From NCBI GenBank assembly GCA_902586885.1, contig CACIJG010000011.1, positions 1 through 62,708 on the forward strand: 62,708 bases of DNA. Reading direction: 5' to 3'. The position numbers were made by a program, and so were the translations under genes. Positions 1 to 62,708 of the stretch are shown in pieces (position 1 is the stretch's first letter; each line of letters begins with the position of its first letter). Under the pieces are notes generated by a model. That model saw only the letters and a program-made list of their open reading frames with translations, searched no databases and was not told where the DNA came from. This stretch comes from an uncultured Alphaproteobacteria bacterium. GTDB lineage: Bacteria > Pseudomonadota > Alphaproteobacteria > Rhodobacterales > Rhodobacteraceae.

Positions 1-357
1 TTTAACTATGTGAATGAGATCGCAGAAAAAATAGTAACCATAGCAAAAAAACATAAAACTTCTTTAGTCTGCACTCTCGATGCGTTTACTGGATATGTCA
101 AAGAAGCCGAAAAAAATGGGGTTGATGGCTATCCGCTTTACGCGTGGACTAAAAGAACTATTGAGAACAAAGAGAAAGTAAAAAAACACTCTGAGGCATT
201 TGCATTCTATTATAAAGAAGAACAGGTATACTCCAATAAAATAGCGGAGAAACTACATAACGATTTATTAGTTTTGTATGATGCGGGAGAAATAAAAGAG
301 CTTAGACTAATAGATACCAATCCCGACAACAACCCTCAACCGCCTCCTCAAACATAG
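1..357 (+). CDS. Partial hypothetical protein (5' end outside window)
   Basis: The reading frame is open from base 1 and ends at a TAG at 355-357. A GTG at 10 could act as a start, but the frame continues upstream as Phe-Asn-Tyr, so the gene is probably cut by the window edge. The visible 115 or so residues are lysine-rich and mostly helical in character, with no signal peptide or membrane segment and a proline/glutamine-rich C-terminal tail (NPQPPPQT). I do not recognise a family. The next gene starts 38 bp later on the same strand. Confidence 0.5.
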   Translation, partial: FNYVNEIAEKIVTIAKKHKTSLVCTLDAFTGYVKEAEKNGVDGYPLYAWTKRTIENKEKVKKHSEAFAFYYKEEQVYSNKIAEKLHNDLLVLYDAGEIKELRLIDTNPDNNPQPPPQT

Positions 358-395
358 AGAATTAAGTATTTGATAATACAAAAAAAGCACTTCTT

Positions 396-1298
396 ATGAA
401 TTTATTAATCTTATTTTTCTTGGGCTTATGTTGGGGGCTTTCTTTTACACTAAGTAAGATCGCAATGCAGGCAGGCGGCACTCCCATAGGACTTACATTT
501 TGGCAAAGTTTAACAGCCGGGGTTCTGCTTCTTGGATATGTGTATTGGAGACACGGACATTTTTTTGTGCCTAGAGAGCTATATATCCCAATATTAATAA
601 TTTCATTACTATCAGTTGTTGTACCAAATATAATTTTCTACTCAGCAGCCTCTCATTTAGATGCAGGCATTTTATCTATATCAGTCTCTGTTATCCCTCT
701 CTTTACATATTGTATAGCTCTGACTTTAGGATTGGATTCCTTCAAATTGGGTCGCTCTATAGGATTACTATTGGGGTTTTTGGCCTTAATTACCTTGACA
801 GTTCCTGAAAGCAGTCTTCCCAACAAAAAAGATATACCCTGGGTTCTACTTTCCCTTGTATGCGCCCTCTGTTATGCTCTTGAAAACATATACATTGATA
901 CTCTAAGATTAAAAAACTTCGGCCCAATCCGCCTAGTTTGTTGCATTAGCATAGTATCCGTACTTTTAACACTTCCTTTAACGTTAGCCACCGACCAATT
1001 TTTCTTTCCAAAAATATCAAACCCCGACTTGCTATTTTCTGCATTAGGGCTTGGTTTAATAGGAGCTACTGCCTACTCAGTTTTCATTTTTTTGATAGGA
1101 CGAGCGGGTTCAGTGTTTGCAAGTCAGACTGGTTACCTAGTAACATTCTGCGGAGTTCTTTGGGGAATAATATTACTTGGTGAAAGTCATTCCATATATG
1201 TTTGGATTTCTCTATTCTTAATTATGGCAGGAATATTTTTAGTTCAGCCTCGTGAAACCAAAAAGGAAGGTCCGATTAGTAATTCGGTAAAGAGGTAG
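396..1298 (+). CDS. EamA/DMT-family transporter
   Basis: A 300-residue inner-membrane protein with about ten hydrophobic segments arranged as two similar halves, the layout of the drug/metabolite transporter superfamily with two EamA domains. The N-terminus (FFLGLCWGLSFTLSKIA) and the start of the second half (WVLLSLVCALCYALENIYI) are typical of the repeated EamA unit. Members export amino acids, metabolites or drugs; the substrate cannot be told from sequence. The methyltransferase gene begins 3 bp after its stop, so the two are probably co-transcribed. Confidence 0.85.
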   Translation: MNLLILFFLGLCWGLSFTLSKIAMQAGGTPIGLTFWQSLTAGVLLLGYVYWRHGHFFVPRELYIPILIISLLSVVVPNIIFYSAASHLDAGILSISVSVIPLFTYCIALTLGLDSFKLGRSIGLLLGFLALITLTVPESSLPNKKDIPWVLLSLVCALCYALENIYIDTLRLKNFGPIRLVCCISIVSVLLTLPLTLATDQFFFPKISNPDLLFSALGLGLIGATAYSVFIFLIGRAGSVFASQTGYLVTFCGVLWGIILLGESHSIYVWISLFLIMAGIFLVQPRETKKEGPISNSVKR

Positions 1299-1301
1299 AT
1301 T

Positions 1302-1934
1302 ATGAATAAAAAGCAAGGCTTAAATTTTTATAAAAACCTAAATTTGCGTGAAGAAAAAAACGATGAAAAAATTAAATTCGTATATGAAGAGTGGGCCGAA
1401 AACTATGATACAGATAACGATAATTTATTAGGTACAGTCTCTCAACCTCGATGCGTAAAGTTGGTTGCAAAAGAATTAAAAGATAAAACAGCAGAAATGA
1501 TTGATATTGGATGCGGCACTGGTCTAGTTGGAGAGCACCTTGAGGCTCTTGGATTTAAAAATTTTGATGGCATCGACATATCTGAAAAAATGCTTGAGTT
1601 CGCTAAGAGACGTGGATATAGAAAATTACAGATAGGGAGTTTAACCAAAAAACTTCCAATCAATGATAATGTTTATGACGTAACTTTTTGTGTAGGCGTC
1701 TTTACCCATGGACACGTTAAGTCAGACCGTGTCTCAGAATTGATACGAATAACAAAACCAGGTGGATTGATATGTTTCACGGTAAATGAAGGTGTTTTTG
1801 AGAAATACGGATTTAAAAATACAATACATAAATATGAGAAGAAGAAAAACTGGGAAATATTATTCTTGGGTAAAGACGACTATATGACAAAGAAACAAGT
1901 GCAGGGTTATTATTGCTTGGCAAGACTTAATTAA
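1302..1934 (+). CDS. Class I SAM-dependent methyltransferase
   Basis: A 210-residue soluble protein with a Rossmann-type methyltransferase core. Motif I is IDIGCGTG at residues 67-74, followed by an acidic strand end at GIDIS and a motif resembling post-motif III at RITKPGGLICFTVNEG. It resembles the Methyltransf_11/25 families, whose members methylate small molecules. The substrate is unknown. The gene lies 3 bp downstream of the DMT transporter, so the two may handle the same metabolite (inference). Confidence 0.8.
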   Translation: MNKKQGLNFYKNLNLREEKNDEKIKFVYEEWAENYDTDNDNLLGTVSQPRCVKLVAKELKDKTAEMIDIGCGTGLVGEHLEALGFKNFDGIDISEKMLEFAKRRGYRKLQIGSLTKKLPINDNVYDVTFCVGVFTHGHVKSDRVSELIRITKPGGLICFTVNEGVFEKYGFKNTIHKYEKKKNWEILFLGKDDYMTKKQVQGYYCLARLN

Positions 1935-1961
1935 CTTTGTAATTTTTCTGTTAGATATTGT

Positions 1962-1981
1962 AAACAGTTTCTGCTGTTTTT
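1962..1981 (+). terminator. Possible rho-independent terminator after methyltransferase
   Basis: AAACAG (1962-1967) pairs with CTGTTT (1974-1979) across the loop TTTCTG and is followed by a short T run. The stem is only 6 bp and AT-rich, so this is a weak call. It sits 28 bp past the methyltransferase stop, where the rightward unit meets the convergent MaoC gene. Confidence 0.35.
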
Positions 1982-2022
1982 AAGAAAAGAAGCTATTTTC
2001 AAAATAAAAAGTAGAAAAATTT

Positions 2023-2469
2023 TTACCTTGTTCTGGACTTCATAATAATTGTGCTTGTGGTTCTGAACACATCTTCCTTTTTTTGATTTTGCAGTATCGC
2101 CTGATATCTAACAAACCCAATTTCTGGTTTGCTTTTTGAAATACGGCTTTCGAGAATCTCGACCTTACCTTTTAGTACGTCATCTGGACGTACAGGTACA
2201 GGCCAAACCATTTCTTCATGCCCAGGCGAACCCATAGTAGTCTCGTGAGACCAAAACTCTTTGTGCATCATACCCAACCAAATTAAAGCTGTCATCCAAC
2301 CACTAGAAATAAGACCTTTAAAAATTGTTTTTTCAGCTTCAAGTTCATCGAGATGGAAAGGAAAGGGATCATATTTTTTTGCAAAATCTATTATTTCCTT
2401 TTTTCTAGGAATATATTCTCCCAACTCAAAAATATCACCGGTATGATAATCCTCCACATATTTTTTCAT
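2023..2469 (-). CDS. MaoC-like dehydratase (hotdog fold)
   Basis: A 148-residue single-domain protein with the MaoC/R-specific hydratase signature DPFPFHLDE at residues 34-42, in which Asp34 and His39 match the usual catalytic pair. Such proteins hydrate or dehydrate enoyl-CoA substrates, often in fatty-acid or side-chain beta-oxidation. It stands alone on the minus strand and is divergent from the class IV aminotransferase, with a 200-bp AT-rich gap between them. An AGGAG-like site (aaaaggagttaat on the minus strand) precedes the ATG and supports this start. Confidence 0.85.
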   Translation of the reverse strand: MKKYVEDYHTGDIFELGEYIPRKKEIIDFAKKYDPFPFHLDELEAEKTIFKGLISSGWMTALIWLGMMHKEFWSHETTMGSPGHEEMVWPVPVRPDDVLKGKVEILESRISKSKPEIGFVRYQAILQNQKKEDVFRTTSTIIMKSRTR

Positions 2470-2669
2470 ATTAACTCCTTTTTTTAAAAATTCTTAAAAA
2501 TGAGTCGCAAACCCTTTAAACTTGAGTGAATTCTAAACCAATTTTTCTCATAATTAAATTAATCTTGTTAACGATTTTTCCCGCTAATTAATTTTTAATT
2601 TTCCGAGAGTATATTTTTCATTGATTTCGATGTAATCTTTATTAGTAAATTGGAAACAAATAAAATTCA

Positions 2670-3611
2670 ATGCCAACTAGAAGCAAGGACTCAAATAAAT
2701 TTTCAGCAGGTTCCGCTTGGATGGGAGACAGAGTAATTCCTATTGCTGATGCCTCTATACCCGTCACAGATTGGGGTTTGACTAGATCTGACATAACTTA
2801 TGATGTGGTCCCGGTCAGGCTTGGTGCTTTTTTTAGGTTGGATGATTATCTTGATAGATTTTTTGTATCTATGGAAAAACTATCTCTTAATCCCAAAATA
2901 ACCAAAAACGAGGTTAAGAACGCTCTTCAAAATATGGTTGCTGTAACTGAATTGAGGGACAGTTACGTTTCCATGGTTTGCAGTAGAGGTAGACCACATA
3001 TTCCTGGGAGCCGAGATCCTAGAGATTGCATAAATTATTTTTATGCTTGGTGTGTGCCATTTATACATGTAATAAAACCTGAAATAGCACAAAAAGGTGC
3101 AACGGCATTGGTATCTACCTCTGCTTTAAGGATACCGGACACTAGCATTGACCCAACTGTAAAGAATTATCATTGGGGAGACTTTAATAAAAGTCTTATA
3201 GAAGCTAAAAGTAAAAACTTTGAAACCGCTTTCCTCTTGGATCAAAAAGGAAATATAACTGAAGGACCAGGTTTTAATATCTTCGCCGTGAAAGATAATA
3301 CTGTGCTTACACCCAATACAGGAGTATTGAAAGGTATAACAAGAAAAACAGTTCTAGAAATAGCTGAACATTTGAATTTAAAAACAGGGGTGAGAGAAAT
3401 CTCTAAAACAGAGTTTTTTGAAACAGATGAAGTTTTTATTGCGACATCAGCTGGAGGCATTACCCCTATTGTAAAAGTTGATGACCGAATTTACTCTAAC
3501 GGGCAAATCGGAGAAATCACCAAACGAATTGCCACAACATACTTGGAATGGATTAGTGAACCTAAATTCAGAACAGAAATAGATTATTCCCAGGCAATTA
3601 ACACGCAGTAA
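2670..3611 (+). CDS. Class IV PLP aminotransferase, (R)-amine-transaminase-like
   Basis: A 313-residue fold-type IV aminotransferase. The PLP lysine is Lys165 in DPTVKNYHWGDF, and Glu198 in TEGPGFN is the residue that binds the pyridine nitrogen. The 33-residue spacing between them and the local motifs resemble fungal and bacterial (R)-selective amine transaminases as I remember them, more than E. coli IlvE. Related enzymes are branched-chain and D-amino-acid aminotransferases. Substrate assignment is open. The RcnA-like gene follows closely on the same strand. Confidence 0.8.
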   Translation: MPTRSKDSNKFSAGSAWMGDRVIPIADASIPVTDWGLTRSDITYDVVPVRLGAFFRLDDYLDRFFVSMEKLSLNPKITKNEVKNALQNMVAVTELRDSYVSMVCSRGRPHIPGSRDPRDCINYFYAWCVPFIHVIKPEIAQKGATALVSTSALRIPDTSIDPTVKNYHWGDFNKSLIEAKSKNFETAFLLDQKGNITEGPGFNIFAVKDNTVLTPNTGVLKGITRKTVLEIAEHLNLKTGVREISKTEFFETDEVFIATSAGGITPIVKVDDRIYSNGQIGEITKRIATTYLEWISEPKFRTEIDYSQAINTQ

Positions 3612-3638
3612 TTTAGGTATTTGGCAGGAGAATATAAT

Positions 3639-4433
3639 TTGAATATCATTCCTCTTATAGAAAGTGGTATTAGCCCTTTACTACTATTTGGTCTTGCCTT
3701 GTCTCTAGGTGCTCTACATGGGTTAGAACCGGGTCACTCTAAAACTATGATGGCTGCGTACATTGTTGCTATTAAAGGAAAAGTCAGGGATGCAATAATT
3801 TTAGGGGTATCCGCTGCCATAAGTCACTCAATAATAGTTTGGATTTTGGCTTTCTTTGCTCTTATGTACGGAAATGAAATGATTGGTGAACAACTCGAAC
3901 CTTGGTTCTTAATATTTTCAGGTATTATTATCATTGGAATTTCCCTTTCAGTATTTTGGAACCAGCTTAAATTTGCACGACATTCAAAACATCTCCATCA
4001 TCATGATAATCATAGCCACCATCACGATGGCATTAATCAGGTAATTTTTGACGCTCATGCACAAAGCCATGCCAATGAGATAAAAGATCGTCTATCTTCT
4101 GGCCGAGTTGGTATTTCGCAAACTATATTATTCGGTTTTTCGGGAGGACTTATCCCTTGCCCTGCAGCTATAACCGTTTTCTTAATTTGCTTAAATCTCG
4201 GAAAAATCAGTTTAGGGTTTGTGTTAGTTGGCGCTTTTTCTCTTGGATTAGCTTTGACCCTTGTCTTAATTGGAAGTATAGCTGCTTTAGGGACAGGTTT
4301 TATAGCTAAAAAGACTGGTTTTTTTGATCTGTTATTTGATCAAGCCCCCTACTTATCAAGTTTTATAATAGCCTTGATCGGCTTTTTATTTATATATCTT
4401 GGTTATTCTCATTTTATTTTTCATGTTCATTAG
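3639..4433 (+). CDS. RcnA/NicO-family nickel-cobalt exporter
   Basis: About 264 residues with six or so membrane segments. A histidine-rich cytoplasmic loop (HLHHHDNHSHHHD) sits between the third and fourth segments, as in RcnA/NicO proteins that export nickel or cobalt. The early GALHGLEPGHSKTM motif and the later GFSGGLIPCPAA motif are family signatures. I prefer the TTG at 3639, which has CAGGAG 8 bp upstream; an in-frame TTG at 3621 lies before that site. The role is metal homeostasis at the inner membrane. Confidence 0.85.
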   Translation: MNIIPLIESGISPLLLFGLALSLGALHGLEPGHSKTMMAAYIVAIKGKVRDAIILGVSAAISHSIIVWILAFFALMYGNEMIGEQLEPWFLIFSGIIIIGISLSVFWNQLKFARHSKHLHHHDNHSHHHDGINQVIFDAHAQSHANEIKDRLSSGRVGISQTILFGFSGGLIPCPAAITVFLICLNLGKISLGFVLVGAFSLGLALTLVLIGSIAALGTGFIAKKTGFFDLLFDQAPYLSSFIIALIGFLFIYLGYSHFIFHVH

Positions 4434-4512
4434 AAAATCAAAGTGTTTCTATTTCAAACATATATCGTGATATGATCATTCATTATATTAAAGCTTTATG
4501 AAATAGAAAAAT

Positions 4513-5502
4513 ATGCTTTGGAATTCGAGAACTTTAAATGCGAACGGAATTGAAATTAAAGCCGTGATTGAAGGGGAAGGCCCCTTGATTGTGCTAGTTC
4601 ATGGATGTCCTGAAAGCTGGTTTAGTTGGAGACATCAAATTCCTGTTTTGGCTGATGCCGGATACACTGTGGCCGCAATTGATGTAAGAGGGTACGGGGG
4701 ATCTTCAAAGCCGCACCCGATAGATTCCTACAGTATGAGGGAACTAACCAAAGATGTAATTGGCGTGATAGATGCTCTTGCTTTTGATAAAGCGATATTA
4801 GTTGGGCACGATTGGGGAGGGCCAATCGTCTGGAATACCGCCGCTCTTTATGAGGAAAGAATATCTGCGGTTTTAGGCCTTTCAGTACCATTCTTCCCAA
4901 GGGGTAAAATCTCTACTATTGATTTGTTTAAAAAAATTTATGAAGGGAAATTCTTTTATCAATTATACTTTCAAGAAGAGGGTGTTGCTGAAAAGGAGTT
5001 CGAAGCAAACATAAAAAAATACTTGGAACTAACCTATTTTTCAATAGATGCTCGGGGTATGAAATATCAGAAAGAAAACGCTATAAATGCTAGCCTAAAA
5101 GGACCAGATGCAAATTACTTAGATGGTATTCCAGTATTTAAAACTTATCCAAACTGGATAAATAAAGAAGAAATGGATTACCTAATAGGTGAGTTTCAGA
5201 GAAGCGGAATGAGAGGCCCGCTTAATAGGTATAGAGCGCAACAAATTGATTTTGAAGAACTTTTAGAATTAACGGGTAAAAAGATAAAACAGCCAGCAGC
5301 ATTTTTAACTGGTTCAATAGATCCAGTCAATTTTTTTACTGGGTCCAATTATAAGAGTTCTGATGACCTTAAATCTAGGATAGAGAAAAATTATGAGCAC
5401 TTGATTTATGCAGAATTACTTGAAGATACAGGGCATTGGATACAGCAAGAAAAACCAAAGGAAGTGAATGAATTTATATTAAAGTTTTTGTCACAGATTT
5501 GA
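4513..5502 (+). CDS. Alpha/beta hydrolase, epoxide-hydrolase-like
   Basis: A 329-residue alpha/beta hydrolase. It has the oxyanion motif HGCPES (residues 30-35), the nucleophile elbow GHDWGG with Asp100 as nucleophile, and a C-terminal DTGHW that supplies the catalytic His. An Asp nucleophile rather than Ser points to the epoxide hydrolase/haloalkane dehalogenase branch. HGxP followed by tyrosines in the cap region favours epoxide hydrolase. The natural substrate is unknown. The D-threonine-aldolase-like gene follows within 25 bp, suggesting co-transcription. Confidence 0.8.
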   Translation: MLWNSRTLNANGIEIKAVIEGEGPLIVLVHGCPESWFSWRHQIPVLADAGYTVAAIDVRGYGGSSKPHPIDSYSMRELTKDVIGVIDALAFDKAILVGHDWGGPIVWNTAALYEERISAVLGLSVPFFPRGKISTIDLFKKIYEGKFFYQLYFQEEGVAEKEFEANIKKYLELTYFSIDARGMKYQKENAINASLKGPDANYLDGIPVFKTYPNWINKEEMDYLIGEFQRSGMRGPLNRYRAQQIDFEELLELTGKKIKQPAAFLTGSIDPVNFFTGSNYKSSDDLKSRIEKNYEHLIYAELLEDTGHWIQQEKPKEVNEFILKFLSQI

Positions 5503-5526
5503 ATTTTTTAATTGAAAAATAGTTAT

Positions 5527-6582
5527 ATGAAAGAAGAATTGGATACACCCGCCGTATTAATTGATATGAACATTGTTAAAAAAAACATTAAGGCATATCA
5601 GAAATATTGTAACGGGATTGGAATAAATCTTAGACCGCATATTAAGACTCATAAGATACCTGAATTAGCTAAATTACAACTTAACGAGGGCGCTGTAGGT
5701 ATTACCTGTCAGAAAATTAGTGAAGCCGAGGCGATAATCTCAGAGGGTGGTATCAGTGATATATTAATAACCTATAATATTATTGGTCAAAAAAAACTGA
5801 TGGCTTTAAAAAAACTATCTAAAAGAGCAAATATATCTGTAGTTGCAGATAGTATGTATTGTCTAGAAGGTTTATCAAGAGCTTTTGAGGATAGTAAAAA
5901 AAAATTAAGAGTTCTAGTGGAATGCGATACAGGAGCGAACCGATGTGGAGTAATTTCACCATCTGCTGCATTGAAACTAGCCAAGGTAATATCCTCAAAT
6001 AATAATCTTATTTTTGGAGGACTTATGACATATCCTCCCATTTCAGAACCAGAACAAGTTAATTCCTTCCTAGCTGAAGCTAAAGACCTTATTGAAAAAA
6101 ATGGTATAAAGGTAGAGACAATTTCTATTGGGGGCTCTCCAGACATGTGGAAAGTAAAAAAAATACCGATCGCAAATGAATACAGGATTGGTACTTATAT
6201 TTTCAATGATCGGTCCCTTTTACACCGCGGTGTGTGTAAAGAGAGAGATTGTGCTCTAACAGTCTTAGCAACAGTAGTTTCTACGCCTACTGACTATCGA
6301 GCTATTGTTGACGCTGGATCAAAAGTTCTCACTTCTGATTTATTCGGTCTTGAAGATTATGGGAGAGTGCTCAGTAAACCTCATTTAAAAATTTGTCAAC
6401 TAACTGAGGAGCACGGCACAATAATATCCGATAACCCAACAGGTCTGAAGATCGGGCAACAATTAAAAATAATACCGAACCATGCTTGTGTAGTTACAAA
6501 TATGCTTGATAGCGTCATTTTTGTGGCGAATGAAATGCCAATCAAACATCAGAAGGTTATTGCTCGAGGAAAAGTGTGGTAA
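5527..6582 (+). CDS. D-threonine aldolase/D-serine dehydratase-like PLP enzyme
   Basis: A fold-type III PLP protein of about 351 residues. The N-terminal LDTPAVLID and RPHIKTHK motifs contain the PLP lysine, and the C-terminal PNHAC provides the His/Cys pair that binds a metal in D-threonine aldolases and eukaryotic-type D-serine dehydratases. Members split or deaminate D-beta-hydroxy amino acids. A TTG at 5512 is an alternative start, but the ATG at 5527 fits the family's short lead before LDTPA. It converges on the hydratase gene with an 8-bp gap. Confidence 0.8.
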   Translation: MKEELDTPAVLIDMNIVKKNIKAYQKYCNGIGINLRPHIKTHKIPELAKLQLNEGAVGITCQKISEAEAIISEGGISDILITYNIIGQKKLMALKKLSKRANISVVADSMYCLEGLSRAFEDSKKKLRVLVECDTGANRCGVISPSAALKLAKVISSNNNLIFGGLMTYPPISEPEQVNSFLAEAKDLIEKNGIKVETISIGGSPDMWKVKKIPIANEYRIGTYIFNDRSLLHRGVCKERDCALTVLATVVSTPTDYRAIVDAGSKVLTSDLFGLEDYGRVLSKPHLKICQLTEEHGTIISDNPTGLKIGQQLKIIPNHACVVTNMLDSVIFVANEMPIKHQKVIARGKVW

Positions 6583-6589
6583 AAACAAA

Positions 6590-7393
6590 TTACAAATTTA
6601 AAGTATGCGTTGCCAGATCAAATTTATCTACATTTATAGAAAAGCTTAAGCCTTTTTTCATATCATAGGCATCAGTAACAGTGCCTGTTGTTATAATGCT
6701 ATCAAGCTGCAACCATTCTTCGTTCTCTGAACAAAAATTCACGTAAGCTTTCAATGCTTTTATAGGTCCCTCACCCAAAATATTTTTAGCTCTTCCTATT
6801 TCAAGTATTTTATAGTTCCTCATTAAGGAAATTTTAAAATCCTTAAGATTAAGCGCTATTTCCTCCCTTAATTCCTTATTCTCGGGCATCTTTATTTCTT
6901 CTAAGATTTTATATTGGCCGTGGAGGCCAAAACCCGCAACTGTATCTGGCAATGTAAATTTCCAGTCCTTAAATACTGATTGAACTAACTCAACACCCAA
7001 ACCAAAATGAGAGCAACATGATAACAACTCATGGTCATTCATATTCTTATTTGGGATTTCAACCAATCTAAAGAAAATTTCTGGTTCAAGTTTTGGTTCC
7101 AAGAATTTTTCTAGATTAAAAATGTCATTTTTCTCAAGGATGGTTGATGAATACATACGTCCAAAAATTGGAGCGTTTACATTATACTGATCCCAGATAG
7201 TTTTATTGGTGAAACCAATCTTTATTCCTTTTTCTTTTTCTCCCCTAGATTGTCTTAATCGGTGAATTTCATTGGAGACTTTATATGCTTCTGTAACGTT
7301 AAAGTTTTCTAAAACAGAGCTAGGTAAATCTGCATTTATTTTGGTCGATAAGCAGTCTAAAAGATATTTGGGAATTTGTTTTTTTTCTTTCAT
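6590..7393 (-). CDS. MhpD-like 2-keto-4-pentenoate hydratase family protein
   Basis: A 267-residue protein of the fumarylacetoacetate hydrolase/2-oxopent-4-enoate hydratase superfamily. Visible features are KIGFTNKTIW, the PIFGRMYS loop, an acidic LEPEIFFRL strand typical of the metal site, and a C-terminal ITTGTVTDAYDM. Members hydrate dienoates in aromatic meta-cleavage pathways. It overlaps the upstream GST gene by 4 bp (7390-7393), so the two are translationally coupled. A second family member lies at 24179-24955. Confidence 0.75.
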   Translation of the reverse strand: MKEKKQIPKYLLDCLSTKINADLPSSVLENFNVTEAYKVSNEIHRLRQSRGEKEKGIKIGFTNKTIWDQYNVNAPIFGRMYSSTILEKNDIFNLEKFLEPKLEPEIFFRLVEIPNKNMNDHELLSCCSHFGLGVELVQSVFKDWKFTLPDTVAGFGLHGQYKILEEIKMPENKELREEIALNLKDFKISLMRNYKILEIGRAKNILGEGPIKALKAYVNFCSENEEWLQLDSIITTGTVTDAYDMKKGLSFSINVDKFDLATHTLNL

Positions 7394-8025
7394 GGGAAAT
7401 AAACCGTTGAGTTACCAGATTCCCATTTTATATATTTTTTTTGACATGAAACAAACATTTCTGACTCTAAAAAGTAATTTAGCCAATCATTCAGGTTTTT
7501 CCATGGAATCGCATTAAACCAATTAATGTTTATAAAAGCGAACTGCCTAACAAAAGGGAAAACAGCAACGTCACACAAACTAATCTTGTTTCCGAAAAAA
7601 TACTTTCCTTTTTGAAAAATGTCTAAGTCTTTTAATATATCAGTTGCTCTCATTCTATTATCTTCAAAATCCACTTTTGGATATCGGCTACTATACTTAG
7701 TTTTATCGAGATAGGGCTTGAATTTTTTCTCGATCATATCAATTATCTCGAACCCTTCTTCTGGCATATCAAGCCAAGCTTCCGGATCATTTTGATTTAA
7801 AGCCCAAAGCATAATATCTAAACTCTCATCAATTACTTTTTCTTCTGTTACAAGACAAGGCACGGTCTTACTATCAGAAACCTCGATAAATTCCATAGGC
7901 TTTTCTCTAAGTACGACCTCTCGAATCTCAACCTTTATATTGGCGCTGGATAAAGCTAATCTAGCCCTAATCGCATATGGACACCGCCGAAAACTATATA
8001 GAATAGGAGTTTCTTTAACTTCCAA
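7390..8025 (-). CDS. Glutathione S-transferase family protein
   Basis: A 211-residue GST with an N-terminal thioredoxin-fold domain. The CPYAIRARLAL motif (Cys15) is where omega/beta-like GSTs place the active-site Cys, followed by the cis-Pro segment KTVPCLV and the glutathione-binding DESLDIM, then an all-helical C-terminal domain. It could be a detoxification GST or an isomerase. The 4-bp overlap with the hydratase gene suggests that both act on one pathway, perhaps aromatic ring-cleavage products (inference). Confidence 0.8.
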   Translation of the reverse strand: MEVKETPILYSFRRCPYAIRARLALSSANIKVEIREVVLREKPMEFIEVSDSKTVPCLVTEEKVIDESLDIMLWALNQNDPEAWLDMPEEGFEIIDMIEKKFKPYLDKTKYSSRYPKVDFEDNRMRATDILKDLDIFQKGKYFFGNKISLCDVAVFPFVRQFAFININWFNAIPWKNLNDWLNYFLESEMFVSCQKKYIKWESGNSTVYFP

Positions 8026-8087
8026 ATCAACCCCTATGTTTAAATTTTAATATCATGCAATCCAAAAATTCTTCGTTGATTTTCAAC

Positions 8088-8987
8088 TCAATCGGTTTCA
8101 ATAGGCAATGTTTTATCCATAGCCCACTCACTCATAGAATTATCATATATCTGCATATTTTTAAATCCCAACTGTCTCTGGATAAAAGCATTGAGAGTGG
8201 CGGCTATTCCTCCCCCACAATAATTCAATATATTATCATCCGAATTAATATTTTGTTGCAAAAAGAGATCTGTTGCTTTTTCAGGAGAGACTAGCTTCCC
8301 AGTTTCACTCTCAACTAGTTCATGGAAAGGTATGTTTAAGCTACCTGGAATTCGTCCAGGTCTTCCATATCTCGGGCTTTCACCTTTGTGAAGGTCACTT
8401 GTTAGTGCGTTTAACAAAGTGCAATCGTTCTTATTCATAGCTTCAAGAGTTTCATCCTTATCTACAAAAACAGTTTTATCAATATTTTCTACAAACTTTG
8501 CAGGGCTATGACTCGTCACTGACGTTTCTAATTCATAACCAAGTGCTTCCCACTCTTTGAGACCACCGTCCAAAATACTAACTCTTTTGAAACCCAAAAT
8601 AAAAAGCATCCACCAGACGCGTGTTGCCCATTGAACACCATTTCTGGAATAAAGAATAATATGGAATGGATCCCCTACTCCCAATTTCATAAATCTTGAA
8701 GCTAAATTATGATAATCTGGTAATGTAAAACTGTAGGGACTTTCTTGTTCAGATAATTCTTCCTGAAGATCCAAGAATGCTGCTGTAGGAATATGTTTTT
8801 TTCTATAATTTTCTATTCCACTTATAACATCATAAGGTTTTGATGGGTGATCATCGGTATAGTGAAGATAGGCTGTACAATCGAATAGACGAATACTTTT
8901 ATCGCTCAATCTATCTTTTAACCACTGACAGCTCACAATTTCTTCTGGAAATTTCCATTGATTGATTTTGTTTCTCATTGGCATCAT
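8088..8987 (-). CDS. Two-domain sulfurtransferase (rhodanese/3-mercaptopyruvate type)
   Basis: A 299-residue protein with two rhodanese domains. The N-terminal structural domain ends near ILDGGLKEWEALGYE. The C-terminal domain carries the catalytic Cys257 in YCGGGIAAT, close to the CGSGVTA loop of 3-mercaptopyruvate sulfurtransferases. The GRPGRIPGSLNIPF motif before it is diagnostic. It transfers sulfane sulfur to thiols or cyanide. One base separates it from the upstream quinone oxidoreductase, so the two form an operon. Confidence 0.85.
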   Translation of the reverse strand: MMPMRNKINQWKFPEEIVSCQWLKDRLSDKSIRLFDCTAYLHYTDDHPSKPYDVISGIENYRKKHIPTAAFLDLQEELSEQESPYSFTLPDYHNLASRFMKLGVGDPFHIILYSRNGVQWATRVWWMLFILGFKRVSILDGGLKEWEALGYELETSVTSHSPAKFVENIDKTVFVDKDETLEAMNKNDCTLLNALTSDLHKGESPRYGRPGRIPGSLNIPFHELVESETGKLVSPEKATDLFLQQNINSDDNILNYCGGGIAATLNAFIQRQLGFKNMQIYDNSMSEWAMDKTLPIETD

Positions 8988-8988
8988 C

Positions 8989-9963
8989 TTAGGGCTTTAG
9001 ATATATACTGCCCCCTCCCTTCCTAGACTCTAACATATTATGAGCTTCTGTGGCATCTTTCAGGTTGAATGGAGAAAATTTGCTTACATTTAAAACCCCA
9101 GTTTCAAATGCATCAAAAACAGAAGCGGCCATTTGTTCGTATATTTTGTAGGATTTAAAATAATGAAATAGAATTGGTCGCGCAACAGACAAAGATTTTT
9201 GTGCTAAGGTGGTCATCAATAATGGATCTACCGCTCCTGACGACTGTCCAAAATTTACTAAAAAACCACAAGGAGCTAAGGACTCGAGAGAAGAGTTGAA
9301 TGTGTCTGCACCAACTGAGTCAAAAACAACATCAACTCCTTTACCTTCAGTGAATTGATTTATTTTTTTTGAGAAGTCATGTTGATTAGCTACAAGTGTT
9401 TCATGACATCCATTAACCTTAGTCTCAGCAACTTTTTTTAAATTACTAACACTCCCAATAACCTTTACGCCTAGCGAGCTAGCCCACTGACACAAAAGCC
9501 TACCCACACCCCCTGCTGCTGCAGTAACTAAAATAGTTTTTGTATCATCAATTACCGTTATTCTGTTTAAAAGCATTTCTACAGTCATAGCTCGTAGGAA
9601 GTTTGTTGCTATTAGCTCATCACCAATAGTCTTGGGTAATTTTATGACTTTTTCTCTTTTTATTTTTATATGTGAGGAATAAGCACCATACTCACTAGTG
9701 ATATATACAACCCTGTCTCCCACCTTGAAATCTGAAATAGCGATACCTATTTTTTCTACTACACCGGCAGCTTCACAACCAGGTATTCCTGGAAGTTTTA
9801 AGGTTTTGTATAATCCGGATCTTACATATACGTCATGATAGTTTACCCCTATAGCGGTATTTCTTATTAATAACTCATCTTCCCCTGGTCTTCCCATATC
9901 CAAATTTTTATATTTCAGTACTTCTGAAGAACCATATTTTTCTATTACTATTGCTTTGGCCAT
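8989..9963 (-). CDS. Zinc-independent quinone oxidoreductase (MDR family)
   Basis: A 324-residue medium-chain dehydrogenase/reductase. It has the N-terminal GroES-like fold with GVNYHDVYVRSG and PGIPGCEAAGVV, then an NADPH-binding Rossmann motif AAAGGVGRLLCQWA around residues 148-161. Zinc ligands are absent, as in NADPH:quinone reductases. The C-terminal KGGGSIYLKP-type ending is also typical. It is the first gene of a two-gene unit with the sulfurtransferase. Confidence 0.85.
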   Translation of the reverse strand: MAKAIVIEKYGSSEVLKYKNLDMGRPGEDELLIRNTAIGVNYHDVYVRSGLYKTLKLPGIPGCEAAGVVEKIGIAISDFKVGDRVVYITSEYGAYSSHIKIKREKVIKLPKTIGDELIATNFLRAMTVEMLLNRITVIDDTKTILVTAAAGGVGRLLCQWASSLGVKVIGSVSNLKKVAETKVNGCHETLVANQHDFSKKINQFTEGKGVDVVFDSVGADTFNSSLESLAPCGFLVNFGQSSGAVDPLLMTTLAQKSLSVARPILFHYFKSYKIYEQMAASVFDAFETGVLNVSKFSPFNLKDATEAHNMLESRKGGGSIYLKP

Positions 9964-10065
9964 TATCTACCTAATAATTTTATTGATAACAATTTTAGAG
10001 ATAAATTTAAGAATCTTAAAGATAAAGTTCTTTTTCACCCTTTGAATTTTAATGAAATAAAAACC

Positions 10066-11592
10066 TTAGATTTTTTTCCAGTTTGTACTCTCTTGAAATG
10101 CATGAGCTGCTTGGTAAATTGTTGGTTCGTCAAAATGTTTGCCAATTAGCATGATGCTTACAGGAAGTCCATCAGACATCCCACAGGGAATAGCCATTGC
10201 TGGATGATGCGTAGCGTTAAAAGGTTGTGTATTGCCGTTTAGATAAAGAGGCAAAGCTGATTGAACAACCTCTTTAACACCTGCGTCTGTTTTGGGTATC
10301 TGTTGAGCCTTTGCTGCGGTAGTTGGCATTGCTAGCAAGTCATATTTAGACAAAACCTTATCGTATGCTCCCCTTAAAAGTCTTATTAGATTCGTTGCTT
10401 TTCCATAATACCTACTTCCATAATATTTTTTTATATAGGTGCCAAGTAAGGTCACGAGCTTAACTGTTTCAGGAAGTTCATTGGCCCGTGTTCTCCAATT
10501 CCTATGAAAATCCATTAGACTTGTCACATATAAATCAGGACGACTTACCCCATATCCATCACCTTGCATCATAGTTTGAGTGCCCCCTTCAAAGTAAATG
10601 GGGGAGAGAATTTTTGGAGCTTCTAAGTGCATAGGTATCGTGACCTGCTCAACGACAGCTCCCATTGATTGCATTTTTTTCAATGCAGTATCAACTTTTT
10701 CATTTACATCTTTTTCAAAACCCTCTTGTTGAAACCCTTCTTTAACGATGGCAATTTTAAGATTTTTAAGCCCCTCTTCCCCTTTTAAAAAATCCGTATA
10801 CTTATGAGTTTTGATACTTACTTGCCTTGGATCTAATCCATCAAGTCCGGCAATCACTTCAAGCATTTGTGCATTATCTTCGACATTGTTGGTCATTGGT
10901 CCAGTGTGATCGACAGTTATTTCAATAGGCATTATTCCTGTATAGGGTACAAGACCGTGCGTTGGTTTCATTCCATAAATACCGCACCACGAAGCTGGCA
11001 TTCTGATTGAACCTCCTTGATCTCCTCCTATAGCCATATCTGCTTCACCAACAGATACCAGCACAGCACTTCCTGATGAAGACCCTCCGGCCATATAACC
11101 CATCTTGTATGGATTATGGCAAGGTCCTGTTGAATTAGTATGACTGCCACAAGAAAAACAAAAATTTTCACAATGCGCTTTGCCAACTATAGTTGCACCA
11201 GCATCCAATAGGCGTGTAACAACGGTGGCGTCTATTTCTGGATGATATCCCTCTAGGGTCGCAGAGCCGTTCATTAATGGAACACCCGCAAGCATTACAT
11301 TGTCTTTAAGGACAACTCGTTTTCCTTTTAATTTTCCTCTTGAATTACCAACTACCGTAGTTTTGACACTCCATGCGTTGAATTTATTTTCTTCATCTCT
11401 TGGTTTATAACCGGGAGTTCTAGGATATTTAACAGAAGGAATGTTATCGGGTATTTTATCAATATAATTGTAGGACTCTATGGCTGGTTCCATTAATTCA
11501 AGATATTCGGCAACCTCATCTGCTTTTATATCGAGCCCAATTTCCTCAGAGATTTCTCTCAACTGGTTCTTCGTAGGTAGTGTTACAGCCAT
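10066..11592 (-). CDS. Amidase (amidase-signature family), copy 2 of tandem pair
   Basis: A 508-residue amidase-signature enzyme. The triad regions are all present: Lys in VVLKDN, the cis-Ser in GGSSSGS and the nucleophile Ser in GGDQGGSIRMP. The length and the N-terminal DEVAEYLELM-type region fit the 500-residue aliphatic/aryl amidases often linked to nitrile or amide degradation. It hydrolyses an amide to the acid plus ammonia. It is the last gene of the ABC-importer operon and starts 21 bp after its paralog at 11614-13134, with which it shares a 72-bp identical block. Confidence 0.88.
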   Translation of the reverse strand: MAVTLPTKNQLREISEEIGLDIKADEVAEYLELMEPAIESYNYIDKIPDNIPSVKYPRTPGYKPRDEENKFNAWSVKTTVVGNSRGKLKGKRVVLKDNVMLAGVPLMNGSATLEGYHPEIDATVVTRLLDAGATIVGKAHCENFCFSCGSHTNSTGPCHNPYKMGYMAGGSSSGSAVLVSVGEADMAIGGDQGGSIRMPASWCGIYGMKPTHGLVPYTGIMPIEITVDHTGPMTNNVEDNAQMLEVIAGLDGLDPRQVSIKTHKYTDFLKGEEGLKNLKIAIVKEGFQQEGFEKDVNEKVDTALKKMQSMGAVVEQVTIPMHLEAPKILSPIYFEGGTQTMMQGDGYGVSRPDLYVTSLMDFHRNWRTRANELPETVKLVTLLGTYIKKYYGSRYYGKATNLIRLLRGAYDKVLSKYDLLAMPTTAAKAQQIPKTDAGVKEVVQSALPLYLNGNTQPFNATHHPAMAIPCGMSDGLPVSIMLIGKHFDEPTIYQAAHAFQESTNWKKI

Positions 11593-11613
11593 AGTTTATC
11601 CCACAGTTTTTAC

Positions 11614-13134
11614 TTACATACTCTTCCAATCTGTCCCTTCTTGAAAGCCGTGAGCTGCTCTATATATGGTGCTCTCTTTAAAGTGCTTTCCTATTAACTG
11701 CAAACTAACCGGCAAGCCATCTGACATACCACACGGAATAGCCATAGCTGGATGATGAGTTATATCAAAGGGACTTGTATTTGCTAACATTTCAAGCCCG
11801 CGCTGAACAATTTCTTCCCTACTCGCATCAGGAGCAGGAATACGTTGAGACTTTACTACGGTAGTAGGCATCGCTAAAAGGTCATATTCATCTAACACTT
11901 TATCATATGCAGCAGTTAACATCCTTGTAAGGTTCATGGCTTTCCCATAATACCGACTTCCATAAAAATTTCTTATATAAGTTCCAAACATAGTAAAAAG
12001 CTTGGTGGTTTCAGACAGTTCGTTGGCACGACCTCTCCAATTCCTATGAAAATCCATTAGACTTGTCACATATAAATCAGGACGACTTACCCCATATCCA
12101 TCACCCCACATCATTGTTTGTGTTAAACCCTCGACTCCAATCGGCACCCATAAAGCTGGTCCCACCTGATGCATAGGTATTGATACTTCCTCTACTGTTG
12201 CACCAAGGGATTTTAGTTTAGATAAAGCAGCCTTTACTTTTTGATCAACATCTTTTTCGGTATTTTCATGATTATAACCCTCTTTAACTACTGCGACTTT
12301 CATCCCTTTTAATCCATCTACTCCCTGGAGGGCATCTGTATATTTTTGGGTTTTCACATTATATTGACGAGGATCATAACCATCTTCACCTGCTAAGACT
12401 TCAAGCATTAAGGCATTATCCTGAACATTATTGGTCATAGGTCCCGTATGATCAACATAGATTTCTATTGGCATAATTCCAGTATATGGAACAAGACCAT
12501 GTGTTGGCTTCATTCCGTAAATCCCACAGTAAGAAGATGGCATTCTGATTGAGCCTCCCTGATCACCTCCTATTGCCAGATCAACCTCTCCTGCTGCAAC
12601 CAAGGCGGCACTTCCAGAAGAAGACCCTCCTGCCATGTGTCCCATTTTGTGAGGATTATGAACAGGTCCTTTCGCACTTGTGTGACTCCCTCCCGACAGA
12701 CAGTAATACTCACAATGTGCTTTCCCTACAATTGTAGCTCCTGCATCCAAAAGCCTAGTTACAATAGTAGCATCAATCTCTGGAACATATCCCTCTAAAG
12801 TAGCCGCACCATTCATCATTGGAACACCGGCAAGCATTATATTATCTTTTAAAACAACTTCTCTGCCTTTAAGCTTTCCCCTAGAGGCACCTTTTATTTC
12901 AGTCTTTACATGCCAAGCATTGTATTTATTTTCATCATCTCTTGGCTTATACCCGGGAGTTCGTGGGTATTTTACCTCAGGCAGATTATCGGGCATAGAA
13001 TCTACAAGATTATATGCTTCCACGTTTCCCTGGAAAAGTCCAATGTATGAATCAACATCTTCGTCACTAAGATCAAGCCCTAATTCTGAAGCAAGATCCA
13101 ATATTTGATCCCTAGTTGGTGATTGTACAGCCAT
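11614..13134 (-). CDS. Amidase (amidase-signature family), copy 1 of tandem pair
   Basis: A 506-residue paralog of the following gene with the same catalytic layout: Lys in VVLKDN, cis-Ser in GGSSSGS, and Ser in GGDQGGSIRMPSS. The sequence HCEYYCLSGG replaces HCENFCFSCG near the substrate pocket, so the two may differ in substrate range. It begins 26 bp after the LivF-type ATPase gene, with an AGGAG-type site (aaaggaggaaaaa on the minus strand) upstream. Its position in the operon suggests it processes what the transporter imports. Confidence 0.88.
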   Translation of the reverse strand: MAVQSPTRDQILDLASELGLDLSDEDVDSYIGLFQGNVEAYNLVDSMPDNLPEVKYPRTPGYKPRDDENKYNAWHVKTEIKGASRGKLKGREVVLKDNIMLAGVPMMNGAATLEGYVPEIDATIVTRLLDAGATIVGKAHCEYYCLSGGSHTSAKGPVHNPHKMGHMAGGSSSGSAALVAAGEVDLAIGGDQGGSIRMPSSYCGIYGMKPTHGLVPYTGIMPIEIYVDHTGPMTNNVQDNALMLEVLAGEDGYDPRQYNVKTQKYTDALQGVDGLKGMKVAVVKEGYNHENTEKDVDQKVKAALSKLKSLGATVEEVSIPMHQVGPALWVPIGVEGLTQTMMWGDGYGVSRPDLYVTSLMDFHRNWRGRANELSETTKLFTMFGTYIRNFYGSRYYGKAMNLTRMLTAAYDKVLDEYDLLAMPTTVVKSQRIPAPDASREEIVQRGLEMLANTSPFDITHHPAMAIPCGMSDGLPVSLQLIGKHFKESTIYRAAHGFQEGTDWKSM

Positions 13135-13160
13135 TTTTTCCTCCTTTTGTTTATAATTTT

Positions 13161-13871
13161 CTACGGCGCTAAATGTTTAATTAAATTTGGATTTTTTTCG
13201 ATATCATCTGAGGTCCCCTCGAGTGCGACTTTACCTCTATCAAGGACATATGCGTATTCACACACCTCTAGTGCAAGTTCTACATGCTGCTCTACAAGAA
13301 CAACGGAGATCTCCTTAGATAGCTCTTTTAACCTATCTGAAATTTCTTCTATTACACCAACCCAGACCCCTTCAGTGGGTTCATCTAACATAACAAATTT
13401 GGGCTTTCCGATTAATGCTCTACTTATAGCCAACATTTTTCTCTCTCCACCAGAAAGAGTTCCCGCCTGTTGTGCAAGGCGTTGAGACAATTTTGGAAAG
13501 AAATCCAAAACCATATCCAAATCAGCTTTTTTAAAATTTGAGTTTGAGCTAGCACCCAATATTAGATTTTCTTGCACTGATAGTTTTAAAAAAACAGCAT
13601 CTTCCTGAGGAACATATGCCATGCCTCTTTTTACTCTTTTATCAGTTGTTTCTCCTGCCGTGTTTGCACCATCAAAATATATTTTTCCTTTCGATGGAAT
13701 TATTTCGTTTGCTACTGTCTTTAACAGCGTACTTTTACCAGCACCATTTCTCCCAAGGATTGCAGTTGCTCCTTTTCTTGGACAATTTAATGAAACGTCA
13801 AATAAGACTTGACTCAACCCATACCCAGAATCGACATTTTCTAACTTTAAAATTTCATTAGTTTCAGACAC
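13161..13871 (-). CDS. urtE: ABC transporter ATPase, UrtE/LivF type
   Basis: A 236-residue ATPase with Walker A GRNGAGKST, signature LSGGERKML and Walker B FVMLDEPTEGV. The EPTEGV segment and the short length match the UrtE/LivF branch of the branched-chain amino acid/urea importer family. It overlaps the UrtD-type gene by 8 bp (13864-13871). It would form the cytoplasmic motor dimer with that protein. The symbol reflects family type; the actual substrate is inferred to be urea or a short amide. Confidence 0.85.
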   Translation of the reverse strand: MSETNEILKLENVDSGYGLSQVLFDVSLNCPRKGATAILGRNGAGKSTLLKTVANEIIPSKGKIYFDGANTAGETTDKRVKRGMAYVPQEDAVFLKLSVQENLILGASSNSNFKKADLDMVLDFFPKLSQRLAQQAGTLSGGERKMLAISRALIGKPKFVMLDEPTEGVWVGVIEEISDRLKELSKEISVVLVEQHVELALEVCEYAYVLDRGKVALEGTSDDIEKNPNLIKHLAP

Positions 13872-14598
13872 GTGTTGTGTAAACCTCCTTGACTCTTTCT
13901 GATCTCTCTATTTTCTCTACAGGACCATCATCTAAAACTTTCCCCTGATCTAAAACGGTAAGGTTGTCACAAATTTCTTTTATCCAGTCCAAGTCATGCT
14001 CAACAATAACAAGAGTTGTCTCTTTTTTTATGGGAAGCAGCAGTTCCCCTGTTGCTCTTCGCTCTTCAGGGCTCATGCCCCCAGTAGGTTCATCTAATAG
14101 AAGTAGCTTAGGTTTTCGAATAACTGACATTGCTATTTCTAACCATTGCTGTAACCCGTGGCTCAATTCTCCAGCAAGTGTTTCGGCTCGATCTGCAAGC
14201 TTAAATTGCTCCAGGGTCTCCATAATATTTTTATCAAGTCCACTCTTACCCTTTGAAGTGACGAGACTCCAAATTGTCTGTGAAGATTGGATGGATAACA
14301 AAATATTGTCATATGTAGATAGTTCAGGAAAAATCGAAGTTATTTGGAACTTTAGATTTAGACCATTTTTTGCCCTAAACTCTGGAGATCTTTCTGTAAT
14401 ATCCATTCCATCAAAAATTACTGTTCCTTCGTCTGCGTAATGGTCTCCAGCTATAGCTTTAAGAAGTGTACTTTTACCTGATCCATTAGGCCCTATCAAT
14501 CCATGGAACGTATTTTGCTCTACCGAAATATCAATACCTTCGAGAGCCCTCAAAGATCCGAATTGTTTACATACGCCTTTTATCTCTAGTATTGCCAT
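13864..14598 (-). CDS. urtD: ABC transporter ATPase, UrtD/LivG type
   Basis: A 244-residue ATPase with Walker A GPNGSGKST, Walker B LLLLDEPTGGM and the unusual signature LSHGLQQWLEIAM. An LSHG...QWLEI signature is characteristic of UrtD subunits of urea-type importers, where general LivG proteins have LSYG. The permease gene ends 6 bp upstream. It pairs with the UrtE-type ATPase. Confidence 0.85.
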   Translation of the reverse strand: MAILEIKGVCKQFGSLRALEGIDISVEQNTFHGLIGPNGSGKSTLLKAIAGDHYADEGTVIFDGMDITERSPEFRAKNGLNLKFQITSIFPELSTYDNILLSIQSSQTIWSLVTSKGKSGLDKNIMETLEQFKLADRAETLAGELSHGLQQWLEIAMSVIRKPKLLLLDEPTGGMSPEERRATGELLLPIKKETTLVIVEHDLDWIKEICDNLTVLDQGKVLDDGPVEKIERSERVKEVYTTRV

Positions 14599-14604
14599 TA
14601 TTTC

Positions 14605-15615
14605 TTAGCTGTCCTGATTTTTATTTTTCTTTGAAATTTTACCAAAAGTACCAATTCTTTCACGTTGTGAAACGATGAAACCAATTAGCCCGTCTGGTTT
14701 AAAGGTTACAATTACCAGCAAAATTACCCCAAGAATAACTGGCCAAAACGATTTAAAAGCATCAATATCCGAAAGATTGAAAGAAATAGTTTCTATTGCA
14801 AGAACCCCTATAATTGGTCCTATAAGAGATCCCGCCCCACCGAACAAAGTATATAGTACAGCCATTGTTGATATACCAATACCCATGTTATTTGGACCGA
14901 TAAACCCCTCATGATGGGCATATAGAGCTCCTCCCAATCCTGCTATTGCCCCAGCAAATGTAAAAACAAGAGCTTTGTAAGTTCTTACTCTATATCCCAA
15001 AAATGCCATTCTTTTTTCGTTTTGCCTTGTTCCAGCTAAAACCAAACCCAACTGAGACTTAACCAAATATCTGCTGATCAGATAAGAAATTAAAAGTATT
15101 GTTCCTGCTATGTAGTAGAATAACCTTCCAGCTTCAATTTCGAACGAGCCAAAGCTCAAAAAATCAAAAATTGAAAGCCCATTTCCACCTCCAACCCAAT
15201 ACCAGCCCGAGACCAGTCTTTCTGCCGCATAGGAAAACGTTAATGTCCCCAAAGCCACAAAAATTATCTCCGGAGGCTTTCTACCTAATAACAATAGCCA
15301 TGCTATGACAAATGAAGTTATAGCGCCCACTAACAACCCAATTGGGATAACACCCCATATCTGTACAAACCCTGCTTTATTTGCGAATAAAGCCACAACA
15401 TATCCAGCCATTCCAAAGAAAAGACCTTGTCCAAAAGTCATAATTCCTGAGTAACCCCAACATAATTCAAAACTTATTGCTAAAAGACCTAATATTAGCA
15501 TTCTTGTTAAAATGACTGTCATAAACTCATTTATAAACAAAGGCGCTACTATTAATCCTACTAAAAGGCAAATTTCTATGATTGGCAGGTATTTTCGGGA
15601 ATTGTTCGAACGCAT
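14605..15615 (-). CDS. urtC: ABC transporter permease, UrtC/LivM type
   Basis: A 336-residue permease with about nine or ten membrane segments. It has the LivM/UrtC features CWGYSGIMTFGQGLFFGMAGY and the cytoplasmic coupling loop near GTRQNEKRMAFLGYR. The polar C-terminus (FKPDGLIGFI) is also typical. It lies 98 bp downstream of the binding-protein gene, with a strong hairpin in the gap that probably lowers its expression relative to the binding protein. Confidence 0.85.
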   Translation of the reverse strand: MRSNNSRKYLPIIEICLLVGLIVAPLFINEFMTVILTRMLILGLLAISFELCWGYSGIMTFGQGLFFGMAGYVVALFANKAGFVQIWGVIPIGLLVGAITSFVIAWLLLLGRKPPEIIFVALGTLTFSYAAERLVSGWYWVGGGNGLSIFDFLSFGSFEIEAGRLFYYIAGTILLISYLISRYLVKSQLGLVLAGTRQNEKRMAFLGYRVRTYKALVFTFAGAIAGLGGALYAHHEGFIGPNNMGIGISTMAVLYTLFGGAGSLIGPIIGVLAIETISFNLSDIDAFKSFWPVILGVILLVIVTFKPDGLIGFIVSQRERIGTFGKISKKNKNQDS

Positions 15616-15664
15616 TTTGACTTCCTAAAATCAATTAAAATATAAACTATAATAGTTCCAAGGT

Positions 15665-15696
15665 TTAAGGGGTTTTTTACAATAAAAACCCCTTAA
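15665..15696 (-). terminator. Intercistronic hairpin between binding protein and UrtC-type permease
   Basis: TTAAGGGGTTTTT (15665-15677) pairs perfectly with AAAAACCCCTTAA (15684-15696) across a 6-base loop, a 13-bp stem. It lies 18 bp past the binding-protein stop. In importer operons such hairpins commonly protect the binding-protein mRNA or partly terminate transcription, giving excess binding protein over membrane subunits. Full termination is unlikely because the rest of the operon follows. Confidence 0.6.
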
Positions 15697-15713
15697 TTTA
15701 GCTATTTTTCAGT

Positions 15714-16943
15714 CTATGCACACTCCTCAGGAGGCACCATTTCAGCGCTCTGAATAATATTCCAATCGCCTCCCTTATTTTGAGCGATATACATATTCAT
15801 TGCGCAATGACCTGTTCCTGGAACTGTTTTGTAAGGACCACCTGGACCTTGAGCAACGGAAATGTTATCCAAGGCTTCTGAGACAGCTTCTCGTTTCAGG
15901 TCACCATTGGTTTTTATAACACCCTGTTCGTATAGCTTTATTCCTCTATACATACCCGTAGCAGCAGCACCAGCGGTGAAGAAAAACTTAGTATCTTTCC
16001 ACATAGCGTTATAATCTGCAGTTAATTGTTTGCTAAAAGCATCATCGACACTGTGAAAGAAATCTAAACAGCTGTATGTTCCTTCAAGAGCATATGGTTC
16101 CACATAATACGGGGAATTTTCATCATAATAAACGCACGAAATTGTTCCTCCCTCGTTTTGCCATCCGGACTCATAAAGTTGCTTTCCGAATGGTCCGAGA
16201 CCAGGCGGAATTATTGTTAAAAAGACATGGTCTACCTTTTCACTTTTTATTTTTCCGACAGTTGCTGAGTACTCTACTTGATCTAGAGGAAAATATTCTT
16301 CAAGAACAACCTCTCCACCATTTTCTTCTATTATTCTTCTGGTCCACTTATTTAAAAGCTGAGGCCACAAATAGTTTGCAGAAGGCATTGCGAAACGTTT
16401 ATTTCCTTGCTTAATAAGATAAGGGATTAGATCAGAACATTGTTGAAAAGGTGTAGGTCCTGTACAATACAGGTGCGGTGTACATTCCTGCCCTTCATAT
16501 AATTGAGGATATAGATAAAGAGTTTTACCTCGCTTAACGATAGGGTTTTTGATTGCTTCCCGCATAGCACTTGTTATACCTCCGAAGACAACATCAACCT
16601 TGTGTTTTTGTATTAAACGGCGCACATTTCCAACTGCTACTCCAGGGTCCGACGCTGTGTCTTCAAGAATTAATTCTATAGGTCTACCCATTATTCCACC
16701 AGAGTCATTAATTTGCTTAACGGCAAGTTGAGCAGTTTGCCAACACGAATTACCTCCAGCTGCAATTGCTCCAGTTATATCAGTTGCTATACCCATCTTT
16801 ATAGGACCGGCAGCATGTGCCCATTCCGGTTTTAAAACAAATGCACCTGTGGTGCCTGCTATCCAACCAGCAGCAGCAAGCGCACTTGAACCCATAAGAA
16901 ACGAGCGTCTGCTAGGCTGAATTTGTTTTAAGTCTTTTTTCAT
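15714..16943 (-). CDS. urtA: Urea/short-chain amide-type substrate-binding protein (UrtA/AmiC/FmdD-like)
   Basis: A 409-residue periplasmic protein with a twin-arginine signal (SRRSFLMGSSALAAAGW) cleaved near AHA-AGP. The mature part begins IKMGIATDITGAIAAGGNS and carries the YEGQEC segment shared with UrtA and AmiC-like proteins (Peripla_BP_5 group). It captures the ligand for the importer. Because two amidases end the operon and no urease is present in this window, a short amide such as acetamide or formamide is a better guess than urea (inference). Confidence 0.82.
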   Translation of the reverse strand: MKKDLKQIQPSRRSFLMGSSALAAAGWIAGTTGAFVLKPEWAHAAGPIKMGIATDITGAIAAGGNSCWQTAQLAVKQINDSGGIMGRPIELILEDTASDPGVAVGNVRRLIQKHKVDVVFGGITSAMREAIKNPIVKRGKTLYLYPQLYEGQECTPHLYCTGPTPFQQCSDLIPYLIKQGNKRFAMPSANYLWPQLLNKWTRRIIEENGGEVVLEEYFPLDQVEYSATVGKIKSEKVDHVFLTIIPPGLGPFGKQLYESGWQNEGGTISCVYYDENSPYYVEPYALEGTYSCLDFFHSVDDAFSKQLTADYNAMWKDTKFFFTAGAAATGMYRGIKLYEQGVIKTNGDLKREAVSEALDNISVAQGPGGPYKTVPGTGHCAMNMYIAQNKGGDWNIIQSAEMVPPEECA

Positions 16944-16986
16944 AATATATCTCCCCTTTTGTTTATGATTTTTTCACTACTCATTA

Positions 16987-17871
16987 TCAAATCCTGCCTC
17001 TTTTAATCAGACCTTGTGGTCTTATTTTTACGATGATTATTGCGGTTAAAAAAACCAATACTTCTGAAAATATTGGACTTAAAAAATCAACAATGTATGG
17101 AATTTCTCGAAGCCATTGAAAACCAGGCACCATAGCTCCTATCAGTGCGCTGCCTAAAACGGGTCCTTCGAAGGTACCGACTCCCCCCAACATAACTGAA
17201 AGGAATGCCATTACTAGAAATCTCAGTCCTAAGTCAGCAAACAATGTGTAAAGAGGCACCATTAAGGCACCTGCTAGGCCAGCTAAAGCAGCACCAAACG
17301 CAAAAGTGAAAGCATATAACTTCGCAGTAGAAATCCCACATGTCCGAGCTAGAGCAGGGTTTTCCATAGCTCCCCTAATCTTTAATCCATAATTTGTTTT
17401 AGTTAGAAATAAATAACAGGACGTCATTATAATTATCGTTAGAACAATAATGACTCCTCTCCATATTGAAAAACTCATATCCCCAATTTCGAATAAACCA
17501 GGAATAGGCTCACTTACTTTATAGAAACGACCTCCTATTAATGGCCGTACAATTTCTCTCACTATTAAACCAATTGCATAAGTTGCCAGCATCGCAACAA
17601 TAGCTGCCTTATAAAACCTTCTGATGATTGTGACTTCTAGAAAAAAACCAAAGGCACCAACAATGAAGGGCGCAGCAAGCATTCCAGCCCAGACCGGGAG
17701 CCCAGATTCCTGGAATAACCATGTTGTATAAGCTCCGAGTAAAACAAATTCTCCATGGGCAAAATTAAAAATACCCATCAGACTTGCAATGATAGCTAAA
17801 CCAGAGACAATCAGAACCATAATGCAGGAAAAAGAAACAATATCGAATACGATTTTTATTATTTCATCCAT
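16987..17871 (-). CDS. urtB: ABC transporter permease, UrtB/LivH type
   Basis: A 294-residue permease with about eight membrane segments. It has the LivH/UrtB hallmarks MGIFNFAHGEFVLLGAY near the N-terminus, RGAMENPALARTCGI in the cytoplasmic loop and LGGVGTFEGPVLGS near the end. It is the first gene of the operon, ahead of the binding protein. Canonical urt operons start with the binding protein, so this B-A-C-D-E order is a variation. Upstream is a 293-bp divergent promoter region. Confidence 0.85.
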   Translation of the reverse strand: MDEIIKIVFDIVSFSCIMVLIVSGLAIIASLMGIFNFAHGEFVLLGAYTTWLFQESGLPVWAGMLAAPFIVGAFGFFLEVTIIRRFYKAAIVAMLATYAIGLIVREIVRPLIGGRFYKVSEPIPGLFEIGDMSFSIWRGVIIVLTIIIMTSCYLFLTKTNYGLKIRGAMENPALARTCGISTAKLYAFTFAFGAALAGLAGALMVPLYTLFADLGLRFLVMAFLSVMLGGVGTFEGPVLGSALIGAMVPGFQWLREIPYIVDFLSPIFSEVLVFLTAIIIVKIRPQGLIKRGRI

Positions 17872-18164
17872 GTTTCTAGGCTTTAAAAAAAATGAAAGAA
17901 GAATCGGTCATAAGATAAATGTTACGTTTATACCTTTCCCCACGTCAACTTTAATCTTTACGTTGGGTAAAGTTTAAGCGCATGCCTGATATGTATTTTA
18001 TGCATTAAAAAGTTTTTTTACTTAAAGAAAAATGACTATATTAAATAAAAACCTTATAAAATTTTTTATTACAAAGTTAATAAAAGTAGTTATTCTTAGC
18101 TTCAAATATGTTTCAACAAATATGATTTTTTTGTATTTAAAGTTTTTGGCAATAGGAGCTATTC
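17872..18164 (+). promoter_or_regulatory. Divergent promoter region between amide importer operon and M20 hydrolase
   Basis: A 293-bp AT-rich gap with no convincing gene. On the minus strand TTGACG (17943-17948) and TAACAT (17919-17924) are 18 bp apart and make a reasonable sigma-70 promoter for the importer operon. On the plus strand an AGGAG site (aataggagctattc) sits just before the ATG at 18165. I found no clear sigma-54 or NtrC-type palindrome. Confidence 0.4.
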
Positions 18165-19331
18165 ATGAAAATTTTACCAGAAATAAAAAAAATTTCTGAA
18201 GACTTGACGTCTATTTATAAAGACCTGCATCAACACCCTGAGCTAGGCTTTGAAGAAATCAGAACATCTAAAATTGTACAGCAGAAACTGAGTGAATTTG
18301 GAGTAGATGAGTTACACCCCAAAATTGGGAAGACAGGCGTTGTAGCTATAATCAACGGGAAAAATAATAATGGCAGAACAATTGGGGTAAGAGCCGATAT
18401 GGACGCTCTTCCTATCGATGAAACTACCAATCTTAATTACAGCTCAAAGACACCCGGGAAAATGCATGCATGCGGGCATGATGGTCATACCACAATGCTT
18501 TTGGGAGCCGCAAAACATCTTTGTGAAACAAGAAACTTCAAAGGAAAGGCTATTTTAATTTTTCAACCGGCTGAAGAAGGTTTGGGTGGAGCCAGAAAGA
18601 TGCTTGAAGAAGGCTTGTTTGAAAGATTCCCTTGCGATGAAATCTATGGGATACATAATTCACCAAACGGACGTCACGGAGAGGTAAGCATTTGCCAAGG
18701 CAAGGCAATGGCTGGAGCTGCTTTTTTTGATGTAACCATCAATGCAAAGGGAAGCCATGCCGCCATGCCGCATCAATCTATTGATCCAATTATAATATCT
18801 TCAACTTTGATATCTCAAATTCAAACTATAGTTTCCCGAAACATTCATCCTTTGGAGAATGTAGTTTTATCAATAACACAGGTACACGCAGGATCAGCCT
18901 ATAACGTAATACCTGAAGGCGCAGTCCTCGCGGGAACAATTAGATATTTTTCAGATGAGGCATACTCCCTTGTAGAAGACAGATTTAAAACGATATGCCA
19001 AGGGCTTGAAAAAACCTATGGAGTTGAAGTTAACATTGATTTACGAAATACCTTTGACGTTTTATTTAACGACTCAAAATTAAGTGAACAATATATGGAT
19101 GCTGCAGAAAAAATAGTTGGCAAAGATAATATAATTAGGAACGCAACTCCAGCAACTGGTTCAGAAGATTTTGCTGACATGTTAAAGCATGTAAAGGGCG
19201 CTTACTGTCGTATCGGCCATTCAGGAACAGAGCCTCTTCATAGTCCAAAATTTGTTTTTGATACTAATATAATTCCTATTGGTGCCTCTATTTTGGCAAC
19301 TTTAGTAGAGAACCAGCTACCCAATAATTAA
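18165..19331 (+). CDS. M20-family amidohydrolase (N-acyl amino acid/hippurate hydrolase type)
   Basis: A 388-residue M20D metallopeptidase-like hydrolase. The metal-binding motif HACGHDGH is at residues 101-108, and the catalytic Glu lies in QPAEEGLGGA. The insertion after VTINAKGSHAAMPH is the dimerisation domain. Family members remove acyl groups from amino acids such as hippurate or indole-acetyl conjugates, or hydrolyse N-acetyl-diaminopimelate. It is divergent from the amide importer operon, so it may also serve nitrogen scavenging (inference). Confidence 0.87.
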   Translation: MKILPEIKKISEDLTSIYKDLHQHPELGFEEIRTSKIVQQKLSEFGVDELHPKIGKTGVVAIINGKNNNGRTIGVRADMDALPIDETTNLNYSSKTPGKMHACGHDGHTTMLLGAAKHLCETRNFKGKAILIFQPAEEGLGGARKMLEEGLFERFPCDEIYGIHNSPNGRHGEVSICQGKAMAGAAFFDVTINAKGSHAAMPHQSIDPIIISSTLISQIQTIVSRNIHPLENVVLSITQVHAGSAYNVIPEGAVLAGTIRYFSDEAYSLVEDRFKTICQGLEKTYGVEVNIDLRNTFDVLFNDSKLSEQYMDAAEKIVGKDNIIRNATPATGSEDFADMLKHVKGAYCRIGHSGTEPLHSPKFVFDTNIIPIGASILATLVENQLPNN

Positions 19332-19370
19332 ATATTCTGTATTTAAGAGTTTTTCAAAATCAAAAAAAAT

Positions 19371-20969
19371 CTACTTGGCTAAAATTCCTGTTTTCACATT
19401 ATAGTCAACAGCGATTTGATATGTTGGATCATCATCACTATCAATCATTAACTGTCCAGTTTTTGTCAAAAGGTCATGACAGTCTCTGCTTAAATGTCTG
19501 AGCTTGATTTCTCTGCCTGAAACCTGATACTTTTCCGCGATGTCCTCTATTGCCTTGAGAGCAGATTGATCTACCACCTTTGATTTTGCAAAATCTAAAA
19601 TCACAATTTTTGGATCATTATCCGGCTTAAAAATCTCTACAAAACTTTCAACAGAGCCAAAGAACAAGGGACCCTCAATATCATATACTTTTGCACCTTT
19701 TGTTCTTATTGATGGACGTTCGACCGCTCGGATTTTAATTGCAGAATTCCATGCAAACACTAGAGCAGAGAAGATAACTCCTACAAGTACAGCGACCGCA
19801 AGGTCTTCAAGAACTGTCACAACTGTTACGAGAACAATTACTAAAGCATCCGATTTTGGAATTTTGGTAATAAGTCTTATCGAATTCCATGCAAAGGTTG
19901 CAATAACAACCATAAACATCACTCCAACCAATGCAGCTATAGGTATAGCCTCTATCAAGCTAGATCCATACAGAATAAAGAATAGAAGGAACAGTGCTGC
20001 TGAAGTAGCGGCAAGCCGTGTTCTACCGCCTGATTTAACATTAATCATTGACTGACCTATCATTGCACAGCCCCCCATACCACCAAAGAAACCAGTAACA
20101 GTGTTAGCTGCTCCTTGAGCTAAGCATTCTTGACGAGTACCTCCCCTTTTATCTGTTATTTCGCCTACAAGATTTAAAGTCAGTAAACTTTCTATTAAAC
20201 CGATAGCAGCAAGAACTAGCGCGTATGGAAAAATAATAAAAAAAGTTTCAAAATTTAAAGGTACCGAAGGGATTGAAAAAACAGGGAGCCCTCCTGATAC
20301 AGAAGATAAATCCCCAACTGAAGGAACGCTTATCTCAAAATAAATAACGGCGACACTCACTATTATTATGGCGGCTAATGGTCCGGGTATTAGTTTGGTG
20401 ACTTTAGGCGTTAACCAAATCAAAACCATTGTAATACATACCAAAAGAACGGAAGTACTGAGTAAAACTCCACTCATCCACTCAAGCTCCCCATTAGAAG
20501 TCTCAAACTTAAACTGTCTTATCTGTGCTAGACCTATAACTATAGCCAATCCATTAACAAAACCTAGCATAACTGGCTGGGGTACCATTCGTATAAATTT
20601 TCCCAATTTGAATACGCCTGCTAATATTTGAAGAATACCCATTAAAACGACGGTAGCAAATAAATACTGTATACCATGTTCGGCAACCAGGGCGATCATA
20701 ACCACAGCAAGAGCACCAGTAGCTCCAGATATCATACCTGGTCTGCCACCAATAAGCGCAGTTATCAGACCGACAATAAATGCGGCGTAAAGTCCAACCA
20801 ATGGCTCCACACCAGCAACAAAAGCAAACGCCACAGCTTCAGGGACCAAAGCAATGGCGACCGTCAATCCCGCTAAAATTTCGACTCTTAGTAATGAAAA
20901 AGAAAACTGCTTGGAAAGTGACTTGTTTTCAAACCCCTCTGCCAAAATTGAAATGGCTGTTTTTATCAA
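19371..20969 (-). CDS. SulP-family anion transporter with STAS domain
   Basis: A 532-residue protein. It has the SulP membrane core (AIALVPEAVAFAFVAGVEP near the N-terminus; GGMGGCAMIGQSMINVKSGG in the middle) and a C-terminal STAS domain from about residue 430, including VDQSALKAIEDI. SulP proteins move sulfate, bicarbonate or other anions. It stands alone, convergent with the M20 hydrolase. Bicarbonate or sulfate uptake are both possible. Confidence 0.87.
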   Translation of the reverse strand: MIKTAISILAEGFENKSLSKQFSFSLLRVEILAGLTVAIALVPEAVAFAFVAGVEPLVGLYAAFIVGLITALIGGRPGMISGATGALAVVMIALVAEHGIQYLFATVVLMGILQILAGVFKLGKFIRMVPQPVMLGFVNGLAIVIGLAQIRQFKFETSNGELEWMSGVLLSTSVLLVCITMVLIWLTPKVTKLIPGPLAAIIIVSVAVIYFEISVPSVGDLSSVSGGLPVFSIPSVPLNFETFFIIFPYALVLAAIGLIESLLTLNLVGEITDKRGGTRQECLAQGAANTVTGFFGGMGGCAMIGQSMINVKSGGRTRLAATSAALFLLFFILYGSSLIEAIPIAALVGVMFMVVIATFAWNSIRLITKIPKSDALVIVLVTVVTVLEDLAVAVLVGVIFSALVFAWNSAIKIRAVERPSIRTKGAKVYDIEGPLFFGSVESFVEIFKPDNDPKIVILDFAKSKVVDQSALKAIEDIAEKYQVSGREIKLRHLSRDCHDLLTKTGQLMIDSDDDPTYQIAVDYNVKTGILAK

Positions 20970-21143
20970 ATTTTAAACCTTTTGTTCTGCTCTAATTTTT
21001 ATCTATATAGGCTTAATATTTATTTTAGATACATAAGTAAAGGTGAATTTGCTTGGTTCAACTTTTAAACTATAAAAAAAGTGAATTTTATTTCTAAAAA
21101 GCTTTCGGTTCGCTATTGTAATGATTTAAAGGAATTAATTTTC

Positions 21144-21335
21144 ATGAAAAAACTTTTCATCGTTCAAGATAACCTAGGCAGAGATTATGAAATACCCAAT
21201 ATAGAGAACTTTTATCAACACCTGAAAGAATTTCATCTAAATGGAATATCAGTTCATGAAGAGGAAGGTCGTTATTTCATCGTAAATGATAACTTTAGAG
21301 AGAAGATAAAGAAAATGTTTGAAGGTAGAAAATGA
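21144..21335 (+). CDS. Small conserved-looking hypothetical protein (63 aa)
   Basis: A short acidic/basic protein beginning MKKLFIVQDNLGRDYEIP. I choose the ATG at 21144 because AAAGGAA lies about 9 bp upstream; a GTG at 21081 would add 21 residues without a ribosome site. The IENFYQHLKEFHLNGISVHEEEGRYFIV segment suggests a small alpha/beta fold. Its ATGA overlap with the next gene (21332-21335) indicates translational coupling. Function is unknown. Confidence 0.6.
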   Translation: MKKLFIVQDNLGRDYEIPNIENFYQHLKEFHLNGISVHEEEGRYFIVNDNFREKIKKMFEGRK

Positions 21336-21625
21336 CCATTGCCATTAAAAGAATAGATAATGATACTTTCTCAGTTTCGATAAGTTCAAAAAAAAACACT
21401 CAACACACAGTAAAATTTTCTGATAAACGGCACGATTTGTATGAACTGGGTCATATTCAAAAAGATGTGATTATTAAATTTGCTTTTGACTTTCTACTTG
21501 GTAGAGAACCTAATACATCAATACTTACAAATTTTTCCATAGATTTAATAAGTAACTACTTTCCTGAATTTGAAACAAAATTAAAGGAAAACTTCAACAA
21601 GTCAAAGGGAGAGACAAGGTTTTAA
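21332..21625 (+). CDS. Hypothetical protein (97 aa) with FLLGREPNTSIL motif
   Basis: A 97-residue protein whose N-terminal half looks like beta strands and whose C-terminal half holds FDFLLGREPNTSIL followed by SIDLISNYFPEFE. I have seen a similar arrangement, a helix with EREPNTSIL then YFPEYE, in uncharacterised bacterial proteins, but I cannot name a family. It overlaps the gene before it by 4 bp and the acyl-CoA-dehydrogenase-like gene starts 54 bp later. Function is unknown. Confidence 0.6.
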   Translation: MTIAIKRIDNDTFSVSISSKKNTQHTVKFSDKRHDLYELGHIQKDVIIKFAFDFLLGREPNTSILTNFSIDLISNYFPEFETKLKENFNKSKGETRF

Positions 21626-21678
21626 ATAGCATAAAAAAATACCAAAAGGGAGAAATCAACCACAAGATAAATCTAAGT

Positions 21679-22476
21679 ATGAAACTTAGTAATGAAAAGG
21701 ATTTCTTGAAATTTTGGAAAGAAAAAAACTTGTCAAATACCGACGTAATAAAAACGCTTACCTCAGTAGCAAGTGTATCAAATAATTTATCTTGGTTATT
21801 TTTTTCTGCTTATCAGTGCGCTATTCGATACCAGTTTAGAAATCTAATTTACAATCAGTATACAAGCTTAGCTGTAGCAGAAAAAAAGAATAATCCTTTA
21901 GAAATATCCATCGATAAAAATAATAATAATACAATAATAATTAAAGGTTTAAAGACATGGCTGGTAACAACCAATATCAGTAAAATAATAGTTTTTGCCA
22001 AGTTAACAAAACCAATACAAATAATTCAAAAATCAGAGAAAAAATACTGGAAGTCACTGGTGGCCCTGGTCTCTGTCGACGAAACAACCAAGCTTACACC
22101 TTTAGAAAAAGTTCGTTATTTAAAAAACCTTAAACAAGGTAACATACAGCTTAACTCAACTCTTGTAGATATGAAAAATATTGTGTCAGGTAAAAAAATA
22201 AGAAATTTTAGAGTAGTTGAAAAATACTTTGTAATGTTGTCATTAACAATTTTTTTCTCTTCAAAGATCAAAAGCCACCGACTAAAAAAGGTCTATCATA
22301 ATCTTGGAAACGAACTAATAGATTTATTGATTAGGAAAAAATTAAATGACAGAACTCTTAGACCTCTTAACAAAAAATTTCAAAAAGTGTTTGATATTTT
22401 TGACCATATCCCTGAAAGAAACAGTATAACTGATTGGAATGCTGACAAAATTTTATTTAAATTTCTTACGAAATAA
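21679..22476 (+). CDS. Divergent acyl-CoA-dehydrogenase-like protein
   Basis: A 265-residue lysine-rich protein. The middle part (SLAVAEKKNN..., ISIDKNNNNTIIIKGLKTWLVTTNISKIIVFAK) resembles the beta-domain of acyl-CoA dehydrogenases, where a strand ending in nGxKxWvT precedes a strand such as adxxlv. At 265 residues it is far shorter than the usual 380, and the C-terminal FAD/substrate helices with the catalytic Glu are not obvious. It may be a non-catalytic or reshaped relative. Third gene of the 21.1-22.5 kb unit. Confidence 0.5.
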   Translation: MKLSNEKDFLKFWKEKNLSNTDVIKTLTSVASVSNNLSWLFFSAYQCAIRYQFRNLIYNQYTSLAVAEKKNNPLEISIDKNNNNTIIIKGLKTWLVTTNISKIIVFAKLTKPIQIIQKSEKKYWKSLVALVSVDETTKLTPLEKVRYLKNLKQGNIQLNSTLVDMKNIVSGKKIRNFRVVEKYFVMLSLTIFFSSKIKSHRLKKVYHNLGNELIDLLIRKKLNDRTLRPLNKKFQKVFDIFDHIPERNSITDWNADKILFKFLTK

Positions 22477-22491
22477 AACGATAAATTATGT

Positions 22492-23199
22492 TTACCAATG
22501 TTCTGCGAATGGTCGCAATTCTACTCTAAATGACCATGCAGACCTCTCCTGATGAACAACATGGAATATTTCTTTTGCGATTTGTTTGGGTGCAGCAAAA
22601 AACTCGTCAGGCTTGTCAGGGGCTAGCCTTGGCCTAGTTCTAGGGGTATCAATAAGTGCATCAATAATAAAATATGCTACATGGACTCCTTGAGGGCCAA
22701 ATTCTCTTGCCAGAGATTCAGACAAAATTCTCTGAGCGGACTTAGTAGATGCAAAAAAACCCCAATGTGCCTTTCCTCTTTCAGCTGCTGTATTTCCCGT
22801 AACCATAATTGACCCCCTTCCCATTTCCAGCATATTTGGAATAGTTTCCTGTGCTAGGACTAAAAGTGCAGTGGTATTGACCCTAAAGTTTCTTTCTAGA
22901 TCATTGTAATCAAGCTCAAGCATCGGACCCCTATTAGCCATAGGAGCATTATGGATTACTACTTCAGGCCTTCCCATGTCGTTCTCTATTTTTTTTATCT
23001 TTTTCTTTAAAAGAGTAATATCTGCTACATCGCAAGGATAAGCTTTAGTGTTAGGATACTTTGACTCCAATCTTTTCAAGTTATCTTCAGATCTAGCGAT
23101 CATGGCTACATGAAACCCATTCTCTGAGAAGTATTTAGCTATTTCTGCTCCAGTTCCAGTCTCGGGTCCAACACCAGTTACTAAACATACTTTACTCAT
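22492..23199 (-). CDS. SDR-family protein lacking the catalytic Tyr
   Basis: About 235 residues with an N-terminal SDR nucleotide-binding fold (VCLVTGVGPETGTGAEIAKYF). The usual YxxxK is FASTK here, with Phe in place of Tyr, and the upstream Ser region reads VTGNTAAERG. This matches a known subgroup of atypical SDRs that naturally lack the Tyr. I place the start at the ATG at 23199, giving an 8-bp overlap (ATGAGTAA) with the GST stop; an ATG at 23220 is an alternative. Confidence 0.8.
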   Translation of the reverse strand: MSKVCLVTGVGPETGTGAEIAKYFSENGFHVAMIARSEDNLKRLESKYPNTKAYPCDVADITLLKKKIKKIENDMGRPEVVIHNAPMANRGPMLELDYNDLERNFRVNTTALLVLAQETIPNMLEMGRGSIMVTGNTAAERGKAHWGFFASTKSAQRILSESLAREFGPQGVHVAYFIIDALIDTPRTRPRLAPDKPDEFFAAPKQIAKEIFHVVHQERSAWSFRVELRPFAEHW

Positions 23200-23827
23200 T
23201 TTTAAATGCATCCCGTTCACTCAAACGAGTTTTTAGATCTAGAATATTTGCATGCTCACCGATTTTTAAGCCTATATTATTAGCAAGTTCAAGGGTGCAA
23301 TATAAAGTTATATCAGCAACACTAAATTCCTTACCAGCTACAAAGCAATATTTATCCAAATGCTTGTCTAACCTTTCAAACAAAATTCTTGCTGAGTCCT
23401 CTCCTCTTTTAACTATAGAGCCAGATCTCTTTAAGTGATTCCTCGTTCCAGCTAAAACTTTGCCATCAAACCTTTCAAATTTGTTTCTTATTCCTGCCAT
23501 TAGAGGTATGTATCCATCAATTTCCAATCTTCGATTCCACATCTCTATTAATGCTCGATCCTTGGGGGTAGATCCAAATAAATTAATTTTCCCCTGATTT
23601 GATTCTTCTAAATATCTGCATATTGCTACTGACTCAGAAATAACTGTCCCATCACTTAATTCTAGAAATGGAACGCAATGAAAAGGATTCAAAGAGTTAA
23701 AGGGTTCTTTGAACTGATCACCATCTCTGACATTAAGTTGCTCCGTATCTATAGAAACATCTGCTTCCTTTAAAAAAATATTCACTCTTCTAGAGGCCGG
23801 TGCGGGGTCAAATTGATATAATTTCAT
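23192..23827 (-). CDS. Glutathione S-transferase family protein
   Basis: A 211-residue GST. The N-terminal KLYQFDPAPASRRVNIFL places Ser/Arg at the glutathione thiolate position, FHCVPFLEL holds the cis-Pro and SESVAICRYLEE the gamma-glutamyl contact. The C-terminal helical domain contains EFSVADITLYC, the conserved N-capping box. It is translationally coupled to the downstream SDR-like gene. It is diverged from the GST at 7390-8025. Confidence 0.85.
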   Translation of the reverse strand: MKLYQFDPAPASRRVNIFLKEADVSIDTEQLNVRDGDQFKEPFNSLNPFHCVPFLELSDGTVISESVAICRYLEESNQGKINLFGSTPKDRALIEMWNRRLEIDGYIPLMAGIRNKFERFDGKVLAGTRNHLKRSGSIVKRGEDSARILFERLDKHLDKYCFVAGKEFSVADITLYCTLELANNIGLKIGEHANILDLKTRLSERDAFKNE

Positions 23828-23947
23828 TTGTCTTTTATTCTGAATAACATTTGTTCAAACTTTAGTTTATATATCAAACCTTTTCTACTTAATTATACTT
23901 TCCAGTTTTTTGTCGTTTAAATTTGATAGGGAGTATGAGGTTAAAGG

Positions 23948-24049
23948 ATGCAACTAATCACCACCAATGCTAGAAGTACAATTATTTGCCTTGGCATTTT
24001 CCAAGGCATCAATAATGCTAAATTAGCAGACAGGAACCACATCAAATAA
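23948..24049 (+). CDS. Possible 33-residue micro-ORF
   Basis: The ATG at 23948 has GAGG about 7 bp upstream and the frame runs 33 codons to a TAA. The peptide begins MQLITTNARSTIICLGIFQG and continues with INNAKLADRNHIK. It has a hydrophobic core and a basic tail. I do not recognise it. An open frame of this length in such AT-rich DNA could occur by chance, and a hairpin overlaps it, so the region may be an RNA gene instead. Confidence 0.3.
   Translation: MQLITTNARSTIICLGIFQGINNAKLADRNHIK
23981..24016 (+). ncRNA. Stable 14-bp bulged hairpin, possible small RNA element
   Basis: ATTATT plus TGCCTTGG (23981-23994) pairs with CCAAGGCA (24001-24008), a 2-base TC bulge and AATAAT (24011-24016), across the 6-base loop CATTTT. 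No T tract follows, so it is not a standard terminator. A small palindrome GCTAAATTAGC lies just downstream. Whether it is transcribed is unknown. Confidence 0.3.
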
Positions 24050-24178
24050 AAATAAACTAATTAAAAACCCTTAAGACCCATCAGTTTTCAAAGGATCATG
24101 AGAATTAAATCTTAAGTCAAAGTAACCCTTTATTTTTAAGCTTTTGAAAGACAGACCAAAAAATGTTAAAAATATAGA

Positions 24179-24955
24179 ATGGATAATAAAACACTAAAAA
24201 TAGCAGAATTTCTTGTGGATTCACACTTGAATGGTAAGGACTTCAAAAATTTAGAGGGCAGTTTAAAGCCATCAAATTTTGATGAAGCTTATGATGCACA
24301 GAACTATTTTCAAAAACTAATTTCTAGAGGTGAGTTAGGAGGCTTCAAAATAGCATTGTCTTCAAAAATACAACAGGAACATCATAAAATAAATCAGCCA
24401 GTTTACGGTGGTATTTTTAAAAAGGAAATCTATCAAAGCCCAAAGTCCATTAGGCTTTCTGACTACAAACGATTAAGTGTTGAGTTTGAGCTTGCTTTCG
24501 AACTATCAGAACAAGTAGAAGATTTGAAATCAGGAAAACAAATAGGAGAGATAAGAAATTACATTTCTGATGTTTATCCCGCACTTGAATTGATAGAAGA
24601 TAGAAAAGCTGAATATGATGGGCTAGATGCCTTATCATTGGCGTGCGATAATGCATGGTCAGGTGGTCTAATCTTAGGTGAAAAAATTAAAAACTGGAGA
24701 GGGCTAGACTTCAAGAATTTAATCTCTACATGTAAATGGAACAAAGAAGATCTTAAATCCACAAGTGTTATGGATGCAGACCCATTTAACAATCTCAAGT
24801 GGATAACAAAACAGTTAATCGAGAGAAGGAAAGTTTTAACTAAGGGTATGTTTATAATTACAGGTAGTGTTTTTTTGGTCCGTAAAGCCAAAGTAGGAGA
24901 TTTAATAAGACACAGCCTTTTTGATGATCTCGAGGTTGAACTAGAAATAATTTGA
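24179..24955 (+). CDS. MhpD-like 2-keto-4-pentenoate hydratase family protein
   Basis: A 258-residue relative of the protein at 6590-7393 with the same features: GGFKIALSSK, QPVYGGIF, the acidic strand SVEFELAFEL that contributes metal ligands, and a C-terminal KGMFIITGS. It would hydrate an oxo-enoate or act as a decarboxylase partner in aromatic degradation. It is divergent from a GST/SDR pair, recalling the GST-hydratase operon at 6.6-8.0 kb. No clear ribosome site is visible. Confidence 0.75.
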   Translation: MDNKTLKIAEFLVDSHLNGKDFKNLEGSLKPSNFDEAYDAQNYFQKLISRGELGGFKIALSSKIQQEHHKINQPVYGGIFKKEIYQSPKSIRLSDYKRLSVEFELAFELSEQVEDLKSGKQIGEIRNYISDVYPALELIEDRKAEYDGLDALSLACDNAWSGGLILGEKIKNWRGLDFKNLISTCKWNKEDLKSTSVMDADPFNNLKWITKQLIERRKVLTKGMFIITGSVFLVRKAKVGDLIRHSLFDDLEVELEII

Positions 24956-24992
24956 GAGAAATGTTAATAATTTTGAATCAAGGATATTTTTT

Positions 24993-25487
24993 ATGAACAA
25001 AGAGACCAAATTAAAAGATGAAATTACTCAAAAAATAGGAGTCTTAACTAGACGCGAAACAGAAGCAAGGATTTTAGTACCCTTTTTTCAAGCGCTAAGT
25101 GAAAAGTTTGGTAAAGAGGAAGTGGCACCAATATTAGAAAAAACTATTATGAATTTGTCTAGAATTCAGGGAGCAGAACTATCAAAAAAATACGGCAGTG
25201 GTGTAGATTCTTTCCTAGAAACATTACAATTTTGGACTCAAGATGGGGCATTAGAAATTGATGTCTTAGAAAAGAATGAAAAAAAGTTGGATTTCGATGT
25301 CACGAGGTGTAAATATGCAGAAATGTATAACGCTCTTGGCGTTCAAGATTTAGGGGCTATACTTTCATGTAATAGGGATGCAGCTATGATAGAAGGCTTT
25401 AACCCGAAAGCCTCTTTAGATAGAAAAACAACTATAATGAGTGGAGGAAAGTGCTGCACCTTCAGATACACTTTTGACGAAACCTAA
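24993..25487 (+). CDS. L-2-amino-thiazoline-4-carboxylate hydrolase family protein
   Basis: A 164-residue protein with the hallmarks of the ATC hydrolase family: FDVTRCKYAEMYNALG, then LGAILSCNRDAAMIEGFNP, and a C-terminal TIMSGGKCCTFRYTF. Characterised members open the thiazoline ring in the L-cysteine-forming pathway of Pseudomonas, but most family members are uncharacterised. The conserved Cys residues in TRCKY, LSCNRD and KCCTF may be catalytic. The gene sits 37 bp after the hydratase and 14 bp before the hydrolase-membrane fusion. Confidence 0.8.
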   Translation: MNKETKLKDEITQKIGVLTRRETEARILVPFFQALSEKFGKEEVAPILEKTIMNLSRIQGAELSKKYGSGVDSFLETLQFWTQDGALEIDVLEKNEKKLDFDVTRCKYAEMYNALGVQDLGAILSCNRDAAMIEGFNPKASLDRKTTIMSGGKCCTFRYTFDET

Positions 25488-25501
25488 AAGCAATTCTTTT
25501 C

Positions 25502-27007
25502 TTGAAAAAATCTAAACCAGACATTTTATACGGTTTTATCGTTACCTCTTTTTTATGCCTAGCTATATTCTCAATTTTTAGGTTAGCTAGCTACGAGAAA
25601 AACATTGAAACCACTTATGAAACATTTGGTAAAACCCCTGTAGTTGTCTCTTCTCCCATTGGGAAGAAAAATGATCAACTCATTTTCATATCTCACGGCT
25701 TTGCTGGATCAACAACTTTCATGCGCCCAATTGCAATCGCTTTAGCTGAGGCTGGCTTTATTACAATCAGGTTCGATTACCTTGGCCATGGCAAGCACCC
25801 TGAACCTTACAGTGGAGACATAACAACTATTAAGGGAGCCACACAAAACTTTGTTAAACAAACAGAGATAATCATCGATCATTTTCTAAATAAATATAAA
25901 TCAGAGACAGGGTTGATAATCGGTCATTCTATGGCATCTGACATAGTAATTAGAACTGCTAAGAAAAGCTCGCAGATAGAGGGAGTGATAGGTATTTCAA
26001 CATACTCTGATGCAGTCACCGAAACACATCCTAAAAATTTATTAATACTTAATGGCCAATGGGAGCCTCCTTTGAGAGCAAAAGCTAGGGACATCCTTAT
26101 AAGCTCAGGTATAAAAAACCCCACCGAGGGAAAACTTTATGGTGAATTTAAGAATGGAACAGCACGTAAAGTTGTTGCTGTAAAAAACTCGGATCACGTT
26201 GGCGTTCTATACTCTTCAACTACTCAAAGGGAAATCATTGCTTGGGCCAATCAAATATACCAACAGAATTATAATATAGTAACTAACAGCATCGGGCTGT
26301 GGGCAGGTCTACTTTTTTTAAGTCTATTTATTTTATTTATTTGCAGTTTAAAATTTTTTCCTGATAGAAAGCTTGAAAGAGGCACATTAAGTTTTAGAAA
26401 TTTCATTTTTGCAAGTATTTTAGCTACCGTTATTATTCCATATGCTTTAAAGTTTTTTACTCCAACACCTGTTGCCTTTCCTGCGCACAACCATTTAATT
26501 AGTCATCTTTTGTTGATGAGTATAGTTCTGAGTGTGGTGACTCCCGTAAAATTAAATAAACCCCTTATAAAAAGTTTTAATCTTCAAATTTTTGCATTCT
26601 TATTTGTAACTTTTTCTTTGGTTTTTGGTAACGTTCTCAACAGTTATGTCAGTACATTCTACCTGTCAGATGGTCGAATAGGCCTATTTTTATTAATGGC
26701 TATAGGGTGTGTTCCTATAATGATAGTGATTCAATCATTTTATCAAGTTGAAAAGTATGGTTGGATGATTGGGAATTTAGCGAAACTATTTATTTTAATC
26801 TCACTATCAATTTCAATATGGTTAGACTTGGAAAAGCTATTTATACTTGGATATGCAGTAATTTTACTCATTGCATTCTCAATAATTTTTGGCTTTTTGG
26901 CAAATCTTCTAAATAGAAAATATAATGATGTACTTTCTATAGGAACTGCTAACGGTTTAGTTTTGGCTTGGACATTTGCTACAGCATTACCAATTTATAT
27001 CCCGTAA
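25502..27007 (+). CDS. Alpha/beta hydrolase fused to a multi-spanning membrane domain
   Basis: A 501-residue protein starting at a TTG. Residues 10-27 form one membrane helix. Residues 55-250 are an alpha/beta hydrolase with HGFAGS (65-70), the nucleophile elbow GHSMAS (Ser143) and a late SDHVG (His232). From about residue 262 to the end there are seven or eight hydrophobic helices. The hydrolase would face the periplasm or cytoplasm next to its own membrane domain. Substrate unknown; esterase or lipase-like activity on a membrane-borne compound is a guess. Confidence 0.7.
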   Translation: MKKSKPDILYGFIVTSFLCLAIFSIFRLASYEKNIETTYETFGKTPVVVSSPIGKKNDQLIFISHGFAGSTTFMRPIAIALAEAGFITIRFDYLGHGKHPEPYSGDITTIKGATQNFVKQTEIIIDHFLNKYKSETGLIIGHSMASDIVIRTAKKSSQIEGVIGISTYSDAVTETHPKNLLILNGQWEPPLRAKARDILISSGIKNPTEGKLYGEFKNGTARKVVAVKNSDHVGVLYSSTTQREIIAWANQIYQQNYNIVTNSIGLWAGLLFLSLFILFICSLKFFPDRKLERGTLSFRNFIFASILATVIIPYALKFFTPTPVAFPAHNHLISHLLLMSIVLSVVTPVKLNKPLIKSFNLQIFAFLFVTFSLVFGNVLNSYVSTFYLSDGRIGLFLLMAIGCVPIMIVIQSFYQVEKYGWMIGNLAKLFILISLSISIWLDLEKLFILGYAVILLIAFSIIFGFLANLLNRKYNDVLSIGTANGLVLAWTFATALPIYIP

Positions 27008-27072
27008 AAAAAGTTGGGTTTATTGGGGCTATAAAATTCGCTATGATAAAAAAATAAAATAATGAGTAAATC

Positions 27073-28332
27073 ATGACAGTATTAATTGCAGGCGGAGGAA
27101 TAGGTGGGTTGACCCTCGCCCTGTCCTGTCAACAGCTTAAAATCCCGTTTGTAATTTTTGAAAAAACAAAAACCTTGGAACCTTTAGGGGTTGGAATAAA
27201 CCTTCAGCCAAATGCAGTAAGAGAACTGTCCGATTTAAACCTAAAACAGGATCTTTATAAAATCGGAGTAGAAACTCAGGAGTTTGGGCTTTTTTCAAAA
27301 AAAGGGTTAGCAATCTGGACTGAGCCTAGGGGATTAGCTGCTGGTTATAATGAACCACAATTTTCAGTACACAGAGGCCAATTACAGAAACTTTTATACG
27401 ATAAACTCATTGAAAGAGCAGATTGGTTTTCCATAAAAACTGGTTACTCAGTTAACTCTTTTGAAAACTTTTCAAACGGAGTCAAGTTGACTTGCTTTAA
27501 TAAGAGATCAGAGAAAGAGGAAACCTTCTCTGGAAATATTCTTGTAGGATGTGATGGCATTAATTCACAAGTTCGAAAGCAGATGTACCCAAATGAGCCA
27601 CCACCAATTTGGAATGGTGCTGTTTTATGGAGAGGTATAACCTCTTCTGCACCCTTCCGAACCAAAGCTTCTATGGTCATGATTGGACATGATACGCAAA
27701 GGTTTGTGTCTTACCCAATAAGTGGACCAGATAGAAATGGAAGATCAATAATTAATTGGATTGCAGAGTTGAAGTTTGATCCTTCCAATCCATGGCCCAA
27801 GGGGGATTGGAGTAAAAAGGTAAATAAATCGAAATTTATTAGTCAATTCAAAAATTGGTCCTTTGAATGGATAAATCCCTACCAACTGATTTTTGATGCT
27901 GGTGATGTGTTTGAATACCCTATGGTTGATCGAGAACCTTTAGAAAAGTGGACATTTGATAATACAACAATCTTAGGAGATGCCGCACATCCAACATATC
28001 CAGTTGGATCCAGTGGCGCAAGCCAGGCAATTGTTGATAGTAGAAAGTTAGTATACCATTTGAAAAAACAAGGTTTAAATAAATCTGCTCTAATTTCATA
28101 TGAAAATGAAATGAGGCCCCTAACAAGTAAAATCACTCTTACAAACAGGCAAGCTGGGCCAGACGCCCTGTTACAAGTTGTTGAAGATAGATGTGATGGG
28201 AAATTTATCGAAATAGAAGATGTAATCAGCAAAAAAGAAATGAAGGAGCATGCAGACAAATATAAAACTGTAGCTGGAATAAATATTCAGAGGCTCAACA
28301 ACAGTAAAGGTATTTTAAGTAAATACTTTTAA
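27073..28332 (+). CDS. FAD-dependent aromatic monooxygenase (PhzS/salicylate hydroxylase-like)
   Basis: A 419-residue class A flavoprotein monooxygenase. It has the FAD dinucleotide motif LIAGGGIGGLTLALS at residues 4-18, the central VGCDGINSQVRKQ (DG motif) and the second FAD motif ILGDAAHPTYPVGSSGASQAI. It hydroxylates an aromatic ring with NAD(P)H and oxygen. PhzS-like flavin-dependent oxidoreductases are the closest type I recall. It converges on the nuclease-like gene with a 1-bp gap. Confidence 0.85.
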   Translation: MTVLIAGGGIGGLTLALSCQQLKIPFVIFEKTKTLEPLGVGINLQPNAVRELSDLNLKQDLYKIGVETQEFGLFSKKGLAIWTEPRGLAAGYNEPQFSVHRGQLQKLLYDKLIERADWFSIKTGYSVNSFENFSNGVKLTCFNKRSEKEETFSGNILVGCDGINSQVRKQMYPNEPPPIWNGAVLWRGITSSAPFRTKASMVMIGHDTQRFVSYPISGPDRNGRSIINWIAELKFDPSNPWPKGDWSKKVNKSKFISQFKNWSFEWINPYQLIFDAGDVFEYPMVDREPLEKWTFDNTTILGDAAHPTYPVGSSGASQAIVDSRKLVYHLKKQGLNKSALISYENEMRPLTSKITLTNRQAGPDALLQVVEDRCDGKFIEIEDVISKKEMKEHADKYKTVAGINIQRLNNSKGILSKYF

Positions 28333-28333
28333 T

Positions 28334-29107
28334 TTATTGGAAAGTACTATCTTTAAGAAATTTACCATATTCACAGAAATCATTATGCTTAGGTCTTTCA
28401 GATAGCTGTAGAGTTTGATTTATGTCTTCAAGAACAGGTTGTATCCAAGAATGGTTTACTTCATACTCTATTAAATTGATTTTAAATCTCATTTCAGCAT
28501 TATTTTTATTTAGAAAATTGTATTCTTCAAAACGATCGGCATCACAGTACAAGAAGTAACCTGTGCTATCAACCGGATACCCTTTTTTTTCTAAAACCCA
28601 TACGTATAAATCCATCTGCCTTTTATAAGATGCTTTCCACCAATCATCTAAAGTAATTGGTCCCTTATCTGACTTTTGGGAAGTACTTTTATAGTCAACA
28701 ACATGTAGACGATTTGTATTTATATTAAACCAAACATCGTCAAGACCCCCTCCAACTTTGAGGTTTGTACCGATATCAACATAGTGCAGCCTATCTGGAG
28801 CACCAAAATGCATACTCTGCGTCCACTTCTCAAAATGTTCATGTTCGTAAGGGATAAGAAAATCATAGCCTAAGTGTACTAGATACGGATGTGGTTCCTT
28901 TACTTTTCGATACTTATCAAAATCCCTTTTCAACAGAACATCTGTAGCTTCATTAATGTTAAAACCTGGGATTGAGGGAAATTTTATTCCCTCTACTTGC
29001 TCCATATAGAAGCAAGATTTACACCGCACAAAATTCTCAATTCTGCTTCTACTAAGCTCATATGGTTCAGGATTCTCTATATTAAATATACCACGGTGCC
29101 TGGGCAT
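28334..29107 (-). CDS. RecB/Cas4-type PD-(D/E)XK nuclease-like protein
   Basis: A 257-residue stand-alone protein. It shows GGGLDDVW (Asp123/Asp124), VVDYKS (Asp138, Lys140) and YKRQMDLYVW (Gln164-xxx-Tyr168), the order of motifs II, III and QxxxY of RecB-family nucleases. Two cysteines at 29 and 32 (CKSC) and one at 245 hint at a metal or Fe-S site as in Cas4/AddB, but a clear fourth Cys at the C-terminus is missing. There are no CRISPR or recombination genes nearby. Its partner is the YceI gene 2 bp upstream. Confidence 0.7.
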   Translation of the reverse strand: MPRHRGIFNIENPEPYELSRSRIENFVRCKSCFYMEQVEGIKFPSIPGFNINEATDVLLKRDFDKYRKVKEPHPYLVHLGYDFLIPYEHEHFEKWTQSMHFGAPDRLHYVDIGTNLKVGGGLDDVWFNINTNRLHVVDYKSTSQKSDKGPITLDDWWKASYKRQMDLYVWVLEKKGYPVDSTGYFLYCDADRFEEYNFLNKNNAEMRFKINLIEYEVNHSWIQPVLEDINQTLQLSERPKHNDFCEYGKFLKDSTFQ

Positions 29108-29109
29108 AA

Positions 29110-29667
29110 TTATTCTGAAGCCTCTAAAATAATTTCCGAATTCAAAAAAATAGTTTTATCAACTAACGAACTGTACCCATCAGCTCCATAATTAAACCTG
29201 TCAATTTTTGTTTCCAAGTTGAAGGTCAAATATTTTTCCTTACCTTTATAAATCTCGTTCGGTCTTACTTTCATACTGATACCATTTGAGATACCTCTGA
29301 GATTTAATGTTCCATTAATAATAAAACCATTATCAACTTCCTTAACCGAATTACTAGTGAATTTCATAATAGGATATTTTTCAGCATACAAGACCGATTT
29401 ACCAAGCATGGCGGAGGTCGCAAGAGGAAAACCCGCATCACTTTTTTTTAGATCTATTTCTACAAAAAATTTTGATTTCTCTTTTTCAACAAAATCAAGC
29501 TCGAATTGAGATCTTTTTATTACAAAACTGCCAGAAAATTTTATACCAACAGCAGTATATACAAAAGTTATAGTCTCTTCCTCTACACCTTTATAACTAA
29601 TTCCTGCATTTAGATTTGAAACAATGAAAAAACTACATGACCCTAAAACAAATAGAAAATATTTCAT
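29110..29667 (-). CDS. YceI-family periplasmic lipid-binding-like protein
   Basis: About 185 residues beginning with a signal peptide (MKYFLFVLGSCSFFIVSNLNA) followed by a lipocalin-like beta-barrel domain of the YceI family; the late segment FNLETKIDRFNYGAD is typical. YceI proteins bind isoprenoid or other lipids in the periplasm. I start it at the ATG at 29667, which gives a clean signal peptide; an ATG at 29685 would add six residues. It is 2 bp upstream of the nuclease-like gene. Confidence 0.8.
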   Translation of the reverse strand: MKYFLFVLGSCSFFIVSNLNAGISYKGVEEETITFVYTAVGIKFSGSFVIKRSQFELDFVEKEKSKFFVEIDLKKSDAGFPLATSAMLGKSVLYAEKYPIMKFTSNSVKEVDNGFIINGTLNLRGISNGISMKVRPNEIYKGKEKYLTFNLETKIDRFNYGADGYSSLVDKTIFLNSEIILEASE

Positions 29668-29729
29668 TATCCAAAAGTTGGCCATGGTTATTACTTTTTT
29701 TGTATCACAATTTATTCTACAATTAAATT

Positions 29730-30818
29730 ATGCATAGTCTATTTAATGAACTTACATTTTCTAATGGTGTCAAGGCCAAAAATAAATTTCTACTTGCCCC
29801 CTTAACTAATATGCAAAGCCCTGATAGCGGTAAACTTTCTGAAGATGAGTTCAATTGGCTAGTGAAAAGAGCTGAAGGTGAATTTGGGTTAATCATGACT
29901 TGTGCGATGCCAGTTCTAAATTCAGGAATAGGTTGGGATGGTCAACTCTGTATTTACGATTCGGATCAGGAGAATGGACACAAAAGATTGAATAAAAGAC
30001 TGCACGAGTTAGGATCCTTGTCTATCGCCCAAATATTTCATGCAGGAATGAGAGCAGATAGCAGACATGTGTCTGAAAAGGTCGGTCCGAGTTACCATCA
30101 GGAAACAGCAACTAAGGAAATGAGTTTTTTGGAGGTTCAAGAATTAAAAACTGCTTTTGTTGATTGTGCTGTTAGAGCAGAAAAATGTGGTTATCACGGT
30201 GTAGAAATTCATGCAGCTCATGGATATTTAATTGGTCAATTCTTATCTAAAGATACCAATAAAAGGTTGGATAAATATGGAGGATCTTTAGAAAACAGGT
30301 CAAGAGTATTATTTGAAATACTTGAAGAAATAAAACAAGAAACTAATGAAAATTTTCTAATAGGCGTAAGACTATCACCAGAAAGATTTGGATTGGACAT
30401 TAGTGAGATGATAATCTTGTATAAAAACCTTTGTCAGAAAACTGATATTCATTTTATTGATCTTTCGTTATGGGACTCGTTCAAGCTCTTAGATAGTGCA
30501 GCATACAAGGGAAAGAGCTTGTTAAAGATTTTTTCAGAAATAAAGAGAAAAGGGAAAAAGCTGACAGTTGCAGGAAGAATATTCTCATATGAAGATATAG
30601 AGATTTTAGAAAAAAATAAGGTAGACTTTTTCTGCCTGGGCCGAGCTGCGATACTGGATCATCAGTTCCCAAAGAGACTTAAGGAAATGGGATATAATTT
30701 TGATGCATACAGTGCACCTGTTTCTAGAAACCATCTTTCGTCAGAAGGTTTATCAGAAAAATTTATAGATTATATGAGTACATGGAAAAACTTCGTCGAG
30801 AAAAATAATGATCTATGA
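29730..30818 (+). CDS. Old Yellow Enzyme family NADH:flavin oxidoreductase
   Basis: A 362-residue TIM-barrel flavoenzyme. It has the N-terminal KNKFLLAPLTNMQSPDSG, the catalytic EIHAAHGYLIGQFLS with the paired His, then NKRLDKYGGSLENRSR, and the FMN-phosphate site AGRIF...LGRAAILD. It reduces activated C=C bonds in enones or dienoyl-CoA-like substrates. Its last 11 bp overlap the P450 gene, showing tight coupling. Likely part of a degradation pathway with the P450 and thiolase. Confidence 0.85.
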   Translation: MHSLFNELTFSNGVKAKNKFLLAPLTNMQSPDSGKLSEDEFNWLVKRAEGEFGLIMTCAMPVLNSGIGWDGQLCIYDSDQENGHKRLNKRLHELGSLSIAQIFHAGMRADSRHVSEKVGPSYHQETATKEMSFLEVQELKTAFVDCAVRAEKCGYHGVEIHAAHGYLIGQFLSKDTNKRLDKYGGSLENRSRVLFEILEEIKQETNENFLIGVRLSPERFGLDISEMIILYKNLCQKTDIHFIDLSLWDSFKLLDSAAYKGKSLLKIFSEIKRKGKKLTVAGRIFSYEDIEILEKNKVDFFCLGRAAILDHQFPKRLKEMGYNFDAYSAPVSRNHLSSEGLSEKFIDYMSTWKNFVEKNNDL

Positions 30819-32013
30819 TCCGTCTGACCCTAAAATACTAGCTAACCCGTATCCATATTTCTCGTATTTGCGCAGAACAGATCCAGTCCACTGGAATAGC
30901 TCGCTAAAGTCTTGGATGATTACAAGATATGATGACGTTAGAAAGATCCTTTCTGAAGACTTTATTACCGTAGATAGGCTAAATAGATTCTACAGTAAGT
31001 TACCGGGGAAAGAGGCAAAACTTTTGGAAGAAATAATAAAATACCTAAACTTGTGGGCTGCTTTTCGAAATCCTCCAGATCACACAAGAATGAGAAAAAT
31101 AATGATGGTTGCATTTACTAGAAAATCAATAAATCAAATGGAACCGGTTATAAGAAAAATAACAGAATTTTCTCTTGATAAGCTTGATAAACGGAATGAA
31201 ATGGATCTTGTAGAAAATTTTTCTTCTCCAATTCCAGCATTAACAATAATGCATCTGTTAGGCGTGCCCACAGAGATGTTAGGAAATTTTAAATCTTGGT
31301 CAGATGATATGTCAAAGTTTATTGGTGGCTCCAGAAATGACAAAAATAAGTATGAGAAAGCTGCTTATGGATGCAAACAAATGGTTTCCTTTTTTAAAAA
31401 AATAATAGCAGAACGCAGAGCAAATCCAGCGGACGGATTCTTGATGGATCTCATTAATGCTACAGTGGAAAATGAAAAGTTTTCGGATGATGAGTTGATT
31501 GCAACTTGTATGCTTATTCTGTTTGCAGGTCATGAGACAACAACAAACCTAATCTCAAACGGAATACTAACCTTGATAAAAAATCCTGAAGAGTTAGAGA
31601 AATTAGTTTCGGATCCAAGCTTGATCGACTCAACAATAGAGGAAATAATGAGATTTGATGGACCAACCAATTCATTAGTTAGAAATGTAGCTAGAGATCA
31701 TAGGTTTCATGACAAAAATATGAGGGAGGGAGATCGTGTGTTTGCGATGGTGTCATCAGCGAACAGAGATGAAACTGTTTTTGAACACCCAAATTCTTTT
31801 ATGATAAATAGAAGCCCTAACAGACATTTAACTTTTGGCTTTGGGCCTCATTTATGCATCGGCGCTACATTAGCCAGGGAAGAAGGTCGGATAGCTCTTT
31901 CAAGCTTATTTAAAAGATTTCCAAAAATCTCCCTTAAAAATAATTCTTCTTTTGATTGGGTAGATGCTATGGTTCCTAGAGGCTTAAAAAGATTAATTGT
32001 TCAATTAAAATGA
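30808..32013 (+). CDS. Cytochrome P450
   Basis: A 401-residue soluble P450. The I-helix oxygen-binding motif is AGHETTTN, the K-helix ExxR is EEIMR, and the heme-thiolate Cys350 is in FGFGPHLCIGATLAREE. The NRDETVFEHP stretch is also typical. Bacterial CYPs of this size use a ferredoxin or flavodoxin partner, which is not seen nearby. It overlaps the OYE gene by 11 bp and the thiolase starts 20 bp later. Confidence 0.92.
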   Translation: MIYDPSDPKILANPYPYFSYLRRTDPVHWNSSLKSWMITRYDDVRKILSEDFITVDRLNRFYSKLPGKEAKLLEEIIKYLNLWAAFRNPPDHTRMRKIMMVAFTRKSINQMEPVIRKITEFSLDKLDKRNEMDLVENFSSPIPALTIMHLLGVPTEMLGNFKSWSDDMSKFIGGSRNDKNKYEKAAYGCKQMVSFFKKIIAERRANPADGFLMDLINATVENEKFSDDELIATCMLILFAGHETTTNLISNGILTLIKNPEELEKLVSDPSLIDSTIEEIMRFDGPTNSLVRNVARDHRFHDKNMREGDRVFAMVSSANRDETVFEHPNSFMINRSPNRHLTFGFGPHLCIGATLAREEGRIALSSLFKRFPKISLKNNSSFDWVDAMVPRGLKRLIVQLK

Positions 32014-32033
32014 AATATATCCGGAGATAAAAA

Positions 32034-33287
32034 TTGGAAGCATACATAGTTGCCACAGCATGCACAAAATTTGACAGAAAACCAAACCAATCATTTAAGA
32101 ATTTAACTGAAGAAGTCTATCTGGATCTATTAAAAAACGCTGGACTTGAGAACGGTAATTTAATTGGCCAAGCCTGGTTTGGAAACTGTGGAATGGGCAC
32201 GTTTGGACAAAGAAATATCAGAGGTCAAGTTTGCTTTACACCACTTGTTAATAAAAAATTATTTCCTGAAAGAGTTGGGATAATAAATGTGGAAGGAGGA
32301 TGTGCTACCGGTTCTATGGCTTTCCATGGTGCTTGGAAGGATGTTGTATCTGGCACAGAGGATGTTGCTTTGGCAATTGGCGTGGAAAAAATATTTCAGC
32401 CTGATAGACCTGATATGATTCAGGAAATATATGATGGAGGAATAGATCAATTTGATAAAGATGAATGGATAACTTTCTATAAAGATGTCGGTCAAAAACT
32501 GGGGAAGCCCTTCAAGCCGGAGAAAAAAAAGGGAACTATATTCATGGACACTTATGGTCTTCAAGCACTTTGGCATATGAAAAAATTTGGCACAACACAA
32601 AAGCAAATTGCTATAGCTGCTTCAAAAAATCACTTTCATGGCTCCTTAAATGAAAAAGCACAATATCAGTTTGAAGTTTCGGTTGAGGATGTGCTTAAAG
32701 ATAGAGAGATTTCGTATCCGTTGACAAGGTCAATGTGCGCCCCAATTGGCGACGGTGCGGCGGCAGCTATCATTTGTTCAAAAAAAGGATTGAAACTTTT
32801 CACTAAGGCAGTTCAAGAGAAAGCAATAAAGATAAAAAGCAGCGTATTATCTGGAGGGAAATACCGAGCCCTAGATGAACCGGGACTTTCTAGGATAGCC
32901 GCCCAAAAAGCATACAAACAGGCTGATATTAATCAGAAAGATATAGATATCTTAGAAATTCATGATGCAACATCCTTCTGTGAAATTTATCAACTAGAAA
33001 TGTTGGGTTTTTGTGATGAAGGGAAAGGCGGGCGATTTGTTGAAGAGGGATCTACCTCACTTGGAGGCAAATTGCCAGTTAATTTATCCGGAGGACTGGT
33101 TTCAAAAGGACACCCTGTTGGGGCAACTGGACTGTCAATGATTCATGAGCTTTCTGTCCAGTTAAAAGGAGAGGCAAAAAAAAGACAGAGTAAAAAGTAT
33201 AAATATGCACTTGCAGAAAATGGTGGTGGCGTCATAGGTTTTGAGGAGGCTGCATGCTCTGTAATAATACTCGAATCTCCTTTCTAA
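32034..33287 (+). CDS. Thiolase, SCP-x/acetyl-CoA acetyltransferase type
   Basis: A 417-residue thiolase starting at a TTG with GGAG about 10 bp upstream. The nucleophile is Cys90 in VEGGCATGS, the HDATS motif matches the catalytic His of the SCP-x branch, and GHPVGATG holds the second His. It shortens beta-ketoacyl-CoA by two or three carbons. SCP-x thiolases often work on branched side chains of sterols or isoprenoids. Its stop overlaps the convergent acyl-CoA ligase by 4 bp. Confidence 0.87.
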   Translation: MEAYIVATACTKFDRKPNQSFKNLTEEVYLDLLKNAGLENGNLIGQAWFGNCGMGTFGQRNIRGQVCFTPLVNKKLFPERVGIINVEGGCATGSMAFHGAWKDVVSGTEDVALAIGVEKIFQPDRPDMIQEIYDGGIDQFDKDEWITFYKDVGQKLGKPFKPEKKKGTIFMDTYGLQALWHMKKFGTTQKQIAIAASKNHFHGSLNEKAQYQFEVSVEDVLKDREISYPLTRSMCAPIGDGAAAAIICSKKGLKLFTKAVQEKAIKIKSSVLSGGKYRALDEPGLSRIAAQKAYKQADINQKDIDILEIHDATSFCEIYQLEMLGFCDEGKGGRFVEEGSTSLGGKLPVNLSGGLVSKGHPVGATGLSMIHELSVQLKGEAKKRQSKKYKYALAENGGGVIGFEEAACSVIILESPF

Positions 33288-34831
33288 TTCCAATAAGGCT
33301 CTCTTAAAAACCGTTTCAACACTTTACCAAGCGCATTTCTAGGAAACTCTTGTCGTATTTCCACTTGACTTAATCTCTGATGCTTTGCCAACTTTTTATT
33401 AGCCCAATCCTTTAATTCTTCAGTATCAATATTTTTTTCACTCTTCGGGATCACTAAAGCAAGACATGTTTCCCCCCATTTTTCATCAGGGATTCCTATA
33501 ACAGTAACATCTAAAATATCTGGATGCTTACCCACGATCTCTTCAATATCAACAGGGAAAACATTAAGCCCTCCCGAAATAATCATATCTTTTTTTCTAT
33601 CAAGTATTGTGAGAAATCCTTCCTCATCAAGCTTGCCAATATCTCCCGATTTTATGAAAGATTTACCTCTTTTATCTTTCCAAATTAGTTGTTCTGTAAG
33701 TTTTTTTTCATTAAAATACTCCTTCATCATTCCAGCACCATAACCAGCAATCTCTCCAGCCTGACCAACATCACATTCCTCTTCACCTTCATTAAGGATT
33801 TTTATTTCAAACCCCAAAACAGGTGTTCCAACTGTTCCAAATTTAGTTCTTTGATATTCCGGCTTTAACATTGTAGCAAAACCCTCTGAAAAGCCATAAA
33901 GTTCATAAAGCTTGTCAGTCAAAAACTCTAATATTTTCAGTTTCATATCAAGTCTTAAAGGAGACCCTGCTGACAATATAGCTTTTATTGAAGAAAAATT
34001 TCGTTCCTTTATATTAATAATTTCCAGAAGTGCTCCAAATTGAGGCGGAACCAAAAATGTGTGTGTTATGCTTTCTCTTTCAACAATATTAACAAACGCT
34101 TCGGGATCAAAATTTTTCATTATAAAAAGCGTGCCACCCACAAAAATTGTGGGTAGCATCATCAGCCAGGTTCCATTGGAATATAAAGCCGTAGTTGTTA
34201 GTGCTCTCGAAAAACTATTAAAAGACATCTCTAAAGCATTTGAAGTAGCCCAATGGCTTCTTGCCCTATGTGTTTGGACAATTCCCTTAGGCAAGCCCGT
34301 AGTACCAGATGAATAAATTATATTGAAATTATCATGCGCATCACAATCATATTTGTACAAAAACTCCGACTTTTCATTTGCAATTTCTTTATTAATATTA
34401 CCCCAACTGAATTCCTCATGATCTAGAAGGAAAAAATTATCCGCACTCACATATTGATAATGATTTTTGTCGCGCGAAATTAAGTGCATAAAGTCCTTAT
34501 CTACTATCAAGCACTTAGATTCGCTATTATTGGTAAGACTAATTATTTGTTCTTTTGTAAGAAGACCGGAAAGAGGCACCACGCATGCTCCTGCCTTTAC
34601 TATACCGAATATGAGCTCTAAAATCTCAATTTTATTGCCTACTAGCAAGCATATATTGTCACCTTTACCAAACCCTCTCCTTTTCAAAAAGTTAGCCACC
34701 CTATTTATGTTTGCGCTAAAGTCTCCCCAGCTTCTGGTTTCTTTCTCACAAATCAAAGCATTTTTATTCTTCTGGTAAATACCATGGCTTTCTATAACAT
34801 TAAGGACGTCAAAGTGAGTATCATCAATCAT
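33284..34831 (-). CDS. Acyl-CoA synthetase (class I adenylate-forming enzyme)
   Basis: A 515-residue ATP-dependent acyl- or aryl-CoA ligase. It has the P-loop-like IIYSSGTTGLPKG, the A5 YELYGFSE motif, the A7 SGDIGKLDEEGFLTILDRKKDMII hinge and the catalytic C-terminal Lys in NALGKVLKR. It activates a carboxylic acid to its CoA thioester. Facing the OYE-P450-thiolase run, it could provide the entry step of that pathway (inference). Confidence 0.88.
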   Translation of the reverse strand: MIDDTHFDVLNVIESHGIYQKNKNALICEKETRSWGDFSANINRVANFLKRRGFGKGDNICLLVGNKIEILELIFGIVKAGACVVPLSGLLTKEQIISLTNNSESKCLIVDKDFMHLISRDKNHYQYVSADNFFLLDHEEFSWGNINKEIANEKSEFLYKYDCDAHDNFNIIYSSGTTGLPKGIVQTHRARSHWATSNALEMSFNSFSRALTTTALYSNGTWLMMLPTIFVGGTLFIMKNFDPEAFVNIVERESITHTFLVPPQFGALLEIINIKERNFSSIKAILSAGSPLRLDMKLKILEFLTDKLYELYGFSEGFATMLKPEYQRTKFGTVGTPVLGFEIKILNEGEEECDVGQAGEIAGYGAGMMKEYFNEKKLTEQLIWKDKRGKSFIKSGDIGKLDEEGFLTILDRKKDMIISGGLNVFPVDIEEIVGKHPDILDVTVIGIPDEKWGETCLALVIPKSEKNIDTEELKDWANKKLAKHQRLSQVEIRQEFPRNALGKVLKRFLREPYWN

Positions 34832-34922
34832 AAATGCTCTCCAAATTCTTAATTTAACAAAGATAAATATTTAATATAATATGTTTATGATAATCACCAT
34901 TTTAGAATTAAAGTAATAAATT

Positions 34923-36089
34923 ATGAAAAAAATCAGTATTTTTTTGCCGATCCTTTATTTACTGTCGGCAAGTATATCTTTAGGCTTTGTCACAGCGGCA
35001 AAAACTGCCTTAGTTATAGAAAATACTACTGGTGATGTTCTGTTATCAAAACAAATTCATAAGCCAATTCCACCGGCTTCTATGTCAAAACTGATGACCT
35101 TATGGATGACTTTCGAAGCCTTGGATCAAGGCTTAATTTCTTTGCAAGACAAATTGTTGGTCTCAAAGAAAGCTTGGGAAAAAGGCGGCTCAAAAATGTT
35201 CTTAAGGCAAGGCGAAAAGGTTAGTATTGAGAACTTATTAAGGGGAGTGATCATTCAATCAGGCAATGACGCTTGTATTGTACTGGCCGAGGGATTGGCA
35301 GGAACTGAAGAAAATTTCGCAGAATTAATGAATATCAGAGCAAGAGAAATAGGCTTATTGCATTCGTCATTTTCTAATTCAACAGGCTGGCCACATCCCA
35401 ATCATAAAATGAGTTCTAACGATATCATGATTCTTGCAAATAAAATAAGAACTAATTTTCCTCAATACTATAAAATATTTAAGGAAATAGATTTCACATG
35501 GGACGGTATAACTCAAAAAAATAGAAATCCTATGTTGTACATGAACATAGGAGCAGACGGACTTAAGACTGGCTATACAGAAGAAGCGGGCTACGGTCTA
35601 ATTGCATCAGCAAAACAGAAGAGTAGAAGAATATCTTTTATAATTACTGGGCTGGACTCAACCAGGCAAAGAGCTAGAGAATCAAAAGCGATAACTACGT
35701 GGGCCTTCAACAATTTCAAAATAATTAATTTATTTAAAAAAAATGAACCTATTGCAACCGTTCCAATTTGGCTTGGAGTTAAAGACCAATTAGAGATTGC
35801 TAGCCCTTTGGACACTTCATTCCTTAGCTTAAATAATGCTGAAACTTTAATCAGCGCTAAACTAATTTTAGACGGTGATATAGTTGCGCCGGTAAAAAAA
35901 GGTGACCCTCTAAATGGAAGGCTAGTAATAAAAACAAAATCTCTTTTGTCTGAAAATGGCAAGAAAAGAGAGCTCTCTTTTCCATTAATTGCCAACGAAA
36001 CAGTAGATAAAGGAGGTGTATTGGTGAGGATAAAAACCAATTTTAGATTATTAAAAAAACAGATCATAGATTTGTTCCGAATTAATTAA
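34923..36089 (+). CDS. dacC: D-alanyl-D-alanine carboxypeptidase (PBP5/6 type)
   Basis: A 388-residue penicillin-binding protein with an N-terminal signal peptide. The active site is SMSK at 53-56 (SxxK), QSGND (SxN) and LKTGYT (KTG). The C-terminal beta domain ends in an amphipathic helix (LLKKQIIDLFRIN) used as a membrane anchor. It trims the terminal D-Ala from peptidoglycan pentapeptides. The stop overlaps the tmk start by 1 bp. A TATAAT at 34875-34880 may be its -10 box. The symbol could equally be dacA. Confidence 0.88.
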   Translation: MKKISIFLPILYLLSASISLGFVTAAKTALVIENTTGDVLLSKQIHKPIPPASMSKLMTLWMTFEALDQGLISLQDKLLVSKKAWEKGGSKMFLRQGEKVSIENLLRGVIIQSGNDACIVLAEGLAGTEENFAELMNIRAREIGLLHSSFSNSTGWPHPNHKMSSNDIMILANKIRTNFPQYYKIFKEIDFTWDGITQKNRNPMLYMNIGADGLKTGYTEEAGYGLIASAKQKSRRISFIITGLDSTRQRARESKAITTWAFNNFKIINLFKKNEPIATVPIWLGVKDQLEIASPLDTSFLSLNNAETLISAKLILDGDIVAPVKKGDPLNGRLVIKTKSLLSENGKKRELSFPLIANETVDKGGVLVRIKTNFRLLKKQIIDLFRIN

Positions 36090-36718
36090 TGAAGAATTTA
36101 TTTATAACTTTTGAGGGAATAGACGGGTGTGGGAAATCTTCTCAGGCAAAAATATTACATGACAAATTAAGCGAAATCGACTCAACTGCCCTATTAACTG
36201 AAGAGCCAGGTGGAACACAGGGAGCCAATGAGATTAGAAAACTACTCTTGAGGGAAAATAATTTTTCTTGGTCAGTTGAAACAGAAGTTTTATTGTTTAT
36301 GGCTGCCAGAAATGACCATGTAGAAAAAAAAATTAAGCCAGCACTTGAAAAAGGTTATACGGTGATTTGTGATAGATTTATAGATAGTACTCTTGTCTAT
36401 CAGGGCATGAGGAGTGAATTAGCTAAAAAGTTATGTTTAAGCTTATATAAACTTATTGGACAGCAGCCCAGTCTTACTTTTTTAATTGACATGAACCCTC
36501 AAAAGGCTCTTGATAGGGCATTATCAAGAAAAAATAAGGAAGACAGGTTCGAAAACTATGGGGTCCCTTTCCAAATCAAGGTAAGAGATACATTTTTGAG
36601 ATTGGCTGAGGAAAACCCTAAGAGAATTATTGTTATCGAAGGAGACAGTGATAAACAACAAATAGCAAATGATATCTTTAGTCACGTTCAGAAATATAAT
36701 AACAAGATATCCAACTGA
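36089..36718 (+). CDS. tmk: Thymidylate kinase
   Basis: A 209-residue kinase that converts dTMP to dTDP. The P-loop is FEGIDGCGKSSQ at residues 8-19, DRFIDSTLVYQG is the substrate loop, and the lid has RKNKEDRFEN. It sits in the conserved alphaproteobacterial order dacC-tmk-holB and overlaps dacC by one base. Confidence 0.93.
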   Translation: MKNLFITFEGIDGCGKSSQAKILHDKLSEIDSTALLTEEPGGTQGANEIRKLLLRENNFSWSVETEVLLFMAARNDHVEKKIKPALEKGYTVICDRFIDSTLVYQGMRSELAKKLCLSLYKLIGQQPSLTFLIDMNPQKALDRALSRKNKEDRFENYGVPFQIKVRDTFLRLAEENPKRIIVIEGDSDKQQIANDIFSHVQKYNNKISN

Positions 36719-36738
36719 AAAAGTTTTAGAGTTCATTG

Positions 36739-37776
36739 ATGACAACAAAAATACTTGGACACAAAAAGCAGATTGAATTCATCTCAAATACAATTAAAAA
36801 AAAAAATATTCCGAATGCCTGGCTATTTTTTGGTTCAAAAGGAATAGGTAAAGCATTACTAGCAAAAAAAGTAGCTCAATTAATAGCATCAGTAAATTTC
36901 ACGGAACAAAAAATAATTGACAGAATTTCTAGCCGAACGTTGATAGAAACCGATATAAAATCAGACATTCAAAATATATATTATTGTCAACGCCAAAAAG
37001 AAGAAAAGAAAGACAAGAAAAACAAATTTATCAATATTGACGACATTAGAAAGATGCAAAAATCTTTTTCTCTAGCTTCGGTAGATAAAAGTTATAGAAC
37101 TTGTATAATTGACTCAGCGGATGATTTAAATTTTCAGTCATCCAATGCTCTTCTGAAAATTTTGGAGGAACCACCAGAAAAAACCTTATTTATAATTATT
37201 AGTAATAATATTCAATCTGTAATACCAACAATTGCTTCAAGATGTCAGAAAATACAATTTAATAACCTTGATAAATATGAAATGATCGAACTAACCGAAA
37301 GTATTTTTGAAGATAAGAATATAGACATCAAAAGAAAAGAATATCTTTTAAAAATTAGTAATGGCTCTCCCGGCAGACTTTCTCTTCTACTTGATGAAGA
37401 GTTTTTGTCTGTTTTGATGGAAATAGAGTCTATTATTTCTGATTTCCCAATTTTTGATTATGACAAAATACATAACCTAATTTATGAGTATCCTAGCTAC
37501 TCGACTTGGGAAGATAACGATCGATCTATCTTGAGTGTATTTCTTATTTTTATTTCTTATATTTCCTCAACATTGATAGAAGCAAGCTCCTCTGATACAA
37601 AAGCATTAGACGACATTGTTATCAGAAAATTAAGGGAAATTCCTGATATTCAATTATTGATAGCTCACTTATACTCACAATTAGTTTTCCTTAGGTCAGA
37701 ATCTCAAAAATTTAACTTTGATCCAAAAAAAATTATTTTTCTCTCGTTCAACTTATTTGAAAAATTAGTCAAATAG
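36739..37776 (+). CDS. holB: DNA polymerase III delta-prime subunit
   Basis: A 345-residue clamp-loader subunit. The degenerate P-loop GSKGIGKA, the ALLKILEEPPE box and the SRC motif TIASRCQ are all typical of delta-prime. It helps load the sliding clamp. An ATG at 36739 follows an in-frame TTG at 36736, and the ATG is the simpler start. It lies between tmk and tatD; the metG gene often found at this point in alphaproteobacteria is absent. Confidence 0.88.
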   Translation: MTTKILGHKKQIEFISNTIKKKNIPNAWLFFGSKGIGKALLAKKVAQLIASVNFTEQKIIDRISSRTLIETDIKSDIQNIYYCQRQKEEKKDKKNKFINIDDIRKMQKSFSLASVDKSYRTCIIDSADDLNFQSSNALLKILEEPPEKTLFIIISNNIQSVIPTIASRCQKIQFNNLDKYEMIELTESIFEDKNIDIKRKEYLLKISNGSPGRLSLLLDEEFLSVLMEIESIISDFPIFDYDKIHNLIYEYPSYSTWEDNDRSILSVFLIFISYISSTLIEASSSDTKALDDIVIRKLREIPDIQLLIAHLYSQLVFLRSESQKFNFDPKKIIFLSFNLFEKLVK

Positions 37777-37784
37777 TAGTCATA

Positions 37785-38585
37785 ATGAATAAAGAATTTA
37801 TAGTAGATAGCCATTGTCATTTAGATTTCGATAGTCTTTTCTTTGACTTGAACAATATCTTAAAAGAAGCAAAGAAAACAGGCGTAAAAAAGATGTTAAC
37901 GATTTGTACAAACTTTAATAAGCTCAAAAGAGTAGAGAAGATTTGTGCCGATAACAAAGAGGTTGTTTATGCCGCCGGTATACATCCTAATGAGCCAGAG
38001 GAGGCACTTAAATTTGATCAAGGTAAATTTTCTGATATTTGTAAAAACAAAAACCTTGTTGGTATAGGTGAGACAGGCCTCGATTTTCACTACTCTGAAA
38101 GCACACAAAAACAGCAGATTTTTTCATTGATTAAACATATTGAAGTTGCGAAAGAACACAATCTACCCGTGATAATTCATGCTCGAGATGCAGATGCTAA
38201 GATCAAAGAGATACTAACTAATGAGTATAAAAAAGGAGCCTTCAATTGCGTTATGCATTGTTTTTCCTCAAGCTCCTATTTGGCTGATGCAATGATTGAG
38301 CTAGGATTTTATCTATCTATGTCAGGAATTATAACCTTCAATAAATCAAATGAATTGAGAGATATATTTTCTCGAGTACCCTTGAATAAGATAATAATAG
38401 AAACAGACAGTCCGTACTTAGCTCCCGTTCCCCACAGAGGTAAACGAAATGAACCAAGTTATGTTTCTTACATTGCAAAGAAAGGTGCAGAAGTTTTAAA
38501 AGTTGAAGAAGAATTATTTAGAAAAGAGACAACAAGGAATTTTTATAAACTATTTACTAAGGCTAGAGAGGAAAATGAGCACTAA
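37785..38585 (+). CDS. tatD: TatD-family metal-dependent hydrolase
   Basis: A 266-residue TIM-barrel hydrolase. It has the N-terminal metal motif DSHCHLDF, GETGLDFHY in the middle, VIIHARDAD and IIETDSPYLAPVPHRGK near the end. Family members are DNases and D-aminoacyl-tRNA deacylase-like enzymes. It is probably the YcfH-type member. Its last 11 bp overlap the MBL hydrolase gene. Confidence 0.9.
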   Translation: MNKEFIVDSHCHLDFDSLFFDLNNILKEAKKTGVKKMLTICTNFNKLKRVEKICADNKEVVYAAGIHPNEPEEALKFDQGKFSDICKNKNLVGIGETGLDFHYSESTQKQQIFSLIKHIEVAKEHNLPVIIHARDADAKIKEILTNEYKKGAFNCVMHCFSSSSYLADAMIELGFYLSMSGIITFNKSNELRDIFSRVPLNKIIIETDSPYLAPVPHRGKRNEPSYVSYIAKKGAEVLKVEEELFRKETTRNFYKLFTKAREENEH

Positions 38586-39369
38586 AATTACAATTTTAGG
38601 CTGTGGCTCTTCGGGAGGGGTACCTCGAGTGGGATTCGGATGGGGTGAATGCAATCCTAGGAATGAGAAAAATAGAAGAACAAGATGTTCTTTATTAGTA
38701 GAAAAAAAAATTGGATCAGAGAAAATATCTGTTCTAATTGATACTGGTCCAGATATTAGACAACAAATGTTATCAGCTGATGTACAGCATTTGGATGCTA
38801 TTCTGTATACTCATGCCCATGCTGACCATGTTCATGGGATTGATGATTTAAGGACGCTTGCCTATAAAAAGCGTCAAAAGATACCTGTCTGGGCAGACTT
38901 ATCAACACAAAAAAGGCTTAATGAGGGCTTTGGTTACATATTTTCAACACCAAAAAATAGCAAATATCCACCAATTTGTAAGCTTAATTTGATTGAAAAC
39001 AAAAAAATAAAAATAGATTGTTCTCAAGCCAAAATAGAATTTCTTCCTTTAACAGTAAATCATGGAGATATCGATGCATTGGGTTTTAAATTTGAGAACG
39101 TAGTATATATGCCTGATGTTTTGGATATTTATCCAGAAGCATGGGGTCAACTAAAAGACCTAGACTTATTAATAATTGATGCTTTGCGTCGAAATCCTCA
39201 TCCAACCCATACTCACTTAGAAAAAACACTTGGTTGGCTAAAGCAGCTTAAGCCAAAAAAAGCGATTTTAACTAACTTACATAATGATCTCGATTATGAT
39301 TTGTTAAAAAAAGAGCTCCCAGACAAGATAGAACCAGCTTTCGATGGCTTAAATATTCTTATAAATTAA
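38575..39369 (+). CDS. MBL-fold hydrolase (PhnP-like)
   Basis: About 264 residues of metallo-beta-lactamase fold. The first metal motif is THAHADHVHGIDDLR, and the C-terminal HPTHTHLEKT and LTNLHNDLDYD supply further ligands. It resembles PhnP-type cyclic phosphodiesterases and the MBL gene usually following tatD. I place the start at the ATG at 38575 (MSTKITILGCGSSGG), preceded by GAGG; an ATG at 38503 would intrude deep into tatD. Confidence 0.85.
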   Translation: MSTKITILGCGSSGGVPRVGFGWGECNPRNEKNRRTRCSLLVEKKIGSEKISVLIDTGPDIRQQMLSADVQHLDAILYTHAHADHVHGIDDLRTLAYKKRQKIPVWADLSTQKRLNEGFGYIFSTPKNSKYPPICKLNLIENKKIKIDCSQAKIEFLPLTVNHGDIDALGFKFENVVYMPDVLDIYPEAWGQLKDLDLLIIDALRRNPHPTHTHLEKTLGWLKQLKPKKAILTNLHNDLDYDLLKKELPDKIEPAFDGLNILIN

Positions 39370-40304
39370 TGCTTGTTCAGATCGCTATTTTAATTCTTCC
39401 TGTTTTCCTAATTATTATATTTGGATTTCTCTGTAGAAATTTTGAAATATTGATGGATGAAGATATTGATACTCTGGTTCGATTTTGCCAAAATATAGGG
39501 ATACCCATATTGCTTTTCTATAATATTTTAAATCTTAATCTAAATATCATTTTTGAAATAGGAATCTGGTTTTCTTATTACTCTTCATTGTTTGCATGTT
39601 TTTTTATTGGGTTCTTAGGAACGAAGTATTTTCTTTTTCAAAAGACCGAAGACGCGATTGCTTTTGGTTTCTGCGCTATGTTTTCAAACGGTGTTTTATT
39701 GGGTCTTCCTATTTGTGCATTAGTATTTGGAGATGAATCTCTTTCAATTAATTATGGCATAATTGTTGGTCATGGCCCCATTTGTTATTTGCTGGGAATT
39801 ATTTTTATGGAATTGGCCAAGTCTAAAAAACCATCTATTGGCAGATCACTTATATTTTCTATAAAGCCCATATTTTCGAATAATTTATCGATTGGGATCT
39901 TGACTGGACTTGTTCTTAATTTGGTTGGATTTAAATTCCCTTTAATAGTTAATGACGCTATTAAAATCTTCATAGTTAGCGCTATTCCCTTAGCACTTTT
40001 CTCTCTAGGCGGAGTGTTATACAAGTACAAGATTTCAAAAAATTTAAAAATCTCATTTTTTTTAATTTTTATATCTTTAGTATTTCACCCATTAATAGTT
40101 TTTGCTTTAGGCAGCTATTCTTTCTCAGTAGATAGAGAAATATTAGCTAATGGAGTAATTATGGCAGCAATGGCCCCTGGCTTAAATTCTTATTTCTTTG
40201 CTAATATGTATAATGCAGGCAAGGAAGTAGTCGCATCAACAATTTTTATGGGTACGATCGTAACTATATTTAGTGCAACAGCTTGGATATATATAATAAG
40301 CTAA
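39369..40304 (+). CDS. AEC-family transporter
   Basis: A 311-residue membrane protein with about ten hydrophobic segments in two five-helix halves, matching the auxin efflux carrier family (for example NGVLLGLPICALVFGDE and VIMAAMAPGLNSYFFANMY). Substrates in bacteria include malonate and other carboxylates. It overlaps the MBL gene by 1 bp (TAATG) and closes the housekeeping operon. Confidence 0.83.
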   Translation: MLVQIAILILPVFLIIIFGFLCRNFEILMDEDIDTLVRFCQNIGIPILLFYNILNLNLNIIFEIGIWFSYYSSLFACFFIGFLGTKYFLFQKTEDAIAFGFCAMFSNGVLLGLPICALVFGDESLSINYGIIVGHGPICYLLGIIFMELAKSKKPSIGRSLIFSIKPIFSNNLSIGILTGLVLNLVGFKFPLIVNDAIKIFIVSAIPLALFSLGGVLYKYKISKNLKISFFLIFISLVFHPLIVFALGSYSFSVDREILANGVIMAAMAPGLNSYFFANMYNAGKEVVASTIFMGTIVTIFSATAWIYIIS

Positions 40305-40308
40305 ATTT

Positions 40309-40515
40309 CTATTTATAATGAATTTTTTGGCTCTGAACACACAAATCGTAAGCAGCGCTATTCTTAGCCCCACTACCTCTTTTATGACAAGCTAATGCTA
40401 TTGCTGCCGCTTTATTTCCTCCGACATAGTCAGCCTGAGTAGAGAATAAACCGCTTCCTCCTCCACAGGAGCTTACAACCAAAAAGCATACAACCAAAAA
40501 CATTATTTTTTTCAT
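40309..40515 (-). CDS. Small putative lipoprotein (68 aa)
   Basis: A 68-residue protein with a lipoprotein signal; the lipobox Cys is at the end of LVVSSC and is followed by GGGSG. The mature part has two Cys (ACHKRG and YDLCVQ) that could form a disulfide. No family is recognised. It is convergent with the AEC gene, four bases away, and follows the Sel1 protein gene on the minus strand. Confidence 0.65.
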   Translation of the reverse strand: MKKIMFLVVCFLVVSSCGGGSGLFSTQADYVGGNKAAAIALACHKRGSGAKNSAAYDLCVQSQKIHYK

Positions 40516-40537
40516 TTATTATCCTAACCTTATGCTC

Positions 40538-41263
40538 CTAATTGAAGCACTCTTTGAACTTTTTATCAATACATTTTCTAGATAATTGTTCTGCATCCTT
40601 AATTTCGTCAATGTTCATAAGGACTTCAAGCTCAGATCTTAATTGAATTGTTTTTTTTATATTTTCAATATCTCTATATAAAAAAGCTGCAATGTTGCAG
40701 CTCATATGAGCATATATCAAATTTTTTTTTATTCCTTTACCAAGAATAAAGTTCGTTGCTAAAGCTAAGTGAGCGTCAGGGTTTCCTAGTTCCGCAGATT
40801 TTAAAAACCAGAAATGACTCTCTTCATTCTTTTTGAATACATTCTGTAATAAAGATGCCAATCGAAACTGCCCTACTGGGTCTTGGTTATAGGCTGCTTT
40901 AGAGTACCAGAGCTTTGCCTTTTTATTATTTATCTCTGTTCCCTCTCCGACTTCATACCTAGCCCCTACATTTACTTGAGCCTGAACATGGCCAGACAAA
41001 GCTGCTTTTTTGAAATAGAAAAATGCTTTTTCATCATTTTGTAAAACCCCATCATACAAAAAACCCAACAGAAAATCTGCTTCCTTATTTCCTAAATCTG
41101 AGGCTTTTTTCCAATTCTCAATTGCATTTGAATAATTTGATCTATCGTAGGAGTTCATACCTTTATTAAGATAGCTTGATATTGAGGCATCAGAGAGAAG
41201 ACACGATGGTATCAAAACAATAAAAAAGGAGCTTAATATCCCTTTTAATAATTTCCAAAACAT
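40538..41263 (-). CDS. Sel1-repeat (TPR-like) secreted protein
   Basis: About 241 residues. An N-terminal signal (FWKLLKGILSSFFIVLIPSC) precedes repeated Sel1 units: ADFLLGFLYDG, AQVNVGARYEVGEG, GQFRLASLLQ and AHLALATNFILGKG. Sel1 proteins are scaffolds in envelope stress or signalling. I use the ATG at 41263, with GGAAA before it; a GTG at 41287 is an alternative. The downstream lipoprotein gene is 22 bp away. Confidence 0.8.
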   Translation of the reverse strand: MFWKLLKGILSSFFIVLIPSCLLSDASISSYLNKGMNSYDRSNYSNAIENWKKASDLGNKEADFLLGFLYDGVLQNDEKAFFYFKKAALSGHVQAQVNVGARYEVGEGTEINNKKAKLWYSKAAYNQDPVGQFRLASLLQNVFKKNEESHFWFLKSAELGNPDAHLALATNFILGKGIKKNLIYAHMSCNIAAFLYRDIENIKKTIQLRSELEVLMNIDEIKDAEQLSRKCIDKKFKECFN

Positions 41264-41287
41264 TAATTTTCCAAAACATTCACTCAC

Positions 41288-41532
41288 AGCAAACTACTCT
41301 TTTTAATCCCACTTCACAAATTCTTTCTGATAAAAACGACTCTCTAATTAATAGTGAAAATGTTTTCCAGAAAATCTGTGGAAAACCCTGTGAATTAATA
41401 GTCTTTGTAATTAAAAACTCCTTACGCATAAAAGATTTTTGAGTTTTGCCTAAATCTTAGGCAAAAATTTGCTTTCTAAATTTAAAAAAAACTTGATTTG
41501 TATTTTAAAAAAAAATAAGAGCTAAGAAACAA
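41288..41532. promoter_or_regulatory. Intergenic region with 10-bp palindrome and DnaA-box-like repeats
   Basis: The gap between the Sel1 gene and the 146-residue gene contains TTTTGCCTAA-ATC-TTAGGCAAAA (41444-41466), a perfect inverted repeat suitable for a dimeric regulator or as a terminator. About 60 bp earlier are TGTGGAAAA and TGTGAATTA, each one mismatch from a DnaA box, in the same orientation and 12 bp apart. An A/T-only run follows. Confidence 0.4.
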
Positions 41533-41973
41533 ATGCAATTAGGTAAAACTATGACAAAAGAACTTGAAAACGAAGAATTCGTCGAAGCCCCCGAGGCAAC
41601 AAAAATGCATAATATTACTTCCAAGGCAGGGCGTCTCGCTATGGAATTATCTTTAGAAAAAAAGAGACTTGTTCAGGAACTTGAAGAACTTCAAGGTGAA
41701 TATGATGATATAAAACCTTTGACCCCAACAGGCACTAGAGACTGGTATGTAAAATGGGGTTCAATGATTTTAGGTGTAGTAGGTGTATTTCTAATTTCAG
41801 CAGAAATTTATTTATTAGGACAAATAGCTTATCTTATTAGTGCCATAGGGTGGATTTACGTAGGCATGCAATGGGGAGACAGAGCAATAATGATTGGCTC
41901 CGCAATTAGTGGAACTGCGGTCGCAATGTTTTTGATAGATAACCCTGAGCTATACTCAAGGTATTTTAACTAA
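41533..41973 (+). CDS. Hypothetical membrane protein with coiled-coil N-terminus
   Basis: A 146-residue protein. Residues 1-65 are charged and likely coiled coil (LSLEKKRLVQELEELQGEYDDI), followed by two or three hydrophobic segments (SMILGVVGVFLISAEIYLLG, ISAIGWIYVGMQWG, MIGSAISGTAVAMFLID). I do not recognise a family. An in-frame ATG at 41551 is a possible alternative start. The palindrome upstream may regulate it. Confidence 0.6.
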   Translation: MQLGKTMTKELENEEFVEAPEATKMHNITSKAGRLAMELSLEKKRLVQELEELQGEYDDIKPLTPTGTRDWYVKWGSMILGVVGVFLISAEIYLLGQIAYLISAIGWIYVGMQWGDRAIMIGSAISGTAVAMFLIDNPELYSRYFN

Positions 41974-41985
41974 ACAAGTCCCATT

Positions 41986-42834
41986 TTAGCCTTTAAACTC
42001 TTTTAGAGCATCATTGATTTTTTTGAAAGATTTACTGGCTAAATCTAAGGGCCTCCCTGCTGTTAAACCTCCATCTACAAGAAAATCCTGTCCAGTAACG
42101 AAACTGCTTTCATCGCTTGCTAAGAATAATGCTAAATTAGCGATATCATCAGGCAGTCCTGCTCTAGGAATTGGTTGAAAATCATTAAAAGCATCAGTTT
42201 TCCTTAGGTACTCATCGCTAGTTTCTAGATCTTTACCTCGTAACTTTCTGCCAACCCCAAAAATCTCGGTAACTATTGCACCTGGAGAAATAGAATTTAT
42301 GCGAACAGACTGCCTTGCCAGCTCCAGTGCTGCTACTTTAGAAAAATGTATTACACCAGCTTTAGCTGCAGAGTAAACCGACCCTCCACAACCTCCCCAA
42401 TGCCCTGCTATACTAGCTGTGTTGATTATACTACCAGATCCCTGTACCTTCATAACTCTTGCGGCCTCACGAGTCCCTATAATCACACTTGTCAATAAAA
42501 GGTTTAAACTTTGGGTAACTTTCTCGTAAGAAATATCTTCAATATTTCTTACAAAATCTGGTGCGCCAGCATTATTAAAAACGGTATCTACTCTGCCAAA
42601 AAGACGTTGACCTTCATTAATAAGATAAGAAATTTCTTCTTCCACTAAGACGTCACATCTAATAAATTTGCAATTGGACCCTAGCATTTTTTCCAAATTT
42701 TTTCCAATTTCTTCTCTTCTTCCGGATATTACCACTCTTGCCCCTTCATTCAGAAAAAGCTTTGCAGTCTCCAACCCAATACCACTTGTTGATCCAGTGA
42801 CAATCGCAACTTTATTCTCAAGTCTTTGACTCAT
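41986..42834 (-). CDS. SDR-family dehydrogenase
   Basis: A 282-residue short-chain dehydrogenase. It has TGSTSGIGLETA for cofactor binding, NNAG, the catalytic Ser in INTASIAG, YSAAK (Tyr-xxx-Lys) and the C-terminal DFLVDGGLTAGRP. This is the classic glucose-dehydrogenase-like subgroup. The substrate is unknown. It lies 40 bp downstream of the aminotransferase on the same strand. Confidence 0.88.
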   Translation of the reverse strand: MSQRLENKVAIVTGSTSGIGLETAKLFLNEGARVVISGRREEIGKNLEKMLGSNCKFIRCDVLVEEEISYLINEGQRLFGRVDTVFNNAGAPDFVRNIEDISYEKVTQSLNLLLTSVIIGTREAARVMKVQGSGSIINTASIAGHWGGCGGSVYSAAKAGVIHFSKVAALELARQSVRINSISPGAIVTEIFGVGRKLRGKDLETSDEYLRKTDAFNDFQPIPRAGLPDDIANLALFLASDESSFVTGQDFLVDGGLTAGRPLDLASKSFKKINDALKEFKG

Positions 42835-42874
42835 GATTAAACCTCAAATCCCTTCAATTAATAATATTACTATA

Positions 42875-44026
42875 TTAAATAAAATTTCTTTTTTTCATAA
42901 AGCTTTTAATTCTCCTAACTCCCTCTTTTATTTCTTTGGTAGTTCTGGCATATGAAAATCTTAGTTTTGTCTTTCCATTTACAGGATCAAAATCAATACC
43001 TGGGGTTACCGCCACAGCAACTTTATCTAAAATTTCGGTTGCAAATGAAAGACTATCCTTTGAAAACAAACCTATATCAGCATAAATGTAAAAAGCCCCG
43101 TCAGGATGAGCGATGTCTTTGAAACCAGCTTCAGACAAACCCTTTGTAAGAACATCCCTATTTTCTTTATATACCAATAAGTTTTTTTGTAACTCAAATT
43201 TTCCGTTAAAAGCACCAAGAGCAGCTATTTGGCTTACATGCGGAGCACAGATAAACATATTTTGCGCTATTCTCTCAATTCTTCGTATATGACTCTCTGG
43301 TACCACCATCCAACCTATACGCCATCCAGTCATAGAAAAATATTTAGAAAATGAATTAATTACATAACAAGAATTGGTGACCTCTAAAGCTGTGACAGCT
43401 TTTTTTTCATATTCTATACCGTGATAAATTTCATCACTAATTAAAGCAATGTTCTTTTCTTCAGAAATTTGGTGTATATCATTCAAAGCTTTGTAATCTA
43501 GCATTGATCCAGTTGGATTAGCAGGAGAAGCAATTAAAATCCCTTGAACTTCTGAATTATAAATATCTTCTGGCTTTGGTTGAAAATTGCTTTCTTTATC
43601 CGTTTGGAAAAAATTGGGTATTAGATCCAAGGCCTTGATAATCTGCCTATAGCTGGGGTATCCGGGATTGCCCAAGCCAATTACATCCCCCACATCAAAT
43701 AATGATATAAATGTCAAAAGAAATGCACTCGAGGAGCCAGGTGTTATTATTATACGATTCCAATCTAAATCAACATTATACCATTCGCCATAAAGACTGG
43801 CGATTTTCTTCCTTAATTTAGGCAAACCTAGAGCCACTGTATAACCCATTGGATCTTTTTTCATAGTTTTTTCTAAGAAGTCTAATGCTGCCTTTGGAGC
43901 TGAAGTACCTGGTTGACCAACCTCCATATGTACAACATCCTTACCAAGACTGTTTGCTACACTAGCCTTCTCCATAATATCCATTACTATAAATGGATCA
44001 ACATTTCCGCGATTTGAACTTCTCAT
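42875..44026 (-). CDS. Class I/II PLP aminotransferase (aspartate-aminotransferase-like)
   Basis: A 383-residue fold-type I aminotransferase. The PLP lysine is in SFSKYFSMTGWRIGW, with ASPANPTGS and SDEIYHGI upstream and RFSYARTTKEI (the substrate-carboxylate Arg) near the end. It is of the aspartate/alanine/aromatic aminotransferase type, most like the alpha-class family annotated as pyridoxal-phosphate-dependent aminotransferase. The exact amino donor cannot be set. Confidence 0.87.
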   Translation of the reverse strand: MRSSNRGNVDPFIVMDIMEKASVANSLGKDVVHMEVGQPGTSAPKAALDFLEKTMKKDPMGYTVALGLPKLRKKIASLYGEWYNVDLDWNRIIITPGSSSAFLLTFISLFDVGDVIGLGNPGYPSYRQIIKALDLIPNFFQTDKESNFQPKPEDIYNSEVQGILIASPANPTGSMLDYKALNDIHQISEEKNIALISDEIYHGIEYEKKAVTALEVTNSCYVINSFSKYFSMTGWRIGWMVVPESHIRRIERIAQNMFICAPHVSQIAALGAFNGKFELQKNLLVYKENRDVLTKGLSEAGFKDIAHPDGAFYIYADIGLFSKDSLSFATEILDKVAVAVTPGIDFDPVNGKTKLRFSYARTTKEIKEGVRRIKSFMKKRNFI

Positions 44027-44111
44027 TTTCTCAGCAAAATCATTTTTAGGTTTTATACGGCCTCTATTAGTAAGCGATACTTAACTTCGTGGTTTCTATA
44101 ATAAAAAATAT

Positions 44112-44555
44112 TTAATTGAAGAGATAGCAATTATCAAAGCTTTCTTTCATACATTCAACTGCCTTTGCCATGGACTCCATTATCTCTGCTTTAGAAAGCT
44201 TAAATTCATCTTCTATTATTTGGTGATAGCCAATATCAGTACTATTCTGCTTTAAAGCTACCAAATAAAAATATGTGTGCGATTTTTGAGGATTTAATTC
44301 AACTAAGTCACTATATGCAAATAAGTTCCCTAAATGTTCAAGAGCTGGTATGTGGTTATTTTTTGCAGCGATTTTAAGAAACATAAAACCTTTTTCTATA
44401 TCTATCTCTATTGTCTGATCAATAGGATACAAATGCATCAATCCTAAAAAATATTGGGCGATTGCATTTCCATTCTCAGCTAAGGGCATCAAAATTTTAT
44501 AGGACTCATAATGACTTTTACTATAGAATACAGATATTATTTCTTCCTCATTCAT
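44112..44555 (-). CDS. Sel1-like repeat protein (147 aa)
   Basis: A small protein without a signal peptide and with at least two Sel1-like helical repeats (AIAQYFLGLMHLYP, EKGFMFLKIAAKNNHIPALEHLGNLFAYSD). It is acidic. Unlike the Sel1 protein at 40.5 kb it appears cytoplasmic. Function unknown, probably protein-protein interaction. Confidence 0.65.
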   Translation of the reverse strand: MNEEEIISVFYSKSHYESYKILMPLAENGNAIAQYFLGLMHLYPIDQTIEIDIEKGFMFLKIAAKNNHIPALEHLGNLFAYSDLVELNPQKSHTYFYLVALKQNSTDIGYHQIIEDEFKLSKAEIMESMAKAVECMKESFDNCYLFN

Positions 44556-44602
44556 AAGCTCTAAAGTATTCTGTAATTATTATTATATATAATAAAAACT
44601 TA

Positions 44603-45208
44603 TTACTCCCTCTGAATTGTATTTTCTCGAGATCCTCTAGGATCAATCCAGCCGATATTACCATCATGACGAAAATAAACCATATTTAAACCGGAATGGC
44701 TTGCATTCCTAAAAAGCAAACAATTTTCGTTAGCTAACTCCAAGCGCATTACCGCTTGCTCGACAGTTAACTCTTCTACCCTGTAGGATAACTCAGCAAT
44801 TACTGGCAAACTATCGTTTTCAGATGATCTTTGATTCAGATCTGAAGCGTTGGTTGCACTTTGATAAACCTTCATTGGTTCTATCGTGGAAAAAAGCTCA
44901 CTGGAGTCCAAAGTGCGATGATTTTTCATTTTTCTATGATACCTTCGCAATCTTTTTTCAGTACGTTCAATTGCATCGTCAAAAGCCATATTGGCTTCTT
45001 TTCCGCGACCAGTTGCATCAAGTTCAATCTTGTTTTTTAAATTTACTTTAAGTTTTGCCTTGAAGCTTCCAAACTTTTTTTCGAGCGTTATTTGGCTACT
45101 GACCACGTTGTATGAATATTTTTCAAATATTTCATTAAGTCTCCTTTGGCTATATTCTTGAAACGCATCACCTAAATCTATATTCTTGCCTATAACTTTT
45201 ATGTTCAC
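44603..45208 (-). CDS. hpf: Ribosome hibernation-promoting factor, long form
   Basis: About 201 residues. The N-terminal HPF/RaiA domain (VIGKNIDLGDAFQEYSQRRLNEIF, then ELDATGRGKEANMAFDDAIERTEKRLRRYHRKM) is followed by a linker and the C-terminal dimerisation domain (MRLELANENCLLFRNASHSGLNMVYFRHDGNIGWIDP). Long HPF alone forms inactive 100S ribosome dimers in stationary phase. I prefer the GTG at 45208, with GAAAG about 8 bp before it; a GTG at 45217 is also possible. Confidence 0.9.
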   Translation of the reverse strand: MNIKVIGKNIDLGDAFQEYSQRRLNEIFEKYSYNVVSSQITLEKKFGSFKAKLKVNLKNKIELDATGRGKEANMAFDDAIERTEKRLRRYHRKMKNHRTLDSSELFSTIEPMKVYQSATNASDLNQRSSENDSLPVIAELSYRVEELTVEQAVMRLELANENCLLFRNASHSGLNMVYFRHDGNIGWIDPRGSRENTIQRE

Positions 45209-45275
45209 AAGTATCACTTTCAGATAATCTAAGATCTAATTATGTAGGCATTTTAAAAAAAAAAAAATACTTTTT

Positions 45276-45503
45276 ATGTCACCAGAAAATAAAAAAAAGC
45301 TATGGCAAGAAATTTTAAAAGCTGGAGAGGTTTTAAAAGGAAAATTACCTCCTAGTCCTAGCCACCCTAAAGGCAGAAATCCATATGCCCATGTTGCTAG
45401 TTGCATAAAATCGAAATTTGGCTATAGCTATGGAGAACTTCATGACAATCAATACAAAGATGTAATTAGCTATATTACATTTCTTAAAGAGAACCCTAAC
45501 TAG
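45276..45503 (+). CDS. Hypothetical protein (75 aa)
   Basis: A small basic protein with NPYAHVASCIKSKFGYSYGELHDNQY in the middle, which is striking but not known to me. It contains a single Cys and several aromatic residues. It starts 67 bp from the divergent hpf start and its stop overlaps the convergent asparaginase by 4 bp. No function can be given. Confidence 0.6.
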   Translation: MSPENKKKLWQEILKAGEVLKGKLPPSPSHPKGRNPYAHVASCIKSKFGYSYGELHDNQYKDVISYITFLKENPN

Positions 45504-46501
45504 TCTTCTTTTATTTTAATTACCCCTACTTTTTCACCAGCAAAAGTTTTGACCTGTGGGGAAAAAAAAGAATTTAATTTATTAGGTACCGCATAACCTA
45601 GTTTTTTCAATATATACCCAAGTGCTACTTCAGCTCCCCGTTTTGAACCATCCCTGCATTTCAGAGTTAGACCTAGACCCAAATTTTTAAATGAACAACC
45701 ATAACAACCCTCTGCTCCTGACTTACCAAAAATATCTCCTTTGAAGTGATTATTCAATACTGAACACAATCTATTAGACCCAGCTAGATAAAATGGGTTG
45801 TTAGCTACAGATGATATTAAAGCTAAACTCGCCTTTGCAATTTCATCTGGAAGATACTTTGTATCTGCTAAGAGGGCGTAGGCCCTAGCCCAGTTACCTA
45901 ATGGTCCTGCAAAGGTAGGAGCACCGCAACCATCAGTCGAAATGTTAGCATTTGGAATAGACTTTCCTAAAAACAGCTCACATATCCCCAATATTCGTTG
46001 TTGTACGACATGTGTCTGCTCTAAGTAATTTTTTAGCGGTGCTCCCAAAACTTTAGACAAGATAAGCATACCTGCATGTTTCCCACTACAGTTGCTCATC
46101 ACATTAGTTGGGATTTTTATGTCTAACATTTGCTTTTCAGCAACTGAGGAGTTTAATGACCAATGGGCGCCACAGCACAAAAGGTTCTCCTTAATTTGAT
46201 ATTTCTCTAAAAGTTTCCTAACCGTTTCTATGTGTTCTTTTTCTCCATTGTGACTACCTGTAATAATTGCAATTTCTTCCCCCTTTAGACGCTGCGACAC
46301 TTTCTTTTCATTGAGAACAGAAATAAGTGGTATCGTTTGAAATGGTTTAATAGCCGACCTAGGAAAAATTTTTTCCTCATAATCCCCATAAGCAAACACT
46401 ACCTTACCTTCTGCATCACAGACACATACGTCGATAAAATGCCTATTCTCAACCACAGAACCCCGAAAAACTTCTACACAGAGAGGTTTATTTTTGCTCA
46501 A
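45500..46501 (-). CDS. Asparaginase (Asparaginase_II/rhizobial type)
   Basis: A 333-residue protein of the ReAV-like asparaginase family. It has RSAIKPFQTIPL near residue 50, TGSHNGEKEH, SNCSGKHAGMLI and DGCGAPTF. The Ser/Lys motifs in RSAIKPFQ and the Cys-rich segment are characteristic. It hydrolyses L-asparagine to aspartate and ammonia and would feed nitrogen pools together with the amidases. An ilvA-like gene lies divergently 89 bp upstream. Confidence 0.87.
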   Translation of the reverse strand: MSKNKPLCVEVFRGSVVENRHFIDVCVCDAEGKVVFAYGDYEEKIFPRSAIKPFQTIPLISVLNEKKVSQRLKGEEIAIITGSHNGEKEHIETVRKLLEKYQIKENLLCCGAHWSLNSSVAEKQMLDIKIPTNVMSNCSGKHAGMLILSKVLGAPLKNYLEQTHVVQQRILGICELFLGKSIPNANISTDGCGAPTFAGPLGNWARAYALLADTKYLPDEIAKASLALISSVANNPFYLAGSNRLCSVLNNHFKGDIFGKSGAEGCYGCSFKNLGLGLTLKCRDGSKRGAEVALGYILKKLGYAVPNKLNSFFSPQVKTFAGEKVGVIKIKED

Positions 46502-46590
46502 TTTTTCTCCTCTTATTTAACGAATAAATTACTGAATTTATAGACTTACTTTGTAATGATAAGTATAACAGAGGAAAAGGATATTAAAAT

Positions 46591-47814
46591 TTGGAAATCA
46601 ATCTAGAAAATATAAAGGTTGCCAAAAATCTTTTAGAGAACAATATAATTAAAACTCCGGAGATAAGATCTCAGAACTTGAGCGAACTTATAAATGGAAA
46701 TGTTTACCTAAAATTAGAGAATCTACAGCATACCTCTTCTTTCAAAGCTAGGGGAGCTTATGTTTCTATAAATAGACTGGATGAAAAAAAGAAAAAAGAC
46801 GGAGTAATAGCTATGTCAGCGGGTAATCATGCCCAAGCCGTAGCATGGTGGGCTAGAAAGGAAAAAATAAATGCTACTATCGTTATGCCAGAACAAGCAC
46901 CTTTCTCAAAAGTTATGAAAACAAAGGCATTAGGTGCAAAAGTAATTTTAAAAGGGCGAACTCTTAATGAGTCGCAGAATTTTGTTGAACAAACAGTAAA
47001 AAAAGAAAACCTTACCCTAATCCATCCTTATGATGATGAAAACGTTATCTTAGGTCAAGGAACAATTGGCCTAGAGTTAATTGAGAAAGTCTCTGACCTA
47101 GAAGCTATACTTATACCAGTTGGTGGAGGTGGATTGATATCTGGTATCGCGGTAGCGGTCAAAAGTATTAATCCAAAGGTGAAAATATATGGGATACAAA
47201 CAGAAAAATTTCCTTCAATGTATAACGTCTTTAAAAGTAAAAAACTAAAGATTTCAGGAGATACCCTAGCAGATGGGATAGCAGTGAAAACTCCAGGAAA
47301 ACTGACTCAAGGTATTATCAGTAATTTTGTAGATGAGATCTTATTGGTTAATGAATTTGATATAGAGAGAGCCATTAGTAACTTATTTGAGAACGAAAGA
47401 ATAGTTTCAGAAGGTGCGGGAGCAGTGGGAGTAGCAGCAATCTTAAAAAAACCTTCCCTTTTTAGAAATAAAAATATTGGATCCATAGTCTGTGGAGGTA
47501 ACATAGATGCAAGGGTGTTCGCTAGTATCTTGAATAGGAAACTTTCAATGGATGGAAGAATGACAAAGGTGAGAATTGATATAGTAGATGAACCAGGGAC
47601 TTTGGCTCGTATTTCAAACCTAATCGGAAATAACGGCGGAAATATTATAGAAATTTATCACCAAAGAATGTTCCACGATGTGCCAGTTAAAAACGCAAAA
47701 ATTGATGCAGTAATTGAGGCTTTGAGTGTTCAACATATTAAAACCATCGTTAAATCTCTTAGAAAAGACGGCTTTACAGTTAATGAGATTAGTGAGAAAT
47801 CAAAGGATATTTAG
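46591..47814 (+). CDS. Threonine ammonia-lyase (threonine dehydratase)
   Basis: A 407-residue fold-type II PLP enzyme starting at a TTG. The PLP lysine is in TSSFKARGAY, the phosphate loop is VGGGGLISG, and a C-terminal ACT domain starts near KVRIDIVDEPGTLARISN. It deaminates threonine (and serine) to 2-oxobutyrate. The single ACT domain and 407 residues fit the catabolic/IlvA-short class. The divergent asparaginase shares its promoter gap. Confidence 0.88.
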   Translation: MEINLENIKVAKNLLENNIIKTPEIRSQNLSELINGNVYLKLENLQHTSSFKARGAYVSINRLDEKKKKDGVIAMSAGNHAQAVAWWARKEKINATIVMPEQAPFSKVMKTKALGAKVILKGRTLNESQNFVEQTVKKENLTLIHPYDDENVILGQGTIGLELIEKVSDLEAILIPVGGGGLISGIAVAVKSINPKVKIYGIQTEKFPSMYNVFKSKKLKISGDTLADGIAVKTPGKLTQGIISNFVDEILLVNEFDIERAISNLFENERIVSEGAGAVGVAAILKKPSLFRNKNIGSIVCGGNIDARVFASILNRKLSMDGRMTKVRIDIVDEPGTLARISNLIGNNGGNIIEIYHQRMFHDVPVKNAKIDAVIEALSVQHIKTIVKSLRKDGFTVNEISEKSKDI

Positions 47815-47850
47815 ATTTGACTTATAAAAACTTTTTATTATTTTTTACTC

Positions 47851-48588
47851 ATGAAAATTGAGGAAATAGTATTTAAATCAAAAAAGGTAAATCGTGCCTT
47901 TGCATGGGGCGCCCATTTTATAACTGCTTCAGGCCTTATATTTGGTTTTTTGCGTTTGATGGCTTTGTTAAATGGTGAACAGTCCTTGGCTTTTCTTTTC
48001 ATGGGTTTGGCTCTTTTAGTAGATGGGATAGACGGCAGTTTTGCAAGATTTGTCAAAGTAGAAGAGGCGTTGCCAGACGTAGATGGTACAACATTAGACA
48101 ACGTTATAGACATGTTTAATTACACAATATTGCCCGTTCTGATGATTTACTGGTATTCGATGGTACCTTACAACTTTGTAATTTTGACCTGTATTATGAT
48201 ACTCTTGGTTAGTTGTTACACTTTTTCAGATAAAAAAATTAAAACTTCTGATTATTATTTTAGTGGTTTTTCAGCATTTTGGAACTTGCTAGTTCTCTTC
48301 CTATTTATATTAGATTTAGGACTTTGGTTCAATTTTATAGCTGTTTGCGTCTGTGGAGTTTTAACCTTCGTTCCTATAAAAATCATACATCCTTTAAGGG
48401 TCAGGGAGTTAAGAAATATATCTATAACACTTCTTATTGTGTGGTCTTTGTGCGCATTATTTTTGGTTTTGGAAAAAGAGTATCAGGCTGCACCAGAGCA
48501 GATGAGACAAGTTTTCTATTTGACTTGGTTAGCAACCTCTGCCTACTTTGTCTGGATATCTGTTAGGAGATCCATCAAACACAATTAG
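47851..48588 (+). CDS. pcs: Phosphatidylcholine synthase
   Basis: A 245-residue CDP-alcohol phosphatidyltransferase with about eight membrane segments. The catalytic motif has the order DGIDGSFARF, then VDGTTLDNVID, matching DGx2ARx(n)GxxxDxxxD with the Pcs-specific longer insertion. It condenses choline with CDP-diacylglycerol to make phosphatidylcholine directly. Pcs is typical of alphaproteobacteria and some gammaproteobacteria. The gene stands alone between ilvA-type and the convergent pseudoazurin gene. Confidence 0.88.
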   Translation: MKIEEIVFKSKKVNRAFAWGAHFITASGLIFGFLRLMALLNGEQSLAFLFMGLALLVDGIDGSFARFVKVEEALPDVDGTTLDNVIDMFNYTILPVLMIYWYSMVPYNFVILTCIMILLVSCYTFSDKKIKTSDYYFSGFSAFWNLLVLFLFILDLGLWFNFIAVCVCGVLTFVPIKIIHPLRVRELRNISITLLIVWSLCALFLVLEKEYQAAPEQMRQVFYLTWLATSAYFVWISVRRSIKHN

Positions 48589-48612
48589 GCAAAAGAGGTT
48601 GCCAATATTATT

Positions 48613-49053
48613 TTAGGATCCTACTTTAGCAAGATATGCTTCTAATCGTTTTTTGGATTTTTTTGGTACTTTTTTACCTTTTAAAAAATCCGAAGCGTCT
48701 ACTGAGTCGCCTACTTGGATCAATGCAACCATTCCGTTGGCATAATGGGGGGTGCACCGAATACCATAGAGCCCTTCTTCTTTTAAAGTGTATTTAAACT
48801 TTTTATTAATTTTACTCTTGAAACTTTTCGCTCCCTTAGGAATCATTCCTTTGATTGAAGCAGCCATATGACCTTTATCAGTGGGCAAGAAGATAATCGT
48901 ATCTCCCTTATTTGCTTTTATAAACGAAGGCTCAAATACCATTTTTCCTTCTTCGCCTTTGTTAAGCATCTTGATTTCTATTTCTTCAGCCCAACCTAAG
49001 CCGGCGAAAAATAAACCTATCAGAACTCCAACACTAATAACCAAATTTCTCAT
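48613..49053 (-). CDS. Pseudoazurin (type 1 copper protein)
   Basis: About 146 residues with a signal peptide (RNLVISVGVLIGLFFAGLGWA). The copper ligands are visible as His in KGHMAAS and the C-terminal GIRCTPHYANGM, giving Cys, His and Met. It is a periplasmic electron carrier, often donor to nitrite or nitrous oxide reductases, neither of which is in this window. GGAGG sits 5 bp before the ATG at 49053, which fixes the start. Confidence 0.87.
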   Translation of the reverse strand: MRNLVISVGVLIGLFFAGLGWAEEIEIKMLNKGEEGKMVFEPSFIKANKGDTIIFLPTDKGHMAASIKGMIPKGAKSFKSKINKKFKYTLKEEGLYGIRCTPHYANGMVALIQVGDSVDASDFLKGKKVPKKSKKRLEAYLAKVGS

Positions 49054-49157
49054 AATATCCTCCACGAGATTGTTTTATAAAAACCCCTATTCAGATGTAA
49101 GATGGAGCAATTTTTTTTGGAGTCAACCAATTTTTAATTTATTGGCGTTCGGTTTTA

Positions 49158-49574
49158 TCAAGATGACAATCTTTCCAATTCCTTCTTTTGCCTCCGATTG
49201 TACCGAAAGCTTTGAACGCAAAGAAAACAAAACAAGAAACCAGTAATAAAAAGCATCAATTTAGATATTCCTGCATATGAAACAGAAAACCCTCCTCGAA
49301 TAATATCAAAGCCCCCAACAAATCCTAAAAAACCAATAAAAACGGCGAGGTGCATTGCTACTTTTTGTAGTTTAGGTTGGACCTTTGATAACCAAGCTAG
49401 TAAAACGAGTGGAGCTCCTATCATTCCTGGAATCCAAGAAGTTATTGAGCTACTCTCGCTCAAGAAAGTTGTAACTCCTGCCCACAACATCAAAAAAATT
49501 CCATATTTTATGGCTATGTCTTCCACAGTATTTCCAAGAAATCTGTATTCCTTAATTTCTAGTTCATCTATCAT
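49158..49574 (-). CDS. Four-helix hypothetical membrane protein
   Basis: A 138-residue protein with four likely membrane segments (GIFLMLWAGVTTFL, GMIGAPLVLLAWL, MHLAVFIGFLGFVGGFDII, ISKLMLFITGFLFCFLCVQS) and a basic C-terminus (YNRRQKKELERL). No family recognised with certainty. Translationally coupled to the DUF2237 gene by a 4-bp overlap (49571-49574). Confidence 0.65.
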   Translation of the reverse strand: MIDELEIKEYRFLGNTVEDIAIKYGIFLMLWAGVTTFLSESSSITSWIPGMIGAPLVLLAWLSKVQPKLQKVAMHLAVFIGFLGFVGGFDIIRGGFSVSYAGISKLMLFITGFLFCFLCVQSFRYNRRQKKELERLSS

Positions 49575-49981
49575 TTGTTCTCCGGTTTTTTAAATCTATA
49601 TTTAGTTAAGTCTTCAATTTTGAGTATCTCCAAACATTTTATGTTGGTTGACTCTAAAACTACATCAGGCGCTTTTTTTGCTATACGAGCTTCTTCCCAT
49701 CGAGACGCACACAAACACCAAAAATCACCTTCTTTTAACCCTGCGAAATCATATTCGGGTATAGGTGTAGATAAGTCATTACCCTGTTGTTTTGAAAATT
49801 CTAGGAAATCTCTAGTCATTCGGGCACAAACAGTATGAGACCCTATATCGCTTGGATGCCAATTACAACAACCATCTCGAAAAAAACCGGTTAAAGGATC
49901 TATTGAGCACGATTCCAAAACACCACCAAGCACATTTAATTGACTTCTACCAGCCCCGAAAAAACTTTTCTCATCAAACAT
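49571..49981 (-). CDS. DUF2237-family protein
   Basis: A 136-residue protein with the strongly conserved DUF2237 features: NVLGGVLESCSIDPLTGFFRD, DGCCNWHPSDIGSHTVCARMT, FLEFSKQQGNDLSTPIP and LKEGDFWCLCASRW. The many conserved Cys residues suggest metal or redox chemistry, but the function is not known. It is followed by a small membrane-protein gene that overlaps it by 4 bp. Confidence 0.85.
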   Translation of the reverse strand: MFDEKSFFGAGRSQLNVLGGVLESCSIDPLTGFFRDGCCNWHPSDIGSHTVCARMTRDFLEFSKQQGNDLSTPIPEYDFAGLKEGDFWCLCASRWEEARIAKKAPDVVLESTNIKCLEILKIEDLTKYRFKKPENK

Positions 49982-50024
49982 AGGACACCTCTAAATTAAA
50001 ATATTTTCTACCAAAACCATAAAG

Positions 50025-50609
50025 CTATTCTAATATTTTATAATTTTCTGCAGAAATATCTCCACTCCAATGCCATAACCCCAAGAAACCTGCAGACTTT
50101 GTTTCAAAGGAATGCGGCAATAAACTCGAATGATTAATTTTATCGCCAGCTACTAATTTTCTTGTTTTGTTACCATCCGACCAATCCAATTCACCTGCTA
50201 TAATAAAATAGGTTTCTGCTGCACTGTGGCTATGAAGAGGATAGTAGCTATTTGGTTTTTGAAATAAAAAACCTAATCTAAATTTCTTTGAGGGAATAAC
50301 TGTATCAACTCCCATTATTGGACAGACGTAAAATAGATTGCTTATTTCATCTGAAATAAGAGTAGCAGGAATAGTAGTTTTTCTCCATTTTAACTTTTTT
50401 TGAGCCAGAATTAGAACTTCTGCAAGGTTGTGATCCGATTTTTCAATAAGGCTAACTATTTCCTCCTTAAGCGCAGAATTTGGACTTTCTTCAAAATCAA
50501 TTGTTTTTTGAACCAGAATAAACTTCTCAATTTCAGTTTTTATTCCCAGTGAAGCATCTGTGTTCTCTTCTTTTAACATGGCGCAAATTTCTTTAAGTAA
50601 ACTATTCAT
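50025..50609 (-). CDS. dddQ: Cupin DMSP lyase, DddQ-like
   Basis: A 194-residue protein with a C-terminal cupin barrel. Residues His126, His128, Glu132 and Tyr134 in YPLHSHSAAETY, and His166 in LLPHSFET, match the metal and catalytic positions of DddQ (123, 125, 129, 131 and 163 in the Ruegeria enzyme as I recall) with a constant offset of three. The LWHWSGDI ending is also shared. It would cleave dimethylsulfoniopropionate to dimethyl sulfide and acrylate. Other DMSP-lyase-like cupins are possible. Confidence 0.75.
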   Translation of the reverse strand: MNSLLKEICAMLKEENTDASLGIKTEIEKFILVQKTIDFEESPNSALKEEIVSLIEKSDHNLAEVLILAQKKLKWRKTTIPATLISDEISNLFYVCPIMGVDTVIPSKKFRLGFLFQKPNSYYPLHSHSAAETYFIIAGELDWSDGNKTRKLVAGDKINHSSLLPHSFETKSAGFLGLWHWSGDISAENYKILE

Positions 50610-50623
50610 GATTTTTTACAAAT

Positions 50624-51211
50624 TCAATTTAGAGGAATATCGTTTTCTTGCTTTGATTGCTGGTAAAATTCAGATAAATACTTATACTTTTCCGTTATAA
50701 ATTTAGCCTTCTCCAGAAGCATCTTTTTCTTTGAATCTTCTTCTTTTTCTATCAAAGTCTTAATCCAATAGGACACCCAAAATGAATTACGTCGTTCGTA
50801 TTCGCCATCTCTTCTTCCAAACACATCTTTTAATATATTAAGATCATGAGGTATATTAAAGAGCTTATGGGTGTTGTTGTAATCAAAAAAATAATAGATA
50901 TTATCAAATCCGGCCCAAGTGATAGCTGATAAGCACATAGGGCATGGTTCATGAGTGGAAACAAACAATAAGTCTTTTATTCTATAACTTTTTGAAAGTT
51001 CAAAGTAATTATTTAATGTAGAAATCTCTCCATGGAACAAGGGATTCACAATCTCCTTATTTGTTCCAATTACAACTGTGGAGAGATCACTCTTCTTAAG
51101 AATTGCTCCTCCAAAAACTTTATTGCCTTTTTTAACATTAGAAACTGTTTCAGGAATAATTTCTTCCTTAATTACTTCCAATATTCTATTTAAAAACTCT
51201 ACGCTATTCAT
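50624..51211 (-). CDS. Cytidine/guanine deaminase-family nucleoside deaminase
   Basis: A 195-residue zinc deaminase. The zinc site is HGEIST (His with the catalytic Glu) and EPCPMCLSAI (two Cys). N-terminal and C-terminal helices flank the core. The single-domain layout and length suggest a guanine deaminase or tRNA/nucleobase deaminase relative with unknown substrate. The DMSP lyase starts 14 bp downstream, so the two are likely co-transcribed. Confidence 0.8.
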   Translation of the reverse strand: MNSVEFLNRILEVIKEEIIPETVSNVKKGNKVFGGAILKKSDLSTVVIGTNKEIVNPLFHGEISTLNNYFELSKSYRIKDLLFVSTHEPCPMCLSAITWAGFDNIYYFFDYNNTHKLFNIPHDLNILKDVFGRRDGEYERRNSFWVSYWIKTLIEKEEDSKKKMLLEKAKFITEKYKYLSEFYQQSKQENDIPLN

Positions 51212-51295
51212 AAAAAATCCTCTGTAAAAGAATCCTAACCATCAAACTAAGAAAATATCAATATAATTACGGCAACCTGTTCAATTAAGAGCATA

Positions 51296-52471
51296 CTAAA
51301 AGGGTAGACCAACATAATTCTCAGAAAATACCTTCTGTGCGTACTTTGAGTGTTCTAAGTAGTCAATTTCACTTAATTTTATTTTTCTATCAAATGGATC
51401 AGCACTTGGAAACTCATGCATAAGAGTGGTCATCCACCAGCTGAATCTAACAGCTTTCCAAATTCTTGAAAGAGCTTTTCCGGAATAATTTTCAAGTTCT
51501 ACTTTTCCTTTTCCCGCGTAAAACAATTTAAAAGCGTTGGATAGGTAAAAAACATCAGAAAAAGCTAGATTCAGCCCTTTTGCCCCGGTAGGCGGTACAA
51601 TATGCGCGGCATCTCCAACCAAAAATAACTGACCATATTTAAGAGGTTCTATAACGAAACTTCTCAGTGGGGCTATTGATTTTTCAATGGACGGTCCAGT
51701 TACCAAACTTCCCTTGAATTGCTCTGGTAGTCTAGCTCTAAGTTCCTGCCAAAAATAATTATCAGAATAATCCTCCGCTTTGGTTTTAAGGGAGCATTGA
51801 ATATAATATCGAGATAAACTCTCATTTCTCATTGAACACAAAGCAAATCCATCCCTTGTATTAGCGTAAATAAGCTCTTCACTAACTGGAGGTGTTTCGG
51901 ATAATATTCCTAACCAACCGAAGGGATATATTCGTTCAAATTCCTTCTTTTTATTTACTGGAATAGATTGCCTGCTAACACCGTGAAATCCATCACAGCC
52001 AACTACGAAATCAGATATTATTTTTTTCTTTAACCCGTTTTCATCATAGAATACAACTTCTGGGTTATTTTCTAAGGGATCTATGATTTGCACATCTGAA
52101 ACACCATGAATTATTTTGGCATCAATATTTTCCTGAGCATCGTATAAGTCTCTGGTTACCTCTGTTTGACCAAAAATGGTGACATTTTTTCTAACTGTAT
52201 CTCTAAAGGAAATCCTAAACGATTTGTTTTCAGAAGAAATCAAAGTACCATCGTGCCTGAACCCTTCTTCATAAACTCTCTTTCCCACTCCCGCTTTGTC
52301 TAACAGGCTCACAGTTCCCTGCTCTAGAACCCCTGCTCTTATTCTAGACAAGACGTGCTGCTTGGAATGCTTTTCAATTATTACTGTTTCTATACCCGCA
52401 TTCATTAAAATCTGAGATAGTAACAAGCCTGAGGGGCCTCCTCCAATAATTGTCACATTTGCTTTAATCAT
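51296..52471 (-). CDS. pobA: 4-hydroxybenzoate 3-monooxygenase
   Basis: A 391-residue flavoprotein close in length to Pseudomonas PobA (394). It shows GGGPSGLLLSQIL, the highly specific RIRAGVLEQGTVSLLDKAG, FGQTEVTRDLYDAQ, the VGCDGFHGVSRQ motif and GDAAHIVPPTGAKGLNLA. It converts 4-hydroxybenzoate to protocatechuate using NADPH and oxygen. Downstream ring-cleavage genes are not in this window. A strong hairpin lies about 20 bp upstream of the start. Confidence 0.9.
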   Translation of the reverse strand: MIKANVTIIGGGPSGLLLSQILMNAGIETVIIEKHSKQHVLSRIRAGVLEQGTVSLLDKAGVGKRVYEEGFRHDGTLISSENKSFRISFRDTVRKNVTIFGQTEVTRDLYDAQENIDAKIIHGVSDVQIIDPLENNPEVVFYDENGLKKKIISDFVVGCDGFHGVSRQSIPVNKKKEFERIYPFGWLGILSETPPVSEELIYANTRDGFALCSMRNESLSRYYIQCSLKTKAEDYSDNYFWQELRARLPEQFKGSLVTGPSIEKSIAPLRSFVIEPLKYGQLFLVGDAAHIVPPTGAKGLNLAFSDVFYLSNAFKLFYAGKGKVELENYSGKALSRIWKAVRFSWWMTTLMHEFPSADPFDRKIKLSEIDYLEHSKYAQKVFSENYVGLPF

Positions 52472-52491
52472 ATTATTATTCTCTTTTTTGA

Positions 52492-52512
52492 AAGGAGGCC
52501 CAAGGCCTCCTT
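52492..52512 (-). terminator. Strong hairpin, probable terminator of micro-ORF transcript
   Basis: AAGGAGGCC (52492-52500) pairs perfectly with GGCCTCCTT (52504-52512) across a 3-base loop, a 9-bp GC-rich stem. On the minus strand it is followed by TTTC, a short T run. A smaller CTGAC/GTCAG stem lies just before it. Both sit between the micro-ORF stop and pobA, so they may end a short transcript and separate the two. The stem also buries a GGAGG. Confidence 0.5.
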
Positions 52513-52541
52513 ATGTGACTGACGTTAAGGTGTCAGTTTTA

Positions 52542-52613
52542 TTAACTCTTCGATACAAATTTTACCGAAGTTGAGCCGATGCCTAACACCTCTATCGAAT
52601 AATCACAAGACAT
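52542..52613 (-). CDS. Micro-ORF (23 codons) with near-perfect anti-SD match
   Basis: On the minus strand, GAAAGGAGGTGGTC (52616-52629) precedes an ATG at 52613. Thirteen of 14 bases match the complement of the canonical 16S rRNA 3' end, and the spacing from GGAGG to ATG is 7 bases. The frame encodes 23 residues beginning MSCDYSIEVLGIGSTS and ending VKFVSKS, then tandem TAA stops. A strong hairpin follows. No ribosomal site elsewhere in the window is this strong. I recognise no family. Confidence 0.45.
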   Translation of the reverse strand: MSCDYSIEVLGIGSTSVKFVSKS

Positions 52614-52725
52614 TAGACCACCTCCTTTCAATAGTTTCTTCCTAATTTTAAAATAAACTTTTTTTTGTTCATACAAAAAATTTTATAAAATTCGTGATTT
52701 ACCTTTTTTACGTAAGCCTATCTAT

Positions 52726-52731
52726 TATAAT
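52726..52731 (+). promoter_or_regulatory. TATAAT -10 box for Rieske oxygenase gene
   Basis: A perfect TATAAT 33 bp upstream of the preferred TTG start at 52765, overlapping a minus-strand TATAAT. No good -35 was seen. Confidence 0.35.
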
Positions 52732-52764
52732 ATACTATTAATAAATTTTATTTTGGAGATCTGT

Positions 52765-53904
52765 TTGGCTAAAATAATCTTAGACGCAATAGACGAAGAT
52801 ATAAAAAAATCTAAGGGTCTGCCTAATCATCATTATGTATCAAAAAAGATCTTTTCTTTAGAAACAGAAAAGCTTTTTTATAAGCAATGGTTTGGGGTAG
52901 GGTTTGGAAGAGATATTCCCAACCCTGGAGACATAGTTCCTTTAAAATTTCTTGGAATTCCAATTCTTTTAGTACGAAATCACGCTGGAGAAATAAATGT
53001 ATTTGAGAATGTATGTAGGCATAGAGGTATGCTCCTACTTGAAAAAAAGAAAAATACCCAGGGTCTAATAAGATGCCCATACCATTCATGGTGTTATAGC
53101 TTAAACGGAGAACTAAAGGCTACACCGCACGTTGGCGGCACAGGAGTAAATTTCCATAAAGATTTAGAAAAAAAAGATCTGGGTCTATTCAAGATAAAAT
53201 CTCATTTATTTTTGGACGTAATTTTCATAACCCTATCAGAAGAATGCCAGTCTTTTGAGGATACCCACAAAGAGCTTTTTAATAGGTGGGCAGATTACAA
53301 GAAGCCTCTCTTCTTCCAAAAGAAAGATAGTGAGTTCGAATTAAAAGTTAATTGCAATTGGAAACTAGCGATAGAAAATTATTGTGAAAGTTATCATCTC
53401 CCTTGGGTTCACCCCGATTTAAATACTGTGTCCAAACTTGAAGATCATTATAATATAAGTTCTAAGGGAAATTTCTCAGGACAAGGATCTAAAGCGTTTG
53501 AACAAATGAAGGATGAAAAGGGCAAAATTTTTCCATCTTTTTCAAATATTTCTTCCAAGTGGGATCATACCTCAGAATATATTTCGCTATTTCCCAATGT
53601 GATACTGGGCGTACATAAAGATCATATTTTTTCTGGAGTTCTGATTCCGAAGAATGAAAAGAAAACCATTGAACGCTTTTCAATATATTATTCCAAAAAA
53701 GATAGCCTAGGAGAAACGTTTAAAACACTAAGAAACAAGAATGCTAAATTCTGGAAGAATGTGTTTAAAGAGGATATTAATGTGGTTGAGGGCATGCAAA
53801 AAGGAAGAAAGGGTAAGTATTTTGACGGAGGTCGTTTCTCTCCAGTAATGGAAGAACCTACCCATATTTTTCATAAATGGGTAGCAAAACAATTAAGAGT
53901 TTAA
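52765..53904 (+). CDS. Rieske non-heme iron oxygenase, alpha subunit
   Basis: About 379 residues. The Rieske [2Fe-2S] ligands are in CRHRGM and CPYHSWCY, and the mononuclear iron site is in ENYCESYHLPWVHPDL. This is the ring-hydroxylating/quaternary-amine oxygenase family, which includes GbcA and carnitine monooxygenase. The substrate and reductase partner are unknown. I choose the TTG at 52765 because GGAG ends 6 bp before it; a TTG at 52753 precedes that site. Confidence 0.85.
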   Translation: MAKIILDAIDEDIKKSKGLPNHHYVSKKIFSLETEKLFYKQWFGVGFGRDIPNPGDIVPLKFLGIPILLVRNHAGEINVFENVCRHRGMLLLEKKKNTQGLIRCPYHSWCYSLNGELKATPHVGGTGVNFHKDLEKKDLGLFKIKSHLFLDVIFITLSEECQSFEDTHKELFNRWADYKKPLFFQKKDSEFELKVNCNWKLAIENYCESYHLPWVHPDLNTVSKLEDHYNISSKGNFSGQGSKAFEQMKDEKGKIFPSFSNISSKWDHTSEYISLFPNVILGVHKDHIFSGVLIPKNEKKTIERFSIYYSKKDSLGETFKTLRNKNAKFWKNVFKEDINVVEGMQKGRKGKYFDGGRFSPVMEEPTHIFHKWVAKQLRV

Positions 53905-53907
53905 AAA

Positions 53908-54144
53908 ATGGATAAGAACACGAGACACATTTCAGATGTTGAATTAGCAGAAGCTTTTGACAGTGGAGATAAGAAAAAAATTGTAGATATTTATTCCAGG
54001 CAGGGTTTTATTGATTTAAAAGAAGGACAAATTAGAAGTGGTTTTTTTCTGATAACTCAAGCATATATTTATGCGTTAGAAGAGGGCTTAAGTGAAGCCT
54101 CTTTTCTCTTCGAAACCCTTCAAAAAGCTGGTAGAGAAAAATAA
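53908..54144 (+). CDS. Hypothetical helical protein (78 aa)
   Basis: A 78-residue acidic protein that appears all-helical (VELAEAFDSGDKKKIVDIYSRQG, FLITQAYIYALEEG), like a single TPR-type hairpin pair. It starts 3 bp after the Rieske oxygenase stop, so it is probably co-translated with it. No family recognised. Confidence 0.6.
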   Translation: MDKNTRHISDVELAEAFDSGDKKKIVDIYSRQGFIDLKEGQIRSGFFLITQAYIYALEEGLSEASFLFETLQKAGREK

Positions 54145-54190
54145 AATCCTATTACAATAATCCGGTTGATAAAAATAAAAATTATTAGCA

Positions 54191-54622
54191 ATGTCACTAT
54201 CAAAAAAATTGATTACTACTATCATGAATTTTTACTCTAAAAGAGGTGTTGGTACCTTCTTTTCAATAAGCTTTGACAGAGAACAAGACGGTAAATTTTA
54301 TTTTTCGGTTGAATTTCCTGAGCAGAGTCTAAACCCCTCTGGTAAAATTCAAGGAGGCATGATTACTAGTGTCTTAGATGATTGTACAGCTCTGAGTGTA
54401 ATCATGACGTGTGAAGGAAGAAAATTTCCTAATACAATTGACTTTCATACTACATTTCATCGCCCCTTGGACCTTGAGCCCGTGAAAGTTAAATCACAAA
54501 TAATAAAGCTAGGTAAAAATGTCGTTTCTATAGAAGGAAAAATGTTTAAGAGGGATAATTCTTTAGTGGCATCTTGCCTACATACAGGGATTTTATTCGA
54601 TACATATGGTGTGAAGACTTAG
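54191..54622 (+). CDS. PaaI-family hotdog thioesterase
   Basis: A 143-residue hotdog protein with the PaaI/YbgC-like features GKIQGGMITSVLDDCTALSVIMTC, where Asp acts as the base, and NTIDFHTTFHRPLD. It hydrolyses acyl-CoA or aryl-CoA thioesters. It may support the aromatic or oxygenase genes nearby (inference). Confidence 0.82.
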   Translation: MSLSKKLITTIMNFYSKRGVGTFFSISFDREQDGKFYFSVEFPEQSLNPSGKIQGGMITSVLDDCTALSVIMTCEGRKFPNTIDFHTTFHRPLDLEPVKVKSQIIKLGKNVVSIEGKMFKRDNSLVASCLHTGILFDTYGVKT

Positions 54623-54649
54623 AAAATCTTATCTGAATTTAGATATCTT

Positions 54650-54988
54650 TCACTTGAAAGAGTTAACAAGCACTACTCCTATAACTATAAAAAATAGCCC
54701 TAAGATTGCTTGCCAACTTAGGTTTTGATTAAAAAAATAGAAGGAAATTATTGCAATAGTAAATATTCCTAGACCGCTCCACATAGCATACATGACAGCT
54801 ACAGGGATAGTATTTACTACTATGGAAAGAAAATAAAAAGCTAGAAGGTATAAAATGCCCAATGATAAAGTGGGTATCAGCTTTGTAAAATTTTGTGAGG
54901 ATGGTAACAACAGAGTTCCTCCCACTTCACATAATATTGCAAGAAAAAGAAAGAAATAACTTAGATTGCCTTTAAAATAAATTTCCAT
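54650..54988 (-). CDS. SMR-family multidrug/cation exporter (EmrE-like)
   Basis: A 112-residue protein with four membrane helices. The essential membrane Glu is in ILCEVGGTLLL, and AVMYAMWSGLGIFTI is the family signature. It exports cationic compounds in exchange for protons; some members export guanidinium or osmolytes. It lies 2 bp downstream of the TPR gene. Confidence 0.87.
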   Translation of the reverse strand: MEIYFKGNLSYFFLFLAILCEVGGTLLLPSSQNFTKLIPTLSLGILYLLAFYFLSIVVNTIPVAVMYAMWSGLGIFTIAIISFYFFNQNLSWQAILGLFFIVIGVVLVNSFK

Positions 54989-54990
54989 TT

Positions 54991-55641
54991 TTAAAGACTT
55001 TCTCCATAAATTCTTTCCTCAAGCATCGGGATCATTCTTTTACTATCAATATTATTTGGATCAATTCTTTCAAGGAGCCGGTATGAATCCAGTGCCTTTT
55101 TGTATCTCAAATTTTGCATGTGTATAAGTGCAGCCCCGGAAATGGCACCAAAATGTCTGGGTTGTCGAGTTAAAACTTGATTTATGTCTTCTAGAGATTT
55201 CTCAAAATCACCTAAAAGATATCGAATAGTGGCTCTTTTATTCCATCCTTCAACATAATTTGGATCAATCAAAATTATTTCTGTGAAAATTTGATCTGCT
55301 TTTTGATAATTCCCTCGGTAAAAATGCGATAGGCCACTCGCTATAAGATCATTATTTTTTTGGTATGTGTGATCCTTTAACCAATACCGCCAGATTTCTG
55401 CTCTTATTTTTGAAGCCTGCAATGAAGAGGAAGTAACCTCTAGGTCGTCAAGCAGATCTTCTATTTTCATTTTAACATCGGCAAAGCTAGGCTTCATGAC
55501 CAAAAAGATCAGCAATAAAGCTTGTAAAAATAGTCTGATGTTCACTAGGTAAGGGTTTTTCAATCCAACCTCACTTTCTCTACTAGATTTAATTTTCATT
55601 TTTTTACAATCAACTCTCAAATGTAAATATTTTTTTGACAA
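54991..55641 (-). CDS. TPR-repeat protein with N-terminal membrane segment
   Basis: A 216-residue protein. A charged N-terminus precedes a hydrophobic segment (LFLQALLLIFLVMKPSFA) that could be a signal peptide or anchor; an internal ATG closer to it may be the true start. The rest has three or more TPR units (YRGNYQKADQIFTEIILIDP, YLLGDFEKSLEDINQVLTRQP, LRYKKALDSYRLLERIDP). A periplasmic scaffold is likely. Confidence 0.75.
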   Translation of the reverse strand: MSKKYLHLRVDCKKMKIKSSRESEVGLKNPYLVNIRLFLQALLLIFLVMKPSFADVKMKIEDLLDDLEVTSSSLQASKIRAEIWRYWLKDHTYQKNNDLIASGLSHFYRGNYQKADQIFTEIILIDPNYVEGWNKRATIRYLLGDFEKSLEDINQVLTRQPRHFGAISGAALIHMQNLRYKKALDSYRLLERIDPNNIDSKRMIPMLEERIYGESL

Positions 55642-55760
55642 AACTTTAAAAAACAGTAACTATTTATCTAAATTTTGGGGGACTATTGGTAGTCAGTTTG
55701 CAGCTATTCTTTGCTAGCTAATCAGGTTACCATAACTCAATAAAAAAAGGAATTTAACAG

Positions 55761-55790
55761 ATGATAGAGCTTAAGATGCTCATCCATTGA
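55761..55790 (+). promoter_or_regulatory. Possible 9-codon leader ORF before cofG
   Basis: AAAAGGA (55745-55751) lies 9 bp ahead of an ATG that opens a 9-codon frame (MIELKMLIH) ending 24 bp before cofG. It could be a leader that affects translation of the F420 operon, or chance. No attenuator hairpin was seen. Confidence 0.2.
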
Positions 55791-55814
55791 AGCTTTAATA
55801 GTAGAGATCCATTA

Positions 55815-56936
55815 ATGAAACATGAAGTTATAGAATTTTTCTCTAATTCAGATCTGGATAGCCTCCTTGAGCACTCAAATAGAATACGTGATCTTCATTG
55901 GGGTAAGGTTGTCACTTATTCACGTAAAGTTTTTGTACCGCTTACTAACATGTGTAGAAATACCTGTAGCTATTGTACTTTTGTCAAGGACCCCAACTCA
56001 GAAGAAGCTAATATTCTAACTAAAGATCAAGTTATTGACATTATTAAAGAAGGACAAAATAAAGGGTGTAAGGAGGTTTTGTTCAGTTTGGGAGAAAAAC
56101 CAGAGCGTCGTTATCCCGTCGCAAAAAAGGCTTTAAAAAAGATAGGTTTCGACACTATGGTAGATTATCTCAGGGAGGTTTGCCAACTAACCCTACAAAA
56201 AAGCAATCTTATTCCACATGTAAATGCAGGAACTCTCTCTTTGGAAGATATTAAAAAGCTGAAACCTGTAACGGCATCTATGGGGATGATGCTGGAAACT
56301 ACAAGTAAAAGGCTTACAAAAAAGGGACAGCCACATTATGCTTGCCCTGACAAGATGCCTGTTCAACGAATAAGAACTTTAGAAAAAGCAGGTGTTATGA
56401 AAGTTCCCTTTACGACTGGATTATTAATTGGAATAGGCGAGACTTTTTCTGAAAGAATTGATGCTCTTAAAACTATTAACCGAATTCACAAAAAACATGG
56501 TCATATTCAAGAGGTTATAATTCAAAACTTTCAAAGAAAGCCTGACATATTGATGAAAAATTCACCAGAACCGTCTAAAGAAGATATGATGCGAACTATA
56601 GCTACTGCCCGAATAATTTTAAGCCCCGATATAAGTATTCAAGTGCCACCTAATCTAAGCAATTCTCATTTGGAGTTACTAGATGCTGGCATAAACGATT
56701 GGGGAGGCATTTCACCAGTTACCATTGATTTTATAAACCCACAGCATTCATGGCCTCATTTAGAAGATTTAAAAAAAGGTACAGAATCTAAAGGCTTTAA
56801 ATTAAAGGAACGGCTCACAATTTACCCAAAATATCAGAGAAAATTGGGTTTTGTGAGCAACAAAATTGAAAATCATATTTGTGCATTAGCCGATAATGAC
56901 GGGTTGGCAAGTGATCAGCACTTGGAGGTTATTTAA
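55815..56936 (+). CDS. cofG: FO synthase subunit 1 (7,8-didemethyl-8-hydroxy-5-deazariboflavin synthase)
   Basis: A 373-residue radical-SAM protein. The [4Fe-4S] cluster motif is CRNTCSYC at residues 47-54, and FVPLTNMCRN, LFSLGEKPE and FQRKPDILMKNSPEP are typical of CofG. With CofH it forms the 5-deazaflavin chromophore FO of cofactor F420 from a ribityl-diaminouracil and tyrosine adduct. It is the first gene of a seven-gene run; the cofH start follows after 4 bp. Confidence 0.93.
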   Translation: MKHEVIEFFSNSDLDSLLEHSNRIRDLHWGKVVTYSRKVFVPLTNMCRNTCSYCTFVKDPNSEEANILTKDQVIDIIKEGQNKGCKEVLFSLGEKPERRYPVAKKALKKIGFDTMVDYLREVCQLTLQKSNLIPHVNAGTLSLEDIKKLKPVTASMGMMLETTSKRLTKKGQPHYACPDKMPVQRIRTLEKAGVMKVPFTTGLLIGIGETFSERIDALKTINRIHKKHGHIQEVIIQNFQRKPDILMKNSPEPSKEDMMRTIATARIILSPDISIQVPPNLSNSHLELLDAGINDWGGISPVTIDFINPQHSWPHLEDLKKGTESKGFKLKERLTIYPKYQRKLGFVSNKIENHICALADNDGLASDQHLEVI

Positions 56937-56940
56937 TCAA

Positions 56941-58182
56941 ATGACAAAATTATTCTCCTTCAAAGATGAAAATAAAACCGATATTAATTGGAGTAATTGC
57001 TCTGGTACCGTTAGATCAATTTTGGAAGGTTATCTGGCAGGTAAAGAAATATCAGTACAAGATGGAATTCAGCTGTTTTCTTCAGGACCCGCTGATGAAA
57101 AATTTATTTGTGATATTGCAAATCAAATTAGAAAGGAAAAAACTGGGGATGTTGTATCTTTTGTCGTGAATAGAAATATAAATTTCACCAATATTTGTTA
57201 TATGGGTTGTAAATTTTGCAATTTTAGCAAAAGAATAGAAGATAAGGGTGCTGAATGGTTAACTATAGAACAAATTGTTGAAAGAGCTAAAGAAGCACAT
57301 AGTAGAGGTGCAACCGAAATATGCGTACAAGGTGGTCTACACCCTAAGCTTTCTGCAAATTTTTACAGAGACATTTTATTAAGTGTAAAAAAAGAAATTC
57401 CAGACCTACATATACACGCATTTTCTCCGTTCGAAATTTGGTATGGAGCCTCAAAGTCAAAATTAAGCTATAAAGACTTTCTTTCTGATCTAAAAGAATG
57501 TGGTTTAGATTCAATGCCAGGAACAGCTGCAGAAATTTTAGACACTGACGTAAGGAAGCAACTAACCCAGAATAAGCTTAGTACAGATAGTTGGGTCGAA
57601 ATTATAAAAGAGGCTCATTTTCTTGGAATCCCTACATCCTCAACTATTATGTACGGACACATAGATGGTCCTGAACATTGGGCAAATCATTTAGTAAAGT
57701 TAAGGAATATTCAAAAGGACACTAATGGGTTTACCGAGTTAGTACCTCTCTCTTTTGTTTATAAAGATTCACCTCTTTATTTGAATAGCAAGGGTACTGT
57801 AAGAAAGGGTCCAAATAAAAGTGAAGTAAATAAAATGCATGCAGTGTCTCGACTTTTGCTATCAGGATGGATAGATAACATTCAAGTTTCATGGACAAAG
57901 CTTGGCTTGGAACGGGCTAGCGAACTATTAAATTATGGTGTTAATGATTTAGGCGGAACCCTAATGAATGAGAGCATATCTCGCTCTGCAGGGTCAGACT
58001 TTGGACAAGAGATAACCTCATTTGAGTTAGTCAAATTAATTAGATCGATAGGGAAAATACCTATCCAGAGAACTACTTTGTATCAACCTTTGTTTGATTT
58101 TTCTCAAAAAGACCCAACAGAAACAGCGCCCCTTGTGGACAGAACTAGCCGGAAAACCATTGATTTTATAAACCAGCTTTAG
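56941..58182 (+). CDS. cofH: FO synthase subunit 2 (tyrosine/aminouracil radical-SAM transferase)
   Basis: About 413 residues with the radical-SAM motif CYMGCKFC at residues 86-93. ICVQGGLHPKLS and AFSPFEIWYGAS are shared with CofH and MqnC-like enzymes. It joins the 4-hydroxybenzyl group of tyrosine to 5-amino-6-ribitylaminouracil. I use the ATG at 56941, which lies 4 bp after cofG; an in-frame ATG at 56896 would overlap cofG by 41 bp. The cofG-cofH order mirrors the fused actinobacterial FbiC. Confidence 0.92.
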   Translation: MTKLFSFKDENKTDINWSNCSGTVRSILEGYLAGKEISVQDGIQLFSSGPADEKFICDIANQIRKEKTGDVVSFVVNRNINFTNICYMGCKFCNFSKRIEDKGAEWLTIEQIVERAKEAHSRGATEICVQGGLHPKLSANFYRDILLSVKKEIPDLHIHAFSPFEIWYGASKSKLSYKDFLSDLKECGLDSMPGTAAEILDTDVRKQLTQNKLSTDSWVEIIKEAHFLGIPTSSTIMYGHIDGPEHWANHLVKLRNIQKDTNGFTELVPLSFVYKDSPLYLNSKGTVRKGPNKSEVNKMHAVSRLLLSGWIDNIQVSWTKLGLERASELLNYGVNDLGGTLMNESISRSAGSDFGQEITSFELVKLIRSIGKIPIQRTTLYQPLFDFSQKDPTETAPLVDRTSRKTIDFINQL

Positions 58183-58191
58183 TTTATAATT

Positions 58192-59130
58192 ATGAATACA
58201 ACTATTAAAATAACGCTTTTAGCCGGTGGTGTTGGTGGCGCAAAAATGGCAGAGGGCTTTTCTGCTTTGCAAAATATTGAACTGTCAATAATTGGTAACA
58301 TTGGTGATGATGATGAGTTCCATGGTCTAAGAGTTTCACCTGACATAGATACCATTACTTACACATTATCTGGAATAGTAAATCGCGAGCAAGGATGGGG
58401 TATAAAGGATGAAAGTTTTAGGGCGCTTGATATGCTCAAGAAATTGGGTAATAAAACATGGATGACATTAGGTGACTCAGATTTTGGACTTCACATTTAC
58501 AGGAGTCAACAATTATTAGAAGGCTCAAAACCCAGTGATATAGCCAAAGATATTGCTAAAAAACTGGGAGTAAAAGCCAAAATAATTTTGCCAACTGATG
58601 ACAAAATTAGAACGCTAGTAAAAATAAGTGAAGGCTGGATCTCTTTCCAAGAGTACTTCGTCAAGAGAAAATGCATCCCAAAGATATTAGATCTTAAATA
58701 CTCGGGAATAAAAAAAGCCAAAATCAATTTAGATGCAATCAAAGCTATTGAAGTCGCCGATTTTATAGTGATCGCCCCATCAAATCCTCTTGTGAGCATA
58801 AAACCAATTATAGACATACCATCTTTCAAGAAAGCTATTAAAGACCATAGAAGAAAAGTAATTGCTGTTAGTCCAATCATTTCTGGGAAAACTGTTAAAG
58901 GTCCAGCAAGCAAAATGCTTAAACAGTTGGGATATAAATCAAATGCGTTTGCGGCACTAAATTTTTATAAAAATATATGTGATAATTTTGTAATAGATCA
59001 TTCAGATAAAAATTTTAAAGATCAGTTCAAAAACAGGGGGCAACGTTGTTACATGACAAATATTCTTATGAGCTCTATAAAAGATAAGAAATCTTTGGCC
59101 CAGACGTTAATTAAAATTCTGTCGCAATAA
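58192..59130 (+). CDS. cofD: 2-phospho-L-lactate (or analogue) transferase
   Basis: A 312-residue CofD/FbiA homologue. Its diagnostic features are LAGGVGGAKMAEGF, NIGDDDEFHGLRVSPDIDTITYTLSG and LGDSDFGLH. It attaches the phospho-lactyl, phosphoglyceryl or phosphoenolpyruvyl group to FO, giving F420-0 or a variant. It starts 9 bp after cofH. Confidence 0.93.
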   Translation: MNTTIKITLLAGGVGGAKMAEGFSALQNIELSIIGNIGDDDEFHGLRVSPDIDTITYTLSGIVNREQGWGIKDESFRALDMLKKLGNKTWMTLGDSDFGLHIYRSQQLLEGSKPSDIAKDIAKKLGVKAKIILPTDDKIRTLVKISEGWISFQEYFVKRKCIPKILDLKYSGIKKAKINLDAIKAIEVADFIVIAPSNPLVSIKPIIDIPSFKKAIKDHRRKVIAVSPIISGKTVKGPASKMLKQLGYKSNAFAALNFYKNICDNFVIDHSDKNFKDQFKNRGQRCYMTNILMSSIKDKKSLAQTLIKILSQ

Positions 59131-59143
59131 AGAAGACAAATTA

Positions 59144-59788
59144 ATGAGAAAAAAACAGAAAAAAAATCTTTTGGTTGTAGTCCCAATGAAAGATCTGCGA
59201 GAAGCAAAATCAAGGTTGAATGACACACTAACCGGAAAAGAACGAGAGCTTTTGGCAAAACTTTTATTTTTAAGAACACTAACAATTCTTAATACTATCA
59301 GATCAAACAATAAGAACTTTTTTGACATCGGTGTAGTTACCCAATCACTAACTATAAAAAACCTTATCAAAGAGTTTGATATATTTTTAATAGAGGAGAG
59401 AAGTAAAGGCTTGAATTTAGCACTTAAAGATAGCTATCTTTGGGCCTCTAAAAAGAATTATAAGTTTCTTGCTATCTTACCCGCGGACTTAGCTGATCCA
59501 AAACCTGACGAAATTTTGTCATTTCTAAATCATTATAAAGCTAACAGTGAACCAACAGTAGCTTTATGCCCATCAAATGATATGGGTACTAACGCATTGC
59601 TTTTATCCATACCTTCGAAATTAACATTTTGTTTCGGTCACAATTCCTTTATCAAGCATAGTGAGCTTTGCAAAAGTAAAGGCATTTTGCCCAAAATATT
59701 ACCATTTGCAAGCCTCAGAAACGATGTAGATACAAAATGGGATTTCAAAAGAATAAAGCATAAAAAGTTAGAGATAATTAAAAATTAA
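59144..59788 (+). CDS. cofC: Phospholactate guanylyltransferase
   Basis: A 214-residue nucleotidyltransferase. It starts with the CofC motif VVPMKDLREAKSRLNDTL, has LAILPADLADPKP for the metal site and ends with the LRNDVDTKWD segment. It activates 2-phospho-L-lactate, 3-phosphoglycerate or PEP with GTP for CofD. Which acid is used cannot be read safely from sequence. Confidence 0.9.
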   Translation: MRKKQKKNLLVVVPMKDLREAKSRLNDTLTGKERELLAKLLFLRTLTILNTIRSNNKNFFDIGVVTQSLTIKNLIKEFDIFLIEERSKGLNLALKDSYLWASKKNYKFLAILPADLADPKPDEILSFLNHYKANSEPTVALCPSNDMGTNALLLSIPSKLTFCFGHNSFIKHSELCKSKGILPKILPFASLRNDVDTKWDFKRIKHKKLEIIKN

Positions 59789-59791
59789 AAA

Positions 59792-60571
59792 ATGCTACAT
59801 GGATCAGTCAAAATAACTGCTATACCTCGAATACCTGACGTTCGAGAGGGTGACAACCTAGGAATGGTTATAGGAAAGGCACTTGATGACGCCGGTTTAG
59901 CACTTGAAGAAAGTGACATACTCTGTATAGCTCATAAAGTAGTCTCAAAAGCAGAGGGCAACATTGTTTTTTTAAACGATGTAAAGCCCTCTGAAGAAGC
60001 TATCAAATTAGGAAAGAAATTAAATAAAGACATAAGAAAAGTTGAAGTTATTTTAAGAGAAAGTCAAAAAGTAATAAGATCTTTTAAACGTCCAGAGCAA
60101 ATTGAAGGAACAATGATTTGTCAACATAAGTTGGGATTCATTTGCGCAAATTCTGGCGTTGATCAGTCAAATATAAAAGAGACAGATGCTGTAATCACAA
60201 TTCCTGAGAATCCTGACATGAGTGCTAACAAGCTAAGATTATTCTTGTCAGAAAAGTTTAATATCAAGAAACTAGGCGTAATTATAACAGATACTTTTGG
60301 TAGGCCTTGGAGAATAGGTCAAGTTAATGTGGCCATCGGTTTGTCTGGGGTTTCTCCTACTAAAAGGCTGCAGGGCCATGTCGATGCGTGGGGGAGAGAT
60401 TTATTAGTTACAGAACCAGCATTTTGTGATGAAGTCTCTGCGGCTTCTGGTCTACTCATGCACAAATCTGGGAAAACACCTGTGATTTTATTTAATGGCT
60501 TAGATTGGGAATTTGAGATAAGTAATGTAGAAAATATTTTGAGAAAAGAGAGTGAGGATATGTTCAGATGA
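59792..60571 (+). CDS. cofE: F420-0:gamma-glutamyl ligase, single domain
   Basis: A 259-residue CofE protein. Its hallmarks are [17 protein letters not shown] and [22 protein letters not shown]. It adds glutamates to F420-0. At 259 residues it matches archaeal CofE; the C-terminal FMN reductase domain of actinobacterial FbiB is absent. It starts 3 bp after cofC and overlaps npdG by 4 bp. Confidence 0.93.
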
Positions 60572-61236
60572 AAATTGCTATTTTAGGAGGCACTGGGCCT
60601 CAAGGTCAGGGATTGGCTTTGAGATTTGCAAGTTTGGGAATTGATGTCGCCGTGGGATCTAGAGACAAGCAAAGAGCAGAATCGGCTGCAAAAGAAATGA
60701 ATTCTCTGCTCGGAAATGAAAACGATAATATTACAGGCCTTAGCAATGAAGAAGCTGTAGAATATGCAGACGAATTTGTTATCCTTTCGGTTCCATGGTC
60801 TGGTCATGACGTAACATTAGAGTCCGTAAAAAAATATCTTCCTGGTAAAATCTTAGTAGACATTGTTGTCCCTTTAGCTGAAGGAAACCCCAGAAAAGTT
60901 GAAATGCCACCTCAGGGATCAGCTACCGAATCTGCACAAAGTATATTAGGCTCCGAAATACCTGTTATTGGAGCTCTTCATAATGTATCAGCGAACACTT
61001 TAAATAATTTGAAAAAAACAATAAACTGTGATGTGCTTGTTTGTGGAGATAATTTGGAGGCAAGATTAAAAATAATTGACTTTATTTCTAAGTTAGGTGT
61101 TAACGCATATAATGCTGGAGATGCTTCTGCTGCTAGATGTATTGAAGCTATAACACCAATATTGATAAGAATTAATATGTCAAAGGCGGTACCCTTTTCC
61201 CATGCTGGTATTAAAATTTGGGCACCAGAAAAGTAA
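60568..61236 (+). CDS. npdG: F420H2:NADP+ oxidoreductase
   Basis: A 222-residue protein with an N-terminal NADP-binding motif [19 protein letters not shown] and SRDKQRAE, then [10 protein letters not shown] and a conserved VSANTLNN region. It matches the NpdG/Fno family, which reduces F420 with NADPH or the reverse. It recycles the cofactor made by the five upstream genes. The ATGA overlap at 60568-60571 couples it to cofE. Confidence 0.9.
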
Positions 61237-61257
61237 ATTATTATAGGAGAAAATAAA

Positions 61258-62259
61258 ATGGAATTTGGTATATGTTTTAAGGGATTTGTTCAACCAGCTC
61301 GAGCTAAAGCATTGGTAAGACTAGCCGAAAGTGCAGGTTTTACCTACTGCTGGTTTTACGACAGTCATATTCTTTGGAGAGAAAGCTTTGCTCAAATGGC
61401 TATGTGTATCGAGCACACCACCAAAATGAGATTTGGACCTTGTGTTACAAATCCTAATACCAGAGACTGGTCACTAGCTGCCTCTATGTTTGGATCTTTA
61501 GCCTTGCAATCTGACGGAAGATTTGACATTGGCGTTGGCCGCGGAGACAGCGCAGTTAGAGTAATGGGACGGAAGCCATCAAATCTAGCCAATATGGAAC
61601 AGTTCATACTTGACGTAAAGGCTATGGTAAAAGGAGAGAAAGTGCAGTATGGAGATGTCCCTAACCCTATTCAGTTTCCATGGGCTCAAGGTTATGAGCT
61701 ACCAGTATGGGTGGCAGCATATGGACCGAAAGCTCTTACCTCAGCTGGAAAAGTTGGCGACGGGTTGGTCTTGCAGATCGCTGCACCAACAATATGTAAA
61801 TGGTTAAGGGATCAGGCAGTGAAAGCAGGAGAAGAACACGGAAGAGATATGTCAAACTATAGGGTCATGGCAGCGGCTCCAGCCTATTTTGGAGAAAGAA
61901 GTGAAAGCATAGAGAAAGTAAAATGGTTCCCGGCAATGGTTGGAAATCATGTTGCAGACATTGTTGAACGCTATGGAGAAAATAATAGTGAAATTCCTAG
62001 CAGCTTAACTGACTATATCAAAAATAGAAGGGGCTATGATTACTCAAAACATGGACAAAGCGACAACCCTTATCTAGAGTTCATAACAGATGATATTGTC
62101 GATGAATTTTGTGTTTTAGGCACAGCAAAAGAACACATAAGTAAATTGGAAAAATTGAAGGAAGTGGGTGTAACTCAATTTAATATATATTTAGATAGCG
62201 GTGATGAGGAAAGAATAATAGCTGAGTATGGTGATAGTGTAATTCCAGCCTTTTTATAA
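61258..62259 (+). CDS. F420-dependent LLM-class oxidoreductase (CPS_4043-like)
   Basis: A 333-residue TIM-barrel oxidoreductase of the luciferase-like monooxygenase class. Features are MEFGICFKGFVQPARAKAL, WFYDSHILWRESF, CVTNPNTRDWS, IGVGRGDSAVRVMG and PWAQGYELPVWVAAYGPKAL. These resemble the CPS_4043 subfamily, predicted to use F420. It would be the consumer of the cofactor in this operon. AGGAG (taggagaaaataaaatg) precedes the start. The substrate is unknown. Confidence 0.87.
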   Translation: MEFGICFKGFVQPARAKALVRLAESAGFTYCWFYDSHILWRESFAQMAMCIEHTTKMRFGPCVTNPNTRDWSLAASMFGSLALQSDGRFDIGVGRGDSAVRVMGRKPSNLANMEQFILDVKAMVKGEKVQYGDVPNPIQFPWAQGYELPVWVAAYGPKALTSAGKVGDGLVLQIAAPTICKWLRDQAVKAGEEHGRDMSNYRVMAAAPAYFGERSESIEKVKWFPAMVGNHVADIVERYGENNSEIPSSLTDYIKNRRGYDYSKHGQSDNPYLEFITDDIVDEFCVLGTAKEHISKLEKLKEVGVTQFNIYLDSGDEERIIAEYGDSVIPAFL

Positions 62260-62496
62260 TTTAATATAATCAGCCTTTATTTATAAGTTAATATATGAAT
62301 TAAATTTTTTTTAAATTTGAAACTGATTTTTGTATTTTTTTAACTTTTTCGATAATTTTCTAGCTGAGCTGCTTTTTTCCTAATTATAGAGCAGATTTTC
62401 TTCTGGTTTAGAAATAGATTTTACAGTCGGGGTAGATAATAAAAGCAACGCTTACGGGTGTATTGTATAAAGTTATAGCATTTTTTGGAGACTGCT
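62260..62496. other. AT-rich intergenic region after the F420 operon
   Basis: A 237-bp gap with long A/T runs and no ORF I trust. No GC-rich hairpin with a T tract was seen. The GGAG at 62487-62490 serves the next gene. Confidence 0.4.
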
Positions 62497-62708
62497 GTGG
62501 GAAACTCTACTTATCTTTTGAAAAACGACGAGTTATTAGGCCACGTAGCAATGATATTTTTTTCTATTTTTGTTTCAGTCTCATATGTTCTAGGCTCGTT
62601 GGTTGCTAATGATATTGAGCCTGGAGCAATAACTGCTGCTCGTTTTTTTATTGGAGCTTGTGTTATGGGAGCATTAGTATTCGCAGTGAGAAAACGTAAA
62701 TTGGAAGA
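62497..62708 (+). CDS. Partial EamA/DMT-family transporter (3' end outside window)
   Basis: A frame from a GTG at 62497, with GGAG 6 bp upstream, runs off the window. The visible 70 residues include VAMIFFSIFVSVSYVLGSLVAN and EPGAITAARFFIGACVMGALVF, the first two membrane helices of an EamA domain. It is a different gene from the DMT transporter at 396-1298. Confidence 0.7.
   Translation, partial: MGNSTYLLKNDELLGHVAMIFFSIFVSVSYVLGSLVANDIEPGAITAARFFIGACVMGALVFAVRKRKLE

Follow-up and report, generated by a model that had tools for sequence, protein, structure and literature searches.

Which enzyme does F420 serve in a marine alphaproteobacterium? Near the end of the window, the 62,708-nucleotide stretch of DNA that was analyzed, an earlier note had described seven compact same-strand genes encoding a complete F420 pathway, NpdG recycling, and a likely LLM-class user. 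The genes are listed below with their bit scores against NCBIfam models.

cofG, 55815..56936, + strand: FO synthase subunit 1 (radical SAM); TIGR03550, 469 bits, cut-off 213
cofH, 56941..58182, + strand: FO synthase subunit 2 (radical SAM); TIGR03551, 483 bits, cut-off 374
cofD, 58192..59130, + strand: 2-phospho-L-lactate (or PEP) transferase; TIGR01819, 280 bits, cut-off 257
cofC, 59144..59788, + strand: guanylyltransferase activating the side-chain acid; TIGR03552, 121 bits, cut-off 105
cofE, 59792..60571, + strand: single-domain F420-0:glutamate ligase; TIGR01916, 232 bits, cut-off 181
npdG/fno, 60568..61236, + strand: NADPH:F420 oxidoreductase; TIGR01915, 193 bits, cut-off 150
LLM, 61258..62259, + strand: LLM-class oxidoreductase, proposed F420H2-dependent uracil/thymine reductase; TIGR03842, 499 bits, cut-off 295; model pLDDT 87.9
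EamA/DMT transporter, 62497..62708, + strand: 5' end of a gene cut by the contig end; blastn against the syntenic locus of a congener (G021), and translation

The F420 operon and its origin

All seven genes, in the order cofG-cofH-cofD-cofC-cofE-npdG-LLM on the + strand, scored above the curated cut-offs, in agreement with the earlier description of both the pathway and its place. The translations of CofG and CofH each contain the radical-SAM CxxxCxxC motif. The cofH reading frame as listed starts at 56896 and overlaps cofG by 41 bp; the likelier start appears to be the ATG at 56941, which is preceded by GGAGG. With this amendment the intergenic gaps from cofG to LLM are 4, 9, 13, 3, -4, and 21 bp, and the genes may be expressed jointly. 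Chance grouping is very unlikely because many other genera share the identical gene order. The contig runs for another 449 bp past LLM, and the EamA/DMT transporter gene starts near 62497 on the same strand, so the unit extends past 62259.

The five cof genes form a complete pathway, and the cell is predicted to produce F420. CofG and CofH would build FO, CofC and CofD would attach the phospho-acid side chain, CofE would add glutamate, and NpdG would pass electrons from NADPH to F420, giving F420H2. CofC contains FGHNSF, with a Gly three positions before the Ser as read by spacing only. A serine in CofC is diagnostic of 3PG-F420 producers according to the accessible text of PMC8764529.

The view that F420 is unusual in proteobacteria is weakened by already published production in Alphaproteobacteria, covered in the accessible part of a FEMS review (PMC8498797), and by how common this gene order is in marine Proteobacteria among the relatives of LLM. 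The earlier note also proposed that the operon was acquired as a unit. Gain as a unit no later than the base of the genus is likely because CofG was above cut-off in none of three same-family genomes searched and LLM in none of three others. By contrast, recent entry into this genome alone, without a settled use, is highly improbable. Such an import would fit the compact order, found among congeners in G021 alone (1 of 17 cofG loci read), and the plasmid-borne copies in Leisingera and Paracoccus alcaliphilus. Against it, cofD, cofE, and npdG grouped with those of congeners (SH-aLRT 99), LLM identity among the genus loci is 86-100%, and the GC content of the operon is ordinary (0.364 versus 0.354 +/- 0.016 for equal-sized stretches of the window). 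A joint congener clade for cofG and cofH was neither rejected (AU p 0.352) nor established. Recent horizontal import is thus unsupported by the trees or by GC content. In all 10 congeners for which both could be located, cofGHC and cofDE-npdG-LLM lie apart. The proposal of acquisition as a unit is thus borne out only in part.

The LLM protein and the pyrimidine genes downstream

The nearest solved protein to LLM, in both sequence and fold, is the F420-dependent Mer, followed among folds by Adf and FGD; some of the closest Mer folds are with F420. By its fold and the F420 genes in the genome, LLM fits the F420-dependent LLHT group and is predicted to bind F420. However, it scored below the cut-offs of the Mer models TIGR03555 (113/349 bits) and PRK02271 (123/276 bits), and Mer residue E6 is a Cys in LLM. 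RutA is an LLM-superfamily enzyme that acts on uracil. We rejected a RutA-like uracil site in LLM because there was no detectable similarity to the RutA profile (hhalign probability 0.5%, E 0.12), leaving RutA as a precedent at the superfamily level only; the substrate of LLM was therefore not read from its active site. The LLM loci (best 80 of 568 confirmed relatives) contained no match to RutA above 200 bits, and the literature searched contained no publications on family TIGR03842.

In this genome the first contig ends within the DMT gene, and contig C43 continues in the order seen in G021 (blastn of both contigs against G021). C43 encodes a beta-ureidopropionase (bUP)-like hydrolase, a dihydropyrimidinase (DHP) above the TIGR02033 cut-off, and an ABC transporter; identity to G021 is 98% for the hydrolase, 100% for DHP, and 98% for the ABC ATPase. 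The order LLM-DMT-bUP-DHP-ABC was present in 11 of 12 congener loci, and the twelfth locus ends after LLM. None of 22 genus genomes (completeness 58-91%) had PreA (NF006183) above cut-off. The earlier suggestion of a specific metabolic use has thus gained evidence from neighboring genes, which point to pyrimidine breakdown.

The Zn hydrolase of the cluster is above the TIGR01879 cut-off in G021 and is a probable beta-ureidopropionase; its best NCBIfam model is named allantoate amidohydrolase. This name would suit a reading in which LLM reduces or oxidizes another cyclic ureide or amide (hydantoin, an allantoin-related compound, or a purine-derived one such as yanthine) and the hydrolases act on the product, with uracil not the main substrate. 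The DHP/hydantoinase and Zn-carbamoylase families are promiscuous, which also favors this reading. So does the proposal, in the accessible text of PMC12507026, of a putative F420-dependent LLM protein for yanthine in uric acid clusters. We nevertheless consider another ureide unlikely as the main substrate: DHP scored 583 bits on the dihydropyrimidinase model (TIGR02033, cut-off 393) and only 227/358 on the allantoinase model, and the bUP-DHP-ABC cluster occurs with PreTA in same-family genomes.

PreTA is an NAD(P)H uracil reductase, an FMN/Fe-S protein, and PreTA and LLM are alternatives in otherwise matching clusters. The cluster order was preT, preA, bUP, DHP, ABC in all three same-family genomes examined (G046, G276, and G178), with identities to G021 of 73-78% for bUP, 64-82% for DHP, and 74-77% for the ATPase. 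Among 79 DHP loci from the class (the best-scoring locus per genome in 79 of 82 genomes, some clipped by contig ends), 27 had DHP and bUP at 45% identity or higher; 25 of these 27 contained preA and none contained LLM. No preA was found in 80 LLM loci (best 80 of 568; flanks at most 10 kb).

Coexistence of LLM and PreTA does occur, as 8 of the 49 LLM genomes searched had PreA; in Shimia, the single DHP lies about 3 kb from PreA. None of the 30 LLM genomes with DHP or bUP near LLM had PreA versus 8 of the 19 without (Fisher p 1.7e-4, kinship ignored), and a kinship-corrected test of LLM adjacency against PreA, with 3 pairs, gave no clear outcome. A genome-wide rule of LLM or PreA was dropped on account of these two points and of the Leisingera DHP, which lies beyond the 10-kb flanks. 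Exclusivity is accordingly claimed for single clusters and not for whole genomes.

LLM loci and regulators across Proteobacteria

The operon also occurs outside this genome: all five cof genes were found beside a TIGR03842 LLM in 55 of 80 named loci, almost wholly proteobacterial; of the 568 relatives confirmed, these are the best 80, near kin and a non-random draw. A further 15 LLM genomes, 13 of which had been picked since their locus was without the full cof set, were searched for CofE, and 14 had it above cut-off. The sole miss was a MAG whose LLM contig breaks off immediately before npdG. Paracoccus denitrificans DSM 413 has the same gene order beside DHP and a Zn hydrolase, and no PreA at E 1e-50. 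On a plasmid of Leisingera aquaemixtae, genes for hydA, a Zn-hydrolase, an aminotransferase, and an NAD(P) transhydrogenase are divergent from cofGHDCE-npdG-LLM-TetR, with the DHP and Zn hydrolase genes 10-11 kb from LLM.

These loci bear on whether the F420 genes and LLM serve an unrelated redox step and lie near pyrimidine genes because catabolic islands cluster. Within flanks of at most 10 kb, bUP or DHP was beside LLM in 42 of the 80 loci (best 80 of 568), in several layouts, and neither was present in the other 38. The latter loci favor an unrelated step, as do the plasmid of P. alcaliphilus, where no pyrimidine gene was listed within 11 kb of LLM, and G282 (98% complete), which has the full operon and LLM yet is outside the 82 class genomes with DHP. 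On the other side, the link to pyrimidine genes is seen repeatedly in Alpha-, Beta-, and Gammaproteobacteria, with gene order and strand varying, and a uracil-type regulator often adjoins cofG or LLM. Of the 49 LLM genomes searched, taken from 50 of 71 non-genus loci with isolates and cluster-bearing MAGs preferred, 48 had DHP above cut-off, versus 82 of 289 class genomes. The exception was Roseisalinus, which has LLM and no DHP above cut-off; of the four class-sample genomes carrying LLM (G000, G220, G282, and G312), three had DHP. We judge an unrelated redox step quite unlikely, more so than another ureide.

A homologue of RutR was found in 37 of the 80 LLM loci (best 80 of 568), including 23 of 24 gammaproteobacterial and 13 of 54 alphaproteobacterial loci, and at none of nine named genus loci. 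Five residues that contact uracil in RutR, taken from the accessible text of PMC10891134 (W77, Y97, W167, Q171, and Q179), are kept in 37 of 37 homologues versus 37% identity elsewhere in the domain, within a comparison set drawn from the RutR group. The conserved contacts argue against another ureide as substrate, and the presence of the regulator in only 37 of the 80 loci (best 80 of 568) argues for it.

We propose, with a probability of roughly 0.7, that F420 from this operon serves one principal enzyme and that LLM is an F420H2-dependent uracil/thymine reductase that replaces PreTA; FDOR and photolyase families are other possible F420/FO users. This proposal draws on gene content, order, and conservation, on the alternation of PreTA and LLM, and on uracil-site conservation in the RutR-like regulators of relatives. 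Weighing against it are G282 and Roseisalinus, with LLM and no DHP above cut-off, the LLM genomes that also have PreA, the 38 loci with neither DHP nor bUP in the flanks, and the genus loci without RutR. With F420H2, LLM would convert uracil or thymine into the dihydropyrimidine, a step taken elsewhere by PreTA/PydA. DHP and beta-ureidopropionase, next downstream, would then yield beta-alanine (or 3-aminoisobutyrate), CO2, and ammonia, and the ABC transporter of the same cluster would be a probable importer of the base.

A broader generalization is tentative, and we hold it at slightly less than even odds. In marine Alpha- and Gammaproteobacteria, F420 might be mainly dedicated to pyrimidine catabolism, with the cof genes, the reductase, and LLM travelling as a module, often beside a uracil-sensing RutR, and F420 made on demand with uracil. 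On-demand synthesis would explain the trace F420 reported for P. denitrificans.

Comparison with known systems

We found no earlier report of an F420-dependent uracil reductase in the literature searched, which was largely without subscription papers. If the proposal is true, LLM represents a dihydropyrimidine dehydrogenase that depends on a deazaflavin and is not related to PydA, family TIGR03842 acquires a function, and the recovery of nitrogen from nucleobases in the ocean becomes tied to F420. A role in pyrimidine breakdown would also answer why these marine bacteria make F420. The proposal is open to direct test in the culturable P. denitrificans, which has the same operon with DHP and a Zn hydrolase adjacent.

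Proteobacterial F420 biosynthesis, for example in P. denitrificans, follows the same pathway as here in the accessible text of PMC8498797, which states no established role for F420 in Proteobacteria. In that text Proteobacteria have a fused FbiC; in this operon cofG and cofH are two separate genes. The Pyd pathway (PreTA/PydA-PydB-PydC) shares with this system DHP, a probable beta-ureidopropionase, and an ABC transporter, with matching clusters in relatives; it differs in that the first enzyme here would be LLM-class with F420 genes, not the FMN/Fe-S PreTA. The ferredoxin-dependent PydAc of Clostridium chromiireducens, as described in the accessible part of PMC7332683, is likewise a uracil reductase with another electron donor in a Pyd cluster, but PydAc is still a PydA homologue and LLM belongs to another superfamily. 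The putative F420-dependent yanthine reductase of Chloroflexota, likened here by its description in the accessible text of PMC12507026, is also an LLM-family (PF00296) gene thought to replace the usual reductase, in that case in a purine route and in another phylum.

The F420 operon, its genome and its descent

The seven genes (cofG-cofH-cofD-cofC-cofE-npdG-LLM, + strand, 55815-62259, where LLM is a TIGR03842 LLM-class oxidoreductase gene) have the content and place that the earlier note described. For cofH, 56941 is a likelier start than 56896 and leaves a cofG-cofH gap of 4 bp. Operon GC is ordinary (0.364 versus 0.354 +/- 0.016 across the window). The window is an entire contig of a 1.84 Mb genome that is 76% complete. 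Two genes in this genome match the luciferase-like family, LLM and a contig-end fragment below every cut-off of the families listed, so possible clients of LLM type are few for the F420 pathway. Next to pobA (51296-52471, TIGR02360 over cut-off) lies a gene for a Rieske ring-hydroxylating oxygenase (52753-53904), which is also found in G021, the congener that shares the compact gene order, and is missing at the matching place in 12 congener loci.

We examined 22 genomes of the genus, including the window's own, that are 58-91% complete, so that absent genes may reflect gaps. Matches over cut-off were found for CofG in 18/22, LLM in 15/22, CofE in 14/22, and NpdG in 15/22. CofD matched in 15/22 and was over cut-off (257 bits) in only 4; ten of the remaining matches scored 246-255 bits and one was a fragment. 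Among the 17 congener cofG loci read, only G021 has the compact seven-gene order. Its cofH (L013 9417-10704) is broken into two ORFs by a frameshift, real or sequencing-derived. In 10/10 congeners with both parts found, cofG-cofH-cofC and cofD-cofE-npdG-LLM are at separate places, the latter sharing upstream neighbours with the window's operon. In a cofD+cofE+npdG tree ten congeners are sister to the window and G021 (SH-aLRT 99). In the cofG+cofH tree the window's neighbour was Rhodospirillaceae SP279, at modest support (86), and a clade of the window and congeners was not rejected (AU p 0.352). We read these trees as suggesting that the genes descended within the genus and were rearranged there. 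Of the two orders the joined one is probably the older, because it is the common order elsewhere.

Pyrimidine genes downstream of LLM and the missing uracil reductase

In G021 and 11/12 congener loci, the genes after LLM encode, in order, a transporter (EamA/DMT), a hydrolase that is Zn-dependent, a dihydropyrimidinase, and an ABC ATPase. The remaining locus stops after LLM, and G021 has a small additional gene between LLM and the transporter gene. Beyond the ATPase are genes for permeases, an NMT1-type binding protein, and a class III aminotransferase. The window stops within the transporter gene, and a second contig of its genome (C43) carries the remaining genes in the same order. C43 is 97% identical to G021 DNA over the 4.1 kb compared, and G021 coordinates place it about 200 bp from the window. 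The dihydropyrimidinase matches TIGR02033 at 583 bits (cut-off 393). The hydrolase matches TIGR01879 (hydantoinase/carbamoylase family, 392 versus cut-off 204) and NF006769 (682 versus cut-off 452; the subfamily's name is allantoate amidohydrolase), and we label it beta-ureidopropionase by context because close relatives sit in clusters for PreTA, the NAD(P)H uracil reductase.

Reductive pyrimidine breakdown is described as requiring a uracil reductase, dihydropyrimidinase, and beta-ureidopropionase (PMC7332683). PreA was over cut-off in 0/22 genus genomes, and weak matches of at most 47 bits in seven are probably dihydroorotate dehydrogenases. Three genomes of the same family from other genera have preT, preA, and the beta-ureidopropionase, dihydropyrimidinase, and ABC genes, in that order. 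We infer that LLM uses uracil as substrate and F420 as cofactor and propose that it replaces PreTA.

Dihydropyrimidinase occurs in 82/289 genomes of a class sample. The best locus per genome was taken for 79 of these (G000, G312, and G220 were left out), calling dihydropyrimidinase and beta-ureidopropionase at >=45% identity to those of G021 and preA at >=250 bits to E. coli PreA. Both hydrolases were present in 27/79 loci, with preA in 25/27 and LLM in 0/27. Dihydropyrimidinase at this identity without beta-ureidopropionase was present in 15/79 (preA in 3) and a more distant dihydropyrimidinase in 37/79 (preA in 0). The other two of the 27 loci (L258, L259) contain clusters of dihydropyrimidinase, beta-ureidopropionase-like, and ABC genes with neither preA nor LLM nearby, and possibly have a third kind of first enzyme.

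LLM was found in only 4/289 class genomes (G000, G220, G282, G312). G312, outside the 79 loci because it has LLM, has the order LLM, beta-ureidopropionase, dihydropyrimidinase, ABC, and its cluster ends in a binding-protein gene named by reading. A point against our proposal is G282 (L098), which is 98% complete and has the full seven-gene operon with no dihydropyrimidinase match; LLM may have a different partner or substrate there. G220 has two LLM copies (L100, L101), 51-53% identical to the window's, each by different F420 genes.

LLM loci in named genomes

The earlier note had advised looking for the same operon in related marine genomes. Among the best 80 of 568 LLM loci, with flanks of up to 10 kb, all five cof genes occur in 55/80, at least one in 69/80, and npdG in 67/80. 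In these 80 loci beta-ureidopropionase occurs in 41, dihydropyrimidinase in 26, and either in 42, which are lower bounds because the copies of Leisingera aquaemixtae (hydA about 11 kb from LLM) and Vibrio tetraodonis (dihydropyrimidinase 13 kb away, on apparently the same contig) lie beyond the flank. Neither preA nor preT was found within these flanks (0/80). The pyrimidine genes are downstream on the same strand in this genus and Rhodobacteraceae CPC74, and upstream and divergent in Paracoccus denitrificans, Pseudovibrio, and Marinomonas. In Halomonas, LLM is followed by beta-ureidopropionase with dihydropyrimidinase a few kb away, and a Pseudomonadales MAG has dihydropyrimidinase-LLM with beta-ureidopropionase on the opposite strand.

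Whole-genome searches of 49 of these LLM genomes found dihydropyrimidinase in 48/49 and PreA in 8/49. These eight are Shimia, three Leisingera, three Limimaricola, and one Roseibium, and all except Shimia have two dihydropyrimidinases. CofE was over cut-off in 14/15 LLM genomes searched, 13 of the 15 being without a full adjacent cof set; the exception is a MAG in which the contig with LLM breaks off just short of npdG.

At L134, L147, L150, and L175 (Roseibium, Roseisalinus, Rhodobacteraceae MAG) LLM is divergent to a different F420 cluster. The cofG and cofH of L134 and L175 cluster with fused FbiC types, a second pairing of LLM with F420 genes. Plasmid NZ_CP081497 (Streptomyces sp. BHT-5-2, 2.8 Mb) has a 44% identical LLM, for which the PLSDB table gives no annotated gene.

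A RutR-like regulator and the proposed electron path

A search with E. coli RutR, at thresholds of >=80 bits and >=120 aa, gave homologues in 37 of the best 80 of 568 LLM loci: 23/24 gammaproteobacterial, 13/54 alphaproteobacterial, and one whose Actinomycetes label is probably wrong. L124, labelled Nocardioides marinus, has a Leisingera-like F420 operon and RutR and is probably a mislabelled or contaminated record. The homologue is often directly 3' of LLM or directly 5' of cofG; none was found in nine named genus loci. One from Leisingera matched PDB RutR with E 7e-45. Uracil is described as displacing RutR from DNA, with contacts at W77, Y97, W167, Q171, and Q179 (PMC10891134). All five residues are kept in 37/37 homologues at LLM loci, versus 37% identity elsewhere in the domain, in a comparison confined to the RutR group of TetR proteins. 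In the class sample, 25/79 dihydropyrimidinase loci have a homologue, 20 of them among the 28 preA loci; the five residues are kept in 21/25, and of the four that differ two are incomplete matches.

The LLM structure model is confident (pLDDT 87.9). By sequence and fold its nearest solved relatives are Mer, some F420-bound, then F420-dependent alcohol and glucose-6-phosphate dehydrogenases. LLM is not itself Mer (113 bits versus cut-off 349, with Mer E6 changed to cysteine), and it has no profile similarity to RutA.

In the proposed path, electrons would pass from NADPH through NpdG to F420H2 and then through LLM to a dihydropyrimidine, which dihydropyrimidinase and beta-ureidopropionase would convert to beta-alanine. 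A Leisingera plasmid also carries NAD(P) transhydrogenase and aminotransferase genes, whose products could supply NADPH and accept beta-alanine. The potential of F420 is at or below that of NADPH, so F420 should be capable of reducing uracil.

The occurrence of F420 in Proteobacteria was already known, as was the operon; a use in pyrimidine breakdown is what we propose. We found no report of an F420-dependent uracil reductase in the open-licence literature. The closest published idea we found is the putative F420-dependent LLM yanthine reductase proposed for Chloroflexota (PMC12507026).
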